Positions 1-64,000 of a DNA stretch of 64,000 nt are shown here, piece by piece. The stretch's first letter is position 1. Every line of letters begins with the position of its first letter. A program made the translations under genes and the position numbers. This DNA is from Arthrobacter sp. 260 (lineage in GTDB: Bacteria > Actinomycetota > Actinomycetes > Actinomycetales > Micrococcaceae), in contig NZ_JABFOE010000013.1 in the NCBI RefSeq assembly GCF_013116745.1, positions 1-64,000 on the forward strand. Reading direction: 5' to 3'. The notes under the pieces were generated by a model. It saw only the letters and a list, made by a program, of their open reading frames with translations. It was not told where the DNA came from and made no database searches.

Positions 1-2
1 GA

Positions 3-33
3 CGAAAGGCCCCACCCACGGTGGGGCCTTTCG
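3..33. terminator. Rho-independent terminator hairpin
   Basis: A perfect 13-bp stem (CGAAAGGCCCCAC at 3-15 with its complement at 21-33) encloses a 5-nt loop. The A-run on one side and T-run on the other let it work in either direction. It probably ends the gene lying before the window. Confidence 0.75.
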
Positions 34-133
34 CACTTAACCCACCACCCCACCCACACCCAGAAACCAGCCAGCCAGGTCTGCAGAAGGCACGCTCCAA
101 ACGGACGGCTTCCAGCCGGTAAAGTCGTCAGAC

Positions 134-616
134 ATGAGCAACCTCTTTTCGGACGCCGCGCCGCCACCGGTAGAGCCCGACCCAGCGCCGTCGCTGGCCT
201 TCACCGTCACCGTCCCGGTTCCTCCGGACCACGCATTTGCGGGCTTTGTCGATAACATCCATCTCTGGTGGCCCGCGCAGAACCTCAGCGTGTACGGCGT
301 CGGTAGCTTCTTCGACTTGGAGGGTGACGCGCTGGTCGAAACCTCCCCCGAGAACGAGGAGGCCGTCTGGGCAGCTGTCATTGACCGGGAAGAGGGACGC
401 CGGCTCGACCTTGCCTGGCACCACCAGCTGGGGGGAGGTACCCAGACGGACCTGTCTCTCGGGTTCGACGGCCTCCCAGGCAGGGGCACACTGGTATCCC
501 TGACGCATCGGGGCTGGTCCACGGCCCACCAGTCGGTACAGGACCGCTCCCTCTATGAGACTTTCTGGCCGACGGCGCTCGAGAAGTTCCAGCGCTTTAT
601 GGGCGGAACCCAGTGA
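134..616 (+). CDS. SRPBCC/AHSA1-like domain protein
   Basis: A 160-residue soluble protein. After a Pro-rich N-terminus it reads like an AHSA1 (activator of Hsp90 ATPase homologue) or polyketide-cyclase-like START fold: a beta strand with PVPPDHAF, then VDNIHLWWP, alternating strands, and a C-terminal amphipathic helix (ETFWPTALEKFQRFM). Such folds bind hydrophobic ligands or modulate partner proteins; the ligand here is unknown. Its stop codon overlaps the GTG start of the next gene by 4 nt (GTGA), so the two are probably translationally coupled. Confidence 0.75.
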   Translation: MSNLFSDAAPPPVEPDPAPSLAFTVTVPVPPDHAFAGFVDNIHLWWPAQNLSVYGVGSFFDLEGDALVETSPENEEAVWAAVIDREEGRRLDLAWHHQLGGGTQTDLSLGFDGLPGRGTLVSLTHRGWSTAHQSVQDRSLYETFWPTALEKFQRFMGGTQ

Positions 617-1989
617 CCCCCGAACTGATCGCCGAGCTGAGCGCTTTCCTCCCGCACGGGGCGGTGTTGACCGCCGAGTCCGCAGTTGAATCCTATGCGC
701 GGGACCAGGGCCCGGTCCTTAGTCTTCAGTCTCCCGCCGCCGTGGTCTGGGCACAGACGGTCGACGAGGTGCAACAGGTCATGCGGTGGGCATACGCTCA
801 CCGGATCCCGGTGGTCCCCCGGGGTGCCGGCACGGGAGTCTCAGGCGGCGCGCACGCCACGGAGGGGTGCATCGTGTTGAACCTGGACCGGATGAACCGC
901 ATCACCGCGATGAACCCGCTGGACGAGACCGCCGTCGTCGAACCCGGGGTGATCAACGCCGACCTCAACGCTGCTGCGGCCGAACACGGACTGATGTACG
1001 CGCCGGATCCCGCCAGTTACCGCATCTCCACGATTGGTGGGAACGTGGCGACCAACGCGGGCGGACTACGGTGCGCCAAGTATGGGGTGACCCGGGATTC
1101 GATTCTGGCCCTGGATGTGGTCCTCGCCGACGGGACGCTGATCCGGACCGGTGTGCAGACCTTCAAGGGCGTCGCCGGGTACGATCTGACCTCACTATTC
1201 GTCGGATCGGAAGGCACGCTGGGGATCGTCGTTGGCATCACCGTACGGCTACGCTACCTCCCCCACAGCGAACAGACCCTTGCCGCCTTTTTCCCCGATA
1301 TCCAGACCGCAGCCGCAGGGGTACTGGCGGTGGGGGAGGCCCGCGTCCAACCGGCGATCATGGAGTTGCTGGACGGCATGACCCTGACCGCCCTGGATGG
1401 CGCACACGGGTCCAACCTGCGCGAGCGTGGTGGTGCCCTGTTGCTGATTCAGACTGACGGGTTCGGTGCTGAGGCGGAGGCCGCCGTCGTCCGCGTGGTG
1501 CTGACGGCGCTCGGGGGCACTGTGAGTTCGCAGGACGTCGGTGAAGCGGCACGCCTGATTGATCTTCGTCGGCACAGCCGTGGGGACGAGGTCGACGACG
1601 AATTCCGGGTCGGCGAGGACGTCGCCGTGCCACGGTCCCAGCTGGTGCACTACATTGCGCAACTTGAGCGGGTGGCCGCCGAGCATTCGGTCCTTCTGAA
1701 AGTGGTCGCCCACGCCGGGGACGGTAACTTGCATCCGACCTTCTGGGTGTCGGCGGCCGAGGGCCCGGCAGGTGTGGAACGGCTCGACCTGGCACTCGAC
1801 GAGTCGGTGCGCCTGGCACTGGGCTTGGGCGGAACCATCACCGGGGAACACGGGGTGGGCCAATACAAGCTGAGGTGGCTCCCCTGGGAGCAGACAGAGG
1901 AAGTCCTGGGCCTCCAGCGCCAGATCAAGAAAGTCTTCGATCCGCGGGGCATCCTGAACCCCGGGAAGGCCATTACCGTCGAGGCGTAG
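613..1989 (+). CDS. FAD-linked oxidase, GlcD / D-lactate dehydrogenase type
   Basis: 458 residues, the usual size for GlcD-type 2-hydroxyacid dehydrogenases. The N-terminal half is a FAD_binding_4 (VAO-fold) domain with the glycine-rich PRGAGTGVSGGAH segment (about 70-85) and PDPASYRISTIGGNVATNAG (about 131-150). The C-terminal half is a FAD-oxidase_C domain with HAGDGNLHP and the GTITGEHGVG signature near residue 410. It probably oxidises a D-2-hydroxy acid such as D-lactate or glycolate and passes electrons to an acceptor. The GTG start overlaps the upstream stop by 4 nt. The exact substrate cannot be read from sequence. Confidence 0.9.
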   Translation: MTPELIAELSAFLPHGAVLTAESAVESYARDQGPVLSLQSPAAVVWAQTVDEVQQVMRWAYAHRIPVVPRGAGTGVSGGAHATEGCIVLNLDRMNRITAMNPLDETAVVEPGVINADLNAAAAEHGLMYAPDPASYRISTIGGNVATNAGGLRCAKYGVTRDSILALDVVLADGTLIRTGVQTFKGVAGYDLTSLFVGSEGTLGIVVGITVRLRYLPHSEQTLAAFFPDIQTAAAGVLAVGEARVQPAIMELLDGMTLTALDGAHGSNLRERGGALLLIQTDGFGAEAEAAVVRVVLTALGGTVSSQDVGEAARLIDLRRHSRGDEVDDEFRVGEDVAVPRSQLVHYIAQLERVAAEHSVLLKVVAHAGDGNLHPTFWVSAAEGPAGVERLDLALDESVRLALGLGGTITGEHGVGQYKLRWLPWEQTEEVLGLQRQIKKVFDPRGILNPGKAITVEA

Positions 1990-2058
1990 CCTCCCATGGA
2001 TAGAATGAAAGCTATCGCTGCCAGCTGGCAGCACCATGAACATGAATGGGGATTCAAC

Positions 2059-2571
2059 GTGTCTGACAACTATCCGGGCAATCAGCCCAACCAGCAGGGC
2101 AGCGGCCAGGGCGAGGATCCCTCCAAGTACCCGGCTGGCCAGCAGTGGCAGCAGCCCGCACCGGGCAGTCAGCCCACCCCCTACGGGCAGCAGGGACAGT
2201 CCAGCCAGTCTCCGTACGGGCAGCAGGGCGGGTATGGGCAGAGCCCTTATGGAACCGGCCCTGGTGGATACGGGCAGCCAACCGAGAATCCCGGCAAGAC
2301 CCTTGGCATTGTGGGCATGATCTGCGCCATCATCTGGCCCATCTCCATTGTCGGCCTGATCATCAGCATCGTGGCTATGGTGAAGTCACGCAGAGCCAGG
2401 ATGGGCAACGGCTTCGCCCTCGCTGGCATCATCATCGGCGCAATCGGTGTGATCACCGGGATACTCACCGTGATTGTCCTCGTCGCAGGGGTCAACCTCA
2501 TCACTGAAGTCTGTGGGGATCTGGGCCCCGGCGTGCACCAGTACGAAGGCACCGAGATCACCTGCCCGTAA
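2059..2571 (+). CDS. DUF4190-type membrane protein with Pro/Gln-rich tail
   Basis: About 170 residues from the GTG at 2059. An upstream in-frame ATG at 1996 exists, but the residues it would add look non-coding. The first ~75 residues are a low-complexity cytoplasmic Q/G/P/Y-rich stretch with repeated YGQQG units. Two hydrophobic helices follow (about 85-112 and 124-150), separated by the short basic loop KSRRARMGNG, which is the usual DUF4190 pattern of actinobacterial membrane proteins. The function is unknown. A short tail with two cysteines (EVCGDL and a terminal TCP) follows the last helix. Confidence 0.75.
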   Translation: MSDNYPGNQPNQQGSGQGEDPSKYPAGQQWQQPAPGSQPTPYGQQGQSSQSPYGQQGGYGQSPYGTGPGGYGQPTENPGKTLGIVGMICAIIWPISIVGLIISIVAMVKSRRARMGNGFALAGIIIGAIGVITGILTVIVLVAGVNLITEVCGDLGPGVHQYEGTEITCP

Positions 2572-2693
2572 CCTCTCACCCTGTTACACCACTGGGCGCG
2601 CCCGGAGCTGGGCGGGACGAGCCGGTATCGGCCCTCCCCATCACAGTTCCGGGTGCGTTCCCCGTTTAAGGCACAGGCTTCGGTAGTCGCCGG

Positions 2694-4052
2694 CTAAGGC
2701 GAGTCGCGTGCGCCGCCGTCGAGGATGTCGATCGACTTCGTGTCGGCGGTGAGCATGATGGCGGCTTCATCCCGGCGGTGTACCAGGATGGAGTCGAGGT
2801 AGGACTGGACGGCCTCAGCCAATGGCACGTTGCGGTCCTGCTTCTCGGACATGTACCAGCGGTGCTCAAGAACCTCGTGGACCACCTCGGCTGGTTCCAG
2901 CTTGCGGCCCAGCTCGCGGGGGACAGCACGCACAATCGGTTCGAATACCTGACTGACCCAGAGATGTGCGCTGAGCTCCTCGTCGACGTCGGGGTTGTTG
3001 TCCGCGCGGTAGGCGTCCATGTCGTTGAGCAGGCGCCTGGCCTGGTTCTCCTGCGCATCGAGCCCGGTCAGCCGCAGGAGCCGCCGGCTATGGTGACCGG
3101 CATCGACAACCTTGGGCTGCAGCTGGATCTGGGAGCTGTTGGCCTCCGTCTGGATGGCGTACTCTTCCACGTCGAACCCCAGCTCGTTGAGCCGGCGAAT
3201 CCTGGCGTTGACGCGCCACCGGTCGTTGAGGTCGAAGGATTCCTGGTCTGTCAGCTCGGCCCAGAGACGGCGGTAGCTGTCCATGATGAGCTCGCTGGTG
3301 GCCAGGGGATCCACTTTCTCTTCGATCAGGCCACCCTCGGCGAGGTCCATCAGCTCGCCGGCGATGTTCACGCGGGCGATCTCAAGGTCATACTCCCGCT
3401 GGCCGGAGGACAGCTCTGGATACAACTCGCCCGTCTCGGCGTCGACCAGGTAGGCAGCAAAGGCTCCAGCATCACGGCGGAACAGGGTGTTCGACAGGGA
3501 AACGTCGCCCCAGTAGAACCCGATGAGGTGCAGCCTGACGAGCAGCAGCGCCTGGGCATCGATCAGCCGGGTCAGGGTTTCCCGCCGCAGCGTCTGGGAA
3601 AACAGGGCGCGGTAGGGCATCGAGAATTTCAGGTGCCGGGTGACGAGCACCGGATCGAGGTCGGAACCGTCCAGGGCCTTCCGACCGGTGATCACGGCGA
3701 CCGGCTCCACGCTGGGCACATCGAGTCTGCGGAGCTTCCGCAGCATGTGGTACTCATGCCGGGCCACGTGTTCGCTGGTTTCCTTGATGGCAATGACCGA
3801 CCCGCCGAGGTGGGCAAACCGCACAATGTGCCGTGAAATACCGCGGGGCAGCGCGGCGAGATACTGGGCTGGCCAGTCTTCCAATCCGATATGCCAGGGC
3901 AGGTCCAGCAGCTCGGGGTCGGTGGCGGCAGCCGTGATGTTCAGGGATCCCAGCGTGCCCGGATCCGAGCCGCCCCTGGTGCGTGGCAATTTGCCGGGCT
4001 GGTCCCAGTCGGTTGGCTCGTCGTGCCACTCGGCGTCTGGCGAATCGTTCAT
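2694..4052 (-). CDS. DUF4032 domain protein, kinase-like fold
   Basis: 452 residues. The middle resembles a LPS-kinase/RIO-like protein-kinase fold: GGSVIAIKET (possible ATP lysine), HEYHMLRKLRRLDVPSVEP, then HLIGFYWGDVSLSNTLF, reminiscent of a catalytic HxD/N loop, and AYLVDAETGEL as a DxE/DFG-like metal site. This organisation is typical of the actinobacterial DUF4032 family, whose substrate is not known. It is a monocistronic-looking gene. Its 5' region holds an unusual tandem repeat at 4082-4115. Kinase activity is inferred from these motifs only. Confidence 0.8.
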   Translation of the reverse strand: MNDSPDAEWHDEPTDWDQPGKLPRTRGGSDPGTLGSLNITAAATDPELLDLPWHIGLEDWPAQYLAALPRGISRHIVRFAHLGGSVIAIKETSEHVARHEYHMLRKLRRLDVPSVEPVAVITGRKALDGSDLDPVLVTRHLKFSMPYRALFSQTLRRETLTRLIDAQALLLVRLHLIGFYWGDVSLSNTLFRRDAGAFAAYLVDAETGELYPELSSGQREYDLEIARVNIAGELMDLAEGGLIEEKVDPLATSELIMDSYRRLWAELTDQESFDLNDRWRVNARIRRLNELGFDVEEYAIQTEANSSQIQLQPKVVDAGHHSRRLLRLTGLDAQENQARRLLNDMDAYRADNNPDVDEELSAHLWVSQVFEPIVRAVPRELGRKLEPAEVVHEVLEHRWYMSEKQDRNVPLAEAVQSYLDSILVHRRDEAAIMLTADTKSIDILDGGARDSP

Positions 4053-4081
4053 GTGTTGCCCTTTTTTGTAACTGTTTACTA

Positions 4082-4153
4082 CTTAACGAAATGCGGTGCT
4101 TAACGAAGTACGGTGGCCCCTGAATTGAAAGTCAATCCAAAGACCACCGTACT
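4082..4153. promoter_or_regulatory. Tandem repeat plus long hairpin upstream of the DUF4032 gene
   Basis: Two adjoining imperfect 17-bp copies, CTTAACGAAATGCGGTG (4082-4098) and CTTAACGAAGTACGGTG (4099-4115), differ at two positions. The second copy also forms the left arm of a 10-bp inverted repeat (AGTACGGTGG, 4107-4116, with 4144-4153). The site lies between the stop of the ABC ATPase gene and the start of DUF4032, both on the minus strand. The hairpin may terminate the ATPase transcript, and the direct repeat may be an operator for DUF4032. Confidence 0.4.
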
Positions 4154-4185
4154 CGGGTCAGTTCCGCTCGGACAGCGGGGCTAGC

Positions 4186-5274
4186 TTAGACGTGGTCAGC
4201 CAGCCGCAGTCCGTCCTTCATGTCGAAGAGGTGCACGTGGCCCTTTTCGGGGGTGACGTAGATGGTGTCACCCTTCATTGGTGGGCGTCGGCCGTCGACG
4301 CGTGCCACGATGACCTGCTCTTCCCCGTTGAGGGTGGTGTGGCCGTAGACGTAGGCGTCAGCGCCGAGTTCCTCGACAACGTCGACCTCAACCTGCAGGC
4401 CCTGGCCATCTGGTGCGATCTGGAGGTCTTCGGGACGGACACCCAGGGTCACGGTGCCGCCGTGTGCTGCATCGAGCACCTCGTGGGCAACCGGGTAGGT
4501 GATGCCACCGAACTTTACGCCGCCGTCGGTGACGGGGAGTTCCAGCAGGTTCATGGCGGGGGAGCCGATGAAGCCTGCGACGAAGACATTGACGGGGCGT
4601 TCGTACAGGTTGCGCGGAGTGTCGACCTGCTGGAGGACGCCATCCTTGAGAACCGCCACGCGATCGCCCATGGTCATTGCCTCAACCTGGTCGTGCGTCA
4701 CGTAGACAGTGGTGACACCCAGGCGGCGGGTCAGCGACGCGATCTGGGTGCGGGTCTGCACGCGCAGCTTCGCATCGAGGTTGGAGAGAGGCTCATCCAT
4801 GAGGAACACCTGTGGGTTACGCACGATCGCGCGTCCCATCGCAACACGCTGCCGCTGGCCGCCGGAGAGGGCCTTGGGCTTGCGGTCGAGGTACGGCTCA
4901 AGGTCGAGCAGCTTCGCTGCGTCGCGAACGCGCTCGGCGCGCTCTTCCTTGGACACGCCAGCGATTTTCAGCGCAAATCCCATGTTGTCGGCTACCGACA
5001 TGTGGGGGTAAAGCGCGTAGTTCTGGAACACCATCGCGATGTCGCGGTCCTTGGGCGGAACATCGGTGACGTCGCGGTCACCAATGAGGATACGGCCCGA
5101 GTTCACATCTTCGAGTCCGGCGAGCATCCGCAGCGACGTGGACTTGCCACAGCCGGAGGGTCCCACGAGAACGAGGAATTCGCCATCAGCGATCTGAATG
5201 TCGAGCTTGTCAACCGCGGGCTTCTCTGTCCCGGGGTACAGGCGTGTTGCCTGGTCAAACGTCACCGTTGCCAT
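4186..5274 (-). CDS. ugpC: UgpC/MsmK-type carbohydrate ABC transporter ATP-binding protein
   Basis: 362 residues, full length for the CUT1 sugar-importer ATPase family. It shows Walker A GPSGCGKST, a Q-loop (VFQNYALYPHM), the ABC signature LSGGQRQRVAMGRAI, Walker B VFLMDEP with the D-loop SNLDAKLR, and the H-loop VYVTHDQ. A C-terminal TOBE/MalK regulatory domain follows from about residue 240. It energises uptake of oligosaccharides or glycerol-3-phosphate. No permease or binding-protein gene is adjacent, so it probably serves several importers, as MsmK-type ATPases do in other Gram-positives. It lies next to otsBA on the same strand, separated by 140 nt. Confidence 0.92.
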   Translation of the reverse strand: MATVTFDQATRLYPGTEKPAVDKLDIQIADGEFLVLVGPSGCGKSTSLRMLAGLEDVNSGRILIGDRDVTDVPPKDRDIAMVFQNYALYPHMSVADNMGFALKIAGVSKEERAERVRDAAKLLDLEPYLDRKPKALSGGQRQRVAMGRAIVRNPQVFLMDEPLSNLDAKLRVQTRTQIASLTRRLGVTTVYVTHDQVEAMTMGDRVAVLKDGVLQQVDTPRNLYERPVNVFVAGFIGSPAMNLLELPVTDGGVKFGGITYPVAHEVLDAAHGGTVTLGVRPEDLQIAPDGQGLQVEVDVVEELGADAYVYGHTTLNGEEQVIVARVDGRRPPMKGDTIYVTPEKGHVHLFDMKDGLRLADHV

Positions 5275-5414
5275 TTGTTTTTCCTTTTCACGGGCAGGTA
5301 CGTGCCCGACGATCCGTTGTGAATGGAGAGTATTCAGTTATCTGTGTCGCCCTGGCCGTACTTCATCGAGACGGCAGGTGGTGTGCGTCACAGATTCCGA
5401 GTATGGCAGATAAA

Positions 5415-6200
5415 TCAGGATTGCGCACTGGTGCGGCGTAGCTCGAGAAGCCGCTCCAGCACCAGCACCAATTCCTCGGGCGAGTGGATGCGGTGGCTAG
5501 CCTGGGTCTCCCCGTCCCCAATCTTGATGCCGAGGTCCTGGGCTTCGAGCGCGGCGAAGGCGTGTTCATCAGTGACGTCGTCGCCGGCGAACAACACTGC
5601 CGTGGCGCCAGTGTACTTCCGCAGCGATCTGATGCCCTGGCCCTTGTCGGCGCTGATGACCGAGGTTTCCAGGACGCGCTTGCCGTCGGTGATGTGGGCG
5701 CCCTCCAGCTGGTCCAATGCGGCGCGGGCCGCGTCGGTCGCGGCTGCCGCGACGTCGTCGTCGGCGGTTCTGGTGTGCAGAACGACGCCGGCAGGCTTGG
5801 ATTCGAGCATCGTTCCGTGGTGGGAGTCCACCACGCGCTGGACAGCGGCAGTGGCCCGGCGAAGCAGGTCGGTCTGCTGGTCGGTCAGCGTCAGCGGGGC
5901 GCCATCGGGTCCGGTCCAGGTCTCGGCGCCGTGGCTACCGATGAGCAGCGTTTCCGGGTCGGGGGTCGCGACCGAGCGGAGGCTGTCGAGCGCCCGCCCG
6001 GAGACGAGCGCCGTCGTCGTCTCCGGGAGCTGTCCGAGCGCGGACAGCGCGCTGGCCGACCCGGGAAGCGGCCGGGCGTCAACGGCAAGGGGGACGAGCG
6101 GTGACATGGTGCCGTCAAAGTCCAGGGCAATCAGCAGATGGTCGGCCTTCGCGATTGATGCCAGCGCGGTCAGTAATGCGGGACTCAGGCTCTCAGGCAT
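5415..6200 (-). CDS. otsB: Trehalose-6-phosphate phosphatase
   Basis: 261 residues from the ATG at 6200. A longer reading to 6248 runs back into otsA and is unlikely. HAD-superfamily motifs are clear: LDFDGTMSPL (DxDxT nucleophile motif, about 25-34), a lysine in the segment ISADKGQGIRSL, and FAGDDVTDEHAF as the acidic motif. It dephosphorylates trehalose-6-phosphate to trehalose, the second step of the OtsAB pathway. The start overlaps the 3' end of otsA by 8 nt, so translation is probably coupled. Confidence 0.93.
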   Translation of the reverse strand: MPESLSPALLTALASIAKADHLLIALDFDGTMSPLVPLAVDARPLPGSASALSALGQLPETTTALVSGRALDSLRSVATPDPETLLIGSHGAETWTGPDGAPLTLTDQQTDLLRRATAAVQRVVDSHHGTMLESKPAGVVLHTRTADDDVAAAATDAARAALDQLEGAHITDGKRVLETSVISADKGQGIRSLRKYTGATAVLFAGDDVTDEHAFAALEAQDLGIKIGDGETQASHRIHSPEELVLVLERLLELRRTSAQS

Positions 6201-7665
6201 GCGGTGTCTCCTGGGGGTTCTCGTGATTACCCTCCTGCAGGGCGGCAAGGAAGGCCTTGGACCATCGTTCGACGTCGTTCTGCAACACCTGGCGGCGCAT
6301 GATCCGCATCCGGCGGGTCGATTCGGCAGGGCTCATGTTCACCGCGGTGACGATGGCGGCTTTGAGCCCGTCGATGTCGTGCGGGTTGATCAGGACCGCC
6401 TGGCGAAGGGTGTCGGCTGCGCCGGCAAATTCGCTCAGCACCAGTGCACCGCTGTTGCCGGTGCGGGCTGCCACGTACTCTTTGGCCACCAGGTTCATGC
6501 CGTCCCGCAGGGCAGTGATCAGCATGACGTCGGCCGCCAGATACAGGGCAACCATTTCCTCCACCGGGTAGCTGTGGTGCAGGTAGCGGATGGCGGTGTT
6601 CTTGATGGTGTCGTAGGTGCCGTTGATCCGGCCGACGGCTCCCTCGATTTCCTCCCGCAGTAACCGGTACTGCTCCACCCGTTCGCGGCTGGGGCTGGCC
6701 ACCTGGATCAGTGCGGCGTCCTCCACCTTGACGTGCCCATCGGCGAGGAGCTCTTCGTAGGCCTTGAGGCGGTGGCCGATCCCCTTGGTGTAGTCCAGCC
6801 GGTCCACCCCGAGGAGGATGTGCTTCGGGTTGCCGAGCTCGCGGCGGATCTCCTTGGACCGTTCGATGATGTCTTCGCGGTTGGCGAGCGTGATGATCTG
6901 GTCAACGTCGATCGAGATCGGGAACGCTTCGGCCCGCGAGGTGTAGGTGGGGCCGCCTTCTTCCAGTTCAACCTGAACCTGCTGCTGCCGGACCGTGTGG
7001 CCGACGAAGCGGCGGACGCAGCGGAGGAAGTTGCTGGCATCGCTGGGACGCTGGAACCCGATCAGGTCGGCGCCGAGGAGACCCTCGATCACCTGGCGGC
7101 GCCAGGGCAGCTGGGCGAAGATCTCCAGCGGAGGAAACGGGATGTGGTTGAAGAAGCCGATTTTCAGGTCGGGGCGGGCCGCGCGCAGCATCTTGGGGAC
7201 CAACTGCATCTGGTAGTCCTGGACCCAGACGGTGGCGCCCTCGGCGGCGACCGCCGCGGTGGCTTCGGCGAAGCGTTCGTTGACCCTGCGGTAGGAGTCC
7301 CACCAGTGGCGGTGAAACTCCGGTGGGGCAATCACGTCGTGGTAGAGCGGCCACAGGGTGGCGTTGGAGAAACCCTCGTAGTAGAACTCCACCTCGTCGG
7401 CGGTGAGGTGGACGGGGACGAGTCGCATGTTGTCGTGGTCGAACGCGTCGAGGGTTTCATCGGGTGCGCCGTGCCAGCCCACCCATGCGCCGTCGGCCTT
7501 GGACATGACGGGTGCCAGGGCGGTGACCAGGCCGCCGGGGGAGCGGCGCCAGGAACTGCTGCCGTTGGTGTCCACCCGGTCGACGGGCAACCGGTTGGAC
7601 ACGACAATGAACTCGAATTCGCCGTAGGCGGTGGTGTTATCGGACGGGGGTGTAGCTGAAGGCAC
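6193..7665 (-). CDS. otsA: Trehalose-6-phosphate synthase (GT20)
   Basis: 490 residues, standard for GT20 enzymes. The N-terminus has FIVVSNRLPVDR and the glucose-phosphate-binding region WRRSPGGLVTAL. Family blocks follow in order: WVQDYQMQLVP, FFNHIPFPP, GADLIGFQ, LGVDRLDYTKGI (nucleotide-sugar site) and ALRDGMNLVAKEYVA near the C-terminus. It transfers glucose from a nucleotide sugar to glucose-6-phosphate, giving a compatible solute used in osmotic and desiccation stress. First gene of the otsA-otsB unit. The leader is short, and no operator could be recognised. Confidence 0.95.
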   Translation of the reverse strand: MPSATPPSDNTTAYGEFEFIVVSNRLPVDRVDTNGSSSWRRSPGGLVTALAPVMSKADGAWVGWHGAPDETLDAFDHDNMRLVPVHLTADEVEFYYEGFSNATLWPLYHDVIAPPEFHRHWWDSYRRVNERFAEATAAVAAEGATVWVQDYQMQLVPKMLRAARPDLKIGFFNHIPFPPLEIFAQLPWRRQVIEGLLGADLIGFQRPSDASNFLRCVRRFVGHTVRQQQVQVELEEGGPTYTSRAEAFPISIDVDQIITLANREDIIERSKEIRRELGNPKHILLGVDRLDYTKGIGHRLKAYEELLADGHVKVEDAALIQVASPSRERVEQYRLLREEIEGAVGRINGTYDTIKNTAIRYLHHSYPVEEMVALYLAADVMLITALRDGMNLVAKEYVAARTGNSGALVLSEFAGAADTLRQAVLINPHDIDGLKAAIVTAVNMSPAESTRRMRIMRRQVLQNDVERWSKAFLAALQEGNHENPQETPHA

Positions 7666-7794
7666 GCTGACTCCTGCACATAGTAGGCCTACTTAGTACT
7701 TTACCGTTTGGGCGGCGTCGGCTGGTCAGTCGCCGGCGGCAGGGGATGGCTCGCTAAGCTTGAGACTACGCGTACCCAACGATGACGAGGACTG

Positions 7795-8658
7795 ATGACG
7801 CCCAGCTCTAGCCATAAACCGTCCAAATCGCAGCGCTCGGCGCAGGCCCGCGAGCAGGCGCGGCTGCTTCGTGAGGCCCAGGAACGCCAGGAGAGGCGCA
7901 AGGGGCTCCTGATCCGGTGGGGCGTAGTGGCGGCTGTGGTGGCCATCCTGGTGGTGGCGGGGCTGATTGTCACGAACACCCTTCGCGGGCAGGTCCCCGA
8001 CGCCGGTCCGGCGCCGTCCGGCGGCAACGAGTATGGCGGGATTGTGCTTTCGTCGAGCACCGAGATGGAATCCTTCGAGACGGGTGACGTCGATCTGGCC
8101 ACCCTCCCTTCCGATCCGCGGCCTGCCGGGGAACTGCCCCCGGGCATTGCCGCTTCGGGCGACGGGGAACCGGTGCAGGTGGTGTCCTACGTGGATGTGA
8201 ACTGCGTGTTCTGCGCGGAGTTTGAGAGCACCCACGCCGAGCAGATCAGGACCTGGCTCGACGCCGGGGAGATCACGATGGAACACCGCAACGTGGCGTA
8301 CCTGGACCGCAACTCCTCTACTGATTACTCCTCCCGGGGCGCGAATGCCCTGGCCTGCGTAGCCGAGGAATCCCCCGAGGCGTACTTCGACTACTCCACG
8401 GGGTTGTTCGCCAACTATGAGAACGGCGAGCTCGACGACGCCGGGCTGGCGAGTCTCGCCTCAACGGTGGGTGCAGCGGACATCTCCACCTGCCTATCCG
8501 AGGGCACGTTCCGGCCCTGGGTCAACTTCACCACCGAAGCGGCTGAGCTGGATGGCATCACCGGGACACCGACCATCTATGTGGATGGCGAGGCAGTACC
8601 CGAAGCCATCGACAACTTTGCGGAGTTCACCCAGGAGAAGATCGACGCCAAGGGCTAG
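7795..8658 (+). CDS. Membrane-anchored DsbA-family thioredoxin-fold protein
   Basis: 287 residues. A basic, Gln/Arg-rich, probably coiled cytoplasmic segment (about 12-37) precedes one transmembrane helix (about 39-61). An extracytoplasmic linker then leads to a thioredoxin-like domain (about 125-287) with the CVFC motif at Cys137/Cys140 and the cis-Pro region GITGTPTIYVDG near the C-terminus. This architecture matches actinobacterial DsbA/MdbA-like thiol oxidoreductases acting on exported proteins. Two further cysteines lie in the helical insert. It stands alone just before tRNA-Thr. Confidence 0.88.
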   Translation: MTPSSSHKPSKSQRSAQAREQARLLREAQERQERRKGLLIRWGVVAAVVAILVVAGLIVTNTLRGQVPDAGPAPSGGNEYGGIVLSSSTEMESFETGDVDLATLPSDPRPAGELPPGIAASGDGEPVQVVSYVDVNCVFCAEFESTHAEQIRTWLDAGEITMEHRNVAYLDRNSSTDYSSRGANALACVAEESPEAYFDYSTGLFANYENGELDDAGLASLASTVGAADISTCLSEGTFRPWVNFTTEAAELDGITGTPTIYVDGEAVPEAIDNFAEFTQEKIDAKG

Positions 8659-8748
8659 TTTTCGCTGACGCTCCGGCTGGGCTAATCTTGACTGTGCGCA
8701 ATCGATCGGTTTGATGACGACGACGGCGCCAGCTGGCCTTGCCAGTTC

Positions 8749-8825
8749 GCCTCCTTAGCTCAGTTGGCCAGAGCACCTGTCTTGTAAACAGGGGGTCGCC
8801 GGTTCGAATCCGGCAGGAGGCTCCA
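8749..8825 (+). tRNA. tRNA-Thr (anticodon TGT)
   Basis: A complete cloverleaf. The acceptor stem GCCTCCT pairs with AGGAGGC, the D arm is GCTC...GAGC, the anticodon stem CCTGT/ACAGG holds loop CTTGTAA (anticodon TGT), and the T arm is GCCGG TTCGAAT CCGGC. A T discriminator and an encoded CCA follow. Its 3' half, from the anticodon loop onward, is the left attachment site of the genomic island and is duplicated at 28053-28099. Confidence 0.95.
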
Positions 8826-8829
8826 CCAA
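8783..8829 (+). repeat. attL: 47-bp direct repeat in tRNA-Thr
   Basis: Identical over 47 bp to 28053-28099. It begins at TGTAAACAGG in the anticodon loop and ends four bases past the encoded CCA, so insertion kept the tRNA functional on the left. Confidence 0.93.
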
Positions 8830-8869
8830 CCCCTTCTGACTAGGCAATACGCCTACCAGGAGGGGTTTT
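8828..8869 (+). terminator. Hairpin terminator after tRNA-Thr, inside the island
   Basis: AACCCCTTCTG (8828-8838) pairs with CAGGAGGGGTT (8857-8867) with one G-T wobble. The inner stem is AGGC/GCCT, and a short T-run follows. It probably ends the tRNA transcript. The right arm also contains AGGAGGGG, which lies 7 nt before the ATG of the Xis-like gene and could be its ribosome site, so folding and translation may compete. Confidence 0.6.
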
Positions 8870-8871
8870 CT

Positions 8872-9375
8872 ATGACCAGCAAACCGTTGAACCGACGTTT
8901 ATCGGACGTTTTAGCGGCATTGCCACCGGTGAGCTCTTTCCAGGCCGCCGCACACATGGTGCTCATGGAAGAACATAATGAGCAGTCTGAAGCAGTGCCC
9001 GTGAAGGTACTCACCCGCGCTGAAGTCGCCCGGATCCTCGGAATCGCTCCGAAAACCCTCGCTAATTGGTACTCGTCGGGCCTCGGTCCTCCGGTCGTCA
9101 AGCTACATGGCCTCGTCAGGTATGACGAGGCCGACTTCATCACCTGGTACCAGACGATGAAGGCGGTTGCCTGGTGGGCCGCGCGCGTTTACGGCCGGGC
9201 GAGATCGGAGTCCCAGGCGCCAAACAGATCAATAAGGACCGGTGGGACGCCTGTGCGCGTTTCGGAGCTTCGGACGGCCGGCCGGTCCGGATTGAGCGCA
9301 CCGGCCGCACCAAGGCGATCGCTATCCGGGCAGTCCAAGAGGCCGCTGCCGCACGGGTGGAGGGGTGGCGGTTAG
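8872..9375 (+). CDS. Xis-like helix-turn-helix protein
   Basis: The ORF has 167 codons. The convincing part is residues 44-95 (VLTRAEVARILGIAPKTLANW, then GLGPPVVKLHGLVRYDEADF), a winged-helix MerR/excisionase-type domain as found in AlpA/Xis proteins that direct integrase towards excision. Beyond about residue 98 the reading frame overlaps the integrase and becomes Arg/Ser-rich shadow sequence, so the natural stop was probably lost by a frameshift near 9155-9180. The strong AGGAGGGG before the ATG supports the start. The N-terminal coding region also contains the putative arm-site pair. Confidence 0.7.
   Translation: MTSKPLNRRLSDVLAALPPVSSFQAAAHMVLMEEHNEQSEAVPVKVLTRAEVARILGIAPKTLANWYSSGLGPPVVKLHGLVRYDEADFITWYQTMKAVAWWAARVYGRARSESQAPNRSIRTGGTPVRVSELRTAGRSGLSAPAAPRRSLSGQSKRPLPHGWRGGG
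8894..8912 (+). promoter_or_regulatory. Left candidate integrase arm-type site pair
   Basis: Two direct copies, GACGTTTA (8894-8901) and GACGTTTT (8905-8912), lie 11 bp apart about 65 bp inside attL. A matching pair of GACGTTTA, 12 bp apart, lies inside attR at 27913-27932. The mirrored placement at both ends is what integrase or Xis arm sites would show. Binding is inferred. Confidence 0.35.
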
Positions 9376-10332
9376 ACGGTGAAGCCGCCGCCGAGAACGC
9401 CGTGCCGACAGTTGGGCAGCTCGCCGAGGATTGGTTCAGGAGCATTGAACCTCCCAAGGTCGAGGTGAACCAGAGCGGTAATGCCGTCGAAGCGAGCTTC
9501 GATACATCTGTGCGGCGACAGACGTTCGATCAGTACCAGAGCACCTACCGGAACCATATAGAGGCTGAGCTCGGACAATTGAAAGTGTCCGATGTCGGAG
9601 TCAAAGTCGGCAGAAGTGTTGTCCTACAACCCAGTTCGAAATATCAAGCCGCTACCAAAGAGAAAAGTGAAACCAAAGGCGCTGAACGAACCTTCACTCG
9701 GCGAGGTGCGGTCGGCTGTGCGGTCATGGCGAAACCAGCCGGGCACTTTTGTGCCCCCGAATGACGGAACGCTTGCAGACATCGTCGACGTCATGTTGGC
9801 AACCGGCACACGGATTGGAGAAGTTCTAGCCTTACGCTGGAATGACGTTGATTTGGTGAGCTCAGTTCCCACGGTGTCCATTACCGGCACACTTATTGAA
9901 CCCCGTCATGGACCTAAGTATCGGCAGCCGGTACCGAAGTCCGAGGGAAGCATCCGGAAAATCCCTCTACCCCAGTTCGCTGTCAGTGTCCTGCTTCGGC
10001 GGCGAGCTTGTTCGCCGCCGAAGAACACCGTAGATGCCGTCTTCTGGTCCCAGAACGGAACTTTCATGCAACCGTCGTCTGTTCGACGATCTTTGCGTAG
10101 TGCATTGAACGCCGCAGGTGTTGAGTTCGATTTCAAGGTAACTCCGCACACGTTCAGAAAGACCGTAGCTACTTTGCTCGCGCGGGAAGCTGGCAAGGGT
10201 GCCGCACGTTCTGTAATCGGCCACTCCAAGGAAGAGACCACCGACCAGTACTACATCGAACCCGTCACCCAAGTGGAAGACCATAGGGAGCTAATCGAGG
10301 GCGCCTTCGGTCAACGGCCGGACAGGGACTGA
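9174..10332 (+). pseudogene. Tyrosine recombinase/integrase, disrupted
   Basis: The N-terminal part starts at GTG 9174 and runs to about 9600. It has the AP2-like arm-binding region (DRWDACARFGASDGRPVRIE) and the beginning of the SAM-like core-binding domain (TVGQLAEDWF, TFDQYQSTYRNHIEAELGQL). The catalytic domain continues in another frame (about 9592-10332), with the first Arg in TGTRIGEVLALRW, then HTFRKTVATLL and GHSKEETTDQYY carrying His-Arg, His and the nucleophilic Tyr. Some 40-60 residues of the core-binding domain are missing at the junction. A deletion plus frameshift has therefore inactivated an otherwise intact catalytic domain. Confidence 0.85.
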
Positions 10333-10676
10333 ACCGTTCTACAAAGGAATTCAGTCTCCCAAGGCTGGCTGAAAGTCGGGCAGGGACCCTCAGCGGCCGA
10401 GTTGGCAGCCAACGCTAGATACCGGCACTGACATCGTCGGTTCCGCACTCGCTTGACCGCCGTCTCCCTTGCCCAAGGTGACACTAGCTACCCCGCTGTC
10501 ATTCGCCCCCAAATGAACTCCCTAGGGGGGTAACCATGGGACGGAAGCAGCTTGTGGAAAGCTCGAAATTGGTGTCACACTCTTGCGAAGCTGATGCTCA
10601 GCAGGCGGGCGAGGCAGCAGACTTTTAGAACACCGGGCGAGTTGACCGAGGCTGCTTCTGCCTGCATGCTCAACTG
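10333..10676. other. Intergenic region without a convincing gene
   Basis: Between the integrase remnant and the NYN gene there is no credible long ORF. A 30-codon ORF at 10536-10628 follows a GGGGGG run, but nothing in it is recognisable. The region presumably holds the promoter of the NYN gene. Confidence 0.5.
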
Positions 10677-11417
10677 GTGAATCCCGAAGAGAAACGCATC
10701 GCCCTGTTCATCGATGCTAACAACGCACCAGCTTCCAAAATTGATCTGGTCCTTGCCGAAGTGGCCCGTCATGGGGTTGCCAATGTACGTCGAGCATATG
10801 GCGATTGGAAAAGCCCTCGTCTACAGCATTGGGAGTCCGCCCTCCACCCGTATGCGATACGACCGATGCAGCAGTTTGCATACAGCACTGGCAAGAATGC
10901 CGCTGATATGGCAATGGTGATCGACGCCATGGATTTGCTCAATGGAGGCTCGATCGATGCCTTCGCCCTCGTTTCCAGCGACGCGGACTTCACTCCGCTG
11001 GTCATGCGAATATTGGCGAACGGTCAAAAGGTGTACGGGTTCGGGGAGAGGAAGACTCCGGAGCCCTTTGTCAACGCTTGTTCCCTATTCACCTACGTTG
11101 AAGGATTGGGGCAGGCGCCCAATAGCTCTAACACTTCGGTGGAACAACGCGCTGACTCGAGGAAACTGCGTGGTAATACCCGTCTCGTGCTCCTGATACG
11201 TAACGCTGTCGAAGCTGCAAGCGATGATGACGGCTGGGCGAACTTATCTGCGGTGGGAAGCCAAATAGGCAACCAAGCGTCGCTGGACTCCCGCAATTAC
11301 GGCTATCAAAAGTTGAGCGAACTCATAGATGCCATCGGGCTGTTCGATCTAAAAAGAGATAACCAGATAGTCCATGTTCGGGACAAGCGCGCCATAGCAC
11401 GAGACGCCCCGGGGTAA
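10677..11417 (+). CDS. NYN domain nuclease with C-terminal OST-HTH/LOTUS domain
   Basis: 246 residues from GTG 10677. The N-terminal 150 residues are a LabA-like NYN (PIN-fold) domain: RIALFIDANNAP (acidic Asp13), KNAADMAMVIDAMDLL, and FALVSSDADFTPLVMRI with the second acidic cluster. The C-terminus (about 165-240; RLVLLIRNAV, GYQKLSELIDAIGLF) is an OST-HTH/LOTUS module that binds RNA in other proteins. The expected activity is metal-dependent RNA cleavage. Proteins of this type occur in bacterial defence and RNA-decay settings. It is the first cargo gene after the integrase and stands alone. Confidence 0.85.
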   Translation: MNPEEKRIALFIDANNAPASKIDLVLAEVARHGVANVRRAYGDWKSPRLQHWESALHPYAIRPMQQFAYSTGKNAADMAMVIDAMDLLNGGSIDAFALVSSDADFTPLVMRILANGQKVYGFGERKTPEPFVNACSLFTYVEGLGQAPNSSNTSVEQRADSRKLRGNTRLVLLIRNAVEAASDDDGWANLSAVGSQIGNQASLDSRNYGYQKLSELIDAIGLFDLKRDNQIVHVRDKRAIARDAPG

Positions 11418-11478
11418 GGGTCATCCCCGCCTGCGCGAAGTCACGCCAGTGGTGTAATCCGAGTACGACTAAGCTCAG

Positions 11479-11533
11479 CCGCTGAGCTGCCGCTGAGCTG
11501 CCGCTGAGCTGCCGCTGAGCTGCCGCTGAGCTG
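11479..11533. repeat. Five tandem 11-bp repeats
   Basis: Five exact copies of CCGCTGAGCTG run without interruption, followed by a partial CCGC. The unit itself holds the near-palindrome AGCT. Because 11 is not a multiple of 3, it is unlikely to be coding. It lies between the convergent 3' ends of the NYN and EEP genes. Confidence 0.85.
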
Positions 11534-11662
11534 CCGCGAAACGCGGGAAATGAGCGTGCACCGCGAGCTCAACGCCGAGTACCTCACCGGGGCACCAAGG
11601 TTCGAGACTGAGCTGGGAGCCCTCCCACACTAGGAACTGTTCAGGCAGGCAGATGAACCGGG

Positions 11663-12379
11663 TCAACCTGACGGGCCGCGGTGGAACGCCTGCGTCAGGA
11701 CAGTAGAAGACCTGTCGACGTCGAGGATAAGCGGCATGTGGTCGCTGTGGGCGAGCCAGGCCTCGTGCCTGCCGATCTCCAAATTCGCTGTCATATCAGC
11801 GCTGAGGAAGGCGTAATCGATGTGGTGCGGCTTCTCGGGGTTGCGGCTGCCGAAGAACGTCGGGTGCCGCTCGCTACCCTGCGCCACGTTTTCCTGGCGG
11901 TGGTAAACGCTGTGAAGACCCAGCTGCTCGAGCTTATCGACCAGCATTGAATGGTTCCGTCCCGGGTGCATCTTGTCCCAGAGCGTGCTGCTGTTGAAGT
12001 CACCGATGAGCAGGGACTGCGGGTGTCGCAGGAACTCGGCCTGCCGGTTGACGATCTCGTGGGTGACCCGCACATAGCGGAGGTCCCGGGTGCGGACGTG
12101 TGCCCATAGGGCGATGATGTTCATGCCGTCCACGCTGAACGGGATATGCCATGGCAGGAGCTGCCCAGCTTCGTACTCCAAGTAGGTGCGGTCGGTGAAG
12201 CCGAGAACGCCCAGGCCCTTGTTCGGGTTAGACCCCACCCACGTCTTGAACGGCGCGTCAGAGTCCGTGATGGCCCTCAGCGAAACTTCCGCCAGAGCGG
12301 CTATGTCGGGCCGCAATGCCTCGATCAGATGCCGTTTCTTGGTGTAGCCCATCGCACAGTTCCACGACACGATCCGCAT
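11663..12379 (-). CDS. Endonuclease/exonuclease/phosphatase (EEP) family protein
   Basis: 238 residues with the full EEP catalytic set: RIVSWNCAMG (Asn7), AALAEVS (metal Glu31), SLLIGDFNSS (Asp-Asn), PHHIDYAFLS, and the C-terminal SDHMPLILD catalytic His. This fold includes ExoIII/APE AP endonucleases and DNase I. Members hydrolyse phosphodiester bonds with Mg2+. It has no signal peptide, so it is cytoplasmic. It starts 2 nt after the stop of the glycosylase-like gene, which implies an operon and suggests, by inference, that it cuts DNA at sites made by that partner. Confidence 0.87.
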   Translation of the reverse strand: MRIVSWNCAMGYTKKRHLIEALRPDIAALAEVSLRAITDSDAPFKTWVGSNPNKGLGVLGFTDRTYLEYEAGQLLPWHIPFSVDGMNIIALWAHVRTRDLRYVRVTHEIVNRQAEFLRHPQSLLIGDFNSSTLWDKMHPGRNHSMLVDKLEQLGLHSVYHRQENVAQGSERHPTFFGSRNPEKPHHIDYAFLSADMTANLEIGRHEAWLAHSDHMPLILDVDRSSTVLTQAFHRGPSG

Positions 12380-12381
12380 CG

Positions 12382-13215
12382 TCAGGCTACAGCGGGGCCG
12401 AGGGCAGCGGCCTGAAGGCGGAGAAAGTGCTCCGGATACATGGCGGCGAGGCCCCTTACCTTTGGGTGGTGGGCGCTGTTGTGCCAGAGGTAGCAGACCG
12501 TTCGCATCCGGCCGCCGAGGTTCATCTCGAAAATACTCTGTGCCGGGTCAACTCGGCCGGTCGTCTTATCATCCCGTCCGAAGCGCGGGTAGCGGTTCGC
12601 TACCTCAGGGTAGGCACGCAGTAAGCGGTCGCGCGCCTGGCGGCCGACCACGATGATCAGGTTCGCCGGCGTCGCCGAGAGGACCCGGTCCATGTGCATG
12701 GAGCTGCAACGGTCGGCAGCCTCCTTGACGCCGTCCTCACTGCCGGACTTGCAGTGGACGATCTCGGTCATGGCCACGTTCTCGTACCAGGGCAGGTCGG
12801 TCCCGACCAGCGCTTCAGTCTGGGCCCTGACCCATTTCCAGTAGCCTTCTGGGCGACCCCGGGAAAAACCGTCGACTTTCAGATGCCGAAGCTCCTGGTT
12901 CACCCAGTCGTGCTCGCTGTCGAAGCGGTTCAGCATGAAGTCGGCGATGTCCGGATCTTCCCATTCCGCGTTCGGATACTTTTCCGCCAGATGCTTGCCC
13001 GCCATCCCAGCGCTAATAGCTGGATTCGACGACAGGAAGACCACCTTGGCGGTCTCCAGCTTGCCTGCCCACGCCTCGGGAACCTGGAACGGTCCCTCGT
13101 ACTGATCCTGGGAGTGCACCACCTTGTGGCACGGGTGTGTTGGGTCCGCAGCGGCCAGTGGTACTTCCGGGCAGCGGGCAATGCTCAGTGCGAGTTCCTC
13201 GAGATGTACTGGCAT
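12382..13215 (-). CDS. Uracil-DNA-glycosylase-superfamily-like protein
   Basis: 277 residues from ATG 13215, preceded by GGGGGGAA. The fold signature is a UDG-like alpha/beta core: KVVFLSSNPAISAG (position of the UDG first motif), then WYENVAMTEIVHCKSGSEDGVKEAADRC, a buried strand LIIVVGRQARDRLL, and CYLWHNSAHHPK in place of the usual HPSP loop. Such proteins excise damaged or modified bases. The first motif resembles the NP variant of MUG-type enzymes rather than classical Ung, so the target base is uncertain. It is the upstream gene of a tight two-gene unit with the EEP nuclease. Family assignment is tentative. Confidence 0.65.
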   Translation of the reverse strand: MPVHLEELALSIARCPEVPLAAADPTHPCHKVVHSQDQYEGPFQVPEAWAGKLETAKVVFLSSNPAISAGMAGKHLAEKYPNAEWEDPDIADFMLNRFDSEHDWVNQELRHLKVDGFSRGRPEGYWKWVRAQTEALVGTDLPWYENVAMTEIVHCKSGSEDGVKEAADRCSSMHMDRVLSATPANLIIVVGRQARDRLLRAYPEVANRYPRFGRDDKTTGRVDPAQSIFEMNLGGRMRTVCYLWHNSAHHPKVRGLAAMYPEHFLRLQAAALGPAVA

Positions 13216-13424
13216 GTGGTTTCCCCCCGAGTTCGAATGGCGATTGAGTGTGAGCCTGCTGCTTCGACGGCGCCTCAATGCGCACCTTGCACTGCATGTG
13301 AGGCGCGGGAGCGAGCATGCGATGGGCTCAACTGGCTTTTCACGAATGAAAGGAAGTTACTGAGACCCGCGCGCTGCGAAAGGCGCTTCGTCAGGTGGCC
13401 CCGCTGCCGGCGCTGCCGGCTTAC

Positions 13425-13733
13425 CTCGATCTCTGGATGGCGCGCCTCGACCCAGTCGGCCATCCGATTGCCGCGTCGCTCAATAAACTTCAGCGAGGCT
13501 TCCTGTCACGCCATGTACTCGTCTCGCGTTGCCGGCGTCCCGGGGCGCTGGAAATCCTCGAGGGGCAGGAAGAAGTCGATGCCGTCTGGAGTCATGAGGT
13601 CTTGTCGGTGAAAGAACTCCTCGAACTGCTTGAATGTACCGAAAAGTTGGAAGAGGTCTGCGTAGGCGATGGTGACATCTGCGAGGGGGTTCCATGTCTC
13701 CGTGCCGCTGCGCGCCAGGAGGTCGAGTGTCGA
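13425..13733 (-). pseudogene. C-terminal remnant of a DUF6994-like gene
   Basis: Reading the minus strand from 13733 gives a protein-like stretch of about 75 residues (NPLADVTIAYADLFQLF, FEEFFHRQDLM, DFFLPLEDFQRP) ending at an in-frame TGA (13506-13508). The same frame then resumes with QEASLKFIERRGNRMADW up to about 13425. From memory this resembles the C-terminus of the family called DUF6994. There is no start codon, the N-terminal part is absent, and the tail is cut, so it is a fragment left by deletion. It follows, in the same frame, directly after the stop of the neighbouring gene. Confidence 0.6.
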
Positions 13734-14255
13734 TCAGCCAGCGGGAAGAGCTTCGCTGTAGTGGAGAGTGGTCATCAGTCCGTGTGACTGGTCGATGACC
13801 TGGATCCATTCGAGACCACGTTCCTTCGCATTGACTAGCTTGAACAACGCGTGCGCGGCGTCATCGGCTAGACGATCCGCTTCCTCCTCCGTTCCTGATG
13901 TCTGAAGCAGGACGACGAGATCACCTTCCCCTGGTGATTCCATGTCCGAAAGAAAGCAGGGCCATCCGACCTGGGTGGCCCTGCAAGTCTGACTCCACGA
14001 GTCGATGCCGAAAGAGTCCAGAGCTGCCTGGTTGATCTCGGCTGCAAAGGCCTCCCGTTCAGGCGCATCCGGCCCGGTCGGGGGCTGTGTTGTGCTTTGC
14101 TCTGCGGGGCTGGACTCGCCTGCTGCCGAGTCGTCACGGCCACCGCCGAGCGAGCTAATGACCCCACTAAATACGAGGGCACCGGCGATCGCGAGCCAGA
14201 TTCTATTTCTCCTTTGTTCGGGAGTTATGGACTCGTCGGTGAAGGGATTCTGCAT
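13734..14255 (-). CDS. Unknown single-pass membrane protein
   Basis: 173 residues. A short charged N-terminus (EQRRNR) precedes one hydrophobic helix (about 19-36), then a Ser/Thr/Pro-rich extracellular linker (about 40-65) and a small domain with two cysteines (QTCRATQVGWPCFLSD) that could form a disulphide. The ending is acidic and lacks motifs I recognise. It may be an exported sensor or immunity-like protein. It shares strand with the lipoprotein gene upstream, 48 nt away. The C-terminal boundary may be altered by the deletion that left the DUF6994-like fragment behind it. Confidence 0.6.
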   Translation of the reverse strand: MQNPFTDESITPEQRRNRIWLAIAGALVFSGVISSLGGGRDDSAAGESSPAEQSTTQPPTGPDAPEREAFAAEINQAALDSFGIDSWSQTCRATQVGWPCFLSDMESPGEGDLVVLLQTSGTEEEADRLADDAAHALFKLVNAKERGLEWIQVIDQSHGLMTTLHYSEALPAG

Positions 14256-14303
14256 GCGGTTGCCTTTGTCGGTGTGCGGACGGAATATATGGGGATCGAG
14301 TGG

Positions 14304-15350
14304 CTACCGGTAGTTAGCTTCCAGGACGATGTAGTCGCGGGCGCCTTCGCCGGTCAAGGCCCAGCACATCATGTGAGGTGAACCCTCGATTCGCTCGCCG
14401 TAGCTGGATTCATAGCAATCGAAGCCATCGGTGACGTGACTGCGGGCGCCCCAAGCTGTGCCCGTGTCAAGCACCGTTTGCAAGATGGATTTGGCTTCAT
14501 CACAAGTGATGCCGGCTAGGTTCTGGTACGTGTATTTTGCACCCATGCACGAACCGTTAGTGTTCGCCTCAGGCGCCTGCGTAGCAATCGAGGTAGGTGG
14601 CTCAGAGGCAGTCAAGGACTGGATGATGGGGAGAATCTGGTTGCGGAATTCGGCGCTGGCAGCGAACTGCTCGGCATCGGCCGTCAATTCATTGAGCTGA
14701 TCTTTGGGTCCCAACTCCCGTGAGCCTAAAAAGGACAACCAATAATGATTGCCCCAGCTGAACCTGAAGTTCCACGTATCTGTTCCCGGGACAGCCGCAC
14801 CGTAGGTGACCGCGGCGTTACCAGCGCGAGGGTCATGCCCAAGGCTAACGCCGACGACCGCTTGGGGAGCTGTCCCACCATTGTCTGTGGCGCCGACGAT
14901 CGGCCCCAGAGGGGTCATGCTGATCAGCGGACCCATTCCCCCGGAGTTAGTTTCTAGTGGTGACGATAGGAGGGTGAGGATGCGCTGGCCTTCTTGATCA
15001 AACAGCGACCAGGGTGACCCCTCTTCAGACTCGGTGACAGTCCACCCGGTCGGGTAACGGAAGCTCAAGGTGCCATCGGGAGAGGTGAACGTCTCGTTGA
15101 GTGCAGTGGGTCCCTCGAACGCTGCTGGCGACCGAGTACTGGTTGGAGCCGCGGCCGGGGTCGGAGATGGGGTAGGGGAGAGTTCCGCGGGTGGCACGGC
15201 CGAGGTCTGAACCGAGGAGGTCGTTTCGGCCTGCACCGTTTCTGATGCACCCGAGCTTGAGGGGTCCGTTCCGAGATTCGAGCAGCCCGTGGCCGCCATC
15301 ACGCACGCCACGACAAGAGGTATCAGAAGGACGCGAGAGACCGTATTCAT
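14304..15350 (-). CDS. Putative lipoprotein of unknown function
   Basis: 348 residues from ATG 15350. A signal peptide ends in the lipobox MAATGC, then a Ser/Thr/Pro-rich linker typical of surface lipoproteins (about 25-80). A central beta-rich domain begins with SPDGTLSFRYPTGWTV, the kind of opening seen in PsbP/DUF1795-like domains. A separate C-terminal module from about 265 (SCMGAKYTYQNLAGITCDEA to DGFDCYE and MMCWALTG) has four cysteines and looks disulphide-bonded. Surface anchoring is well supported; the role is unknown. Confidence 0.7.
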   Translation of the reverse strand: MNTVSRVLLIPLVVACVMAATGCSNLGTDPSSSGASETVQAETTSSVQTSAVPPAELSPTPSPTPAAAPTSTRSPAAFEGPTALNETFTSPDGTLSFRYPTGWTVTESEEGSPWSLFDQEGQRILTLLSSPLETNSGGMGPLISMTPLGPIVGATDNGGTAPQAVVGVSLGHDPRAGNAAVTYGAAVPGTDTWNFRFSWGNHYWLSFLGSRELGPKDQLNELTADAEQFAASAEFRNQILPIIQSLTASEPPTSIATQAPEANTNGSCMGAKYTYQNLAGITCDEAKSILQTVLDTGTAWGARSHVTDGFDCYESSYGERIEGSPHMMCWALTGEGARDYIVLEANYR

Positions 15351-15441
15351 GGTCACAGTGTCACACAAGTTCTGGCGGGTGCCGGACAGCGCAATGCAAT
15401 CAGTTCATGAAGGTTGAACGCTGTAAGGCTCGTGGCTTTTC

Positions 15442-15729
15442 CTAAAAGCCATTCTCCATCAACCCTCCTCGCGCCGCCGCTTCCTCATGGGCGAGGATCT
15501 GAGCCTGTAGCTCTGGTTGAGCATGGGTGCTGAATGACCCGGGCAGGTGTTCCAGCAGGTTGATGGACTCCACGATGGGGGTGAGCGCATACTCCTTGCT
15601 GAGGTTGCGGGCTGTGGAAGTGCTGACGGCCAGCTCAGTGAACCGGCGCAGGTTATTCAGGAGCAATCCGGTTTGGCTGGCACGCTGCTCGTAGCTGGCG
15701 GAGGGACCGACGGGCGTTGCCGTCGTCAT
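15442..15729 (-). CDS. Small hypothetical helical protein
   Basis: 95 residues, mostly amphipathic helix with no transmembrane segment or cysteines. LLLNNLRRFTELAVSTSTARNLSKEY and IVESINLLEHLPG suggest a small helical bundle, possibly a partner of a neighbouring protein. No family recognised. It is divergent from the next gene, with 125 nt between them. Confidence 0.45.
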   Translation of the reverse strand: MTTATPVGPSASYEQRASQTGLLLNNLRRFTELAVSTSTARNLSKEYALTPIVESINLLEHLPGSFSTHAQPELQAQILAHEEAAARGGLMENGF

Positions 15730-15854
15730 GATTCAATCCCCGTCGGTATTACCGCCCAGGTCTTCAACGGTCAGAGCCTCTCGGTTCTCGCAATGGTCGC
15801 CGCGGTGGTCCTCATTCAGCAGCGCCGGAACGCGGCACCCGCGCACGCCCAGTC

Positions 15855-16127
15855 GTGAAAATGCCCACCGACCGGGACATCGCCAATGCGGTCGGACCAC
15901 TGATTGATCAGGCGAAGACCGCTGGCATGATGGAATCTGCCCGCCTGGCCCCGGCCACGCTGAACGAGCTGCGCACCAGCGGCGCCGCCAACGAATCCAT
16001 CCAGGCAGTCGAGTCCCTGATGCGTCAGATGTTCGAGGCCGCCGGGATGGGCGTGCCGGCCGAACCGCTCAGGACTGTCCGGGACCTACAACGCAGCACC
16101 CTCGCTTCCCTGAGCCAGCCTCGATGA
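15855..16127 (+). CDS. Small hypothetical protein
   Basis: 90 residues from GTG 15855 (or ATG 15861). It is Ala/Leu-rich and helical, without motifs I recognise. The GTG overlaps by 4 nt the stop of a short upstream reading frame whose end (QSLSVLAMVAAVVLIQQRR) looks like the last helix of a DMT-type transporter. This gene may once have followed a now-lost membrane protein gene. Its 3' end overlaps the convergent gene by 59 nt, so one of the two is probably shorter or not expressed. Confidence 0.4.
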   Translation: MKMPTDRDIANAVGPLIDQAKTAGMMESARLAPATLNELRTSGAANESIQAVESLMRQMFEAAGMGVPAEPLRTVRDLQRSTLASLSQPR

Positions 16128-16527
16128 ATTTAGCTATCGACGCCAACAGCGCAGCCCCACCGACGAATATCCCACCGATCACTATCTCCAGGGGATTGGT
16201 GTACGAGATGCTCTTGATCTGCAGGACGTCCGAGCGGATCTGAGCAAGAACGCGGTAGGGAGGATTCGTCCTTATTGGATGGCCACCTATCTCGACTTGC
16301 TCTCCAAGCTCCCGATCCAGAATTGCTTCAATTTCAGAATCGGTGCCTGACCCCCACGGCATTTTCCTCAGCGGTGGGGCGAGCAGTACAAAGCCCAGCG
16401 CCACCTCGTCGAGAGCTGCTCCGATGATTCGGTGCAGTTCCTCCGCACTGGCATTCGGCACGGTGTTGATGCTGATCCGAGGCAACGCTGCTTCGGTCCT
16501 GACTCTTGAATGAGTGGCAGTAGACAT
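16069..16527 (-). CDS. Hypothetical protein with C-terminal membrane helix
   Basis: 152 residues. The N-terminal ~100 residues are soluble alpha/beta sequence (LPRISINTVPNASAEELHRI, YRVLAQIRSDVLQIKSISYT). A hydrophobic helix (PLEIVIGGIFVGGAALLASIA, about 112-132) and a short basic, cysteine-containing tail follow. No family recognised. It overlaps the convergent upstream ORF at its 3' end. Confidence 0.5.
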   Translation of the reverse strand: MSTATHSRVRTEAALPRISINTVPNASAEELHRIIGAALDEVALGFVLLAPPLRKMPWGSGTDSEIEAILDRELGEQVEIGGHPIRTNPPYRVLAQIRSDVLQIKSISYTNPLEIVIGGIFVGGAALLASIAKFIEAGSGKRGCCVVGPGQS

Positions 16528-16653
16528 GACGTCACCCTAGCGGTACGCCGTGAGAGCACCACGGATTAGCTCAAGCAAGCGTGTCTACGCATGTTCCCCA
16601 GTGAAGGCCGATCGGGGCGGGCGTAGCACCTCCCACAGGACTAGGGAGCACTG

Positions 16654-16941
16654 TTGACCGTAACAGCAGAGGCTGCAGTAAGCGCAGCACAGAAGAGCCA
16701 GAAGTTCACTTATCGGGTGCGCATGCGCGACGACAAGATTGAGACTGGCGAGGCCACGCACACCAGCCGTGACGGTGTGATCGCCAGCCTGAAGCGCAAC
16801 CAGGACATCCAGACGATCCTCTACGTCTTCAACCCAACCGCTCCCGGAGCCGGAGCGAAGTCCCGGCCGAAGAACCCCTCACTTGTGGCATCGTCACGCC
16901 AGCTGGAGTTTTGCCTCATCAACGGCCTGGACAAGCGCTAA
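16654..16941 (+). CDS. Small hypothetical protein
   Basis: 95 residues from a TTG start preceded by GGGAG. The opening KFTYRVRMRDDKIETGE resembles the beta-rich N-terminus of type II secretion/type IV pilus F proteins (YRVRDxxGKxxxGE). The rest does not continue that family, so this may be chance or a fossil fusion. No membrane segment. Function unknown. It lies downstream of and convergent with tnpB. Confidence 0.45.
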   Translation: MTVTAEAAVSAAQKSQKFTYRVRMRDDKIETGEATHTSRDGVIASLKRNQDIQTILYVFNPTAPGAGAKSRPKNPSLVASSRQLEFCLINGLDKR

Positions 16942-17104
16942 TTCCTGGGCGCCTTCGGTAGAGCGGCAAAACTGGATGACCCCGTCCTGCCCGGGGTGCA
17001 CTCGGCCTAACATTTTGCCGTTCACCGCCGTCGGATAGAAAGCGGTCGGATACAGCGCCGCACACATGAGGTTGACCTCCCCTTTCTTTTTCGGAAAGGA
17101 CTCC

Positions 17105-18337
17105 CTACGCCGCGGGTTGCGCGGCGGGTAAGAGAGCGGTTGACGCGGCCCGTTGCCGGGACCTCTGCGTCCGATCCCCCGGAGTCTCCGGGTTGGTGTT
17201 GATTACGCGGCCCAGAATGTTCTGGGCCGCATTGGTATCTGCGTGTGCCTCGTGCCCGCACTCGATGCAGATGAAGACCGCTTGACTCTCGCGGTTTCTT
17301 GCACTGGTGGCTTTGCAGGATTGGCATTGGCATTGGCGTGACGTGTTGCCTGGATTGACCCGGATGACGGTCATCTTGTCGGCTAGCCGGGTAGTGAACT
17401 TCCCCCAGCAGGAAGCCAGGATGGCCCGGTTCAGACCGGCCTTCGCCCTCGCATTATTGGGAAGGAAACTGCCAGGAATGTCGGGGTCTGGCCGGGGTGC
17501 CGGGCGCCGGACCATATTCGTGATCTTCAGGTCCTCGACCGCGGCTAGGTCATACATTCTGGCCAGAGCCGCGGTGGTTTGCTCGATCCAATTGGTCCGC
17601 CGATCGTTGAGAGTGCGGCGGAGGCCGGCCAGTTGCGCAATGGTTTTGACCCGCCGTTTCGACCCCTTCTCCTGGCGTGCCAGCCTGCGCTGCAGAGCCA
17701 GGAAGCGGCGTTGTTCTCCCGGAGTCCAGGAGGGGGCCTGGATGAAGGTCCCATCGCTGGTGGCCACTGTGTTCTTCACACCGACATCGATCCCCACCTC
17801 TGCCCCGGTGCAGGCAGGAATCCTGGGCCTTGGTGGTGTGGTGATGGAAACGTGCCACCGCCCGTTATGGTGGACCGCCCTGGCGCTAGTGCCCTGCTCG
17901 GCGTCCTGGTATCGGTAGGTGAGTCGAAACTTCACCCAGCCGACCTTCGGTATCTGGATTAGAGCCTACTTGCGGTTGATCCGGCGTAGGAACAAGTCCC
18001 GGATGGCGAAACCCGATTTTAGATCCCGCGCCGACCGGAACCGCGGGTATCTTGTGTGACCGGCAAAAAACTTCTTGAACGCCTGGTCGAGATCCCGCAA
18101 GGCGTTCTGCTGGATGACGGCGGACCCATCCCGCAGCCAATCCAATTCCTGGCGAAGCTCGGTGAGCTCTCTGCACTGGGTATACAGGTTAATCTTCTGC
18201 TCGAAGTGACGCTTATCCTTCGTCCACATTGAACGCTGTTCCAGACCGAGGTTGTAGACGAACCGAGCGTGCTCAGCGTGCGTCACCATGAGGGCTTGCT
18301 GCTCCTGGGTGGGATACAACCGCTGCTTCAGGCTCAT
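17105..18337 (-). pseudogene. tnpB: TnpB (IS200/IS605-type OrfB) interrupted by one amber codon
   Basis: Two reading segments, 18337-17966 and 17965-17105, share one frame and are separated only by TAG, where the family has Trp (RRINRK-stop-ALIQIPKVGWVKF). All catalytic elements remain: the N-terminal helix-turn-helix LKQRLYPTQEQ, RuvC-like residues in VGIDVGVKNTV, LAAVEDLKITNM and HADTNAAQNILGR, and a zinc ribbon CQCQSC...CIECG. TnpB is an RNA-guided DNA nuclease whose guide overlaps the gene's 3' end. No tnpA is present, so it is a lone tnpB. A readthrough product of about 410 residues would be full length. Confidence 0.85.
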
Positions 18338-18518
18338 AGCACCCAATGTGTATCACGGAGCAACCATTACTGGCGAAAAGACACGACGCGATTCTTTGGC
18401 CAAAGGGCTCGAACCACATAACAAAAGATCGGCAGGATCATCCGGAGCTGAACAAGAAGGCCGCAAATGCGGTATGAGAGAGGTCTTTCGGACGAACAGA
18501 ACCTGGGCGCTATGCCGA

Positions 18519-19112
18519 CTAATCCCTCGGCGGGTCGTGCTGACTTTCGCTTGGCTCGGTGGGCTGCACGGAAGGTTCAATCGGCGGCAGCGAGTTCTCC
18601 CTCTCATTCACGATCTCGACGATTCTTTCCAGTAGCTCAGGCGTAATTTCCGGTTGTTGAGATCCTTCGAGTCCAGAAAAAACAATCCAAAGTAGGGTCA
18701 ACCACTGAGCCAGACCTACGCCTTTGGGGCTGACAATTTTGTTGAAGGCAGAGGCAAACTCTGGGGCTACCTTAGTGAGAGTGCGCTGCACTTTTTGCTC
18801 AATCACCGTGGCATCAGCTGAAGGGCTGCTTATTTCTTCGCGAGCCCAGGTAAGAGTCGACTGGATTCGAATCACTTCGCTTGGTGAGGGATGAAAAGAT
18901 CGGTGCCCGCGATCGTTCCTGTAGAGCCCGTCCACAACGGGAATCGGTCTGGGAGGACTGTGATCTATACACTCGGTCTGCGTTCTCTCGAAAACGAACT
19001 CTGAGGTTGCGCCATCATCGAGCGGAGTCTCAACCTGGATAAGGCCGTGGTCCGGACAAACCGCCCATACAACTAGCATCCGAAAAGTATATGGTTCAGC
19101 CCTCTGCATCAC
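18519..19112 (-). CDS. Hypothetical protein with one hydrophobic segment
   Basis: 197 residues. The N-terminus has a CPDHG motif and a second Cys about 30 residues on (TECIDHSPPRP), possibly a metal site. A helical middle (EEISSPSADATVIEQKVQRT) is followed by a hydrophobic stretch (GVGLAQWLTLLWIVFSGL, about 130-148) and an acidic Pro/Ser-rich tail. This layout resembles small phage- or defence-associated unknown proteins, but no family is recognised. Confidence 0.5.
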   Translation of the reverse strand: MMQRAEPYTFRMLVVWAVCPDHGLIQVETPLDDGATSEFVFERTQTECIDHSPPRPIPVVDGLYRNDRGHRSFHPSPSEVIRIQSTLTWAREEISSPSADATVIEQKVQRTLTKVAPEFASAFNKIVSPKGVGLAQWLTLLWIVFSGLEGSQQPEITPELLERIVEIVNERENSLPPIEPSVQPTEPSESQHDPPRD

Positions 19113-19213
19113 TAGCGTCTATCCACGAGCAAAATCGTCACTAGACCCGCGCGTTGAATAGGCCGCGGGTCGCGATAACCGATTCAGCAGCAACCCTGAC
19201 GCATAGATAACGC

Positions 19214-19399
19214 GTGCTTCTGATTCCTATCGATACTCGGGCCACACCAGGGCCGGTCCAGGAGGCTCCTGCCGCTGATGCACCGGCGCCCGCGGGGGAG
19301 GGTGTCGCCTACGCCGGGGCTGCGCCGATTATGGCTGGAGACCCTGGCTTCGAGGCCAAGTTCGATAGGGACGGTGACGGCGTAGGCTGCCAGTCCTAG
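19214..19399 (+). pseudogene. Excalibur calcium-binding domain remnant
   Basis: The last ~25 residues (AAPIMAGDPGFEAKFDRDGDGVGCQ) match the Excalibur domain, with its DxDxDG loop and trailing Cys. The usual Asn-Cys segment that opens the domain is missing (GVAYAGAAPI), and there is no signal peptide or credible ribosome site. It is probably the tail of a secreted Excalibur protein with an internal deletion and lost N-terminus. Confidence 0.55.
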
Positions 19400-19461
19400 T
19401 TGCTGGCTCAGACGTGTCAGAGTGGACGCGGCCCGACCAACAGATCAAAGGAGTGGATAGC

Positions 19462-19668
19462 TTGAGTGTTTCCAACACCTTGACCTGGTTCGGCGTAGCA
19501 CTCCTAGGGGTGTTCATTCTGGTGCCATTGATCTACCGGCTGAGACATCCAGACCTCAAGCCGACTGCTGCCACTGACCGCAAGATGGACCGACTGATTT
19601 GGGTTCAAATCGTCTTCATCCTTATCGTCCTTACGACGGCAGTCATCCTGAGGGAAAACGGTCTTTAG
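19462..19668 (+). CDS. Small two-helix membrane protein
   Basis: 68 residues from TTG 19462, preceded by AAAGGAG at good spacing. An upstream in-frame ATG at 19414 lacks such a site. Two transmembrane helices (LTWFGVALLGVFILVPLIY and LIWVQIVFILIVLTTAVIL) flank a short polar loop with PDLKPTAATDRKMD. No family recognised. It is convergent with the next small membrane gene, 6 nt apart. Confidence 0.55.
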   Translation: MSVSNTLTWFGVALLGVFILVPLIYRLRHPDLKPTAATDRKMDRLIWVQIVFILIVLTTAVILRENGL

Positions 19669-19674
19669 CGTTCG

Positions 19675-19932
19675 CTATCGAGCTTCTTCGGGAGTGTCTT
19701 CATATCGGAACGTATGCCGTAATTTCTTGAGCTCCCTGATCCCGACGATGAAGCCGAAAATACCAAGAGGAACCATGATGGCGCTGATCAGGATATGATC
19801 CCGGGTTGGTTCGTCCAGCACTAGCAGCATGATGGGAATGGCGATTGTTGCAATGACGCCCATGGGGATCTGGATCAACAACCGGATTCTGGTCCTTCTG
19901 GCGTGCGGGTGATTCATGGGGTCCACGGACAA
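19675..19932 (-). CDS. Small two-helix membrane protein
   Basis: 85 residues from TTG 19932 (or ATG 19917). Two hydrophobic segments (LLIQIPMGVIATIAIPIMLLV and ILISAIMVPLGIFGFIVGI) are followed by a basic tail ELKKLRHTFRYE. Its function is unknown. Its size and topology resemble the convergent neighbour at 19462-19668, though the sequences are not evidently related. Confidence 0.5.
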   Translation of the reverse strand: MSVDPMNHPHARRTRIRLLIQIPMGVIATIAIPIMLLVLDEPTRDHILISAIMVPLGIFGFIVGIRELKKLRHTFRYEDTPEEAR

Positions 19933-20006
19933 CTGCTCTCGTTATTGGCTGCGCGGCAGAGCTTCTTTTGCTCCTACATTACTGGGGCGTCCTTTACTGT
20001 TGCCCA

Positions 20007-20741
20007 ATGGGATCTCCACGGAACAGCAGCTTCCGAGCCGACTCGGCGGCCAGAATGCCAGCACACTTTGCGGTTCTTCCTGATTCGGCAGACTCCCGGC
20101 TACTAAGAGACCTCACCAGTCATGCCAACGATCTGTCGGAGGCAGCCCACGCCCTCCAAGGAGCTCTGAACGTAGGGGTGGACTCCGATCTGTGGGAGTT
20201 CCTGACCTCACACGCCGTGACCGCCTACGTCCGACCCTTCATCCACTCCAACGTCCGCACCCGGCTCGATAAGATGCCAGAGGTTGCACCGGTGCCATCG
20301 GAGCTGCAAGCGGTCCATGACATAGTCAGGAAATACCGCAACACCACGGTCGCCCACTCGCAGGCCGACTTGGTGATGCCCCTGCCGGTCGCTGTGCTGG
20401 ATGACAGCGGCTACGGCATTGACGTCATGGGTGTCGCCTTCGTCCAGACAATTCCTCTTTCGTTCGCACAGGCCTTCGCTGCCCTCATCAATGCGATGGA
20501 GGAGGTCGTCGACCAGGCAACACAGCCGGTTCTCGAGCGACTGCGTACCAGCTTGAAGCTTGAAGCACCTGAATCGATTGCTTCCTGGCCTCAACCTGAG
20601 GTCTCCATTGTCTGGAATGCCGACTTCAGCGCTGGCGGTCGGAGGAAAGATGCTCCCCGCCTCACCTTCTATGGAAAGGTTGAACCAATCTCGACGGAAA
20701 TCGTGCCAGAGGGGGATGGCGTGGACGGACACCAGTCATGA
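20007..20741 (+). CDS. HEPN-like protein, first gene of a HEPN-XRE pair
   Basis: About 244 residues from ATG 20007; ATG 20055 is equally possible, as neither has a strong ribosome site. Mostly helical. The segment VHDIVRKYRNTTVAHSQADL contains RNTTVAH, which fits the RN-x4-6-H signature of HEPN ribonuclease-type domains. The C-terminal ~50 residues may be a beta-rich extension (VSIVWNADFSA, RLTFYGKVEP). The stop overlaps the ATG of the XRE gene (ATGA), a strong sign of coupled expression like toxin-antitoxin or regulator-effector pairs. HEPN assignment rests on one motif. Confidence 0.55.
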   Translation: MGSPRNSSFRADSAARMPAHFAVLPDSADSRLLRDLTSHANDLSEAAHALQGALNVGVDSDLWEFLTSHAVTAYVRPFIHSNVRTRLDKMPEVAPVPSELQAVHDIVRKYRNTTVAHSQADLVMPLPVAVLDDSGYGIDVMGVAFVQTIPLSFAQAFAALINAMEEVVDQATQPVLERLRTSLKLEAPESIASWPQPEVSIVWNADFSAGGRRKDAPRLTFYGKVEPISTEIVPEGDGVDGHQS

Positions 20742-21063
20742 GCGCCTTATCTGACCTCCTGAACGATTCGAATACCGAGAAACTGTCTGCCCGTCGCATC
20801 CAGGCGATCGCCGAGTCGAAAGGCGTCAAGGTCACCAACACGTCAATTCCAAGTACCTGCGTGGAGAGCCGGAGACGCCCAGTGAGCATCTGCTGAGCGC
20901 CTTTTCGGTGGTTTTGGGTGTCCCAATGCCCAGACTGCGCGAGGCAGCTGGGATGCCTGCCGGAGAGCCTGAACCGTTCGTCCCGGAGAGTGCGAACCGG
21001 CTCAACGCTCGGCAGCGGGACCTCGTCCTGCACACCATTCGGGTGCTCCTCAACGAGAGCTGA
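20738..21063 (+). pseudogene. XRE-family DNA-binding regulator, frameshifted
   Basis: The first frame from ATG 20738 gives KLSARRIQAIAESKGVKVTNTSI, the first helices of an XRE helix-turn-helix. After about 20848 the correct sequence continues in another frame (KYLRGEPETPSEHLLSAFSV, then VPMPRLREAAG and a tail) to TGA 21063. Restoring one base near 20848 would join them into a normal protein of about 108 residues. As written, translation stops early, around codon 52. The partner HEPN-like gene would then lack its probable regulator. Confidence 0.75.
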
Positions 21064-21195
21064 CCGCCAGCGGGCTGTCGCAACAGGTCGTAGCCAAGCT
21101 GACTTTTCTCATGGTTGCTGTCGTCCCATCCGACGAAGTGCCGCATCCCAGATGATGGTCGTCTGGCATACCTCTGACATTTCGACAGGCAACGA

Positions 21196-22455
21196 CTACT
21201 TTCCATCGTTGACGACGGGGGGCCATTCGGCAGGCTCGACGTTGGCCGGCTTGGTGGTCGGATCGTCGTCCCAGTCGAATTTTGGAGGCGGATCCCACCT
21301 CTCGGGGTTACCAAAATCGACAGCACTCAAGCTGAACTGAGCGAAATTAAAACCTGTTTTTCCCGCGAAGTACGCGCTATCAAAACTCGCGAATTTAGTG
21401 AACTCGGATGCGAAGAAGAGGGTGCTTCCTGTGAATCGCGCTGCGCTAAAGTCGGTAAAGCCGGCGAAGTGGGTTCCGTTGAAAAGGGTGACGCCTGAAA
21501 ACGAGGCGCCAGAGAAATCGGTGTTGTCTGTGAAGTTTGCGTCAGCGAACGTGGTGACTCCGATGAAACGTGCCGAGCCGAATCGGGTGGTTTCTGCGAA
21601 GTAAGCTCCGGCGAACGAGGTGAACCGGCCTGCGAACTCCACTCCGCCGAAGTTGGCCTGCTCAAACAGCACGCCATGAAAGTCGAAGTTGCACTTAGAC
21701 CACGAAATTTCGGCGGTATCTCGAAGGTGGGCTTTGACGACATTGACAATAGTTTGTCTGACTACCCGATCGTTTTGTCGGTAGCTGTGATGCTCTTCGA
21801 CTTCTGGTCGCAAATCTCCTGAGGGACGCCTGACGATGAGTTGGTGCTGATGGTTAGCACCAATGTCCGGCGAGTAGGGAAGCCGAAGGTAACCACAGAG
21901 CACATCGATGCATTGCTGCTGTTTTAGTCCATGAACCTGGTCAGCAACACCAGCCATTGCGTAGACGCCGGCCATTCGCACCGCAGGGTCGGGATGTCCG
22001 AGCTGCTGCGCTGCGGCACCGAAGTGTTCAACGAACCGACTGCTTTCCAGATCACGCTGCTTGCGGTAGGCGACGATCAGGAAAACGACACCACCAACAC
22101 CAGCAACGATAGTCAGCACTGTCCTGGTCAGATCAGCGGGCTGGACTGGTCGGTCGCCGATGTCGAGGAGGCCGGAAAGGACGAGGGTCGCCGCAATAGC
22201 TACGAGTACCGCCGCGGCTAACCCGAGAAGGACGGCAGGGAGAAGGGGCTGTCGTACTGCCCACTTTTTGGCAGATCTATAACGGCGCTTCAAGTTTGGG
22301 AGAGTCATTGACTCCGTGAACCGCTTGCGTGCCTCCTGAAGCTTTCCCACTCGTCCCCCCATCCGCTCAGGCGAGGAGGTGCGAACCTCGCGCTTCACTG
22401 GATCATATGTGTCCGGACGGGCCAGTGGGCGCGACTTGATCGGAGGTTTAATCAC
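21196..22455 (-). CDS. Membrane-anchored pentapeptide-repeat protein
   Basis: 419 residues from GTG. A basic cytoplasmic N-terminus (about 1-70) is followed by two transmembrane helices (about 72-97 and 108-128), a helical segment (about 133-200; HPDPAVRMAGVYAMAGVAD), then about 20 pentapeptide-like repeats (ANFGGVEFAGRFTSFAGAYF to SFDSAYFAGKTGF, about 255-375), which form a right-handed beta helix. A Pro/Asp/Trp-rich tail ends it. Proteins with this layout are widespread in actinobacterial islands. The function is unknown, though some pentapeptide proteins mimic DNA or act in phage defence. Confidence 0.85.
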   Translation of the reverse strand: MIKPPIKSRPLARPDTYDPVKREVRTSSPERMGGRVGKLQEARKRFTESMTLPNLKRRYRSAKKWAVRQPLLPAVLLGLAAAVLVAIAATLVLSGLLDIGDRPVQPADLTRTVLTIVAGVGGVVFLIVAYRKQRDLESSRFVEHFGAAAQQLGHPDPAVRMAGVYAMAGVADQVHGLKQQQCIDVLCGYLRLPYSPDIGANHQHQLIVRRPSGDLRPEVEEHHSYRQNDRVVRQTIVNVVKAHLRDTAEISWSKCNFDFHGVLFEQANFGGVEFAGRFTSFAGAYFAETTRFGSARFIGVTTFADANFTDNTDFSGASFSGVTLFNGTHFAGFTDFSAARFTGSTLFFASEFTKFASFDSAYFAGKTGFNFAQFSLSAVDFGNPERWDPPPKFDWDDDPTTKPANVEPAEWPPVVNDGK

Positions 22456-22538
22456 TGCTCAGCTCAAATTGACGAGTTGTGAAGTTGGCGCCCGGCTTAG
22501 GTATTTACACCTCGCCGGTTGAGGAGCATCATGGACTG

Positions 22539-22691
22539 ATGGTCGACCGTCGTGTACCTGGGGCCCAAAAGGGCCAGCAAGTCTGGGTCTGCCCGCGGGA
22601 TAAAACTGTGAAGCGTCGAAATTCCCGAAGCTTAGAATGTCCTAATCACAAAGGCGAGATGATGGTTCCCCTCAAGGGCGCTGTCCGTTAG
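22539..22691 (+). CDS. Small zinc-ribbon-like protein
   Basis: 50 residues from ATG 22539. It contains VWVCPRDKTVKRR and LECPNHKGEM, two CPx(D/N)(K/H) knuckles about 18 residues apart that could bind one zinc. Basic overall. The 3' end overlaps the tail of the membrane-protein gene on the other strand by 20 nt. A GAGGAG lies 12 nt before the start, a long spacing, so expression is uncertain. Confidence 0.4.
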   Translation: MVDRRVPGAQKGQQVWVCPRDKTVKRRNSRSLECPNHKGEMMVPLKGAVR

Positions 22692-23880
22692 GTATCTTGC
22701 GCCGCAACCTCGCGAGCCAACTCCCACCTGCCTGGACAGAGACCTCATGGTCGGATGATCGCGAATCCTCCTCGCGCACGTACTCCGCAATAGCAACGAG
22801 GAGGGACCCGTAGTATCGCGCGCTTGCGACCGCAGCCCGATACAGACTCCAAGCCCCCACGGAAGCGACGACCAACGCTACAACTGTGTAGGTCACGTGC
22901 GTAGAGTTGAACCGCAGGGCAGCGATGAGTCCGGACGTTACCGCCACCAGAAACATGGAGCAATACAGGTCTAGGCGTCCACGCTGCTCGTCGTGTGACG
23001 ATTGCAGTGATGGTGGCAGAAGGTGGAATGAGCGGTCCACGAGGTCCTGAACCGTCTCGTAGCCAGTATCATTTTCGAAGCGACGCAGCACGTTGCCTAG
23101 CCGGGTTGGCATCATGTGCTTGGAGTGCGGAAAATCATCCAGCGCTTTCTCGACATTCACATGCCGTCTGCGTAAGTCGGATGGCGCGTATCGCCACCAA
23201 TCGGTCGAGTCGACAAGTGCAACTTGTGCGTCGTTCAAAGTTGAGGGCGAGTCTCTTCCGAGCACCTGGGCGCCGAGCGCTTGGACCATGTCGTTCGTAT
23301 AGTCGTCATCCGCCGCGATGTGAAGCTTCGCTCTCTTCCAAGCTTGCTTGGTCAGCCGTCTCTGACGCTTCACAAGTCGCTTCCTGACGTTCCGCCAATG
23401 TTTCGCCCGCGCTTGCGCAACCCGTTCAAATGGTCTCCATACGCCCCAGTAGCCTTCGAGTAACCTGATCGACTCGAACGTAAACGCCTGAGTAACCATC
23501 GTCACAACAACCACAGTCAGCACCAGCAGTACAGCCCCGCCGATACTGATGTTTGCCATCTGTTCCAACGCCGATGAGATCACAACGCCCGGATCAAGTG
23601 GGGCTGGCTTTCCTTCGTTCTCTAGGGTGCCATGGCCTTCTAGTACGCCGCCCACCCGCATTATGAAGGTGACCAGCAGCGTGAGCGCCCCGGCGGGAAG
23701 CCAAGCGCTGAGCGCCAACTGCTCGAGGATGCGTGCCACGAGTTGCGATAGCGAGCTCGACGCCGTGGACAGTGCCACGGACACGGCATTCTCTGGCTGG
23801 CGGGCAGTCACGATCCAATCTTCCCGCGCCGAGCCTCCGGAGCGGTGCATTGCATCAGGTACGGCGTGTGTCGTCGTCAC
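22672..23880 (-). CDS. Unknown multi-pass membrane protein
   Basis: 402 residues from GTG. Two N-terminal transmembrane helices (about 55-78 and 112-135) and two C-terminal ones (about 308-328 and 333-352) flank a long, very basic cytoplasmic domain (FERVAQARAKHWRNVRKRLV, then RRLTKQAWKRAK) that continues into an alpha-helical region with PTRLGNVLRRFENDTGYE. That last segment recalls membrane-associated helical domains of unknown bacterial proteins linked to defence loci. No catalytic motif visible. Next to the pentapeptide-repeat gene on the same strand but separated by about 215 nt. Confidence 0.65.
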   Translation of the reverse strand: MTTTHAVPDAMHRSGGSAREDWIVTARQPENAVSVALSTASSSLSQLVARILEQLALSAWLPAGALTLLVTFIMRVGGVLEGHGTLENEGKPAPLDPGVVISSALEQMANISIGGAVLLVLTVVVVTMVTQAFTFESIRLLEGYWGVWRPFERVAQARAKHWRNVRKRLVKRQRRLTKQAWKRAKLHIAADDDYTNDMVQALGAQVLGRDSPSTLNDAQVALVDSTDWWRYAPSDLRRRHVNVEKALDDFPHSKHMMPTRLGNVLRRFENDTGYETVQDLVDRSFHLLPPSLQSSHDEQRGRLDLYCSMFLVAVTSGLIAALRFNSTHVTYTVVALVVASVGAWSLYRAAVASARYYGSLLVAIAEYVREEDSRSSDHEVSVQAGGSWLARLRRKIPNGQRP

Positions 23881-24421
23881 ACTTAACCGACTCGGTTTCA
23901 GGTCGCTGTGCTGGGAGGTCGACGGGTAGCTTCGGCTTACGGGACCGTCGTTTTCCGTCGGTTGTTACCCCAAAGCTGAAGCCCTGCTATCTCGAAGGCC
24001 GCAGCCAAAATGCCTCACTGCCTTTCGCAGAGCACAGCCGTTCCGGCTAGTGCATGGCCCGGGACGCGCTCGTAGATGAACTGCAAATTGGAAGACTGTG
24101 GTTCTTCCCGGTCCTGGCTGGCCGTCTTCTCGGTGGGTTCGAGCAGCAACCGGTTTGACCGCTGTGCCCAAATTTTGTTGTGGGACAGTAAAGTTTTGCC
24201 GTCGTGGAGCTAACTCCAGTTGTGTGGCATAGATGAAACATTTCTGCTGATCTGAAGGGTGGTCCAGTGGGCAAGCTTTGTTTGTGTCCGGGAGTTGGAT
24301 GACATTTGAACCATCAGCCAGTCTGGAAGACTGAACCAGGGGTAACGGAATAGGCGGTCACGTGCGCGAGACCTCGGAAGCAGAGCACCCAGAAGCGACA
24401 ACGAGCCAAAGGAATAATGGC
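23881..24421. other. Region without a gene; holds the left inverted repeat
   Basis: No reading frame here looks protein-like on either strand. It contains the left inverted repeat (24146-24195) and, at its end, AAAGGA (24408-24413) as ribosome site for the HNH gene. Confidence 0.5.
24146..24195 (+). repeat. Left ~50-bp inverted repeat bracketing the HNH module
   Basis: It shares with the reverse complement of 27634-27686 a perfect 15-bp block, TTGTTGTGGGACAGT (24175-24189), and, in the same order, GCAAC, GGTTTGA, CGC, GTGCC and AAGTT blocks, with small length differences between them. The two copies therefore form inverted ends 3.5 kb apart. Confidence 0.7.
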
Positions 24422-25330
24422 GTGACCAATTACTGGTGGGCGAATCAGTCCGACAATTTTGAGCGGGTGGAGGGAACCTTGTGGACGAATTTCGTCGACG
24501 CAAAAGGGGCCCGGCGACCTGGCTCCGTTGCGCTCGGAAACACAAACCTGGGCGACGTAGTATTCCACTGCAATAAGCAGTTCGTCAGAACGATCAGCAT
24601 CATCGTCAGTGAACCCGTCGGCACGTATCGGCCACCTGCTTACCAGGGTAGGCAAAGCGGGACCGAAAAGGATGAAGGATGGCTTGTACTGGTTAAACCG
24701 CTCGTTACCGACTTGCGAATAGATCGACGCAAAGATCTGTCGTTCCTCGAATTGGGTGGTACAGGTCCATTCACCAAGCTTGGCGGGTTGAAGCGAGGCG
24801 TGTATCTGTCTCCGCTGTCACAAAGCAGCGCTGAGAAGCTTCTGGCTTCATCCGGCGTCGAGGTCGCCAAGATTCCCAGGACAGACCTTAACGAGTACGC
24901 AGAGCCGTTTTCAGGTGCAGATCTGACTGAGACAGACAAACTCTTACTGACGAAGCAGAGAGTGGAGCAGCACTACCTACGATCGGCCTTGCTTGAAAGG
25001 TCGGAGCGGCGTTGTTCGATGTGCCACCGCGAAATGCCAGAGAGTTTGTTGGTCGCTGGGCATATCAAGCCACGCTCGGCTTGCAGCGAGGAAGAACGCA
25101 AAGATTTTGTGTCTGCAGCGATGCTGATCTGTTCGCTGGGCTGCGACAGTCTGTATGAACGTGGAATGATCGCTGTCGAAGCGAGCGGCAACGTTGTCCG
25201 CTCGTCCCAGTCCGTAACACCCGACGTCGATCGCTTGCTGGACACGCTCGCGGGCAACCGGTGCCGCCACCACACCCACTCGACTGCTCCATTCTTCCAG
25301 TGGCATTTAGAGAACACTTTCATCGGGTGA
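24422..25330 (+). CDS. HNH endonuclease with N-terminal EVE/PUA-like domain
   Basis: 302 residues from GTG 24422, chosen because AAAGGA lies 8 nt upstream and NYWWANQSDNF is the usual start of this domain. A reading from 24362 also exists. The N-terminal ~120 residues (NYWWANQ, LGDVVFHC, then strands) resemble the EVE/PUA-like fold that recognises modified bases in restriction enzymes. The C-terminal HNH domain has CSMCHREMPESLLVAGHIKP and DSLYERGMIAV. The second Cys pair and the HNH core Asn differ from the textbook motif (LICSLGCDSLY), so activity is not certain. A type IV-like restriction role is inferred. Confidence 0.75.
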   Translation: MTNYWWANQSDNFERVEGTLWTNFVDAKGARRPGSVALGNTNLGDVVFHCNKQFVRTISIIVSEPVGTYRPPAYQGRQSGTEKDEGWLVLVKPLVTDLRIDRRKDLSFLELGGTGPFTKLGGLKRGVYLSPLSQSSAEKLLASSGVEVAKIPRTDLNEYAEPFSGADLTETDKLLLTKQRVEQHYLRSALLERSERRCSMCHREMPESLLVAGHIKPRSACSEEERKDFVSAAMLICSLGCDSLYERGMIAVEASGNVVRSSQSVTPDVDRLLDTLAGNRCRHHTHSTAPFFQWHLENTFIG

Positions 25331-25841
25331 CTGCTTTGCGGAGGACAACTCACGGTTTGGTTGAGAGCTGTCTCCTCGTCATTTGTCATGCACCGGTCGG
25401 TAACCCTGTGTCGTTTCTCGGTGACCTGATGAGCTACGTGGTCATGTTGGAACGGACGCTGTCCGGTGAGAGATCGTCTATTGCGGAATAGAAGGGGTCC
25501 AAGGGCGCTGTCGGTTTCCACATCCCTCGTGCGCGTGCGTTCTGCCCATCGAGTAGACGCCTACTACCGGGGATCTCATGAACTCACGCGTACGGTCGAC
25601 TTCCTGTCTGCTATGGCGATACTCAATTTTCTCACGGTTGATCTCGCCGTGCCGTGCCAAACGCGGGAACCAGAAGCTGTTGGGGCCCTTAACAGCCGAA
25701 GTAAATTGATGCCAGTCTCGGAGGGAGTCACCGATTATCTCGGTGCCAGTAGGAGCCGACCCGCTCAGGACATTTAGGCTTCCGGAAGTCGCGTGAAGCG
25801 CGGGAGGTCCATCAAGATCCTCGTAGCTGATACGGGACGTC
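25331..25841. other. Intergenic region, no gene recognised
   Basis: A 103-codon ORF on the plus strand (25466-25777) looks random in composition. Nothing resembles a transposase or RNA gene. It may be decayed sequence between the HNH gene and the small basic protein gene. Confidence 0.45.
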
Positions 25842-25967
25842 CTACTTCTTGTCCTTCTTCTTCAACTTGGCTAGCTTTTCCTTATATTTTGCCTTCTCCT
25901 GGAGGCGCTTGGCTTCTGCCCTGAGTTCCCGCGGGGTCTTGTTCGTTGCGCCTGGCGTGCGTGGCAT
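25842..25967 (-). CDS. Very small Lys-rich basic protein
   Basis: 41 residues, preceded by GGAG at suitable spacing. It opens MPRTPGATNKTPRELRAEAK and then becomes a continuous Lys/Leu/Glu helix ending in KKKDKK. The composition (about one third Lys+Arg, no Cys or Trp) suggests a nucleic-acid-binding or coiled-coil peptide. The opening looks like that of small proteins found near plasmid or integrative-element replication genes. It follows on the same strand as the two unknown genes upstream, with an 88-nt gap. Confidence 0.6.
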   Translation of the reverse strand: MPRTPGATNKTPRELRAEAKRLQEKAKYKEKLAKLKKKDKK

Positions 25968-26055
25968 TATGTCTCCAATTCGGATAGAAAAAACAAAACT
26001 TATCCTATAGCTCGGAGTTACTTCTGAATGCTCTCGTCAGCACGGGCACCGTTGG

Positions 26056-26574
26056 CTACAACAGTTCGTTCTCCGCTTCCAAAGGTCGCCAGTCCTCCTC
26101 AATTTGCTGGACTTGCAAGGCACAGTCTGGGGATAGCTGGTCTAGAGCATCCCAATCGATGCGATCCAGTTCCGCATCGAGAATCGGTACGTAGATTTCC
26201 ACGTTGGGAGGTGGGTCTTCTGCCAGAAGTAGAGTGTGGAGAGCGATGATGAGTCCCGCTCGAGACACGGCAACGCTCCCGGGAAGAACTCCATATAGGT
26301 TGCTAAGGCTCTGCCATACGTGCAGCAACTTCATTCGGTCGTCAAGGCAAGGCGGCATAAGCTCCATAGAAAGCGAAAGCTCGAGGATGGCGAGAGTGGT
26401 TAGAGCGGGCAGAAATTCCCCGCTTTTATAGCCATCCGCATACTCCTCGACGAGTGGTCCGACGAAGCCGAACTGGCGGTGGAACGGGGCATGGTTAAGG
26501 CTAGATGAGGCCCGTCCGAGGCGGGCTGCCCAGAGGAGCAGGGCAGGTTCAATCGGCGATGACGGCTGATTCAC
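26056..26574 (-). CDS. Hypothetical helical protein
   Basis: 172 residues, predominantly helical and Leu-rich (LTTLAILELSLSMELMPPCL, RAGLIIALHTLLLAED), with an acidic C-terminus (LDAELDRIDWDALDQL). No membrane signature strong enough for a transmembrane call and no motif recognised. It is 80 nt downstream of another unknown gene on the same strand and may share its transcript. Confidence 0.55.
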   Translation of the reverse strand: MNQPSSPIEPALLLWAARLGRASSSLNHAPFHRQFGFVGPLVEEYADGYKSGEFLPALTTLAILELSLSMELMPPCLDDRMKLLHVWQSLSNLYGVLPGSVAVSRAGLIIALHTLLLAEDPPPNVEIYVPILDAELDRIDWDALDQLSPDCALQVQQIEEDWRPLEAENELL

Positions 26575-26654
26575 GAGTTGGTCCCTTCAGGTTAAATAAA
26601 AAATGGCCCGTCCCGAGGAAGGGCGAAGCTCTTAGTTGGGTTGTAACTGGTCGT

Positions 26655-27350
26655 TTACCGTTGGGATGTATGCCTTCTCCAGTGATCCACCGAGTTTCCG
26701 AAGTACTGTGCTTCATCGGCGGAAGGAGCGGCACCCATGACTCGGCATCGTGAGTGGTAGTCCAATTGCTCATCCGCACTGAGACGCTGCTTACGGCTGA
26801 GAAGCGCGGAGGGGAACGCGACCGGTCGGATCTCGCCATATTGCACCACAGCATTGAGGCTCCTTATCCAACTGGGGAATCGGTCGTCGACGCGCTCCAG
26901 TCCGCGAACGCATTCTGCCCCCCGATTCAGGATCCGGAAGTGATGTTGCAGGAGGTTCCAGTACCGTTGACGGTGACTCGGGGGCATCTGCACCGGGCTG
27001 CATAACATTTCGGCAAGCACCACAACGAGCCGTTGGCGGGCTTGGAGCATGTCGCTTCCCCTGGCATCAGCTTCATAAAGAACGAGCAGGGCGGCCCAAG
27101 TGTCTGTGATAGTCGAAAGGACATCAGAGGGAGCTATTGCCCCCTCGACGAGACGTATCTGCTGTCGCAACACTTTGGTGGCGTGCTGTGACGGCTTTGA
27201 CCTATGATCCACTAGCAGTGTTGCAACAGACTCCATGGCAATTTCTAAGGGCCGCCGACGGTACTTCGAGGACGCTTGTCCCCTATTCTGACGTGTCGTG
27301 ATCTTGCGTTGCGCGCTGCTAGTAGTAGTGGTCGTAAAGACGATGGTCAT
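26655..27350 (-). CDS. Hypothetical protein behind a terminator-like leader
   Basis: 231 residues from ATG 27350, which follows AAAGGA; the ORF could extend to 27377 but without a ribosome site. The N-terminus is Thr-rich and basic (VFTTTTTSSAQRKITTRQNR, SSKYRRRP), the rest helical (IRLVEGAIAPSDVLSTITDT, QRLVVVLAEMLC). No domain recognised. Directly upstream lies an intrinsic-terminator hairpin on the same strand (27376-27400), so expression may depend on readthrough or attenuation. It probably heads a three-gene set with 26056-26574 and 25842-25967. Confidence 0.55.
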   Translation of the reverse strand: MTIVFTTTTTSSAQRKITTRQNRGQASSKYRRRPLEIAMESVATLLVDHRSKPSQHATKVLRQQIRLVEGAIAPSDVLSTITDTWAALLVLYEADARGSDMLQARQRLVVVLAEMLCSPVQMPPSHRQRYWNLLQHHFRILNRGAECVRGLERVDDRFPSWIRSLNAVVQYGEIRPVAFPSALLSRKQRLSADEQLDYHSRCRVMGAAPSADEAQYFGNSVDHWRRHTSQR

Positions 27351-27375
27351 GACATTCCTTTCTGATTTTGGGTAC

Positions 27376-27400
27376 AAAAAAGGGCCCCATATAGGGCCCT
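27376..27400 (-). terminator. Intrinsic terminator in the leader of the 27350 gene
   Basis: On the minus strand AGGGCCC-TATATG-GGGCCCT is followed at once by six Ts. It ends 26 nt before the start codon and just before the AAAGGA site, an arrangement typical of transcription attenuators. It could otherwise simply end an upstream minus-strand transcript. Confidence 0.65.
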
Positions 27401-28052
27401 GCTATTTGCTCAACGAGCAATTGGTTTTCTATCGTCCTGTCCGCTATGTCTTCCCCTATAAGGGGAGACGACAAAGCCTCAGCTCGCATGCTCCTTCAGG
27501 TACAACCCGAAAGCTGACAGTTCCAATAACACCCAACGTGTAGGACACAATCAAATCCTGCCGGTCGGATCGCCATCCAGCTCAGCAATACGTCGTCCCG
27601 CCTCACGGCATGGCTCTATCTTGAAGCCCTGAGAACTTCACTGTCCCACAACAAGCGTTACAGGCACAAGCGATCAAACCTGTTGCATGGCTGCCATCAC
27701 TAGCAGGACGTTTCGTACCCGGTATGGCCTCCGTGCAGCCTCTTCATCGACTTTTTCGCAAATGAAGGTCCAAACCGGTGGGGGTCTCAACCGGGCAAAG
27801 CAACGCCCAGGATCGGACAGGAAGATGATGGGAATGGTGCGTGACTATGGGTCTATTGCTGAGCAGCCGTACCAGCTGTGGGGGAGTAGCGACAGGGACA
27901 CTCTCCACGGGGGACGTTTATTCCGACGTTTATCCAGGAAGCTGCGGGAAACGAGGGGATGCGGAGGGTAAGCTCGGAGCGCTACCAAGTGCGTTTTGCC
28001 TTGTCAGCGGGCCAAATGAGGCCCCTGCAGGAAACTCCGGGAACCCCCGCTA
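27401..28052. other. Right end of the island, no gene; candidate right arm-type sites
   Basis: No convincing coding sequence. A plus-strand ORF at 27687-27971 is compositionally poor. The region contains the right inverted repeat (27634-27686) and a direct pair of GACGTTTA at 27913-27920 and 27925-27932, which mirrors the pair near attL. Confidence 0.5.
27634..27686 (-). repeat. Right ~50-bp inverted repeat bracketing the HNH module
   Basis: ACTGTCCCACAACAA (27640-27654) is the exact complement of the 15-bp core at 24175-24189. Flanking AACTT and GGCAC-GCG-TCAAACC-GTTGC blocks match the left copy in inverted order. Confidence 0.7.
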
Positions 28053-28099
28053 TGTAAACAGGGGGTCGCCGGTTCGAATCCGGCAGGAGGCTCCACCAA
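28053..28099 (+). repeat. attR: duplicated 3' half of tRNA-Thr
   Basis: A 47-bp exact copy of 8783-8829, from the anticodon loop to just past CCA. It lacks the 5' half of the tRNA, so it is not a functional tRNA gene. It marks the right end of the island. The following GCCGCT...AGCGCGGC may be the original tRNA terminator. Confidence 0.93.
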
Positions 28100-28114
28100 A
28101 GACCGCCGCTGGTT

Positions 28115-28282
28115 CTAGCGCGGCCCCTGGACCCCACAGCTCCGAATCTCCTCAGCCCTTGCCGCCTGCATGCCGTGTTTCACCCCGAACCGGATGATGA
28201 AGTACAGGACGAAACAGCCGAGGATCGCAGGAATGATCGTGACCAGCAGTACCGGAAAGATGATGAACGCATCCAAGCCCAT
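28115..28282 (-). CDS. Small single-pass membrane protein
   Basis: 55 residues from ATG 28282, preceded by GGGGGAACAC. One long hydrophobic segment (FIIFPVLLVTIIPAILGCFV, continuing LYFIIRF) with N-terminus outside by charge, then a short amphipathic tail. It is core sequence by position, and its stop lies only 16 bp beyond attR. No family recognised. Confidence 0.6.
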   Translation of the reverse strand: MGLDAFIIFPVLLVTIIPAILGCFVLYFIIRFGVKHGMQAARAEEIRSCGVQGPR

Positions 28283-28415
28283 GTGTTCCCCCAAAGATTG
28301 CTTGTAAAGGCAGCCAACGGAGTGCCTCGATCCAATCTAACCTCGATCTTTCCAGTACCCCATCACAGGGCGCTGTTTACGAGGTGGCCGCGTCGCGAGC
28401 GGTGAGAATCGAATT

Positions 28416-28742
28416 CTAGTCGGCCGGCACGCGTTCCGCCGGCCCCGGAACCGTCTGTTCTATCGGACGGCTTGTTGGCGGCGCCAATGCCGGCCCCAGG
28501 AGCGCCGTCTCTTCACGGTAGTCCCAGAACCACGACTCGCCAGGTTCGAAGCTGCGCACATAGCGGTGTCCGGTGGCCTGAAAATGCGCGGTGGCATGCT
28601 GTCCGAGTGAGGAGTCGCAGCAGCCGATGTGTCCGCACACGGCGCACCGTCTGAGGTGGACCCACCAGCTACCGGACGCTTCGCACTCAAGACAGCCGGT
28701 ACCGCTCGGGGGCGCTGTCACATTGATCCCTGCCATGGTCAT
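28416..28742 (-). CDS. UBP-type zinc finger protein
   Basis: 108 residues from ATG 28742, 6 nt after AGGAGG. It carries the whole ZnF-UBP pattern: TGCLECEASGSWWVHLRRC, CGHIGCCDSS, HATAHFQATGHRYVRSF. In eukaryotes this finger binds the ubiquitin C-terminus. Bacterial and especially actinobacterial stand-alone versions are common but of unknown role. The Pro-rich tail (about 80-108) is disordered-looking. Monocistronic. Confidence 0.85.
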   Translation of the reverse strand: MTMAGINVTAPPSGTGCLECEASGSWWVHLRRCAVCGHIGCCDSSLGQHATAHFQATGHRYVRSFEPGESWFWDYREETALLGPALAPPTSRPIEQTVPGPAERVPAD

Positions 28743-28964
28743 TTGCTGCCTCCTGGGTCGATTCAAGGTGAAGAGTCCGGACTTGCACCAGCGGCGGCCT
28801 TGGGGAGCCGTCACATGTTGGGAGCGCATCATTTAGGTCCATTAAGCCCCTGGATCATCATGACGGCAAGGGTGCCGGGGGCGGGGGATGAAGGAAAGAG
28901 GGAGACTCCAGCCACCCGGGCTGAGGTCCATCCCAACGGGTGTGCGCCGGGATAGGGTGTCAGG

Positions 28965-31253
28965 GTGAACCCGACGACGACGTCTCCGCTGTCCCTGACC
29001 CATCGTCCCTGGACTGCCGCGCTGGGGCGCCCGGCGATGGCGAACCAGGATGATCGCCACACGCGGATCGGGCTGACCACCCGCTACCTGGAACGCGACG
29101 GCGCTCCTTACATCCCGGTGTCGGGTGAGTTCCACTTCAGCCGTGTTCCTCGCCGGGACTGGGCGCGGCGGCTGCGGGCGATGCGGGCGGGTGGTATCAC
29201 CACCGTGGCCACCTACGTGTTCTGGATCCACCACCAACCGCAGCGTGAGGTGCCGCCGGACTTCGTCGGCCACCTCGACCTCGCAGCGTTTGTCGACCTC
29301 TGCGCCGCGCACAATCTGGATGTGGTGCTCCGGATCGGCCCGTGGTGCCACGGCGAGGTCCGCAACGGGGGGTTCCCCGACTGGGTCCAGGATGCCCCGG
29401 TCCAGCATCGGACGGATGACCCGGCGTACCTGGCGCTGGTCCGCGGGTGGTTCACGGCCATCGCTGCGCAGCTTCCCGGGCGGTTCGGCGATACCTCGTG
29501 CATCATCGGGATCCAGCTGGAAAACGAGATCTACGACCAGCCCCAGCACATCGTCACCCTGAAGCAGATGGCCCGCGACTGCGGGATGACGGCCCCGCTG
29601 TGGATGTCCACCGGCTGGGGCAGTGCTGAGCTGCCACCGGATGAGGTGCTGCCCATGTACGGAGGATATGCGGACGGTTTCTGGGTGGACGCCGACGCCG
29701 ACTGGGACCCGACGTTCCGAGAGCACTTCTTCTTCTCCCATGTGTGGGACGACCCCGGAATCGGCGCCGACATCCTCAAGATGAACGGTGGACAGCGGTC
29801 GGACAGCCGCGGGACAGTTTCGGCCCGGTTCCCACCGGTGACCTGTGAGCTCGGCGGCGGAATGGCCACCGCCTATCATCGCCGCCCCCTGCTCTCCGGT
29901 GCCGATATCGCTGCCGTCGCCAACGCAAAGATCGGCAACGGGTCGGCCTGGCAGGGGTATTACATGTACGTCGGGGGGACCAACCCCGGTCCGGGGCTCC
30001 AGGAATCACAAGCCACCGGCTACCCCAACGACATGCCGGAGTTCGACTACGACTTCCACGCTCCGATCGGCGCCTCGGGCCGGCTCAGCGACACCCACGC
30101 CATGCTGCGACGGCAGCACGCCTTCCTTGCGGCTGTCGGAGACCGGCTGGCGACGATGCCCTCCTCACTGCCGGACCTCATGCCCCGGGGAGTGCAAGAC
30201 ACGGAGGTGCTCCGCTGGGCGGTTCGCAGCGACGGCACCAGCGGGTTCGTCTTCATCAACTGGCACCAGCCGCACGAACCACTCCACCCGCTGACCGGGG
30301 TCACGTTTGACCTGCAGCTCGGTGGGGAATCGCTGCGCTTCCCCGACCAGCCGATCACCATCCTCCCCGGAACGCTCGCCCGGTGGCCGTTCAGACTTGC
30401 GGTGGGCAACCTGACCCTCCAGTGGGCCACCGCCAGCCTCCTGACGCTCCTCGACCGTCCGGGCGGCGGCACCGTGGCAGTACTGACTGCAGAACCGGGG
30501 ACTGCCGTGGCTATCGCTCTGGAGGATGGAACAGTGCTCCCGTCACCGGATGACCGGGTGTTCGTGCACGCGGTCGGTGACGACGCCGTCGTCGTCCTTC
30601 CCGCCGCAACCGCAGATCTCGCCTGGGTTATGGACGGCACCCTCTACCTGTCAGCGGACGAGCTGGATGCCCACGACGACGGCGTCACCACCTGGGTGCG
30701 GACGCCCGGACCGCCGCCGGAGGTCTTCGACACCGGCGCGCTCCACTTCGTCTCCCTCACGCCGTCTGACCCCTTAGGTCGGGCTCACTCCGGCCGGCGA
30801 CCCGTAGCTGCCGAGCAACTTCAGACAGCCACACCACCGCCGTCCGGATATGGTGCTCACCAGGGGAGGGCTAGCGCGCCGGGCCACGACATCCTGGTGA
30901 AAAAGGGTGCCGCCTATCGGCTCCATCTTCCCGAGGAGGCCGCCGGCGGGTCCTCACTGGAACTGGAGATCGATTGGGTGGGTGATGTGGCGGCCCTGGA
31001 AGTGAACGGGGAAGTGGTCGCTGACCAGTTCTGGGATGGCACTTTGTGGACGGTCGATCTGGGGCCGGCCGAGGACGCGCCCCGTGAGGTGATCCTCCGT
31101 GTCCTGCCGCTGCATCACGAAGCCCAGGTCTGGCTCGACCCCTCGGTCCGAAGGAAGCTCCCGGCCGATCCTCAGGAGCAGGGCCTACGCAGCGCAGCTG
31201 TATATTCAGCTGTGGCAATGCGCCACGGCGTCGCAGTTGTGAGCGCGCGATGA
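28965..31253 (+). CDS. Beta-galactosidase, glycoside hydrolase family 35
   Basis: 762 residues from GTG 28965; ATG 29037 is an alternative start. An N-terminal TIM barrel has PVSGEFHFSRVPRRDW, TYVFWIHHQP, RIGPWCHGEVRNGG, the acid/base Glu186 in QLENEI and the nucleophile Glu295 in TCELGGG. A middle segment and C-terminal jelly-roll (ALEVNGEVVADQFWDGTLW) complete the family layout. No signal peptide, so it probably acts on imported galactosides in the cytoplasm. A single gene without an adjacent transporter. Confidence 0.92.
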   Translation: MNPTTTSPLSLTHRPWTAALGRPAMANQDDRHTRIGLTTRYLERDGAPYIPVSGEFHFSRVPRRDWARRLRAMRAGGITTVATYVFWIHHQPQREVPPDFVGHLDLAAFVDLCAAHNLDVVLRIGPWCHGEVRNGGFPDWVQDAPVQHRTDDPAYLALVRGWFTAIAAQLPGRFGDTSCIIGIQLENEIYDQPQHIVTLKQMARDCGMTAPLWMSTGWGSAELPPDEVLPMYGGYADGFWVDADADWDPTFREHFFFSHVWDDPGIGADILKMNGGQRSDSRGTVSARFPPVTCELGGGMATAYHRRPLLSGADIAAVANAKIGNGSAWQGYYMYVGGTNPGPGLQESQATGYPNDMPEFDYDFHAPIGASGRLSDTHAMLRRQHAFLAAVGDRLATMPSSLPDLMPRGVQDTEVLRWAVRSDGTSGFVFINWHQPHEPLHPLTGVTFDLQLGGESLRFPDQPITILPGTLARWPFRLAVGNLTLQWATASLLTLLDRPGGGTVAVLTAEPGTAVAIALEDGTVLPSPDDRVFVHAVGDDAVVVLPAATADLAWVMDGTLYLSADELDAHDDGVTTWVRTPGPPPEVFDTGALHFVSLTPSDPLGRAHSGRRPVAAEQLQTATPPPSGYGAHQGRASAPGHDILVKKGAAYRLHLPEEAAGGSSLELEIDWVGDVAALEVNGEVVADQFWDGTLWTVDLGPAEDAPREVILRVLPLHHEAQVWLDPSVRRKLPADPQEQGLRSAAVYSAVAMRHGVAVVSAR

Positions 31254-31313
31254 ACCTGCAAACCGTGATGAAGCCGCGCACCATGTCAACGCAACGAAAG
31301 TGCTGAACGAACA

Positions 31314-32180
31314 ATGGAACCGAACAACGAAGTCGAACATATCCTGGCACTTCACTGTCCGGAACGCCCGGGAATTGTCCACGCGGTGTCCGGCTTCCTC
31401 CTGGAGCAGGAGCGGGACATTGTTGAACTCAAGCAGTTCGGGGACCGGCAATCGGGACACTTTTTCATGCGCGTCCACGTCGCCGGTCCCGACGTCGACG
31501 GGCTGACCGAATCGATGCAGGCCGCGTTCGGCCCTATCGCAGCGGAGCTCGACCTGACGTGGCGTTTGGAGCCGCTCGGCACCAAGCGCCGGGTCCTGAT
31601 CATGGTCTCGAAGTTTGGGCATTGCCTCAACGACCTGCTGTACCGGTCGCGGATGGGTGAACTCCCGATTGACATCGTCGCAGTGGTGTCCAACCATCCG
31701 GACCATCAGGACCTGGTCGAATGGCACAACATTCCCTTCTTCCACGTACCCGTCACCGCCGACACCAAACCCGCCGCGGAGGAGCGCCTGATGGAGCTCG
31801 TGGATCAGCTCGACGTCGAGCTGGTGGTGCTGGCGCGGTATATGCAGGTACTCAGCGATGACCTCACCCGCCGACTGAACGGCCGTGCCATTAACATTCA
31901 CCACTCTTTCCTGCCTAGCTTCAAGGGGGCGAAGCCCTACCACCAGGCTCATGCGCGAGGCGTGAAAACTGTCGGTGCCACAGCCCACTACGTCAACGCA
32001 GAGCTGGACGAGGGCCCGATCATCTCCCAGCAGGTGGTCGAAGTGGATCACACCTACAGCGCCAACGACCTGGTGACCGCGGGAAGGGATACGGAGCGAA
32101 AGGCCCTGTCCAACGCCGTCCGCTGGCACTGCGAGGGACGTGTCTTCTTGCACGGGAACCGGACAGTGGTCCTGAAGTAA
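31314..32180 (+). CDS. purU: Formyltetrahydrofolate deformylase
   Basis: 288 residues. An N-terminal ACT-like domain (LALHCPERPGIVHAVSGFLL, about 10-85) is followed by a formyltransferase-fold hydrolase domain: RVLIMVSKFGHCLNDLLYR, ARYMQVLSDD, then the catalytic INIHHSFLPSFKGAKPYHQA and GATAHYVNAELDEGPII with Asn, His and Asp of the active site. It hydrolyses 10-formyl-THF to THF and formate, balancing the one-carbon pool. It follows the GH35 gene by 60 nt on the same strand. Confidence 0.95.
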   Translation: MEPNNEVEHILALHCPERPGIVHAVSGFLLEQERDIVELKQFGDRQSGHFFMRVHVAGPDVDGLTESMQAAFGPIAAELDLTWRLEPLGTKRRVLIMVSKFGHCLNDLLYRSRMGELPIDIVAVVSNHPDHQDLVEWHNIPFFHVPVTADTKPAAEERLMELVDQLDVELVVLARYMQVLSDDLTRRLNGRAINIHHSFLPSFKGAKPYHQAHARGVKTVGATAHYVNAELDEGPIISQQVVEVDHTYSANDLVTAGRDTERKALSNAVRWHCEGRVFLHGNRTVVLK

Positions 32181-32216
32181 CTGGCTGTCCAGACGACCTA
32201 TCGTCCGGGGATCGTC

Positions 32217-33119
32217 CTACGAGTTGCGGGTTTGCTCAACGGGAATCCAAAGTTGTCCCTTCCCTTCGGTGCCGCCTGGTGCCGGCTGGACACTGAGCAT
32301 CTCCGGACCCGGCGCCCAGCGGTATGGGTTGGCGGGGAACCACTCAGTCGCAGCGTTGGCCCAGAGGTACTGCAACGCCTCCGGAAATTTGCCCTCGGTC
32401 TCGAAGACCACCCATAGGCTGGCCGGTACCTCAAGCGAGTCAAACTCCTCAGGGGCTGGCCGCGAGGTGACGACGGCATGCCAGTAATCCAGTTCGCTGC
32501 CTTCGGTGCGCTGCGCATCGATGCTCCCAGTCACGGAGACGGTACCGGCCGGGTCGGTATCCGAAAGCTCGGCCAACCTGATCTTGGCCTCCTGATCGAG
32601 CCCCCGTTCGAAGTCCTGGATAGCGGTGTTCGGTCCCTCATGGACCAGCGGCACCCGGGTCTTGAATCCGACCAGGCGGAACGCGTCCTTCTCGACAATG
32701 CGGTGTTTCATGTCGATGCTCCCTTCAATGCGTAGATGAAATCTCAGTTGCGGTTGGGAATGGAGGACCGCTCCTGGGCGTCGGGCCTGGGAGGGCGTGA
32801 GTTCATGCATGGTCTTGAACGCACGGGTGAACGCTTCGGCTGAGCCGTACCCGTACCGAAAGGCAACCTCCAGAACGGCTTCACCGGCTACGATCTCGGC
32901 GGTTGCTGCGGTAAGTCGTCTGCGCCTGATGTATTCAGATACCGGCATGCCCGCCAAGGTCGCGAACATGCGCCGGAAGTGATACTCAGATGTCATGGCG
33001 ACCTGCGCCAACGCGGTCATGTCCACTATTGCGGTGAGATCCGCCTCGATGAGCTCTATCGCCCGGTTCCATTCCTGCACTACTGCCTCCGTTTCCACCT
33101 GCAACGCTACGGGAGCCAT
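32217..33119 (-). CDS. AraC-family regulator with GyrI-like effector domain
   Basis: 300 residues from ATG 33119; sequence further upstream in the ORF is low-quality. The N-terminus is a double helix-turn-helix AraC domain (VDMTALAQVAMTSEYHFRRM, FRYGYGSAEAFTRAFKTMH). From residue ~140 comes a GyrI/Rob-like small-molecule-binding domain (FRLVGFKTRVPLVHEG, ASLWVVFETEGKFPEALQYL, WAPGPEMLSVQP). This is the layout of Rob/BmrR-like multidrug sensors. No adjacent transporter, so its target is not obvious. Confidence 0.9.
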   Translation of the reverse strand: MAPVALQVETEAVVQEWNRAIELIEADLTAIVDMTALAQVAMTSEYHFRRMFATLAGMPVSEYIRRRRLTAATAEIVAGEAVLEVAFRYGYGSAEAFTRAFKTMHELTPSQARRPGAVLHSQPQLRFHLRIEGSIDMKHRIVEKDAFRLVGFKTRVPLVHEGPNTAIQDFERGLDQEAKIRLAELSDTDPAGTVSVTGSIDAQRTEGSELDYWHAVVTSRPAPEEFDSLEVPASLWVVFETEGKFPEALQYLWANAATEWFPANPYRWAPGPEMLSVQPAPGGTEGKGQLWIPVEQTRNS

Positions 33120-33415
33120 CTCGTCGCTGCCCCGACAATCCCTGCCCGAAGAGGTCGGGTGGCCAGGGGGCGTCCGGGAGAGGGGCAACGGCGGGAAGGG
33201 CGGGAGCGAGGGCTGGTACGTCCGCGAGGTGGTCGTTGGGCGGAACATCGGCCGGGGGTTACTCACCCGGTGTCGTCACTGCCCCAGGGACACGGGGAAG
33301 GCAGTGCGGGGGCGGCTTCGGCCCCCGCCAAAGGCTCCGCGCAGGGCAGAGCCGACTGGCTTCCCGCTGCGGCTCATCGTTGAGTCGACGCAGCGGGAAG
33401 AAGAGGAAGAACTGT

Positions 33416-33505
33416 CTAGGCGGCCTCTGCGATGCAGCAGTCTTCGCAGAACACTGCCTCAACGAGTTCTCCGCAGCACTGGCACCTATGATCCATGTTT
33501 GTCAT
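33416..33505 (-). CDS. Candidate 29-residue zinc-ribbon microprotein
   Basis: A tiny ORF beginning ATGACAAACATGGAT encodes RCQCCGELVEAVFCEDCCIA, with seven cysteines in two knuckles 11 residues apart, an arrangement unlikely by chance in so short a frame. No good ribosome site is seen, so translation is unproven. The surrounding 33120-33415 and 33506-33601 hold no other gene. Confidence 0.35.
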   Translation of the reverse strand: MTNMDHRCQCCGELVEAVFCEDCCIAEAA

Positions 33506-33601
33506 GGACCGAGAGTAGGCGGACTCCGGTGCTGCGTCACGAGTAGGACGTACTCGACTTATATAACCGACGATGCAAGTAACTACCTGCTTGTGGCCCG
33601 G

Positions 33602-35221
33602 TCAGGATGCCGCAGGAACCGACTCCGGCGCGGTGTTGCTGCGACCTTCGCCCGCGTCGGCAACACCAGCTGCTGCGGAGTCCGTTTCCGTTTCCTCTGG
33701 CTTCGGCGACTGGCCGGATTCATCCTCGTCCTCGCATCCCGGGGCGGGGTCAGCGGGCTCTTCCCCGTCGACGTCACCGTCTTCTGGGGCTGCTTGCACC
33801 ACCGGTTCGGGTTCTGGGGTTGGCTGTGGTGACGGGCTTGCCACAGGGGCAGGCGCCAGATCGGACTTGCCACCCGTTTCGACTCCCTCTGCGCCCTCGG
33901 GATCAGGTTCCGGTGCCGGCTCTACGTCACAGGTCGGCTCGGGCTCGGGCTCGGGTTCCGGGGTCGGCGAAGGCTCGGGGTCTGGCGACGGCGTCGGGGC
34001 TGGCGTGGGCGATGGCGACGGCGTCGGGGTTGGAGTGGGCTTCGATGTCGGGTCAGGCTTGCCAGTCTCGACGGGATCCGGGGTGGTGGGCGAGGGCGTT
34101 GGTGTGGGCTCAGAGGGCGAAGCCGACGGACCTGGCTGAACCGGTCCTGGTTTCGCTGATCCGGGTTTAGGCGATGGGTCAACGCTCGGGGCGGAGGACG
34201 GCCGGGCCGGCTTGGGAGTGGCGGCGGGTGGGGGTGGATCCGTTCGGGGAGCAGGCGTGCTTGCCGATGGTGTGCCCACGGCCGGCGCGGCGCCGAGCAC
34301 CAGCCCTGCCCCGAAGTTGTCGGCTCCCTGGTCGGCAGCGTGGTCGTGGGACACCTCGTGCGGCATGGCGATCACCCACGGGACGGGGCCGCTGTCCCCG
34401 GAACCGCCGGGCTCGTAGGAGGTCATCGCGGGTGTCTCGATGCTTGTTGCCGGGCTCAGGGGGTTGAGGGTCCAGCCCTTCGGGTCCACGTGGGACCCGT
34501 CGCGGATGGTCTCGAAGTGCAGGTGGCAGCCGGTCGACGAGCCGGTTGATCCGATGGCCGCAACAATCTGGCTGACGGCGACGGTGTCGCCAGCCTTCAC
34601 GGAGATGCCTTCCAGGTGGTTGTAGGTTGTGATCAGGCCGTTGCCGTGGTCGATCTCCACCCGGTTGCCACCACCCCAGGGGTGCCAGCCCACGGCACGG
34701 ACAGTGCCGGCGTCGGCGGCGTGGACGGGGGTCCCGCACGGGGCCGCGAAATCCAGCCCGTAGTGGAATTCGCCCACCTCGCCGGTGATGGGGTTGATGC
34801 GCTCGCCGAAGGGGGAGCTCGGGCTGAGCAGGGCCAGGGGAGACATCAAGGTTCCGGGTGCGGGCCGGGCAGGGTCATCGGACTGGACGCTGGTGACTTT
34901 GAAGTCGTCCGGCTCGTCGGCCGCGTTCCCGGCCGCTGACGGGAATCCCTTGAGGGGGTCCGCCGGAGCAAGGAAGTTCTGCGAGGCGGGAACAGGGAGG
35001 GCCAGAAGATCCCGGCCGACCCAGCCGGTGGGGAGTGTCGAAGAGACCGAAGTGCGGTCTTCCGCTGCGGCGACCAATTGCCCTGGGGCGCCGACGGTGG
35101 AGTTCTGGTAGCCGGAGCCGCATACCGCCGCGACAGCGATGCAAACTGCGAGTGTTGTCCGCGTTGCAGACTTTCTCAATCCCGGCATCTTCGGGTCGGC
35201 GATTGGTCGGGCAAGTGTCAC
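33602..35221 (-). CDS. Secreted M23 peptidase with long Pro-rich tail
   Basis: 539 residues from GTG 35221, 6 nt after GGAG. Signal-like hydrophobic segment at about 21-36. An M23/LytM domain (about 130-255) shows SPFGERINPITGEVGEFHYG, FHYGLDF as HxxxD, and GCHLHFE as the HxH motif, so the zinc ligands are intact. It should cleave peptidoglycan peptides outside the membrane. The C-terminal ~250 residues are a Pro/Glu/Ser/Thr-rich low-complexity tail with two lone cysteines, perhaps a wall-spanning or anchoring segment. Its leader is structured and may be a riboswitch. Confidence 0.88.
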   Translation of the reverse strand: MTLARPIADPKMPGLRKSATRTTLAVCIAVAAVCGSGYQNSTVGAPGQLVAAAEDRTSVSSTLPTGWVGRDLLALPVPASQNFLAPADPLKGFPSAAGNAADEPDDFKVTSVQSDDPARPAPGTLMSPLALLSPSSPFGERINPITGEVGEFHYGLDFAAPCGTPVHAADAGTVRAVGWHPWGGGNRVEIDHGNGLITTYNHLEGISVKAGDTVAVSQIVAAIGSTGSSTGCHLHFETIRDGSHVDPKGWTLNPLSPATSIETPAMTSYEPGGSGDSGPVPWVIAMPHEVSHDHAADQGADNFGAGLVLGAAPAVGTPSASTPAPRTDPPPPAATPKPARPSSAPSVDPSPKPGSAKPGPVQPGPSASPSEPTPTPSPTTPDPVETGKPDPTSKPTPTPTPSPSPTPAPTPSPDPEPSPTPEPEPEPEPTCDVEPAPEPDPEGAEGVETGGKSDLAPAPVASPSPQPTPEPEPVVQAAPEDGDVDGEEPADPAPGCEDEDESGQSPKPEETETDSAAAGVADAGEGRSNTAPESVPAAS

Positions 35222-35330
35222 GTTCAGCTCCAGGCATATCCCCGCTGGGCAAGCTGATCGACGGGTTAAACCCCGTCAACGGGAAAGCGAACTGGCCCCC
35301 ACCGACTCACCCCGGTCACGGGGAATTTCA
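35222..35330 (-). promoter_or_regulatory. Structured leader of the M23 gene, possible c-di-AMP (ydaO) riboswitch
   Basis: On the minus strand the leader can form CCCCGTGACCGGGG, then GACGGG-GTTTAA-CCCGTC, followed by CAGCTTGCCC. The combination of GGGGTGAGTCGG and AACCCGTC...CAGCT recalls the conserved core of ydaO-yuaA riboswitches, which in actinobacteria sit before wall hydrolases and Rpf genes. The match is partial and judged by eye. Confidence 0.35.
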
Positions 35331-35393
35331 TATGTACTCACTCAGAGTGACGCAAGCAGCACCGATGCGCAACGGGTTGAGGCAACGGACTTG

Positions 35394-35732
35394 CTAAGTT
35401 TTTGCGCAGGAGTTCTGCAGGGACTCAACCGAGTCCCGTGGCACGTCGTCACCGGCCGCTGCGATCTCCCTCAGGGGATCCGTAAACTCGGCTGGTAAAC
35501 CGGCTGTTTCGGCCGATCCGACCAGGTCCGAAAGGAACTGTTGATCCGCCAGACTGACCGAACCATCCTCGACGAGGCGGCAGGCCTGGGTGCGGAGTTC
35601 GTCGGCGGTGGCCTCAGCGAACCGGGAGGCGGCGTCACTGGCTATCCCAGAAGCGCTTTCCTCGAGTTGGGCGCAACTCGATAGCGCGAAGGCGGCGGGG
35701 ATAAGGGCCAGGAGGGCGAGGCGGGTTTTCAC
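35394..35732 (-). CDS. Small putative lipoprotein
   Basis: 112 residues. A signal peptide ends in the lipobox ALSSC (Cys20). The mature part is a short helical domain (ASDAASRFAEATADELRTQA) with two more cysteines (ACRLVE and the C-terminal NSCAKT) that may pair. No family recognised. A typical small surface lipoprotein. It lies between the M23 leader and the divergent HxlR gene. Confidence 0.65.
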   Translation of the reverse strand: MKTRLALLALIPAAFALSSCAQLEESASGIASDAASRFAEATADELRTQACRLVEDGSVSLADQQFLSDLVGSAETAGLPAEFTDPLREIAAAGDDVPRDSVESLQNSCAKT

Positions 35733-35806
35733 TCACCGATTCTATCCTTCGGGTCGCCGCCTCCCAACGCTAGCTTTCTTCAGGAAAGCTCGCTACGGTA
35801 TCGACC

Positions 35807-36307
35807 ATGCCACTGCGTTCGGACTGGTCAGGAAAAAGCTGTCCCATTGCCCGGGGCCTCGAGGTCCTCGGCGACCCCTGGAGCATGATGGTGCTGCGGG
35901 AGGTGTTCTTCGGCAACACCCGGTTCGGCGACATCCAGGCTCGGATCGGTATCGCCGACAGCGTCCTGAGCAAACGGCTTCTTTGGCTCTCCGACACGGG
36001 TCTGCTGGAAAAGGCACCGTACGACGACGGCGGCAGGACCCGCAACGCGTATCGCCTCACCACCAAGGGGGAAGGCGTGCTGCCGGTACTCAACGCCGTC
36101 GCCCAGTGGGCCGACAAGCATCTTGAACCTCCCCACGACGAAGCCCACATGCGGGTCATCCACACCGGGTGCGGCGAGGAAACCACCAGCGCCGACACCT
36201 GTACCCACTGCGGGGCCTCCCTGGACGCATCGGTGACCAGTTGGCACAGCCTGACACGATCCGAGGCACCAATTCGCCTCGCCACCGCCCTCGGTCAGCA
36301 CCGATGA
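35807..36307 (+). CDS. HxlR-family transcriptional regulator with C-terminal cysteines
   Basis: 166 residues. A winged helix of the HxlR/MarR-like type covers about 1-105: CPIARGLEVLGDPWSMMVLR, then RFGDIQARIGIADSVLSKRL and YRLTTKGEGVLPVLNAVAQW. An extra C-terminal segment carries GCGEETTSADTCTHCGASLD, a possible zinc or redox site not present in minimal HxlR proteins. The Cys near the N-terminus is the usual redox/effector position. Its stop overlaps the start of the MFS gene (ATGA), so it probably controls that transporter. Confidence 0.9.
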   Translation: MPLRSDWSGKSCPIARGLEVLGDPWSMMVLREVFFGNTRFGDIQARIGIADSVLSKRLLWLSDTGLLEKAPYDDGGRTRNAYRLTTKGEGVLPVLNAVAQWADKHLEPPHDEAHMRVIHTGCGEETTSADTCTHCGASLDASVTSWHSLTRSEAPIRLATALGQHR

Positions 36308-37635
36308 GTAACCAGTCGTCCCGGCGGAGCAACATCGGTCCAGCAGCAGCACGACGGCGGTTCCATCCGGCCTGGGCGGTCGCCGCTGTGGCGTTCCTTG
36401 CCCTGGTCGGATCAGCCGGGTTCCGCGCGGCACCGGGTGTCCTCATGCTGCCCCTGGAGGAGGAGTTCGGCTGGTCCCGCAGTATCCTCTCGCTGGCCGT
36501 CAGCATCAACCTGGTGCTTTTCGGCCTGACAGCGCCCTTCGCCGCGGCCCTGATGGAACGGTTCGGGATCCGCAGGGTCACAGCCATTGCCCTTCTGGTC
36601 ATCGGGGCAGGGAGTGGACTGACGGTTTTCGTCACCGAACCGTGGCAGATCGTCCTCACCTGGGGTGTGCTGATCGGCCTCGGCACCGGTTCCATCGCGC
36701 TCGTATTCGCAGCCACGATTGCCAACACCTGGTTCGTCAAGCACCGTGGTCTGGTGGTCGGGATCCTGACGGCCGGCAGCGCCGCCGGTCAGCTGGTGTT
36801 CCTGCCGGTCATTGCGGTGATGGTCGAATCGTCGAACTGGCGGAACGCGTCACTACTCATCGCAGCCGGCGCCATCGCCGTCGTGCCGATGGTGCTGCGC
36901 TGGGTCCGCAACTCTCCCCGCGACCTCGGGGTCGCCCCGTACGGAGCGGAACCGGGGGATGACCCGCCCGCCGTTGACATCGGCACCCGGGTCAATGCCG
37001 CGGTCCGCGCATTGCAGGTTCTGAAGAGGGCCAGCAGGAGCCGCACCTTCTGGGCACTGGTAGCCGGATTCGCCATCTGTGGTGCCACCACCAACGGCCT
37101 GATCGGCACCCACTTCATCCCCTCGGCCCACGACCACGGGATGCCGACAACGACGGCGGCCGGGCTGCTCGCCGTTGTCGGTCTCTTCGACATTGTCGGA
37201 ACCATCCTGTCGGGGTGGCTGACTGACCGGTACAACCCGAAGATCCTGCTGGCCGTCTACTACCAGTTCCGCGGGATCAGCCTGATCGCCCTGCCTGCGC
37301 TGCTGTCAGCCACCGTAGAGCCCAGCATCGTCATTTTCGTGGTGATTTACGGACTCGACTGGGTGGCAACAGTCCCTCCCACCGTCGCGATCTGCCGTGA
37401 AGCGTTCGGCGCGGACGGCGGAATTGTGTTCGGCTGGGTGTTCGCCTCACACCAGCTCGGCGCGGCTGCCGCAGCTTTCGCCGCCGGCGCCATCCGCGAC
37501 GCGACCGGCCGGTACACCATCGCCTGGCTGGGGGCCGCCGCGCTGTGCACGGTGGCGGCGGTGATCAGTCTCAGCATCCGCACCGACAGGAACGAGCGCA
37601 CCATCAACCCGGACGATGCGCTCGTGGACCGCTAG
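36304..37635 (+). CDS. Major facilitator superfamily transporter
   Basis: 443 residues from ATG 36304; a longer frame starting at 36169 lies inside HxlR and is not used. Twelve hydrophobic segments in two halves. The first half contains EEEFGWSRSILSLAVSINLV and FGLTAPFAAALMERFGIRR, the second LSGWLTDRYNPKILL. The pattern is of the MCP/oxalate-formate-like MFS branch, often for carboxylates. Substrate not predictable. Coupled to the HxlR regulator by a 4-nt overlap. Confidence 0.88.
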   Translation: MSNQSSRRSNIGPAAARRRFHPAWAVAAVAFLALVGSAGFRAAPGVLMLPLEEEFGWSRSILSLAVSINLVLFGLTAPFAAALMERFGIRRVTAIALLVIGAGSGLTVFVTEPWQIVLTWGVLIGLGTGSIALVFAATIANTWFVKHRGLVVGILTAGSAAGQLVFLPVIAVMVESSNWRNASLLIAAGAIAVVPMVLRWVRNSPRDLGVAPYGAEPGDDPPAVDIGTRVNAAVRALQVLKRASRSRTFWALVAGFAICGATTNGLIGTHFIPSAHDHGMPTTTAAGLLAVVGLFDIVGTILSGWLTDRYNPKILLAVYYQFRGISLIALPALLSATVEPSIVIFVVIYGLDWVATVPPTVAICREAFGADGGIVFGWVFASHQLGAAAAAFAAGAIRDATGRYTIAWLGAAALCTVAAVISLSIRTDRNERTINPDDALVDR

Positions 37636-37656
37636 CGCGGCCCTTCCCTCGGCAGG

Positions 37657-38754
37657 TTAGGAGGCGGAGGCAGCCGCTTCCGGGTCCTGATAGAACGGGT
37701 AGTCGATGTAGCCTTCGGCGCCGTGGGAGTAGTAGGTCAGCGGGTCCGGCTCGTTCAGGGGCAGGCCTTCCTGCCAGCGGCGCGCCAGGTCCGGGTTCGC
37801 GATGGCCTGACGGCCGACGACGACGGCGTCGCCCAGGTTCGACGCCAGGATGTCCTCGGCTTCGTCCAGGTCGGTGATGACGCCGAAGCCGCTGTTCACC
37901 AGGAAGGGCCCCTTGAAGCGTGAGCGGATTTCCTGGATCAAGGCACCGGCGGGGTCTTCGTGCAGCACACTCAGGTAGGCGAGGTTCAACGGGGCGATGG
38001 CGTCGGCCACAGCGCCGTAGGTGGCGAGGATATCCTCCGGGTCGGCGGGCAGCACATCCCTGCCGCTTGGTGCGGGGGAGATGCGCAGGCCCACCCGCTC
38101 GGCGCCGATGGCCGCAGCGACAGCCTGCACCACCTCGATCATGAACCGGGCGCGGTTCTCCGGGCTTCCGCCGTAGGCGTCCTCGCGCTGGTTGGTCTCG
38201 GTGAACATGAACTGGTGCAGCAGGTAGCCGTTGGCCCCGTGCAGCTCCACCCCGTCCATGCCAGCCTCAATCGCGTTCCTCGAGGCCTGCACGAACTCCT
38301 CGATGACGCCGGGCAGCTCCTCGGTGGTCAACGCGTGGGGGACCGGGTAGGGCTGCTTCCCATCGTAGGTCCGAGTCTCCCCGTCAATGGCGACGGCGCT
38401 CGGCGCGACGACGGTGTGCCCACCGGTCGTGGCTTCGTGGGTGACCCGGCCCGCGTGCATGACCTGGGCGTAGATCAGGCCGCCGTCGTCGTGCACCGCA
38501 TCGGTCACCTGGCGCCACGCAGCCACCTGTTCCGCCGTGACCAGTCCCGGCTGGCCGGGGAAGCCTCGGCCTGCGTCGCAGGGGTAGGTGCCTTCAGTGA
38601 CAATCAGGCCCAGCGAGGCGCGCTGCCGGTAGTGTTCCACCACCATGGGCCCGGGAATACCTTCCCTGCTCGACCGGACCCGGGTGAGGGGTGCCATCAC
38701 GAGGCGGTTGGACAGTTCAATGTCACCAATGGTGAGCGGGGTGAAGAGAGTCAC
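37657..38754 (-). CDS. Old-yellow-enzyme-type alkene reductase
   Basis: 365 residues from GTG 38754, preceded by GGAAAG. An FMN-binding TIM barrel: LFTPLTIGDIELSNRLVMAP, TEGTYPCDAGRGFPGQPG, GMDGVELHGANGYLLHQF, TNQREDAYGGSPENRARFMI, RISPAPSGRD, and VGRQAIANPDLARRW at the end. It is expected to reduce activated alkenes (enones, nitro-compounds) with NAD(P)H, as in NemA/OYE enzymes. Convergent with the upstream MFS gene. Confidence 0.93.
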   Translation of the reverse strand: MTLFTPLTIGDIELSNRLVMAPLTRVRSSREGIPGPMVVEHYRQRASLGLIVTEGTYPCDAGRGFPGQPGLVTAEQVAAWRQVTDAVHDDGGLIYAQVMHAGRVTHEATTGGHTVVAPSAVAIDGETRTYDGKQPYPVPHALTTEELPGVIEEFVQASRNAIEAGMDGVELHGANGYLLHQFMFTETNQREDAYGGSPENRARFMIEVVQAVAAAIGAERVGLRISPAPSGRDVLPADPEDILATYGAVADAIAPLNLAYLSVLHEDPAGALIQEIRSRFKGPFLVNSGFGVITDLDEAEDILASNLGDAVVVGRQAIANPDLARRWQEGLPLNEPDPLTYYSHGAEGYIDYPFYQDPEAAASAS

Positions 38755-39047
38755 AGGCTGCACTTTCCGTTGGAAGTAGATTCTGCAGTGGGCAACCACA
38801 CCCACGGGTGACCTATTCCGTGGTGCCTCCGGAGGGGTCCGGAAGCGGTGCTGCGGGGGAATATTTGGGCTCCGGTTTCCCTTACACAGGTGTCACCGGG
38901 TGGAGCACTCCGGAAGGCCCGAAACAGGGCGTCTTAGTCGCGCAATCGTGCGAGAATATCCCCGGCACAGTGGCCGGGATAAACGGGTTAGACTCGGTGG
39001 CTGCATCACCCAGAGGGCTTTAACGAATTCAGGAGAACGGCACCGGC

Positions 39048-39350
39048 ATGGCAACGGATTACGACGCACCGCGCAACAACGATGAGGACAAGGAAGCAGA
39101 GTCCCTCGAAGCCCTTCAGGCTAACCGTGGCAGCAAGTCGCAGTCGGCTTCGGTTGATGTCGAGGACGCTGACACAGCCGAGGGCATCGACCTTCCCGGC
39201 GCCGATCTGTCCGGTGAAGAACTGCTGATCCGGGTGATCCCACCGCAGGAGGACGAGTTCACCTGTTCCTCTTGCTTCCTGGTACGCCACCGCAGCCAGG
39301 TCGCCCGTCAAAAGGGCGACCTCCTGTTTTGCCGGGAGTGCGAAGGCTAA
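39048..39350 (+). CDS. DUF4193 family protein
   Basis: 100 residues, preceded by CAGGAGA. Highly acidic (pattern DEDKEAES, VEDADTAEGIDLPGADLSGE), then the conserved C-terminal EDEFTCSSCFLVRHRSQVA and FCRECEG that could bind a metal. This is the actinobacterial DUF4193 family of small cytoplasmic proteins of unknown role. Conserved and normally single-copy, so it is core genome. It precedes an MFS gene by 21 nt. Confidence 0.9.
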   Translation: MATDYDAPRNNDEDKEAESLEALQANRGSKSQSASVDVEDADTAEGIDLPGADLSGEELLIRVIPPQEDEFTCSSCFLVRHRSQVARQKGDLLFCRECEG

Positions 39351-39371
39351 CGATGATGGCGGGGGAGCGCG

Positions 39372-40943
39372 GTGTCTGAAACTGCAGCGTCTGCAACTCA
39401 CGACGACGGTGGGCAGCCCATCCGTTTCTCCTCCACTGCGGGCCGCTGGGTCCTGCTGGCAGCAATCCTCGGCTCAGGCCTCGCAGGCATCGACGCCACC
39501 GTAGTCAACGTGGCCCTGCCTGCCATTGGCGCTGACCTGCAAACCGACTTCTCCACCCTGCAGTGGACAATCACTGCCTACACCCTCACCCTCGCGGCCC
39601 TGATTCTGCTCGGCGGGTCCCTCAGCGACCGGTACGGCAGGCGCAGGATCTTCGTGATCGGCGTCATCTGGTTTGCCGTCGCGTCCCTGTGCTGCGGCTT
39701 GGCACCCAACGCTGAAATCCTAATCTTTGCCCGGGCGCTCCAGGGAGTCGGTGCGGCCCTGCTCACGCCGGGCAGTCTCGCCATGATCCAGGCCACGTTC
39801 CATCCGGATGATCGGGCGCGGGCTATCGGCGCCTGGTCCGGCCTTGGCGGGGTGGCCACGGCGATCGGCCCGTTCCTCGGCGGGTGGCTGGTCCAGACGG
39901 TGTCCTGGCGGTGGGTCTTCCTGATTAACGTCCCGCTGGCAATCGCCGTCGTCATCGTCGCCCAGCGCCACGTTCCGGAGACCAGGGACCAGACCAGCAG
40001 CGGACGACTGGACCTGTGGGGTGCCGGGCTGGGTGCGGCGGCGCTCGCCGGCGTCACCTATGCCCTGATCGAGGCTCCGGCGAGGGGGCTTTGGTCGCCC
40101 GCAGTGCTCGGCGCGGCAGCAGTCGGCGTCGTCGCGGCCGTCGCCTTCCTCCTGGTGGAGGCACGTGGCCGGAACCCGATGCTGCCGTTGTCGATTTTTT
40201 CCTCCACCCAGTTCAGTGCCACCAATGCTGTGACCTTCCTGGTCTATGGAGCGTTCGGCGGGGTCTTTTTCCTCCTGGTGGTGCACCTGCAGGTTGTTGC
40301 CGGGTTCACCCCGCTGGCGGCCGGTACCGCGATGCTGCCGATCACCGTACTGATGCTGCTGCTGTCGTCACGGTCCGGACAGTTGGCCACACGAATTGGA
40401 CCGCGGCTGCCAATGGCCCTGGGTCCGCTGGTGTGCGCGGTCGCACTGCTGCTGATGCTGCGGATCGGACCGGGCGCCTCGTACCTCTCGGACGTTCTGC
40501 CGGGCGTCGTCGTCCTGGGCCTGGGTCTGTCAATCTTGGTGGCTCCCCTGACCGCCACCGCGCTTGCCACAGTCGATAGCCGCCACGCAGGACTGGCGTC
40601 AGGAGTGAACAATGCCGTCGCCCGAGCAGCGGCCCTGATCGCGGTCGCGTTGTTGCCGTCGCTGGCCGGTCTTTCGGGGAGCAGCTACACGGACCCGGTG
40701 GCCTTCAATGAGGGTTTCCGGATTTCCGTCCTGATTGGCGTCGGCATCCTGGTTGTCGGGGCTGCCCTGGCAGCCTTGACCATCCGCAACAATGTCCTGG
40801 TGGAGGAGGGCGGCCAGCAGCGGCCGGATCAGCCCGACGCCTCTACCGCCCCGGAGCGGGAGCCCCAGGGGATGAGCCACTGCGCCGTCGATGGTCCCCC
40901 GATTGGGGTGTCGACGACGCAGCGGCATCAGGCTCAGCCCTAG
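39372..40943 (+). CDS. DHA2-family MFS drug exporter
   Basis: 523 residues from GTG. Fourteen transmembrane segments, characteristic of DHA2. Motif A-like GSLSDRYGRRRIFVIG, motif D1 GIDATVVNVALPAIG near the N-terminus and motif C-like IGAWSGLGGVATAIGPFLGG in the fifth helix identify a drug:H+ antiporter. The C-terminal ~45 residues are hydrophilic. Substrates unknown. It starts 21 nt after the DUF4193 stop and may share its transcript. Confidence 0.9.
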   Translation: MSETAASATHDDGGQPIRFSSTAGRWVLLAAILGSGLAGIDATVVNVALPAIGADLQTDFSTLQWTITAYTLTLAALILLGGSLSDRYGRRRIFVIGVIWFAVASLCCGLAPNAEILIFARALQGVGAALLTPGSLAMIQATFHPDDRARAIGAWSGLGGVATAIGPFLGGWLVQTVSWRWVFLINVPLAIAVVIVAQRHVPETRDQTSSGRLDLWGAGLGAAALAGVTYALIEAPARGLWSPAVLGAAAVGVVAAVAFLLVEARGRNPMLPLSIFSSTQFSATNAVTFLVYGAFGGVFFLLVVHLQVVAGFTPLAAGTAMLPITVLMLLLSSRSGQLATRIGPRLPMALGPLVCAVALLLMLRIGPGASYLSDVLPGVVVLGLGLSILVAPLTATALATVDSRHAGLASGVNNAVARAAALIAVALLPSLAGLSGSSYTDPVAFNEGFRISVLIGVGILVVGAALAALTIRNNVLVEEGGQQRPDQPDASTAPEREPQGMSHCAVDGPPIGVSTTQRHQAQP

Positions 40944-40958
40944 GAGGGCGGGCACGTC

Positions 40959-41351
40959 CTATCGGTCGAGCAGATCCTGCGCGTCCTGGCCGAGCGGCGA
41001 ACCGCCCAGGTGGGCGCTGTCGTCGCTGGCATCAACCTCCGACTCGTCGGCCGGATCCTCGAAATCCACGTCCGCTACTGCTTCACCCAACGTCGGCACA
41101 TCAGGTGCCAAAGCTCCGTCAGCGCCGTCGCGGAGTGCCTGCTCGCTCATGACGTCCTCTTCGGTCGCCGTCGCGGCCGGTTCCTCCTGCAGCAGTGGGT
41201 CGTTCTGCCACTGGTCGGGGTTGTCTTCGGCCGCGCCAGGGTAGCTGTCGGGCTGCCCTTCGGTCATCGGATCCAGTTCTTCAGGACCCGCCGGGTCGAT
41301 TCCCTCGGTGATGCTCAGGTCCTCTTCAGGACGATTCGTTTCCTCAGTCAT
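40959..41351 (-). CDS. Acidic hypothetical protein
   Basis: 130 residues from ATG 41351. Extremely acidic and low-complexity (TEGIDPAGPEELDPMTEGQP, DVDFEDPADESEVDASDDS), with no hydrophobic core, so likely disordered. Conserved-looking ends (LGGSPLGQDAQDLLDR) hint at a real protein. Family not recognised; some actinobacterial stress proteins have similar composition. Confidence 0.6.
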   Translation of the reverse strand: MTEETNRPEEDLSITEGIDPAGPEELDPMTEGQPDSYPGAAEDNPDQWQNDPLLQEEPAATATEEDVMSEQALRDGADGALAPDVPTLGEAVADVDFEDPADESEVDASDDSAHLGGSPLGQDAQDLLDR

Positions 41352-41447
41352 GACATGCCCTTTCGAGTAAACACGTGAACTACCCAGCCTACTGATCAGT
41401 TGATCAAAGAGATAGTTTCCTCGTCGCGGCTCGGGTTGAATGGAGAC

Positions 41448-42278
41448 ATGACTTCCCACCTGTCGCCCAGGACAACCACCGGCTCCGATCTGTACCGCCA
41501 ACTGGCGGTCACAATGAGCATGATCGTCTGCGTGGTGGGCTCCATGATTGGCGTCGGCGTCTTTGGCGGTACGCCCATCGCGGAGGCGGCGGGTGGCGCC
41601 CTCGGCTCGGATGCCACGCTGCTCGCTCCGGCCGGTGCCGCCTTCTCCATCTGGAGCGTCGTGTACCTCGGCCTGGTCGCCTATACCGTGTGGCAGTGGC
41701 TGCCGGCCCAGAAGGCCAGCCCGCGTCAGCGGGCGTTCGGCTGGCTGGTAGCAGCTTCCATGCTGTTGAACGCCGCGTGGATCCTGAGCATTCAGGCGGG
41801 CTGGCTCAACGCCAGCGTGCTCGTGATCCTGGTGCTGCTAGCCGTCCTGACCGTTGTGTTCCTCCGCTACAGTTCACGCCCCGCCGCGTCGTGGCTGGAG
41901 GCAGCGATTGTCGACGGCACGCTCGGCCTCTACCTGGGCTGGGTGTCGGTCGCAGTGTGCGCCAACATTGCTGCGGCGCTGTCGGCAGCGGGGTTCGACG
42001 GTTTCGGCCTCAGCCCCGAGCTGTGGGCAGTCGGGGTGCTGCTCGTCGTGGCGCTGGTCGGCGTCGGCCTGGCGGTCAAGGGCAACGGCCGGCTCGCGGT
42101 GGCTGCGGCGATCGGCTGGGGGCTGACCTGGATCGCCGTCGGGCGTACCGGCGGCCAGATGGAGTCGGCGACGACGTCGATCACGGCCGCCGTCGTCGCC
42201 GCGGTCATCGTGCTCGCCACGATCGCCATCAGGGTGCGTTCGGAACGCCGCTTAGAAGCTGTACCGCGCACGGCCTGA
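41448..42278 (+). CDS. TspO/MBR-like membrane protein
   Basis: 276 residues from ATG 41448. Eight or so hydrophobic helices instead of the five of typical TspO. The first half matches the tryptophan-rich sensory protein pattern (AGAAFSIWSVVYLGLVAYTV, AAWILSIQAGWLNASVLVI). The second half continues with LGLYLGWVSVAVCANIAAAL and further helices, as in longer bacterial TspO-related proteins. These bind porphyrins or lipids. Role unproven. Convergent with the SDR gene, with a hairpin between. Confidence 0.75.
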   Translation: MTSHLSPRTTTGSDLYRQLAVTMSMIVCVVGSMIGVGVFGGTPIAEAAGGALGSDATLLAPAGAAFSIWSVVYLGLVAYTVWQWLPAQKASPRQRAFGWLVAASMLLNAAWILSIQAGWLNASVLVILVLLAVLTVVFLRYSSRPAASWLEAAIVDGTLGLYLGWVSVAVCANIAAALSAAGFDGFGLSPELWAVGVLLVVALVGVGLAVKGNGRLAVAAAIGWGLTWIAVGRTGGQMESATTSITAAVVAAVIVLATIAIRVRSERRLEAVPRTA

Positions 42279-42306
42279 GCCAGTACACACCGCGAGGGGA
42301 GAGGCT

Positions 42307-42335
42307 GGGCGGGTCTGGGATTCCCGAACCCGCCC
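42307..42335. terminator. Hairpin between convergent genes
   Basis: GGGCGGGT (42307-42314) pairs with ACCCGCCC (42328-42335), and an inner GGGA/TCCC extends the stem. It lies between the ends of the TspO-like and SDR genes and may terminate both transcripts, though no long T-run follows. Confidence 0.5.
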
Positions 42336-42396
42336 TATCTCACCCCTCGGCGGCTGCGGTGTCGCTGAAAGTGCCAGCTACACGTGATCGACCCAC

Positions 42397-43242
42397 TTAC
42401 ACGTAGTCGCGCCAGCTGTACTGGGGGTCGAAGCCCAGCACGCGGCGAGCGTGATCGATGGAGAGCAGGGTCTCGTGCTCGCCCACTTCCTTCACCACGT
42501 CGACGTCAGGAAACACCTCGGCCGCCAAGGATGTGCTGGAACGGCTCATCACCGTGTCAGCCGCGGCAATGATGAACCGGTCGAAACCCGGCCCGGCGTT
42601 CTCCAGCGCCCGTTGCACCGCCTGCGCGCCGTCGCGGCCGTCGATGTATCCCCACAGGTTCCACTTCCGGGCCATCGGGTCCTCGTCGAACGAGGGGAAC
42701 TTCGCGTAGTCCTCCGGGTCCATGACGTTTGAGAACCTCAGGGCCGTGATGCTCAGCTCGGGGTCCCAGCGGGTCAGCTGGATCGCCATCTGCTCTTCGA
42801 GGTGCTTCACCAGGGAGTAGGTGCTTTCCGGGCGGGCCGCATACTCCTCGTCGACGGGGATGTACGGCGGGTCCTGATCGAACGGCAACCCCAGCACCGT
42901 CTCGCTGGAGGCATAGACGATCTTCTTGATCCCCAGTCGCCGGCACGCCTGGAACACGTTGTAGGTGGACGGCATGTTGTTGTGGAAGGTGGCGGCATCC
43001 GAGTAGATCCCCGGCGCCGGAATGGCTGCCAGATGAACGATTGCGTCGAAGCCCTGGTGCCTGTCGTCAACTCCCGAGAACGCGTCGATGACATGCCCGT
43101 AATTGGTCAGGTCAACCTTCACGAAGCCGGGGCCGCGTTCGCCGAGTACATCCATTCCGGTGACGTCGTGCCCGGCGGCCCGCAGGACCGACACCACTGT
43201 CTTGCCCAGTTTCCCGCTGGCACCGGTTACGGCGAGCCTCAT
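42397..43242 (-). CDS. NAD-dependent epimerase/dehydratase (extended SDR)
   Basis: 281 residues. N-terminal Rossmann motif RLAVTGASGKLGKTV (TGxxGxxG), IVHLAAIPAPG, VYASSETVLG with the Ser, and YSLVKHLEEQ giving the catalytic YxxxK. NAD(P)-dependent change of a nucleotide-sugar or related substrate is expected; this size fits the GalE-like/uronate-dehydrogenase-like branch. Its ATG overlaps by 4 nt the end of the aldo-keto reductase gene, so the two reductases form an operon. Confidence 0.9.
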   Translation of the reverse strand: MRLAVTGASGKLGKTVVSVLRAAGHDVTGMDVLGERGPGFVKVDLTNYGHVIDAFSGVDDRHQGFDAIVHLAAIPAPGIYSDAATFHNNMPSTYNVFQACRRLGIKKIVYASSETVLGLPFDQDPPYIPVDEEYAARPESTYSLVKHLEEQMAIQLTRWDPELSITALRFSNVMDPEDYAKFPSFDEDPMARKWNLWGYIDGRDGAQAVQRALENAGPGFDRFIIAAADTVMSRSSTSLAAEVFPDVDVVKEVGEHETLLSIDHARRVLGFDPQYSWRDYV

Positions 43243-44243
43243 GCTGGGCGCTGCTCGGGGGAGACGGTCTTGGCGGGGTCGGTTTCGGCCATTGAGCCAA
43301 CGGCGTCGTCGATCTTCGTCATCACCTCGGCGTCAAGGGTTACGCCCGAGGCGACGGCGTTGGACTTCACCTGCTCCGGCTTGGACGCACCGATGATCGC
43401 GGCTGCCACGTTCTTGTTCTGCAGGACCCACGCGACGGCCAGCTGCGCCATGGTCAGGCCCACCTCGTCGGCGATGGGCTGGAGCTTCTGCACACCGGTG
43501 AGTGTCTCATCCGACATCCACCGCTTGATCATGTTCGAGCCGCCCTTGTCGTCAGCCGCCCGGGACCCCTGCTCCGGGGTGCCACCCGGCTGATACTTCC
43601 CGGTCAGCACACCCTGGGCCACGGGGGACCAGACAATCTGGGACAGACCCAGTTCCTCGGACACCGGCACCACCTCGCCCTCGATGACTCGCCACAGCAT
43701 CGAGTACTGCGGCTGGTTGGAGATGAGCTGGAAGCCGAGTTCCTTCGCCAGTTCATGGCCTGCCCGGATCTGTCGCGCGTCCCATTCGCTGACCCCGATG
43801 TACAGGGCCTTGCCCTGGCGGACGACGTCGGCAAACGCCTGCATGGTCTCCTCCAGCGGAGTCTCGTGGTCGTAGCGGTGCGCCTGGTAGAGGTCCACGT
43901 AGTCGGTCTGCAAGCGTTCCAGGGATCCGTTGATCGACTCCATGATGTGCTTGCGGGAGAGCCCGCAGTCGTTGGGCCCCTTGGGTCCGGTGGGCCCCCA
44001 AACCTTGGTGAAGATCTCCAGCGACTGCCGCCGCTCGCCCTTGAGTGCTTCACCGAGCACGGTTTCAGCCGCCGTGTTCGCGTACACGTCGGCGGTGTCA
44101 AAGCTGGTGATGCCCACATCCAGGGCCGCCCGCACGCACTGGGTGGCGACGTCGTTCTCCACCTGCGATCCGTGGGTCAGCCAGTTGCCGTAGGTGATTT
44201 CTGAAATCTTGAGTCCACTGTTTCCGAGGTATCGATAGTCCAT
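43239..44243 (-). CDS. Aldo/keto reductase
   Basis: 334 residues, an (alpha/beta)8 barrel similar to the KCNAB/YhdN-like AKR6-8 group. MDYRYLGNSGLKISEITYGN, GITSFDTADVYANTAAETVLG with the catalytic Asp/Tyr, IFTKVWGP with Lys, DLYQAHRYDHETPLEET with His, and the C-terminal cofactor site AAIIGASKPEQV. It reduces carbonyls with NADPH. First gene of a two-gene unit with the SDR. Confidence 0.93.
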   Translation of the reverse strand: MDYRYLGNSGLKISEITYGNWLTHGSQVENDVATQCVRAALDVGITSFDTADVYANTAAETVLGEALKGERRQSLEIFTKVWGPTGPKGPNDCGLSRKHIMESINGSLERLQTDYVDLYQAHRYDHETPLEETMQAFADVVRQGKALYIGVSEWDARQIRAGHELAKELGFQLISNQPQYSMLWRVIEGEVVPVSEELGLSQIVWSPVAQGVLTGKYQPGGTPEQGSRAADDKGGSNMIKRWMSDETLTGVQKLQPIADEVGLTMAQLAVAWVLQNKNVAAAIIGASKPEQVKSNAVASGVTLDAEVMTKIDDAVGSMAETDPAKTVSPEQRPA

Positions 44244-44440
44244 GCTTCCGATGCTAGGGCACCATCAGCTGAATGAGGAGGATCACATCGCGGTGTCGGT
44301 TGCCTAAGGTGACCAGTTTCCCCACAGGGATCGTTGGCCGGACACCGGCGCTCCCGGCGCAGCCTGCTGGCTGACCAACGCCAAGCGGGCCAGCCGTTAC
44401 ACTGAATTGTCTTTGTGTCACCACCACTGATTGAGGGATT

Positions 44441-45514
44441 TTGGTTAAGTTCACCGCGCGTCTAGCCACGGCCGAGGAGCGGGACAACTGGGACGCGCTG
44501 GTGACGGCAAACCCCAACGGCGGAAACATACTCCAGTCGGCATCCTTCGCCGAAGTGAAGTCGCACCACGGGTGGACTCCCCGTTTCCTGGTCTTCGAAT
44601 GCGCCGACTACACCACCTACAATCTGGTGATCGAAAAGCGGCTCCCCCTGCTGGGTGCCTTCTGGTACCTCATCAAGGGCCCCGACGTCGCCGACCCGTC
44701 GCATGTCCCCGCCGTCCTCGACGCCTGCCGGGAACTGGTCCGCACCGGACGCCACAATGTGTTCGCCATCAAGGTGGAGCCGGACATCCCCGCCGACGAC
44801 GACGTCGACCGTCAGTTCCGGGCCGCGGGCCTGATCAAGACCTTCGACCTGCAGCCGAACGACCACACGGCCCTCCTGGACACCACACCGGAGCCCAACC
44901 AGCTGTTGCGCAACCTGCATTCACGAGGGCGCAACGCGGTGCGGCGCGCCATCCGGGAGGGTGTTGAGGTGCGCCGGATGGATCCCACCGACGAGAACTT
45001 CCGCACCATGTACGCGCTGATGGCCCACATTGAGGACCGGTCCGCGGCGAAGCTGCGCTCCTACGAGTACTACAGCCGGTTCTGGAAGAACTTCGCCGAC
45101 GCCGGTCAGGGACGCCTGTACTTCGTTTATGAGGACGGCGAACCGTCGGTTGGCGCGTTTGTGATCAACTACGGGCTGAAGGGCACGTACAAGGACGGCG
45201 GCTCCAAACCCAGGCGGTCCCAGTACGGCGACTCCCACCTGGTGCAATGGCAGGCGATCACCGACCTCAAGGAAGAGTTCGGCATCGTCGAATACGATTT
45301 TTGCGGCACACCGCCCAGCGACCGGCTCAAGGACACCTCCCATCCGCACCATGGACTGGGGCTGTTCAAGACCAGCTTCACCAAGACTGTGACGGACTTT
45401 GTCGGCTGTTATGACCTTCCGCTCAGCGCGTGGAAGTATCGACTGTGGAATGCCATCGGGGAACGAGTCGCCCGGCAAATCTACTGGCGCCGACACCATC
45501 AGCCGTTCTACTAA
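44441..45514 (+). CDS. FemABX-family peptidoglycan bridge-forming enzyme
   Basis: 357 residues from TTG 44441, after GAGGGATT. Two GNAT-like lobes: LATAEERDNWDALVTANPNG and SASFAEVKSHHGWTPRF at the start, then LHSRGRNAVRRAIREGVEVR, RLYFVYEDGEPSVGAFVINY, KPRRSQYGDSHLVQWQAI and EYDFCGTPPSD. This is the FemX/lipid II:glycine transferase pattern, which adds amino acids to the interpeptide bridge from aminoacyl-tRNA. Fits a Micrococcaceae wall. Followed by an exporter gene 48 nt downstream. Confidence 0.9.
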   Translation: MVKFTARLATAEERDNWDALVTANPNGGNILQSASFAEVKSHHGWTPRFLVFECADYTTYNLVIEKRLPLLGAFWYLIKGPDVADPSHVPAVLDACRELVRTGRHNVFAIKVEPDIPADDDVDRQFRAAGLIKTFDLQPNDHTALLDTTPEPNQLLRNLHSRGRNAVRRAIREGVEVRRMDPTDENFRTMYALMAHIEDRSAAKLRSYEYYSRFWKNFADAGQGRLYFVYEDGEPSVGAFVINYGLKGTYKDGGSKPRRSQYGDSHLVQWQAITDLKEEFGIVEYDFCGTPPSDRLKDTSHPHHGLGLFKTSFTKTVTDFVGCYDLPLSAWKYRLWNAIGERVARQIYWRRHHQPFY

Positions 45515-45562
45515 CCACCACTCCCGCCACGGGCGGGCACACCGGATGAAGGGGTGAATCCC

Positions 45563-47275
45563 ATGGGTGAAAAGACCGAGTCAGACGATGGGCGCAACCC
45601 CGACACCAATCCGGCGCCGGTAGCCCAGCAACTTCCCATCATCCCCACCGCCGGGACCCCCGCCAGCGTGGCGGCACCCGCGTCCCGGCCGGTCCACGCG
45701 CTGCCGGGAACTCCTGACGCTCCGGGATCCGTGGGCCGCCCGGGCAAGCCAGCCAGGGGCCCGTCGGCCAAAGGAAAGGCCAGGCCGCGCCCGGCAGCCG
45801 CCAAGCCGGACCGCCGGACCTATTCGACGCCCACTGACGCGCTGCCCACCACTCCGCGTTCGGTCCGTCCCGACCGGTCCAACGCCGCTGCCCGCAAGGT
45901 CCTCCGGCGGCTGGTCCAGGGGGAGGCCCCGCCCACGCAGGCCATGAGTATCGTGGAGCGGCTCGCGGGAAGCCCCTACGCGAATCCCACCATCCAGGCG
46001 TCCGGGCCGGACATCAACGCCCGACGGACCCTTGACTTCGCACTGAGCCTCGCCGAGACAATGTTCAGGTACGGCGCGGGCGCACTCGAGGTCGAAACCA
46101 GCATCATCGCGGTCACCGCCGCCTTCGGGCTGGACAACATCGAAGTGGATATCACCAACCAGTCAGTCATCCTCAACTACTCGGCCAAGGACCAGACACC
46201 GGTCACCGTCCTGCGTGTCGTCCGATCGTGGACCAACAACTACGCCGGACTCCTGAAGGTGCACCAGCTGGTGACCGACATTGTCGACGGCGGCACCACC
46301 CGGATCGAGGCCGTGACGCGGCTCGAGGAGATCACCCACAAACCCAAACCGTTCCCGCGGTGGATGGTGACCGCTGCCTTCGGCATCTTCGGTGCCGCCA
46401 TCGTGGGGTTCATCGGTGGTACCCCGCTCGAGTCATTGATCAGCTTTGCCAGCTGCATCGGCGTCGACCTTCTCCTGCGGCAACTGGGCAAGTGGCGCGT
46501 CCCGGAGTTTTTCGCGGTGGCCACCTCCTCCGGCATGGTGACGATTGTCGCCATGTTCTTCTGGTGGCTCGATATTGGGGTGGCGCCGTCGTTCGTGGTG
46601 GTCGGTGGCATCCTGCTCCTGCTGCCGACCGGGCGGCTTGTCTCTGCGACCCAGGACGCGATCAACGGGTTCCCCGTGACCGCCGCGGGCCGGTATCTGT
46701 CAGCCTTCCTGGTGTTCGCTGCGATCGTCTCGGGCCTCGCCGTGGCGTTGGTCGCGGGCGCCCTGATCGGCATCCCGGAGCTGGAACTATCCACCTCCGT
46801 GGGCTCCCTGTACCCCCTCCCGGTGGTCGCCGTGCTGGTGTTCATTGCGGTCGGCATGATCTGCATCGCCGAGCAAACGGATATGAAGCTGGTGATCCCC
46901 ACCTCGCTGATCGGGGTGACGGGGTTCCTGCTCTACTCGCTGGTGATCTTCCTGGGGGTGGGCTACCGCCTTGCCCCAGCGGTTGCCGCAGTGCTGATTG
47001 GCATGCTGGCGAGGGTGGTGGCGCTGCGCATGGGGGCGCCCCAGTTGGTGGTGGCGGTCCCCGCAGTCATGTTCCTCTATCCGGGGCTGATGGTGTTCCG
47101 GTCGATGTACGGGCTGACCATCGAGACGGAACTCATCGGGGACGGCACCAACACCCTGTTCAACGCGCTGACCATCATCCTGGCGGTGGCTGGCGGCGTG
47201 GTGCTCGGGGACAACCTGGCGCGCCCGCTCACCAAGGGAGCCAGCAGCAACGAACGCCGCAACCGGCGGCGGTAG
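45563..47275 (+). CDS. thrE: ThrE-type threonine/serine exporter
   Basis: 570 residues from ATG 45563, 8 nt after GAAGGGG. An N-terminal Pro/Ala-rich disordered region of about 115 residues is followed by a ThrE/DUF1212 cytosolic domain (SLAETMFRYGAGALEVETSI, NYAGLLKVHQLVTDIVDGG) and about ten transmembrane helices, with a second half corresponding to the ThrE C-terminal domain. In Corynebacterium glutamicum ThrE exports Thr and Ser. Same substrates are inferred. Downstream of a FemX-like gene, convergent with ung. Confidence 0.88.
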   Translation: MGEKTESDDGRNPDTNPAPVAQQLPIIPTAGTPASVAAPASRPVHALPGTPDAPGSVGRPGKPARGPSAKGKARPRPAAAKPDRRTYSTPTDALPTTPRSVRPDRSNAAARKVLRRLVQGEAPPTQAMSIVERLAGSPYANPTIQASGPDINARRTLDFALSLAETMFRYGAGALEVETSIIAVTAAFGLDNIEVDITNQSVILNYSAKDQTPVTVLRVVRSWTNNYAGLLKVHQLVTDIVDGGTTRIEAVTRLEEITHKPKPFPRWMVTAAFGIFGAAIVGFIGGTPLESLISFASCIGVDLLLRQLGKWRVPEFFAVATSSGMVTIVAMFFWWLDIGVAPSFVVVGGILLLLPTGRLVSATQDAINGFPVTAAGRYLSAFLVFAAIVSGLAVALVAGALIGIPELELSTSVGSLYPLPVVAVLVFIAVGMICIAEQTDMKLVIPTSLIGVTGFLLYSLVIFLGVGYRLAPAVAAVLIGMLARVVALRMGAPQLVVAVPAVMFLYPGLMVFRSMYGLTIETELIGDGTNTLFNALTIILAVAGGVVLGDNLARPLTKGASSNERRNRRR

Positions 47276-47278
47276 GTC

Positions 47279-48061
47279 CTAGCGCAACTGCCAGTCCACG
47301 CCGCTGGCGCCCTGCTCGGCGAGGAGGTCGTTGGTCCGGCTGAAGGGACGGCTGCCGAAGAACCCGCGCGACGCCGACAGCGGGCTGGGGTGGACCGACT
47401 CGACAGTGGGGGTGTCCCCAAGCAGCGGCTTCACCTGTTGGGCGTCGCGACCCCACAACACGGCGACCAGGGGAGTGTTCCTCGCCACCAGCGCCTGGAC
47501 GGCCGCGCTGGTCACCGCTTCCCAGCCCAGTCGCCGGTGCGAGGCGGCGTCGCCGGCGCGGACCGTCAGCACCCGATTCAGCAGCATCACACCCTGCTCG
47601 GCCCAGCCGGTCAGGTCTCCGTGAGCGGGAACCGCCACCGACGTGTCAGTGGCGAGCTCCCGGTAAATGTTCGCCAGGCTTCTCGGCAGCGGTCGGGTCC
47701 GCTCGGACACCGAGAACGACAGTCCGACGGCGTGACCCGGCGTCGGATACGGGTCCTGGCCGATGAGGAGCACCTTGACCTCCTCCAGGGGGTAGCTGAA
47801 GGCGCGCAGAATGTCCGCGGGTTGGGGCAGGATCTGGTGACCGGCGTCGACCTCGGTCTGCAGGTCACTAGCCAGGCGGTGCAGGTCGGGTTCCACGGAC
47901 GCCAGCGCTGCTGCCCAGCTGGGATGGACGACGTCGGCCACCGTGCTGGGCGCAGCGAAGGGAAATGGTTCGCTGTGCTGCTTCGCCGAGGATGATGCAC
48001 GCGGGGGTGCGGCGGGGGCAGCCACGGGTTCCGGGAAGAGGGCAGCCTGATGATCCGACAT
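47279..48061 (-). CDS. ung: Uracil-DNA glycosylase, family 1
   Basis: 260 residues from ATG 48061. A short Ala/Pro-rich N-terminal extension (about 1-45) precedes the family-1 core. The catalytic loop GQDPYPTPGHAVGLSFSV carries the Asp, then LLNRVLTVRAGDAASH, VLWGRDAQQVKPLL, and the HPSPLSASRGFFGS leucine-loop motif with His. It removes uracil from DNA. Not related to the island protein at 12382-13215, whose motifs differ. Convergent with thrE, 3 nt apart. Confidence 0.95.
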   Translation of the reverse strand: MSDHQAALFPEPVAAPAAPPRASSSAKQHSEPFPFAAPSTVADVVHPSWAAALASVEPDLHRLASDLQTEVDAGHQILPQPADILRAFSYPLEEVKVLLIGQDPYPTPGHAVGLSFSVSERTRPLPRSLANIYRELATDTSVAVPAHGDLTGWAEQGVMLLNRVLTVRAGDAASHRRLGWEAVTSAAVQALVARNTPLVAVLWGRDAQQVKPLLGDTPTVESVHPSPLSASRGFFGSRPFSRTNDLLAEQGASGVDWQLR

Positions 48062-48175
48062 CTTCCCATCCTGCGGCCCACCTGCACTAAATGACAACCT
48101 TGTTATTCCCAATTACCATGGGGAGCAATCAGGCAGCGTGAAAGCGGGCTGCATTTTGCTAAGGGGCGGTGGACA

Positions 48176-48490
48176 GTGACGGAAGCAGCGGGTGCGGATA
48201 ACGCCGTGCAGCCACCCCCGGACCAGCGCCCGGGGGTAGGGGACCTGGGCGATCGGGAGCAGCAGATGCTTGCCCTGGAACGTCAATGGTGGAAATACTC
48301 GGGCGCCAAGGAGCAGGCGATCCGGGAATTGTTCGACCTGTCGGCCACCCACTACTACCAAATCCTCAACGCCCTGATCGATACCGAGGCGGCTCTCGCC
48401 CACGATCCCATGCTGGTGAAGCGACTGCGTAGACTACGTACATCCCGTCAGCGTGCTCGCTCAGCCCGCCGCCTCGGCGCTGACATTTAA
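48176..48490 (+). CDS. DUF3263 family protein
   Basis: 104 residues from GTG. The central part (LGDREQQMLALERQWWKYSG, KEQAIRELFDLSATHYYQIL) is a helix-turn-helix-like DUF3263 domain found only in actinobacteria. The C-terminus is Arg-rich (RRLRTSRQRARSARRL), compatible with nucleic-acid binding. Function unknown. It is followed 50 nt later by a LytR_C protein gene, a conserved neighbour in related genomes. Confidence 0.88.
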   Translation: MTEAAGADNAVQPPPDQRPGVGDLGDREQQMLALERQWWKYSGAKEQAIRELFDLSATHYYQILNALIDTEAALAHDPMLVKRLRRLRTSRQRARSARRLGADI

Positions 48491-48540
48491 CGTCTCTTCT
48501 CGAGACGTAACAGGCGCCCAAACCAAGGACAACGCAGCAG

Positions 48541-49176
48541 ATGAGCCAATACCCCCGGGACGAGTTCGACAAAATCCCTGAATCCGCCTCGCGGCAGGGA
48601 GTCCACCGGGAAAGGCTGGTGCCGCCGAGCTCCAGCGGGCTCGCGTTGAAAATCCTGGTCGGAGTACTGGCGCTCGCCGTCGGGCTCGCCGCCTTCTTCA
48701 TCCTTCCCCGATTGGGCTTTGGCAGCGGTGCGGAACCGACATCCGGCCAGTCCGCGGCGACGGCAACCTCCACCGGCGACGCATCGTCCAGTCCTACGGC
48801 CGGTACCGACCCGTCCGAACCGGCTCCGTCCGACCCCGTCTCCGATGAGCCGACCGAGGAGGAGACTGCCGAGCCGACTCCCACCGCGGACCCGGACGGC
48901 ATTGACCGCTCCGAGCCGGTGAATGTCTACAACGCCACCGGGATCGGGGGACAGGCCACTCTGGCCGCCGATCGGGTCACAGCTGACGGGTGGACCGTGG
49001 GAGAGATCGCCGACTGGGGTGGAGTGCCCCTGCAGAACTCGGTCATCTTCTACAACGACGCCTCCCAGCTTGAAGCGGCGCAGGAGTTGGGCGGTGTGCT
49101 CGGGATTCCGACCCTGATCGAGACTACTGAGGTCTCACCGGACGTCACAGTAGTGGTCGGCCCCGGTTTCCAGTAG
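48541..49176 (+). CDS. LytR C-terminal domain membrane protein
   Basis: 211 residues. Short cytoplasmic N-terminus, one transmembrane helix (about 34-57; ALKILVGVLALAVGLAAFFI), a long acidic Ser/Thr/Pro linker (about 60-120), and a LytR_C domain (EPVNVYNATGIGGQATLAAD, NSVIFYNDASQLEAAQELGG). No catalytic LCP domain, so it is probably an accessory protein of cell-wall glycopolymer attachment. Confidence 0.88.
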   Translation: MSQYPRDEFDKIPESASRQGVHRERLVPPSSSGLALKILVGVLALAVGLAAFFILPRLGFGSGAEPTSGQSAATATSTGDASSSPTAGTDPSEPAPSDPVSDEPTEEETAEPTPTADPDGIDRSEPVNVYNATGIGGQATLAADRVTADGWTVGEIADWGGVPLQNSVIFYNDASQLEAAQELGGVLGIPTLIETTEVSPDVTVVVGPGFQ

Positions 49177-49194
49177 GCGCGGGCGGCGGACCCC

Positions 49195-49788
49195 ATGCTG
49201 ATACTCGAGGGCAAGAAGGTCCGGCTACGCGACTGGTCCTCCGCTGATCTTTCCGCTTACCGCGAATGGCTTCGCCCTCACCAGGAGTGGCACCAGTGGG
49301 ATGGGCCGTACTTTCCGCCTCCCACTCCGCAGGAAGCCGACGACGCTGTGGGGCGCCTCGCGGGGCAGCTTGCGGCCGGTCAATGGCCGGCAGTCCGACG
49401 CCGGATGGTGATCGCTGACACTCGGACAGACCACCTCATTGGGACCGTTTCCTGGCACTGGGAATCAGAGGAAACCGAATGGCCACGGGCCGGGATCACC
49501 GTCCATGACCCGTCGCAGCGCGGACGCGGGGTCGGAAGCGAGGCACTCACCCTCTGGGCGGACTACCTCTTCGCCGCAACGAAGTTCCGACGCCTCGACT
49601 TTTCCACCTGGTACGGGAACCACGCGATGTGCAGCGTAGGGCTCAAAATCGGGTGGACCGAGGAAGCCAGATTCCGTGACGCCCGGGTGGTGCGCGGCAC
49701 TGTGTACGACTCGGTTGTCTACGGTGTGACGCGTGCTCAATGGGCCGGGCTCCGCTTGCACTCAAGCAGCCAGAGTGCTAATTATTGA
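49195..49788 (+). CDS. GNAT-family N-acetyltransferase
   Basis: 197 residues. Fold blocks: KKVRLRDWSSADLSAYREWL at the start, LIGTVSWHWE, then the acetyl-CoA loop GITVHDPSQRGRGVGSEALT with the RGxG pattern, followed by FRRLDFSTWYGNHAMCSVGL. Similar to RimJ/RimL-type acetyltransferases. Substrate unknown. Its last codons overlap the first CIRCE-like half-site, so the operator is embedded in the 3' end of this gene. Confidence 0.87.
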   Translation: MLILEGKKVRLRDWSSADLSAYREWLRPHQEWHQWDGPYFPPPTPQEADDAVGRLAGQLAAGQWPAVRRRMVIADTRTDHLIGTVSWHWESEETEWPRAGITVHDPSQRGRGVGSEALTLWADYLFAATKFRRLDFSTWYGNHAMCSVGLKIGWTEEARFRDARVVRGTVYDSVVYGVTRAQWAGLRLHSSSQSANY

Positions 49789-49789
49789 G

Positions 49790-49816
49790 TTAGCACTCTA
49801 TGCCGCTGACTGCTAA
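49790..49816. promoter_or_regulatory. CIRCE operator (HrcA binding) for groEL
   Basis: TTAGCACTC (49790-49798), a 9-nt spacer, and GACTGCTAA (49808-49816) match the CIRCE consensus with one mismatch in the right arm. A further perfect half-site GAGTGCTAA lies at 49773-49781, so three arms alternate. HrcA would repress groEL here and release it on heat shock. Confidence 0.9.
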
Positions 49817-49969
49817 CCGTCGGCGGCTGGCGAGTGAATCGCACACCTCTGTGGTGAGGGCCGCGTCAGGACGTAAAGAGATCGTCAGGATGTTGCCCGT
49901 CCGTCGCGGGCACCACAGCGGGTGAGCATAAGTTTGCTGATAAGCAGGACTGTCCCCGAAAGGACCTAA

Positions 49970-51613
<1,644 letters not shown>

Positions 51614-51658
51614 TCCCCACCCCCTGAGGTTTCGCACCTCACCTGGCTGTAACCGGTT

Positions 51659-51692
51659 GGACGGTATCCCTGAAGGGGGTGCCGTCCTTCCG
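51659..51692 (+). terminator. Terminator after groEL
   Basis: A 12-bp stem, GGACGGTATCCC (51659-51670) with 51676-51687, has two G-T pairs and a 5-nt loop, and is followed by TTCC. Also in position to end the convergent WXG100 gene. Confidence 0.75.
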
Positions 51693-51703
51693 GCGTTAAC
51701 CGG

Positions 51704-51994
51704 CTAGTACTGGAACATGCGTGCGTTGCTCAGTTCGGCGTCCACGTATTGCTGGGTGGCGACCGAGAGGGAGTGGTTGATCTCGGCCAGTGACTCCTCG
51801 ACCCTCGCCTGGGTGGCCCGCCACTGGATGACCAGTTGCTGGAAGTTGGCCGCGGCCTGTCCACGCCACAGCTGCTCCAGCTCCTGCAACCCCATCTGCA
51901 TGGCGTTCACCTCGGACTGCAGGCGGGTGATCGTTCCCTGCACCTCGCTGTTCTTGGCCACGAGGGCGTCAGTATCGACCTGGAAGTTTGCCAT
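51704..51994 (-). CDS. WXG100-family (ESAT-6-like) protein
   Basis: 96 residues from ATG 51994, after AGGAGG. Two helices hinge at the WRG motif (ELEQLWRGQAAANFQQLVIQ, about 40-60), the WXG signature. The family is secreted by the ESX/type VII system as helical-hairpin dimers. The C-terminus YVDAELSNARMFQY has a Y-x3-E-like export signal (YVDAE). No ESX core genes are in the window, so it depends on a system elsewhere. Confidence 0.92.
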   Translation of the reverse strand: MANFQVDTDALVAKNSEVQGTITRLQSEVNAMQMGLQELEQLWRGQAAANFQQLVIQWRATQARVEESLAEINHSLSVATQQYVDAELSNARMFQY

Positions 51995-52081
51995 TGTTGT
52001 CCTCCTTTCCCCCTTGACCCTAGGCCGGGGAGCGCCGCCGTGAACGGGCAGGCGGCGAAGTGTGGGCAAACCCCACCAAAC

Positions 52082-53533
52082 TCAGGACGCTGTGGAGGAC
52101 GAGTCTGCCTCGACGGCCGTGTAGGGCAACCTGATGGACAGGGTGGCGCCGCCACCTTCCGTCTCCTCCAGACGCACCGAACCATCATGCTGGGCCACCA
52201 GCGCCGCCACGATGGCCAGTCCAAGGCCGGTACCGCCCGTCTCCCGATACCGGGACGAGTCGGCGCGGTAGAACCGTTCGAAGACCCGGGCCGCGTCCTC
52301 CTCGGAAATTCCGGGGCCGTGGTCACGCACCTCAATGACCGAGTCCATCCGGCCATGGATTACCGGAGCCACACCGACGGCGATTTCAATGGGTGTCCCG
52401 TCGGGAGTGTAGCGGAGGGCGTTGGTCATCAGGTTGGCTACCACCTGCCGAAGCCGCGCCTCGTCCCCGACGGTCGGTGCAGGCCGGGCCGGGCCTCCGT
52501 CGAGGCCGATCACTGTGATCTCGCGGTCCGGGGCGATGGCACGGGCGTCCAGCGCGGCGTCGTTACCCAAAATGACCAGGTCAAGCGGCTCGGATTCCAG
52601 CGGCCGCTGTTCGTCGATCCGGGCGAGGGTCAGCAGATCCTCCACCAGTTCGCCCATCCGTTTCGCTTCGCTTTCGATCCTGCCCATGGCGGCGCGGACG
52701 TCGTCGTCGTTCTGTAGGGCGCCGTGGCGGTACAGCTCTGAGAACCCTCGGATGGTCACCAGGGGGGTGCGCAGCTCATGCGAGGCGTCGGCCACGAACC
52801 GTCGCATCTTGCGCTCGGATTCGGTGCGGGCAGAGAACGCCGCCTCAATATGCGCGAGCATAGCGTTCAGTGAGCGTGACAGCCGCCCCACCTCGGTGGC
52901 GGGCCGTTCCACTTCGACGCGTCGTGACAGGTCTCCGGCAGCGATCGCGGCGGCGGTGCGCTCCACCCTGCCCAGCGGCCGGAACTGCCGGGTGACCGCA
53001 ATGAATGCAATGCCGCTGGCGACCATGGTGGCACCGAGCCCGACGGCGAAGATGATCTGGCCTGCCTCCTCCAGCGACCGGTTGACCGTCGAGAGGCTGG
53101 AGGCCACAGCCACGCTGCCCTGCCCGTTTCTCAGCGCAAAGAGCACCACCCGCCACCCCGGACTGCCGCTGACGCTTCCCGGGACGGTGAACCCGTTCTG
53201 TCCCCGCGCCTGGACCTGTTCGACGGTGAGCTCCGGAATGTCGGGAATATCGGTCGATTCCTGGGAGACGGTCGCGCGGAGCGGTTGCCCGTCCTCGTTC
53301 CTCAGTTCGCCGTAGAACCTCAGCAAGGATCCGTCAGCTGTGCCGTCGGGGACGATGTTCTGCGCCACATTGGGTGCATTGGCGAGAATGTCCGAGTCCA
53401 TCTGCTCGATGAGATTGGTGCGTAGCAGGGACACGGTGACAATGCCGGTGATCGCAACAGTGACCACCATGAGCAGAGTCATGGTGGCCACCAGTTGGGT
53501 GCGCAGTGATGCGGCTTTCCACCGATCGATCAC
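52082..53533 (-). CDS. HAMP-domain sensor histidine kinase
   Basis: 483 residues. Two transmembrane helices (about 14-37 and 159-180) flank a ~120-residue extracellular sensor. Then HAMP (about 182-234), HisKA with phospho-acceptor His252 in DASHELRTPLV, and HATPase_c with N box LMTNALRYTPDGTP, G1 DHGPGISEEDA and G2 GTGLGLAIV. The kinase phosphorylates the response regulator encoded 8 nt upstream in the same operon. MprB/TcrY-like in architecture; the signal is unknown. Confidence 0.94.
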   Translation of the reverse strand: MIDRWKAASLRTQLVATMTLLMVVTVAITGIVTVSLLRTNLIEQMDSDILANAPNVAQNIVPDGTADGSLLRFYGELRNEDGQPLRATVSQESTDIPDIPELTVEQVQARGQNGFTVPGSVSGSPGWRVVLFALRNGQGSVAVASSLSTVNRSLEEAGQIIFAVGLGATMVASGIAFIAVTRQFRPLGRVERTAAAIAAGDLSRRVEVERPATEVGRLSRSLNAMLAHIEAAFSARTESERKMRRFVADASHELRTPLVTIRGFSELYRHGALQNDDDVRAAMGRIESEAKRMGELVEDLLTLARIDEQRPLESEPLDLVILGNDAALDARAIAPDREITVIGLDGGPARPAPTVGDEARLRQVVANLMTNALRYTPDGTPIEIAVGVAPVIHGRMDSVIEVRDHGPGISEEDAARVFERFYRADSSRYRETGGTGLGLAIVAALVAQHDGSVRLEETEGGGATLSIRLPYTAVEADSSSTAS

Positions 53534-53541
53534 GTCGAGGG

Positions 53542-54252
53542 CTACCGCTTGTCGGCGGTGCGCAGCAGATATCCGACGCCCCGCTTGGTCTGGATCAGCG
53601 CCGTGGCGTCGGGGTTCTTGTCGATCTTGCGCCGCAGGTAGGAGATGTAGGACTCGACGATCGAGGCGTCACCGTTGAAGTCGTATTCCCACACGTGGTC
53701 GAGGATCTGCGCCTTGGAGAGCACCCGGTTGGGGTTCATCATCAGGTAGCGCAGCAGCTTGAATTCGGTGGGGGAGAGGTCGATGATCTCGCCGGCGCGG
53801 CGCACCTCATGGGCGTCGTCGTCGAGCTCGAGGTCGTCAACGCGGATCACGGCGTCGTCGTCGTCCATCGGCTGGGTACGGCGCAGGACGGCGCGGATCC
53901 TGGCCACCACCTCGTCGAGGCTGAAGGGTTTCGTGACGTAGTCGTCGCCGCCAACGGTGAGGCCGGTGACCTTGTCGTCGGTATCGTCACGGGCGGTAAG
54001 GAACACCACCGGGAAGTGGCGGCCGGCGGCGCGGAGCCTGCGGGTCACAGTGAAACCGTCCATGTCCGGCAGCATGACATCCAGGACCGCCAGATCCGGG
54101 TTGTGGGTCTCCGCGGCAGCGAGCGCCTCCCGGCCGTTGGCGGCCGCGACCACGTCGAAACCGGCGAACCGGAGCGAGGTGGAAAGGAGCTCGCGGATGT
54201 TCGGCTCGTCATCGACAACGAGAAGTTTTGCCTCTGGTCCAGTCTTTTTCAC
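53542..54252 (-). CDS. OmpR/PhoB-family response regulator
   Basis: 236 residues from GTG 54252. Receiver domain: LLVVDDEPNIR, phosphorylation site Asp58 in AVLDVMLPDMDG, VVFLTARDD, YVTKPFS. The C-terminal winged helix (about 140-230) has IDLSPTEFKLLRYLMMNPNR and VESYISYLRRKI, KRGVGYLL. Operon with the HAMP kinase (8-nt gap). The short palindrome at 54266-54282 sits just before its start. Confidence 0.95.
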   Translation of the reverse strand: MKKTGPEAKLLVVDDEPNIRELLSTSLRFAGFDVVAAANGREALAAAETHNPDLAVLDVMLPDMDGFTVTRRLRAAGRHFPVVFLTARDDTDDKVTGLTVGGDDYVTKPFSLDEVVARIRAVLRRTQPMDDDDAVIRVDDLELDDDAHEVRRAGEIIDLSPTEFKLLRYLMMNPNRVLSKAQILDHVWEYDFNGDASIVESYISYLRRKIDKNPDATALIQTKRGVGYLLRTADKR

Positions 54253-54265
54253 AGTTCCCAGTATC

Positions 54266-54282
54266 CTCCCAGACTCTGGGAG
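54266..54282. promoter_or_regulatory. Perfect palindrome before the response regulator gene
   Basis: CTCCCAGACTCTGGGAG has 8-bp arms around a single base, 13 nt upstream of the GTG start. It may be an autoregulatory operator of the two-component operon or a leader hairpin over the ribosome site. Confidence 0.4.
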
Positions 54283-54315
54283 TTCTCTGGATGGCCAGTG
54301 TGAGCTTCCCGTATG

Positions 54316-55959
54316 TCAGCCCTGAGGAATGTCTGCAGCATCCATGATCCGGTAGGCGTAGCCCTGCTCGGCGAGGAAACGCTGCCGCTTGGCCGCGAAG
54401 TCCTGGTCGATCGTGTCGCGGGCCACCACTGTGTAGAACCGGGCAGCCCGGCCGTCGGCCTTGGGACGCAGCAGGCGTCCCAGCCGCTGGGCCTCCTCCT
54501 GGCGGGATCCGAAGGACCCCGAAACCTGGATAGCAACTGATGCTTCCGGTAGGTCGATGGAGAAGTTGGCCACCTTGGAGACCACCAGCGTGTGGATCTC
54601 CCCGTTCCGGAACTCCCCGAACAGCCGCTGCCGTTCCTTTACCGAGGTGTCGCCCTTGATGACCGGCGCGTTCAAGCGTTCGCCGAGCTCATCCAGCTGG
54701 TCAATGTACTGCCCGATCACCAACAGCTGCTCGCCCTGATGGGCTGCGACGAGCTTCTCGACGACGCCGGTCTTGGTTTCCGATGTCGCACACAGGCGAT
54801 ACTTGTCGCCGTCCTCGGCCATCGCGTAGGCCACCCGTTCGTCGCGGGGCAGGTCCACGCGCACCTCAACACAGTCCGCGGGCGCAATGTACCCTTGCGC
54901 CTCGATGTCTTTCCACGGTGCGTCATAGCGCTTGGGCCCGATCAGCGAGAATACCTCGCCTTCCCGGCCGTCCTCGCGCACCAGGGTGGCGGTCAGGCCG
55001 AGCCGGCGTCGTGCCTGCAGGTCGGCGGTCATCCGGAAGATCGGGGCGGGCAGCAGGTGCACCTCGTCATACACGATCAGACCCCAGTCGTTCGCGTCCA
55101 ACAGTTCCAGGTGCGGGTACAGGCCGCCGCGGCGGAGGGTGAGCACCTGGTAGGTGGCGATGGTGACTGGCCGGATCTCCTTGACGGCACCCGAATACTC
55201 GCCAATCTCATCCTCGGTGAGTGAGGTGCGCTTCAGGAGCTCCTCTTTCCACTGCCGGGCGGAGACCGTGTTGGTCACCAGGATCAGGGTGGTGGTCTGG
55301 GAGATGGCCATGGCCGCCGCGCCGACCAAGGTTTTCCCCGCACCGCAGGGCAGGACGACGACGCCGGACCCGCCAGCCCAGAAGTTCTCCATCGCCAGTT
55401 TCTGGTACGGGCGGAGTGTCCAGCCGTCTTCCAGCAGGGCAATGGGGTGAGGGGTTCCGTCCACGTAGCCGGCGAAGTCCTCGGCAGGCCAGCCCAGTTT
55501 CAGGAGCAGCTGTTTGAGCTGACCGCGCTGTGAGGAGTGCACCACCACTGTCTCGCCATCGATCCGTGGGCCCAGCAGGGGCTGGATCTTTTTGGCGTGC
55601 AGCACCTCCTCGAGCACCGGGTAGTCGTTCGTGCGCAGGACCAGACCGTGCTGGTCGTCCTTCTCCAGGCGCAGCCGGCCATACCGCGACATGGTCTCCT
55701 CGATGTCGACGAGGAGGGCATGCGGCACCGGGAACCGGGAATACTTCAGGAGGGTGTCGAGGACATGTTCGGCATCGAGGCCGGCGGCCCGGGCGTTCCA
55801 TAGGCCCAGCGGCGTCAGCCGGTAGCTGTGGACGTGTTCCGGGGCGCGCTCAAGCTCGGCGAAGGCGGCAATCGCGTGCCGCGCCTCGGTGGACTGTTCG
55901 TGGTCCACCTCGAGCAGGATGGTCTTGTCGCTCTGGACGATCAGTGGGCCGTCAGGCAT
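54316..55959 (-). CDS. XPB-type DNA repair helicase
   Basis: 547 residues from ATG 55959, 9 nt after AAGGGG (an ATG at 55977 is less likely). N-terminal damage-recognition-like domain (about 10-175), then SF2 helicase: LRPYQKLAMENFWAGGSGVV, Walker A LPCGAGKTLV, motif Ia, DEVH box VYDEVHLLP, motif III GLTATLVREDG, and C-terminal motifs LVVSKVANFSIDLPEAS and QEEAQRLGRLLRP. Related to mycobacterial XPB, a 3'-5' DNA helicase. Its start overlaps the end of the Helicase_C_3 gene by 8 nt. Confidence 0.95.
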   Translation of the reverse strand: MPDGPLIVQSDKTILLEVDHEQSTEARHAIAAFAELERAPEHVHSYRLTPLGLWNARAAGLDAEHVLDTLLKYSRFPVPHALLVDIEETMSRYGRLRLEKDDQHGLVLRTNDYPVLEEVLHAKKIQPLLGPRIDGETVVVHSSQRGQLKQLLLKLGWPAEDFAGYVDGTPHPIALLEDGWTLRPYQKLAMENFWAGGSGVVVLPCGAGKTLVGAAAMAISQTTTLILVTNTVSARQWKEELLKRTSLTEDEIGEYSGAVKEIRPVTIATYQVLTLRRGGLYPHLELLDANDWGLIVYDEVHLLPAPIFRMTADLQARRRLGLTATLVREDGREGEVFSLIGPKRYDAPWKDIEAQGYIAPADCVEVRVDLPRDERVAYAMAEDGDKYRLCATSETKTGVVEKLVAAHQGEQLLVIGQYIDQLDELGERLNAPVIKGDTSVKERQRLFGEFRNGEIHTLVVSKVANFSIDLPEASVAIQVSGSFGSRQEEAQRLGRLLRPKADGRAARFYTVVARDTIDQDFAAKRQRFLAEQGYAYRIMDAADIPQG

Positions 55960-58405
55960 CGGTTGCTGCCCCTTCATCGAGTGTCAGTAGTTCAACGTCC
56001 ATGATCCGGTGGATCGAGACAACTTTTTCCACCTCGTTGGCAGGGTCGATGACCCGCACCCTGCCGCCGGACACTGATAGTGGAACAAGGACCTGGCGGG
56101 TGGAATTCCCCTGGCTGTCGGCAAAGCCGAGCCGGACCGGGCTGCGGAGCCGGATGGCCTTGCGGAGGGTTTCCAGCCCCAGCAGGGTATCGCTCTCCGC
56201 AGTGGTCATCCCGTTGGCCGGTGAGGTGCCGGCGCCGCGCAGCACTTCGACCTGGTGCGTGATGTCCTCCGCCGACAGCGTCCACGGGTTCACGGTCACC
56301 CGCGACGACGACGGCGACCCCGCGCCACCCGCCGAGGCGGACCGCCCGGCTGTCGGCTGCAGGGGTGCCCCTTCAAGGGCGGGAGCATAGCCGAGGTCGC
56401 GCAGGACCGCCGCGAGTTCGGGGCCGGACGCCTGCGACACGACCACGGTGGGCGCGAGCTGCACCAGGCCCAGGGCGGCGGCCCGGGGGTCGGTGAGGAG
56501 CGCTGACAGTGCGGCGTCGTCGTCGCTGCGGACGTAGCTATTGGCCCGTCCGACGCGAAGCCTGCCGTACCTGGATGCGGTGTCATCCACCAGGTACTTC
56601 AGGGGCTGCGGAACGTCGGTAGCGGAGTGTCGCCCCAGGAACGCCAGGATGGATGGGGCGTCCTGCCCGGCGTCGAAGGCGCGCCGCAGCGAGTCAGCCG
56701 AGAACCGGTAGATGCTGGCCGGTCCCTGCCCCTCGGGGGTCGACAGGAGTGCCAGCTCGGCTGCAACTTCGGGTTCCAGGTAACCGGGGGCGACGGCGGT
56801 CAGATCGGCCTGGAGCATGAAGTGCCGCAACGGTGCGGGAAGGGCGGAGCGCAGGACGGCGGCGGCGTCGTCGAGCTTCCCCTCGGCGGTCAGCGCACCC
56901 AGCTCGGTGAGCGCGCCGGATCCGAGCAGACCCAGTCGTGTGGCCTCGGCCATCATGCCCGGAACCAGGCGCACAAAGCGCCTCTGTAGCCGGGGCTGGC
57001 TCCACGTCAGCCGTTCGACCACCGCGTTTTCCGTGAGGACCGGAGCCCGCCCGTCGTCGCCGGGTCCCCCCTCGGCGGCGGTGCTCAGCGCCGTCAGCGC
57101 CGCGAGCATCCGGGACCTGATGTGCGGCGCGTCCGGCCTGGCGGCCTCCGCGGCCAGCGCGTTGATGGTGGTGCCTGCGGTCAGCTGGGATCCGACGAGG
57201 GCTGGTGCGCGCTGTGCGTCCTGCCAGGCTGTCACCAGCCGCCGCCATTGCTCCACCCGGTCCTGGGTGAGCCAGGGCATGCCCGGTTCGACCCGCCAGC
57301 GGGAGGTATCCACGTCGAGGGCCAGGAGGCCGGCAATGGCGCCAAGCTCCACCAGCCAGGACGCCTGATCGGTGTCCACCCGCAGGGCCTCAGCGAGGCG
57401 GCGGATCTCCCTGACGCCCACCCCTCCGGACCGCAGGGTGGCGATCGGGTGCTCGCCGACCACTGCCACCAGTTCGGTGATCAGGCGGAGGGTCTCGGCG
57501 ACGGCGCCGTGCGCCGCGTTGTCCCGCAGGCTGGTGCGAATGGCGCCCAGGTCCGGGGTCGGAGGGGCAGCCCGCAAGCGTCCGATGATCACGTGCCCCC
57601 GGGAGGCACGGCCCACCTCACGCGGCAGTTCCACGTGGTTGGCGTCGAGCCGGGCCAGCAGCCCGTGCCGGATCAACCACTGGATGGGAGAGGAATCGTC
57701 GCCGGCGGCGGCCGGTGAGGTGCCCACCGCCGAGACGCTGAGCCTGCCGAGGAGGTCGCCGGTCCGCTCGGGAGCCTTCGCCAGAAGCGTTTCCCAGCTG
57801 GCGGGGGAGGACACCGCCCGCTGGACAACCGCCGCGGCGTCGTCGGTGGTGGCTGCAGTGCCGGCCACGGGAACGTCGAGGCCCAGCCCGCGGAGCAGTT
57901 CCACAGCGGCCGGGAGCCGCTGGGCGTAGCTGGGCAGCAACCGGGCCAGCTGCGGCAGTTCGCGGCCGAGCCCGGCGGGGTAGGGGCCCAGCGCCTCGCC
58001 AAGCGATTGCACTGGCAGGTAGAACCGGCGGTTCCGGTCGGCGTCGGGGGCGTCCCCGGGGGGCGGGGCGCGGCGGACCAGGGCGAGGGAATGCAGGTGG
58101 GCGAGGATGCCGTCGAGGACCTTCACGGTGGCGCCAGCGATTTCCGTGCGGAGCCAGCCCGCGGTGGTGCTTTGGCCGGTGTCTGAGTGAGCGGTCAGCT
58201 GTACGGCCGTCAGGACGTCGAGTTCGGGTTCGGTGAGGTTTTCCAGGGCCCGCTGGACGCTGATCCGGGTGGATGCCCTGGCGGCAAGCGCGGCGAAGTC
58301 GGGCACTGGAGGAAGAATCAGATCCGGGCGCGCCGTGAGAAGGTCACGGAGCCGGGCGTCGCTCCGTGCAGCCAAATCGGAGGCCAGATCGCGGATAGCG
58401 GACAT
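55952..58405 (-). CDS. Helicase_C_3 (helicase-associated) domain protein
   Basis: 817 residues. Ala/Leu/Arg-rich helical protein with an N-terminal winged-helix-like part (VQRALENLTEPELDVLTAVQ), a long central region, and a C-terminal helicase-associated domain (RYGRLRVGRANSYVRSDDDA to LVQLAPTVVVSQASG) similar to the N-terminal domain of XPB. No Walker motifs, so not a helicase itself. In actinobacteria this gene is next to XPB, and the 8-nt overlap suggests a partner, perhaps a regulator or loader. Function inferred from context only. Confidence 0.87.
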   Translation of the reverse strand: MSAIRDLASDLAARSDARLRDLLTARPDLILPPVPDFAALAARASTRISVQRALENLTEPELDVLTAVQLTAHSDTGQSTTAGWLRTEIAGATVKVLDGILAHLHSLALVRRAPPPGDAPDADRNRRFYLPVQSLGEALGPYPAGLGRELPQLARLLPSYAQRLPAAVELLRGLGLDVPVAGTAATTDDAAAVVQRAVSSPASWETLLAKAPERTGDLLGRLSVSAVGTSPAAAGDDSSPIQWLIRHGLLARLDANHVELPREVGRASRGHVIIGRLRAAPPTPDLGAIRTSLRDNAAHGAVAETLRLITELVAVVGEHPIATLRSGGVGVREIRRLAEALRVDTDQASWLVELGAIAGLLALDVDTSRWRVEPGMPWLTQDRVEQWRRLVTAWQDAQRAPALVGSQLTAGTTINALAAEAARPDAPHIRSRMLAALTALSTAAEGGPGDDGRAPVLTENAVVERLTWSQPRLQRRFVRLVPGMMAEATRLGLLGSGALTELGALTAEGKLDDAAAVLRSALPAPLRHFMLQADLTAVAPGYLEPEVAAELALLSTPEGQGPASIYRFSADSLRRAFDAGQDAPSILAFLGRHSATDVPQPLKYLVDDTASRYGRLRVGRANSYVRSDDDAALSALLTDPRAAALGLVQLAPTVVVSQASGPELAAVLRDLGYAPALEGAPLQPTAGRSASAGGAGSPSSSRVTVNPWTLSAEDITHQVEVLRGAGTSPANGMTTAESDTLLGLETLRKAIRLRSPVRLGFADSQGNSTRQVLVPLSVSGGRVRVIDPANEVEKVVSIHRIMDVELLTLDEGAATDA

Positions 58406-58483
58406 TATGACAACGTTACCCCGTCTACCTGTGACGGCACCTCCCTCGAAGGGCCGTCAGTAGACGGGACCGAGCTGAAAGGA

Positions 58484-58747
58484 CTAGACCCGTCGTCGGG
58501 AGCGGACCCCAGAAAGCACCAGCGCAATCATGAGGACGAAAGCGATCGGGAGGCAGAAGTAGGCTCCAGCCATGAAGCCCGGCCAGACGTCGCCCTGCAG
58601 GAAGGCGGTGATGAGCACTGCCGTCAGACAGAGCAGGCCGACGGCGGCCAGCACCACTGCTGTCACCATCAGCACCAGTCGGGGCATACCCGGTGCAGGT
58701 TCGCGGGAGCCATGGTCAGGGGCGGGGCTATGGGAGGTATTTGACAT
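58484..58747 (-). CDS. Small two-helix membrane protein
   Basis: 87 residues from ATG 58747. Polar His/Pro-rich N-terminus, then two transmembrane helices (LVLMVTAVVLAAVGLLCLTAV and CLPIAFVLMIALVLSGV) and a basic Arg-rich end (SRRRV). No family recognised. It is divergent from the cold-shock gene. Confidence 0.6.
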   Translation of the reverse strand: MSNTSHSPAPDHGSREPAPGMPRLVLMVTAVVLAAVGLLCLTAVLITAFLQGDVWPGFMAGAYFCLPIAFVLMIALVLSGVRSRRRV

Positions 58748-58934
58748 AACGCTAACAGCGTACACAGAGTGTCCCCTTCACAGAGCACCCCGGTATAGGG
58801 GATATTCTGGAGGATAGAGACTTCCCCGACGAGACGCTGACCCGCCGCAAGAACCTTGGGCACCGGATCCTTACCATGGGATCGGCACGGTAATCGCAGC
58901 GTCCGACGCAGAACCTAAAGAACGAGGTAACGAC

Positions 58935-59318
58935 GTGCCTATTGGCAAGGTCAAGTGGTTTGACGCTGAAAAGGGTTTTGGTTTCCTGGCTACCGACGAC
59001 GGTCAGGAGGTCTTCCTCCATGCCTCGGCGCTGCCGGCGGGTGTGACCGAGGTGAAGGTGGGCACCAAGCTGGAGTTCGGCGTCGCCGACGGTCGCAAAG
59101 GGCTGCAGGCCTTGTCCGCGCGCATCCTCGAGGCGCCGCCATCAGTGGCGAAGGCGTCCCGCAAGAGCGCCGATGACATGGCGGTTATCACCGAGGACCT
59201 CATCAAGTTGCTCGACGACGTCTCCAACGGGCTGCGCCGCGGCCGGTACCCGGACAAGTCGCACGCCGGCAAGGTGGCAGCGGTGCTCCGCGCCGTCGCC
59301 GACGACCTGGACGCGTAG
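58935..59318 (+). CDS. Cold-shock protein with C-terminal extension
   Basis: 127 residues from GTG, longer than the usual ~67. Residues 1-66 are a CSD: GKVKWFDAEKGFGFLATDDG (RNP1), EVFLHASALPAG (RNP2), LEFGVADGRKGLQALSARIL. The remaining ~60 residues (VITEDLIKLLDDVSNGLRRG, VAAVLRAVADDLDA) form helices not found in CspA. This long type is common in actinobacteria and is an RNA-binding protein. Stop and next start are 6 nt apart, so it is co-transcribed with DUF3027. Confidence 0.93.
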   Translation: MPIGKVKWFDAEKGFGFLATDDGQEVFLHASALPAGVTEVKVGTKLEFGVADGRKGLQALSARILEAPPSVAKASRKSADDMAVITEDLIKLLDDVSNGLRRGRYPDKSHAGKVAAVLRAVADDLDA

Positions 59319-59324
59319 ACCCCG

Positions 59325-59879
59325 ATGGACTCCGACCTCGAGATTGTCGCCCACCCGGACACCACCGCGGGCTCCGACGCTGGACCCGGTGACGCCGGGA
59401 CCGCCGTCGTCCCGCCGAAGCGCAGGGCGCCGCGGAAACCGTCGAAACCCGACTCAGTGCTGGCCGCCGCGGTGGAGTTCGCGCGGAACGGTGTGCTGCA
59501 GGTAGCCGAACCGGGGCAGGTCGGCGACCATGTGGGCGCCTACCCCGACGCCGAACGGGTGGTCACTCACCGTTTCGTGGCCCACCTGCCTGGGTACGGC
59601 GGCTGGCACTGGTTTGCCACCCTGGCCCGGGTCCCGCGCGGCAAGGAACCGACACTTTCCGAGGTGGGACTCCTGCCGTCGGAGATCTCGCTCCTCTCTC
59701 CGCCCTGGGTTCCCTGGGCTGAGCGGGTGCGCCCCGAGGACTCCGCTACCGACGACGATGCCGGCGTTGAGTCCGGCGAGGGCTCGTCCACTGCGACCGG
59801 CTCCCGGCACGACTCCGCCGGGGAAGAATCTGCCACCGGCGACACACGCTCCTCCGACGCTGCGCCCGGAGGCGAATAA
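59325..59879 (+). CDS. DUF3027 domain protein
   Basis: 184 residues. The conserved core is LAAAVEFARNGVLQVAEPGQ, GAYPDAERVVTHRFVAHLPG and YGGWHWFATLARVP, followed by ISLLSPPWVPWAERVRP. This is the actinobacterial DUF3027 family, consistently linked to cold-shock genes. The N-terminal ~40 and C-terminal ~45 residues are disordered (Ser/Asp/Glu/Gly-rich). Function unknown. Confidence 0.88.
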   Translation: MDSDLEIVAHPDTTAGSDAGPGDAGTAVVPPKRRAPRKPSKPDSVLAAAVEFARNGVLQVAEPGQVGDHVGAYPDAERVVTHRFVAHLPGYGGWHWFATLARVPRGKEPTLSEVGLLPSEISLLSPPWVPWAERVRPEDSATDDDAGVESGEGSSTATGSRHDSAGEESATGDTRSSDAAPGGE

Positions 59880-59927
59880 CCAGTTGACTCACGGTAGACG
59901 TGGAGTGCACCGAGCGGAATCCACCTA

Positions 59928-61205
59928 ATGGGGATGTTCCGTTCGCTGCATATCCACAACTACCGGGTCTGGTTCTTTGGCGCACTGGTCTCCAACATTG
60001 GGACCTGGATGCAGCGCACCGCCCAGGACTGGCTGGTGTACGACATTCTCACCGACCAGGACGCCGCGGCGATGGGCATTGTGATGGCGCTCCAGCTGGG
60101 TCCCCAGCTGCTCGTCGCCCCCTGGGCCGGACTGATCGCCGACTCCGTCGACCGGCGCAAACTGCTGATCCTCACCCAGCTCTCAATGGCCGCACTCGGC
60201 GTCGGGCTGGGCCTGATGGTGGTCCTCGGAGTCGCCGAGCTGTGGCACGTCTACGCGTTTGCCCTGGCGCTCGGCTTCGTCTCCGCCGTCGACGCTCCAG
60301 CGCGCCAGACCTTCGTCTCCGAACTGGTCCGGGATGATTACCTGCCCAACGCGGTGGCCCTGAACAGCGCGTCGTTTAACGGCGCGCGGATGGTGGGCCC
60401 GGCGGTGGCGGGGCTGCTGACGGTGGCGGTCGGCGCCGGGTGGGTTTTCATGATCAACGCGCTGACCTTCGGTGCGATGATCTTCGTCCTGATGACCATC
60501 AGGCGCTCCGAGTTGCGGGTCCTGGAGAAATCACCGCCCGGCAAGGGCCGGATCCGTGAGGGCTTCCGCTATGTGCGCAACCGCCCGGATCTGATGATGG
60601 TGATGCTTGCTATTTTCATTGTCGGGACCTTTGGGCTGAATTTCGCTGTCTACATCGCGGCGATGGCCCGCACCGAGTTCAACAGTGGAGCGGGCGTTTT
60701 TGGTGTGCTGTCGTCGGTGATGGCCGTCGGCTCGGTGGCGGGCGCACTGCTTTCCGCCCGGCGCAGCAAGCCGCGCCTGAGGTACATCTACGGGGCAGCG
60801 GCCGCCTTCGGCGTCGCGTGCGGGGCCGCCGCGCTGGCCCCCACCGTCTGGCTCTTCGGGATCACGCTGGTCCCGGTGGGCCTGTTCGCCCTCACCCTGA
60901 TGACCAGTGCCAACGCCTACGTCCAGACCACCACCGAGCAGGTGATGCGCGGTCGGGTGATGGCGCTGTACTTCGCCATCTTCCTGGGCGGCACTCCGAT
61001 CGGCGCCCCGATCGTCGGCCTGGTCTCCAACGCCTTCGGTCCACGGTGGAGCCTCGCCGTCGCCGCGGCAGCCGGGATCATCGCGGCACTGGCCGGGATG
61101 ATCTGGGCCTGGCGCGCTCATCACCTCAGGCTGCGGTACGACCCCGCCCCACGGCGACGGTTCCGGATTGAGACCGACTTCGGGAAACCGGCTACGGACC
61201 CCTGA
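59928..61205 (+). CDS. MFS transporter, MFS_3 (EntS-like) family
   Basis: 425 residues with 12 hydrophobic helices. FRSLHIHNYRVWFFGALVSN, NIGTWMQRTAQDWLVYDIL and GLIADSVDRRKLLILTQL are characteristic of the MFS_3/enterobactin-exporter-like branch; RGRVMALYFAIFLGGTPIGA in the second half. Likely a small-molecule exporter. It follows DUF3027 by 48 nt on the same strand. Convergent with serC. Confidence 0.9.
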   Translation: MGMFRSLHIHNYRVWFFGALVSNIGTWMQRTAQDWLVYDILTDQDAAAMGIVMALQLGPQLLVAPWAGLIADSVDRRKLLILTQLSMAALGVGLGLMVVLGVAELWHVYAFALALGFVSAVDAPARQTFVSELVRDDYLPNAVALNSASFNGARMVGPAVAGLLTVAVGAGWVFMINALTFGAMIFVLMTIRRSELRVLEKSPPGKGRIREGFRYVRNRPDLMMVMLAIFIVGTFGLNFAVYIAAMARTEFNSGAGVFGVLSSVMAVGSVAGALLSARRSKPRLRYIYGAAAAFGVACGAAALAPTVWLFGITLVPVGLFALTLMTSANAYVQTTTEQVMRGRVMALYFAIFLGGTPIGAPIVGLVSNAFGPRWSLAVAAAAGIIAALAGMIWAWRAHHLRLRYDPAPRRRFRIETDFGKPATDP

Positions 61206-61243
61206 CGGGCCGGTTCCCCCCGCTTACCAAGCGAACCCGATCA

Positions 61244-62599
<1,356 letters not shown>

Positions 62600-62615
62600 C
62601 TAGGAGCTGAACCGC

Positions 62616-63323
62616 ATGACGGACCTCATCGATACCACTGAGATGTATCTGCGGACCATCCTGGAACTGGAGGAGGAGAACATTGTTGCCCTCCGCGCCC
62701 GGATCGCCGAACGGCTCCGCCACTCAGGCCCCACCGTCTCCCAGACCATCGGACGGATGGAACGCGACGGACTGGTGGTGGTGTCCGGCGACCGGCACCT
62801 CGAATTCACTGACCTGGGACGACGCCGCGCCATTGGTGTGATGCGGAAGCACCGCCTCGCTGAACGGCTGTTGTCGGATGTGATCGGCCTCGACTGGGCC
62901 TACGTCCACGAGGAAGCCTGCCGCTGGGAGCACGTGATGAGCGAACGGGTTGAACAGCGCCTGTACGAGCTGCTCGGCAAGCCGACCGAGTCGCCCTACG
63001 GCAACCCCATCCCCGGATTGGAAGCGCTTGGAGGCCCGCCCGCTGAAGACTTCTCCGTCGGGGTGCGCAGCCTGTCATCGGTGATCGGCACGTCCCCGGC
63101 TGGATCAGTGATCACCCTGGTCCGGCTTGCCGAGCCCATCCAGGTGGACCCGGAGCTGCTTTCCCAGCTGGATGAGGGCGGATTGCGCCCCGGAACCGCC
63201 ATCTCCGTGCAGTCGGTGGGGGACTACGTCTCGGTTCGCGTGGACGGGATCGAGGGTGCGCTGGAGCTTCCACCCGAGGTGGCCGCGCACGTGTTCGTGT
63301 CAGTCTCACCAGCCGCCATCTAG
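62616..63323 (+). CDS. DtxR/MntR-family metal-dependent regulator
   Basis: 235 residues. N-terminal winged helix LIDTTEMYLRTILELEEENI, ARIAERLRHSGPTVSQTIGR, then a dimerisation domain (MRKHRLAERLLSDVIGLDWA, YVHEEACRWEHVMSERVEQR) with the metal residues of the family (Cys, Glu, His), and a C-terminal FeoA/SH3-like domain from about 155. It should repress metal-uptake genes when Fe2+ or Mn2+ is bound. The presence of Cys in EEACRWEH fits the iron-responsive DtxR/IdeR type rather than MntR. Confidence 0.93.
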   Translation: MTDLIDTTEMYLRTILELEEENIVALRARIAERLRHSGPTVSQTIGRMERDGLVVVSGDRHLEFTDLGRRRAIGVMRKHRLAERLLSDVIGLDWAYVHEEACRWEHVMSERVEQRLYELLGKPTESPYGNPIPGLEALGGPPAEDFSVGVRSLSSVIGTSPAGSVITLVRLAEPIQVDPELLSQLDEGGLRPGTAISVQSVGDYVSVRVDGIEGALELPPEVAAHVFVSVSPAAI

Positions 63324-63688
63324 CGCCCAAGGGCAGCCGCGTAGCGCCGATCCACGGATAGTCCAGATAAGTTATCCACATGAGGATAACGAACGCATCT
63401 CTTTTGCATCTGTCTTCGTAAAATGGAAAACTACCGTTGATACGTAAGCGTTATCTAATCAGCAGGATCTAAATCTTTGCGCTTTATCCTGCATCGTGCC
63501 AATCCCGTTGAGGGGTCCATGGCCGGGGCGCGAGTTGCCCGGGGGCAGTAAGTCACTTCGCCCTGAAACTGCAGTTCGATTTCGGTGCCGCACCGCGGCG
63601 TGGATCAGAGCCGAGTTCTCCGAATTCGCATCATTGACCCATTTCACCCGGCCTTTTGGAAAGGGAGCCTTTGTCGGAGGACAACGTT
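63324..63688 (+). promoter_or_regulatory. Long AT-richer leader with inverted repeats before an exported-protein gene
   Basis: 365 nt with no gene. It contains GTTATCC-ACATGA-GGATAAC (63371-63390), which includes TTATCCACA, the DnaA-box consensus, and a second stem GCAGGAT...ATCCTGC (63462-63492). Actinobacterial wall-hydrolase genes often have long leaders with c-di-AMP riboswitches, which is possible here but not shown. Confidence 0.4.
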
Positions 63689-64000
63689 GTGGACGGCCAA
63701 CGCCTGGCCATCCCGGATCAGACCCAGCGGCCCCGGGATGCCAGGCGGGACGAACGGCGACGCCGGGCCTCGCGCAGCGCCGATGGTGGGACCCTCGCGC
63801 GGATCGGCCAGAAACTGGCGATCTCCGCCGCGGTGTCCGGTCTGGCCCTGACGGTCACTCTGCCCACTACGGCAGCGACCCAGCCCATTGCGGTTCCGGC
63901 GCCCACGAGTGTCAGCGTCCTTCCCTCAGGCGAGGTGCATGCCGACTCCGGCGGGATCAGGGCGCCATCAACGGCGCCGGTCGACTTCAGCCGCACAGCC
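63689..64000 (+). CDS. Start of an exported protein, probably a cell-wall hydrolase (partial)
   Basis: At least 104 residues from GTG 63689, 8 nt after GGAGG; cut by the window end. A very basic N-terminus (RRDERRRRASRSADGGTLAR) precedes a hydrophobic signal (ISAAVSGLALTVTLPTTAAT), then an Ala/Pro/Ser-rich extracytoplasmic stretch. This opening is typical of actinobacterial NlpC/P60 or M23 hydrolases, but no catalytic domain is visible. Confidence 0.6.
   Translation, partial: MDGQRLAIPDQTQRPRDARRDERRRRASRSADGGTLARIGQKLAISAAVSGLALTVTLPTTAATQPIAVPAPTSVSVLPSGEVHADSGGIRAPSTAPVDFSRTA

Follow-up and report, generated by a model that had tools for sequence, protein, structure and literature searches.

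The 64,000-nucleotide stretch of the Arthrobacter sp. 260 contig NZ_JABFOE010000013.1 analysed here (the window) carries a tandem pair of genes at positions 11663-13215, of which the first (P0001, 12382-13215, minus strand; ORF 13215-12382) encodes a predicted glycosylase of the UDG superfamily of 277 amino acids and the second (P0002, 11663-12379, minus strand) an EEP-fold nuclease of 238 amino acids that resembles ExoIII/APE1. The coordinates given for the pair in the original prediction are retained, with the specification that both ORFs lie on the minus strand and that the glycosylase gene precedes the EEP gene. Its spacing of 2 nt is likewise recovered, the intergenic gap (12380-12381, minus strand) reading TGA-CG-ATG across the stop/start junction, and the two stretches of residues it had singled out, SSNPAISAG and HNSAHHPK, are residues 62-70 and 245-252 of P0001, respectively. 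P0001 begins with an ATG that has the SD-like sequence GGGGGGAAA just upstream and is preceded by GGGGGGAAACCAC. Since the 2-nt gap leaves no room for an independent promoter, P0001 and P0002 constitute an operon, probably with translational coupling.

An exact 47-bp duplication of the 3' end of a tRNA-Thr gene delimits an integrative element of 19,270 bp (19.27 kb), in which the glycosylase/EEP pair therefore rides. The left attachment site (8783-8829, plus strand) lies at the 3' end of tRNA-Thr(tgt) (8749-8825), and the right one (28053-28099, plus strand), which is the exact 47-bp copy, marks the end of the element. The element has a lower G+C content than its flanks and harbors the C-terminal half of a tyrosine recombinase (integrase; 9592-10332, plus strand; PF00589, E-value 1.8e-18), an HTH_17 ORF (PF12728) with one more ORF (8872-9764), a nuclease with NYN and LOTUS domains, an IS605 TnpB in two pieces, an HNH protein and numerous genes of unknown function. 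The NYN-domain nuclease (10677-11417, plus strand), which also has a LOTUS/OST-HTH domain (MARF1/LabA-like) and is convergent to the EEP gene, matches the function-unknown family PHROG 37744 (E-value 8e-56), and a perfect 11-bp tandem repeat (GCCGCTGAGCT, 5.5 copies, 11478-11537) lies between the ends of these two genes. The IS605-type TnpB (17105-18346, minus strand) is present as two ORFs (17105-17935 and 17966-18346) and is apparently disrupted, and the HNH protein (24362-25330, plus strand) matches the type II restriction-like HNH models of PADLOC (E-value 1.4e-11). PADLOC and Pfam searches identified no other confirmed defence system in this element.

P0001 matches the Pfam UDG model (PF03167) with 16.7 bits (E-value 0.0078; gathering cut-off 24.3), and a relative from genome G115 (P0008), which aligns to P0001 over 203 residues with 31% identity (E-value of about 1e-22), scores 28.3 bits, above this cut-off. 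Against the family 4 UDG model TIGR00758, P0001 scores 14 bits, far below the curated cut-off of 125.3. An AF2 model of P0001 built from four input sequences was poor (pLDDT 58) and was rebuilt with eight relatives, which gave a pLDDT of 84.3 and a pTM of 0.87. The top structural matches of the rebuilt model are family 4 UDGs of Thermus, Sulfolobus and Thermotoga with Z-scores of 12.5-13.5 over 174-192 residues (the best with a Z-score of 13.5 over 192 residues and a Foldseek E-value of 8e-5), followed by UdgX and TDG, and a family 4 UDG is the best match of both the four-sequence and the eight-sequence models. The original prediction had described a UDG-superfamily-like protein and named structure prediction as the check; the fold is borne out by the AF2 model, which supports the assignment of P0001 to the UDG superfamily.

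The motifs of P0001 are S62-S-N64-P-A66 (motif I), Y125-W126, MTE151IVHC (motif 3) and H245-N-S-A (motif II). Cys15, Ser62-Ser-Asn64-Pro65, Trp126, Thr150-Glu151, Cys155-Lys and Cys170 are among the positions invariant across the eight relatives, with Trp126 and Glu151 unchanged down to 30% identity. When the profile of the eight relatives is aligned with the T. thermophilus UDG (PDB identifier 1ui0), Cys155 and Cys170 fall on two cysteines of the UDG and Glu151 falls on its motif-3 Asn. P0001 is similar to family 4 UDGs (S. tokodaii, PDB identifier 4ZBY; T. thermophilus, PDB identifiers 1UI0 and 2D3Y) over its full-length fold (Z-score 13.5), in the Cys-x14-Cys that follows motif 3 and in the T-x-V-x-C of motif 3, but differs from them in having Glu for Asn in motif 3, SSNPA as motif I and HNSA in place of HPA in motif II. 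The N-terminal Cys pair is also different, its members being 13 apart in P0001, whereas those of family 4 UDGs are spaced 2 apart. Cys15, Cys29, Cys155 and Cys170 are conserved (Cys29 being one residue off in P0008) and represent a candidate 4Fe-4S set. The chemistry may vary across the clade, because the His of motif II is altered in some relatives (APAS in L036 and ARPG in L037).

P0002 matches PF03372 with 30 bits (cut-off 24.5; E-value 5.6e-7) and retains all seven metal-binding and catalytic residues (N7, E31, D127, N129, D188, D213 and H214), in agreement with the earlier description of an EEP-fold nuclease with a full catalytic set. The profile of six P0002 relatives matches ExoIII (PDB identifier 2jc4) with an E-value of 3.5e-8. 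Of the 46 PDB matches of this profile with E-values up to 10, almost all are ExoIII or APE1. P0002 thus shares with ExoIII/APE1 (PDB identifiers 2JC4 and 6FK4), its best sequence matches, the EEP fold and all the metal and catalytic residues, but it is short (238 amino acids), scores 13.1 bits against the xth model TIGR00633, under the curated cut-off of 99 bits, and has EVS (around E31) and LWAH (W92) in place of the ExK/ExTK and YxPNG of the host ExoIII. An AP-endonuclease activity of P0002 is plausible.

Immunity by base excision is a recent finding, dating from 2024-2026 and the Brig enzymes (PMC11078745; PMC13160076); PMC13216743 also mentions Dag1 and Dag2. We compared P0001 by sequence with the published Brig residues (brig1 is in OR880862). 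The best structural match of Brig1 is the S. tokodaii structure 4ZBY, its immunity is affected by Y121A and E147A, and E147 occupies the site of the Asn in other UDGs (PMC11078745); W122 lines its pocket (PMC13160076). The Y125-W126-(25)-E151 of P0001 has the spacing of Y121-W122-(25)-E147 in Brig1 and the same Asn-to-Glu change. Brig3, with the motif N50-P51-S52-R53-x-E55, requires N50, E55, W100 and D127, and its N50-P51 corresponds to the invariant N64-P65 of P0001, which accordingly carries the Brig-type residues Y125-W126, E151 and N64-P65. The Brigs and P0001 have in common the UDG superfamily, a family 4 UDG as the nearest structure and a Tyr-Trp followed by an acidic residue 25-26 residues on; relatives have defence-gene neighbours, and Brig1 homologues are numerous in Actinobacteria. 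However, Ser52 and Glu55, with which Brig3 reads the hydroxymethyl of 5hmC, are replaced by Ala66 and Ala69 in the corresponding motif of P0001 (N64-P65-A66-I-S-A69). Since P0001 is devoid of the Glu at +5 of motif I, which is present in its relatives P0012, P0014 and P0013, 5hmC is an unlikely substrate.

P0001 did not match the NCBIfam Brig1 model (NF047634; curated cut-off 230 bits), and none of the clade approached this cut-off, the relative P0013 matching with 18.8 bits (E-value 9e-4; positions 46-193 of 254). There was no Brig entry among the PDB matches. The identification of P0001 as Brig1 is ruled out, given that it lacks both a match to NF047634 and the 5hmC-reading Ser and Glu of Brig3. 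By sequence, P0001 is Brig-like and belongs to a distant sister clade of the Brigs. The view of the glycosylase as an isolated oddity has to be given up, as P0001 is a member of an infrequent clade with kinship to the Brigs.

Within the genus, sampled here as 38 Arthrobacter genomes of as many species including that of the window (G000), both genes are full-length in three, viz., the window, Arthrobacter sp. Soil782 (G012) and G031, and elsewhere among the 38 we found fragments only. In the intact pairs, which occupy at least two contexts, the genes lie side by side or almost so; the gap is 3 nt in Soil782 and about 0.6 kb, with small ORFs inserted, in G031. These two copies are 77-81% (glycosylase) and 70-75% (EEP) identical to those of the window. 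Four further genomes harbor fragments, namely decayed adjacent remnants of both genes in G017, parts of the glycosylase gene in G015 and G028, and part of the EEP gene in G036. Among the three intact pairs, the glycosylase gene has a dN/dS of 0.12-0.16 and the EEP gene one of 0.12-0.23, and the intact pairs are under purifying selection. The recurrence of the pair in two other species at these identities, together with the low dN/dS, argues that the pairing is more than chance. A convergent DUF6308 gene sits beside the pair in Soil782 and G031, where the window has the NYN nuclease, and the two genes have accordingly moved together. Such a distribution, patchy, mobile and often broken but under selection in the intact copies, is consistent with a defence module.

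In wider samples the glycosylase clade is seldom encountered (2/396 and 2/326 phylum genomes and 4/395 class genomes, with the window's own genome counted), and outside the genus it usually occurs without this EEP partner (L024, L035 and L036). The relative in G115 lies near the DISARM genes drmA/drmB, a locus (L024, 9399-18461) that also encodes a 569-aa protein without a Pfam match, the relative in G863 is alone, and a distant relative in a viral contig (L035) precedes a DUF2971 gene. In G584, the glycosylase is fused to TY-Chap3 as the C-terminal domain of a protein of 733 aa, whose gene is divergent from a TY-Chap2 and EEP pair and lies near a type IIG RM gene (L031, 9727-13890). This region may encode a separate glycosylase/EEP system organised around TY-Chap chaperones; its EEP protein (L031, 13111-13890) is not matched by the P0002-type EEP profile and comes from a different EEP subfamily, and is therefore a weak sign of recurrent pairing. 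The EEP family, in turn, is found without the glycosylase (L017, L018 and L019), including on large plasmids of Paenarthrobacter, Klebsiella and Cytobacillus, and in two viral contigs (L052 and L053) an EEP relative immediately precedes type I RM genes. In L053 (4510-9187), the EEP gene is directly upstream of the R and M genes, with a second ExoIII-like ORF just before it. A phage origin of the pair was considered and rejected, as phage records contained no relative of P0001 or P0002 and viral contigs yielded only L035 and L052/L053. The expectation that the pair is conserved together elsewhere is borne out, as it is intact in two other species. The partnership is not obligatory, given that each gene is found without the other.

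The host has its own ung (48061-47279, minus strand), which encodes a family 1 enzyme, and two xth genes. The original prediction had taken the separate housekeeping ung at 47279-48061 to mean that the pair is non-housekeeping, a point reinforced by the two xth genes, and a role chiefly in housekeeping repair was rejected since the host is already equipped for it. Neither protein matched a known PADLOC system (PADLOC 2023, which is older than the Brig1 paper), and no description of a defence pair of a glycosylase and an EEP/ExoIII nuclease was found in the literature, mainly open-access, that was consulted. As base-excision defence is already known from Brig1-3, the new element here would be the dedicated ExoIII-like partner. 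Such a partner is undescribed for the Brigs in PMC11078745 and PMC13160076, whereas P0001 is paired with one; the partner of Brig3, BapA, is an ASCH-like glucosyl hydrolase, which broadens the substrate range in brig3-bapA.

We propose, at a probability of roughly 0.5, that P0001 and P0002 form a horizontally carried operon of two genes for defence by base excision. P0001, a Brig-like and family 4-related enzyme that probably contains an Fe-S cluster, would flip out and excise a non-canonical base, most likely a modified base of a phage, leaving abasic sites. P0002, translated from the same transcript, would cut or resect the DNA at these sites and so turn base loss into strand breakage. Base excision by P0001 is a strong inference, while phage DNA as the target and AP cleavage by P0002 are each held with moderate confidence. 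The putative defence role is supported by analogy to the Brigs and by context, counting the relatives beside DISARM (G115), type IIG RM (G584) and, for the EEP nuclease, type I RM genes. Brig1 immunity in E. coli remains the same after deletion or overproduction of XthA and Nfo (PMC11078745), which counts against a defence operon in that a partner nuclease is unnecessary in principle. Also counting against it are the lack of a further confirmed defence system in the element, the occurrence of each gene without the other, the missing ExK and YxPNG motifs of P0002 and the altered motif II His of some relatives. In the PabI family of restriction glycosylases, which resembles the proposed pair in using base excision as restriction and differs in its HALFPIPE fold (not UDG), sequence specificity and pairing with a methyltransferase, AP endonucleases promote restriction (PMC10273834). 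Given the indifference of Brig1 to XthA/Nfo and the help that PabI receives from AP endonucleases, the built-in nuclease would be a real difference from the Brig systems. We tentatively entertain, as somewhat short of an even chance, the fuller form of this proposal, in which a new Brig-related clade with its own substrate base and a dedicated AP-cutting nuclease makes up a self-contained restriction operon for which host repair enzymes are dispensable.

P0001 could instead be a Brig-like anti-phage effector whose EEP partner has a role distinct from AP-site cleavage, such as the removal of a phosphate-linked or bulky modification, unspecific degradation of phage nucleic acids or host protection, in analogy to brig3-bapA. 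That AP endonucleases neither aid nor impede Brig1, that the EVS (E31) and LWAH (W92) motifs are unlike housekeeping ExoIII, and that relatives of the EEP gene are found by themselves on plasmids and upstream of type I RM genes would agree with such a role, which we nevertheless consider unlikely, as the PDB matches are almost all of the ExoIII/APE1 type, no catalytic residue is missing, a glycosylase would most obviously be partnered by an AP-site enzyme and AP endonucleases promote PabI restriction (PMC10273834). The same UDG fold, followed by an ExoIII-like nuclease in the textbook order of repair, could also denote an accessory base-excision repair cassette, where uracil or a damaged base is removed from the DNA of the host or the element and the EEP nuclease starts the repair, and even the Brig enzymes retain a vestigial, low-level activity on uracil. 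This appears improbable with ung (47279-48061) and two xth genes present in the host, a patchy pair (intact in 3/38 genomes, with fragments in four) on a mobile element, relatives near DISARM and RM genes, and residues of motif I and motif 3 that are Brig-type and not family 4 (E for N in motif 3).

The location on an integrative element, the EEP relatives on large plasmids and the fragmentary state of several copies elsewhere would also suit a weapon of one element against another or a self-maintenance device, which would attack competing plasmids or phages through some mark that is not a modified base, or a passenger of mobile DNA that is in decay. Both are more doubtful still, since the low dN/dS in all three intact pairs speaks against a passenger and an active site of the UDG type suggests that the cue is a base. 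For the base-excision defence operon that we favour, the fate of abasic sites is of wider interest. The options given by the Brig authors for the sites made by those enzymes are blocked replication, spontaneous breakage or crosslinks, and a natural operon with its own candidate AP nuclease would make this fate testable. The pair would also extend the Brigs by a sister clade whose predicted pocket differs, and P0001 could prove to be a glycosylase acting on a modified base from phages of soil actinobacteria.
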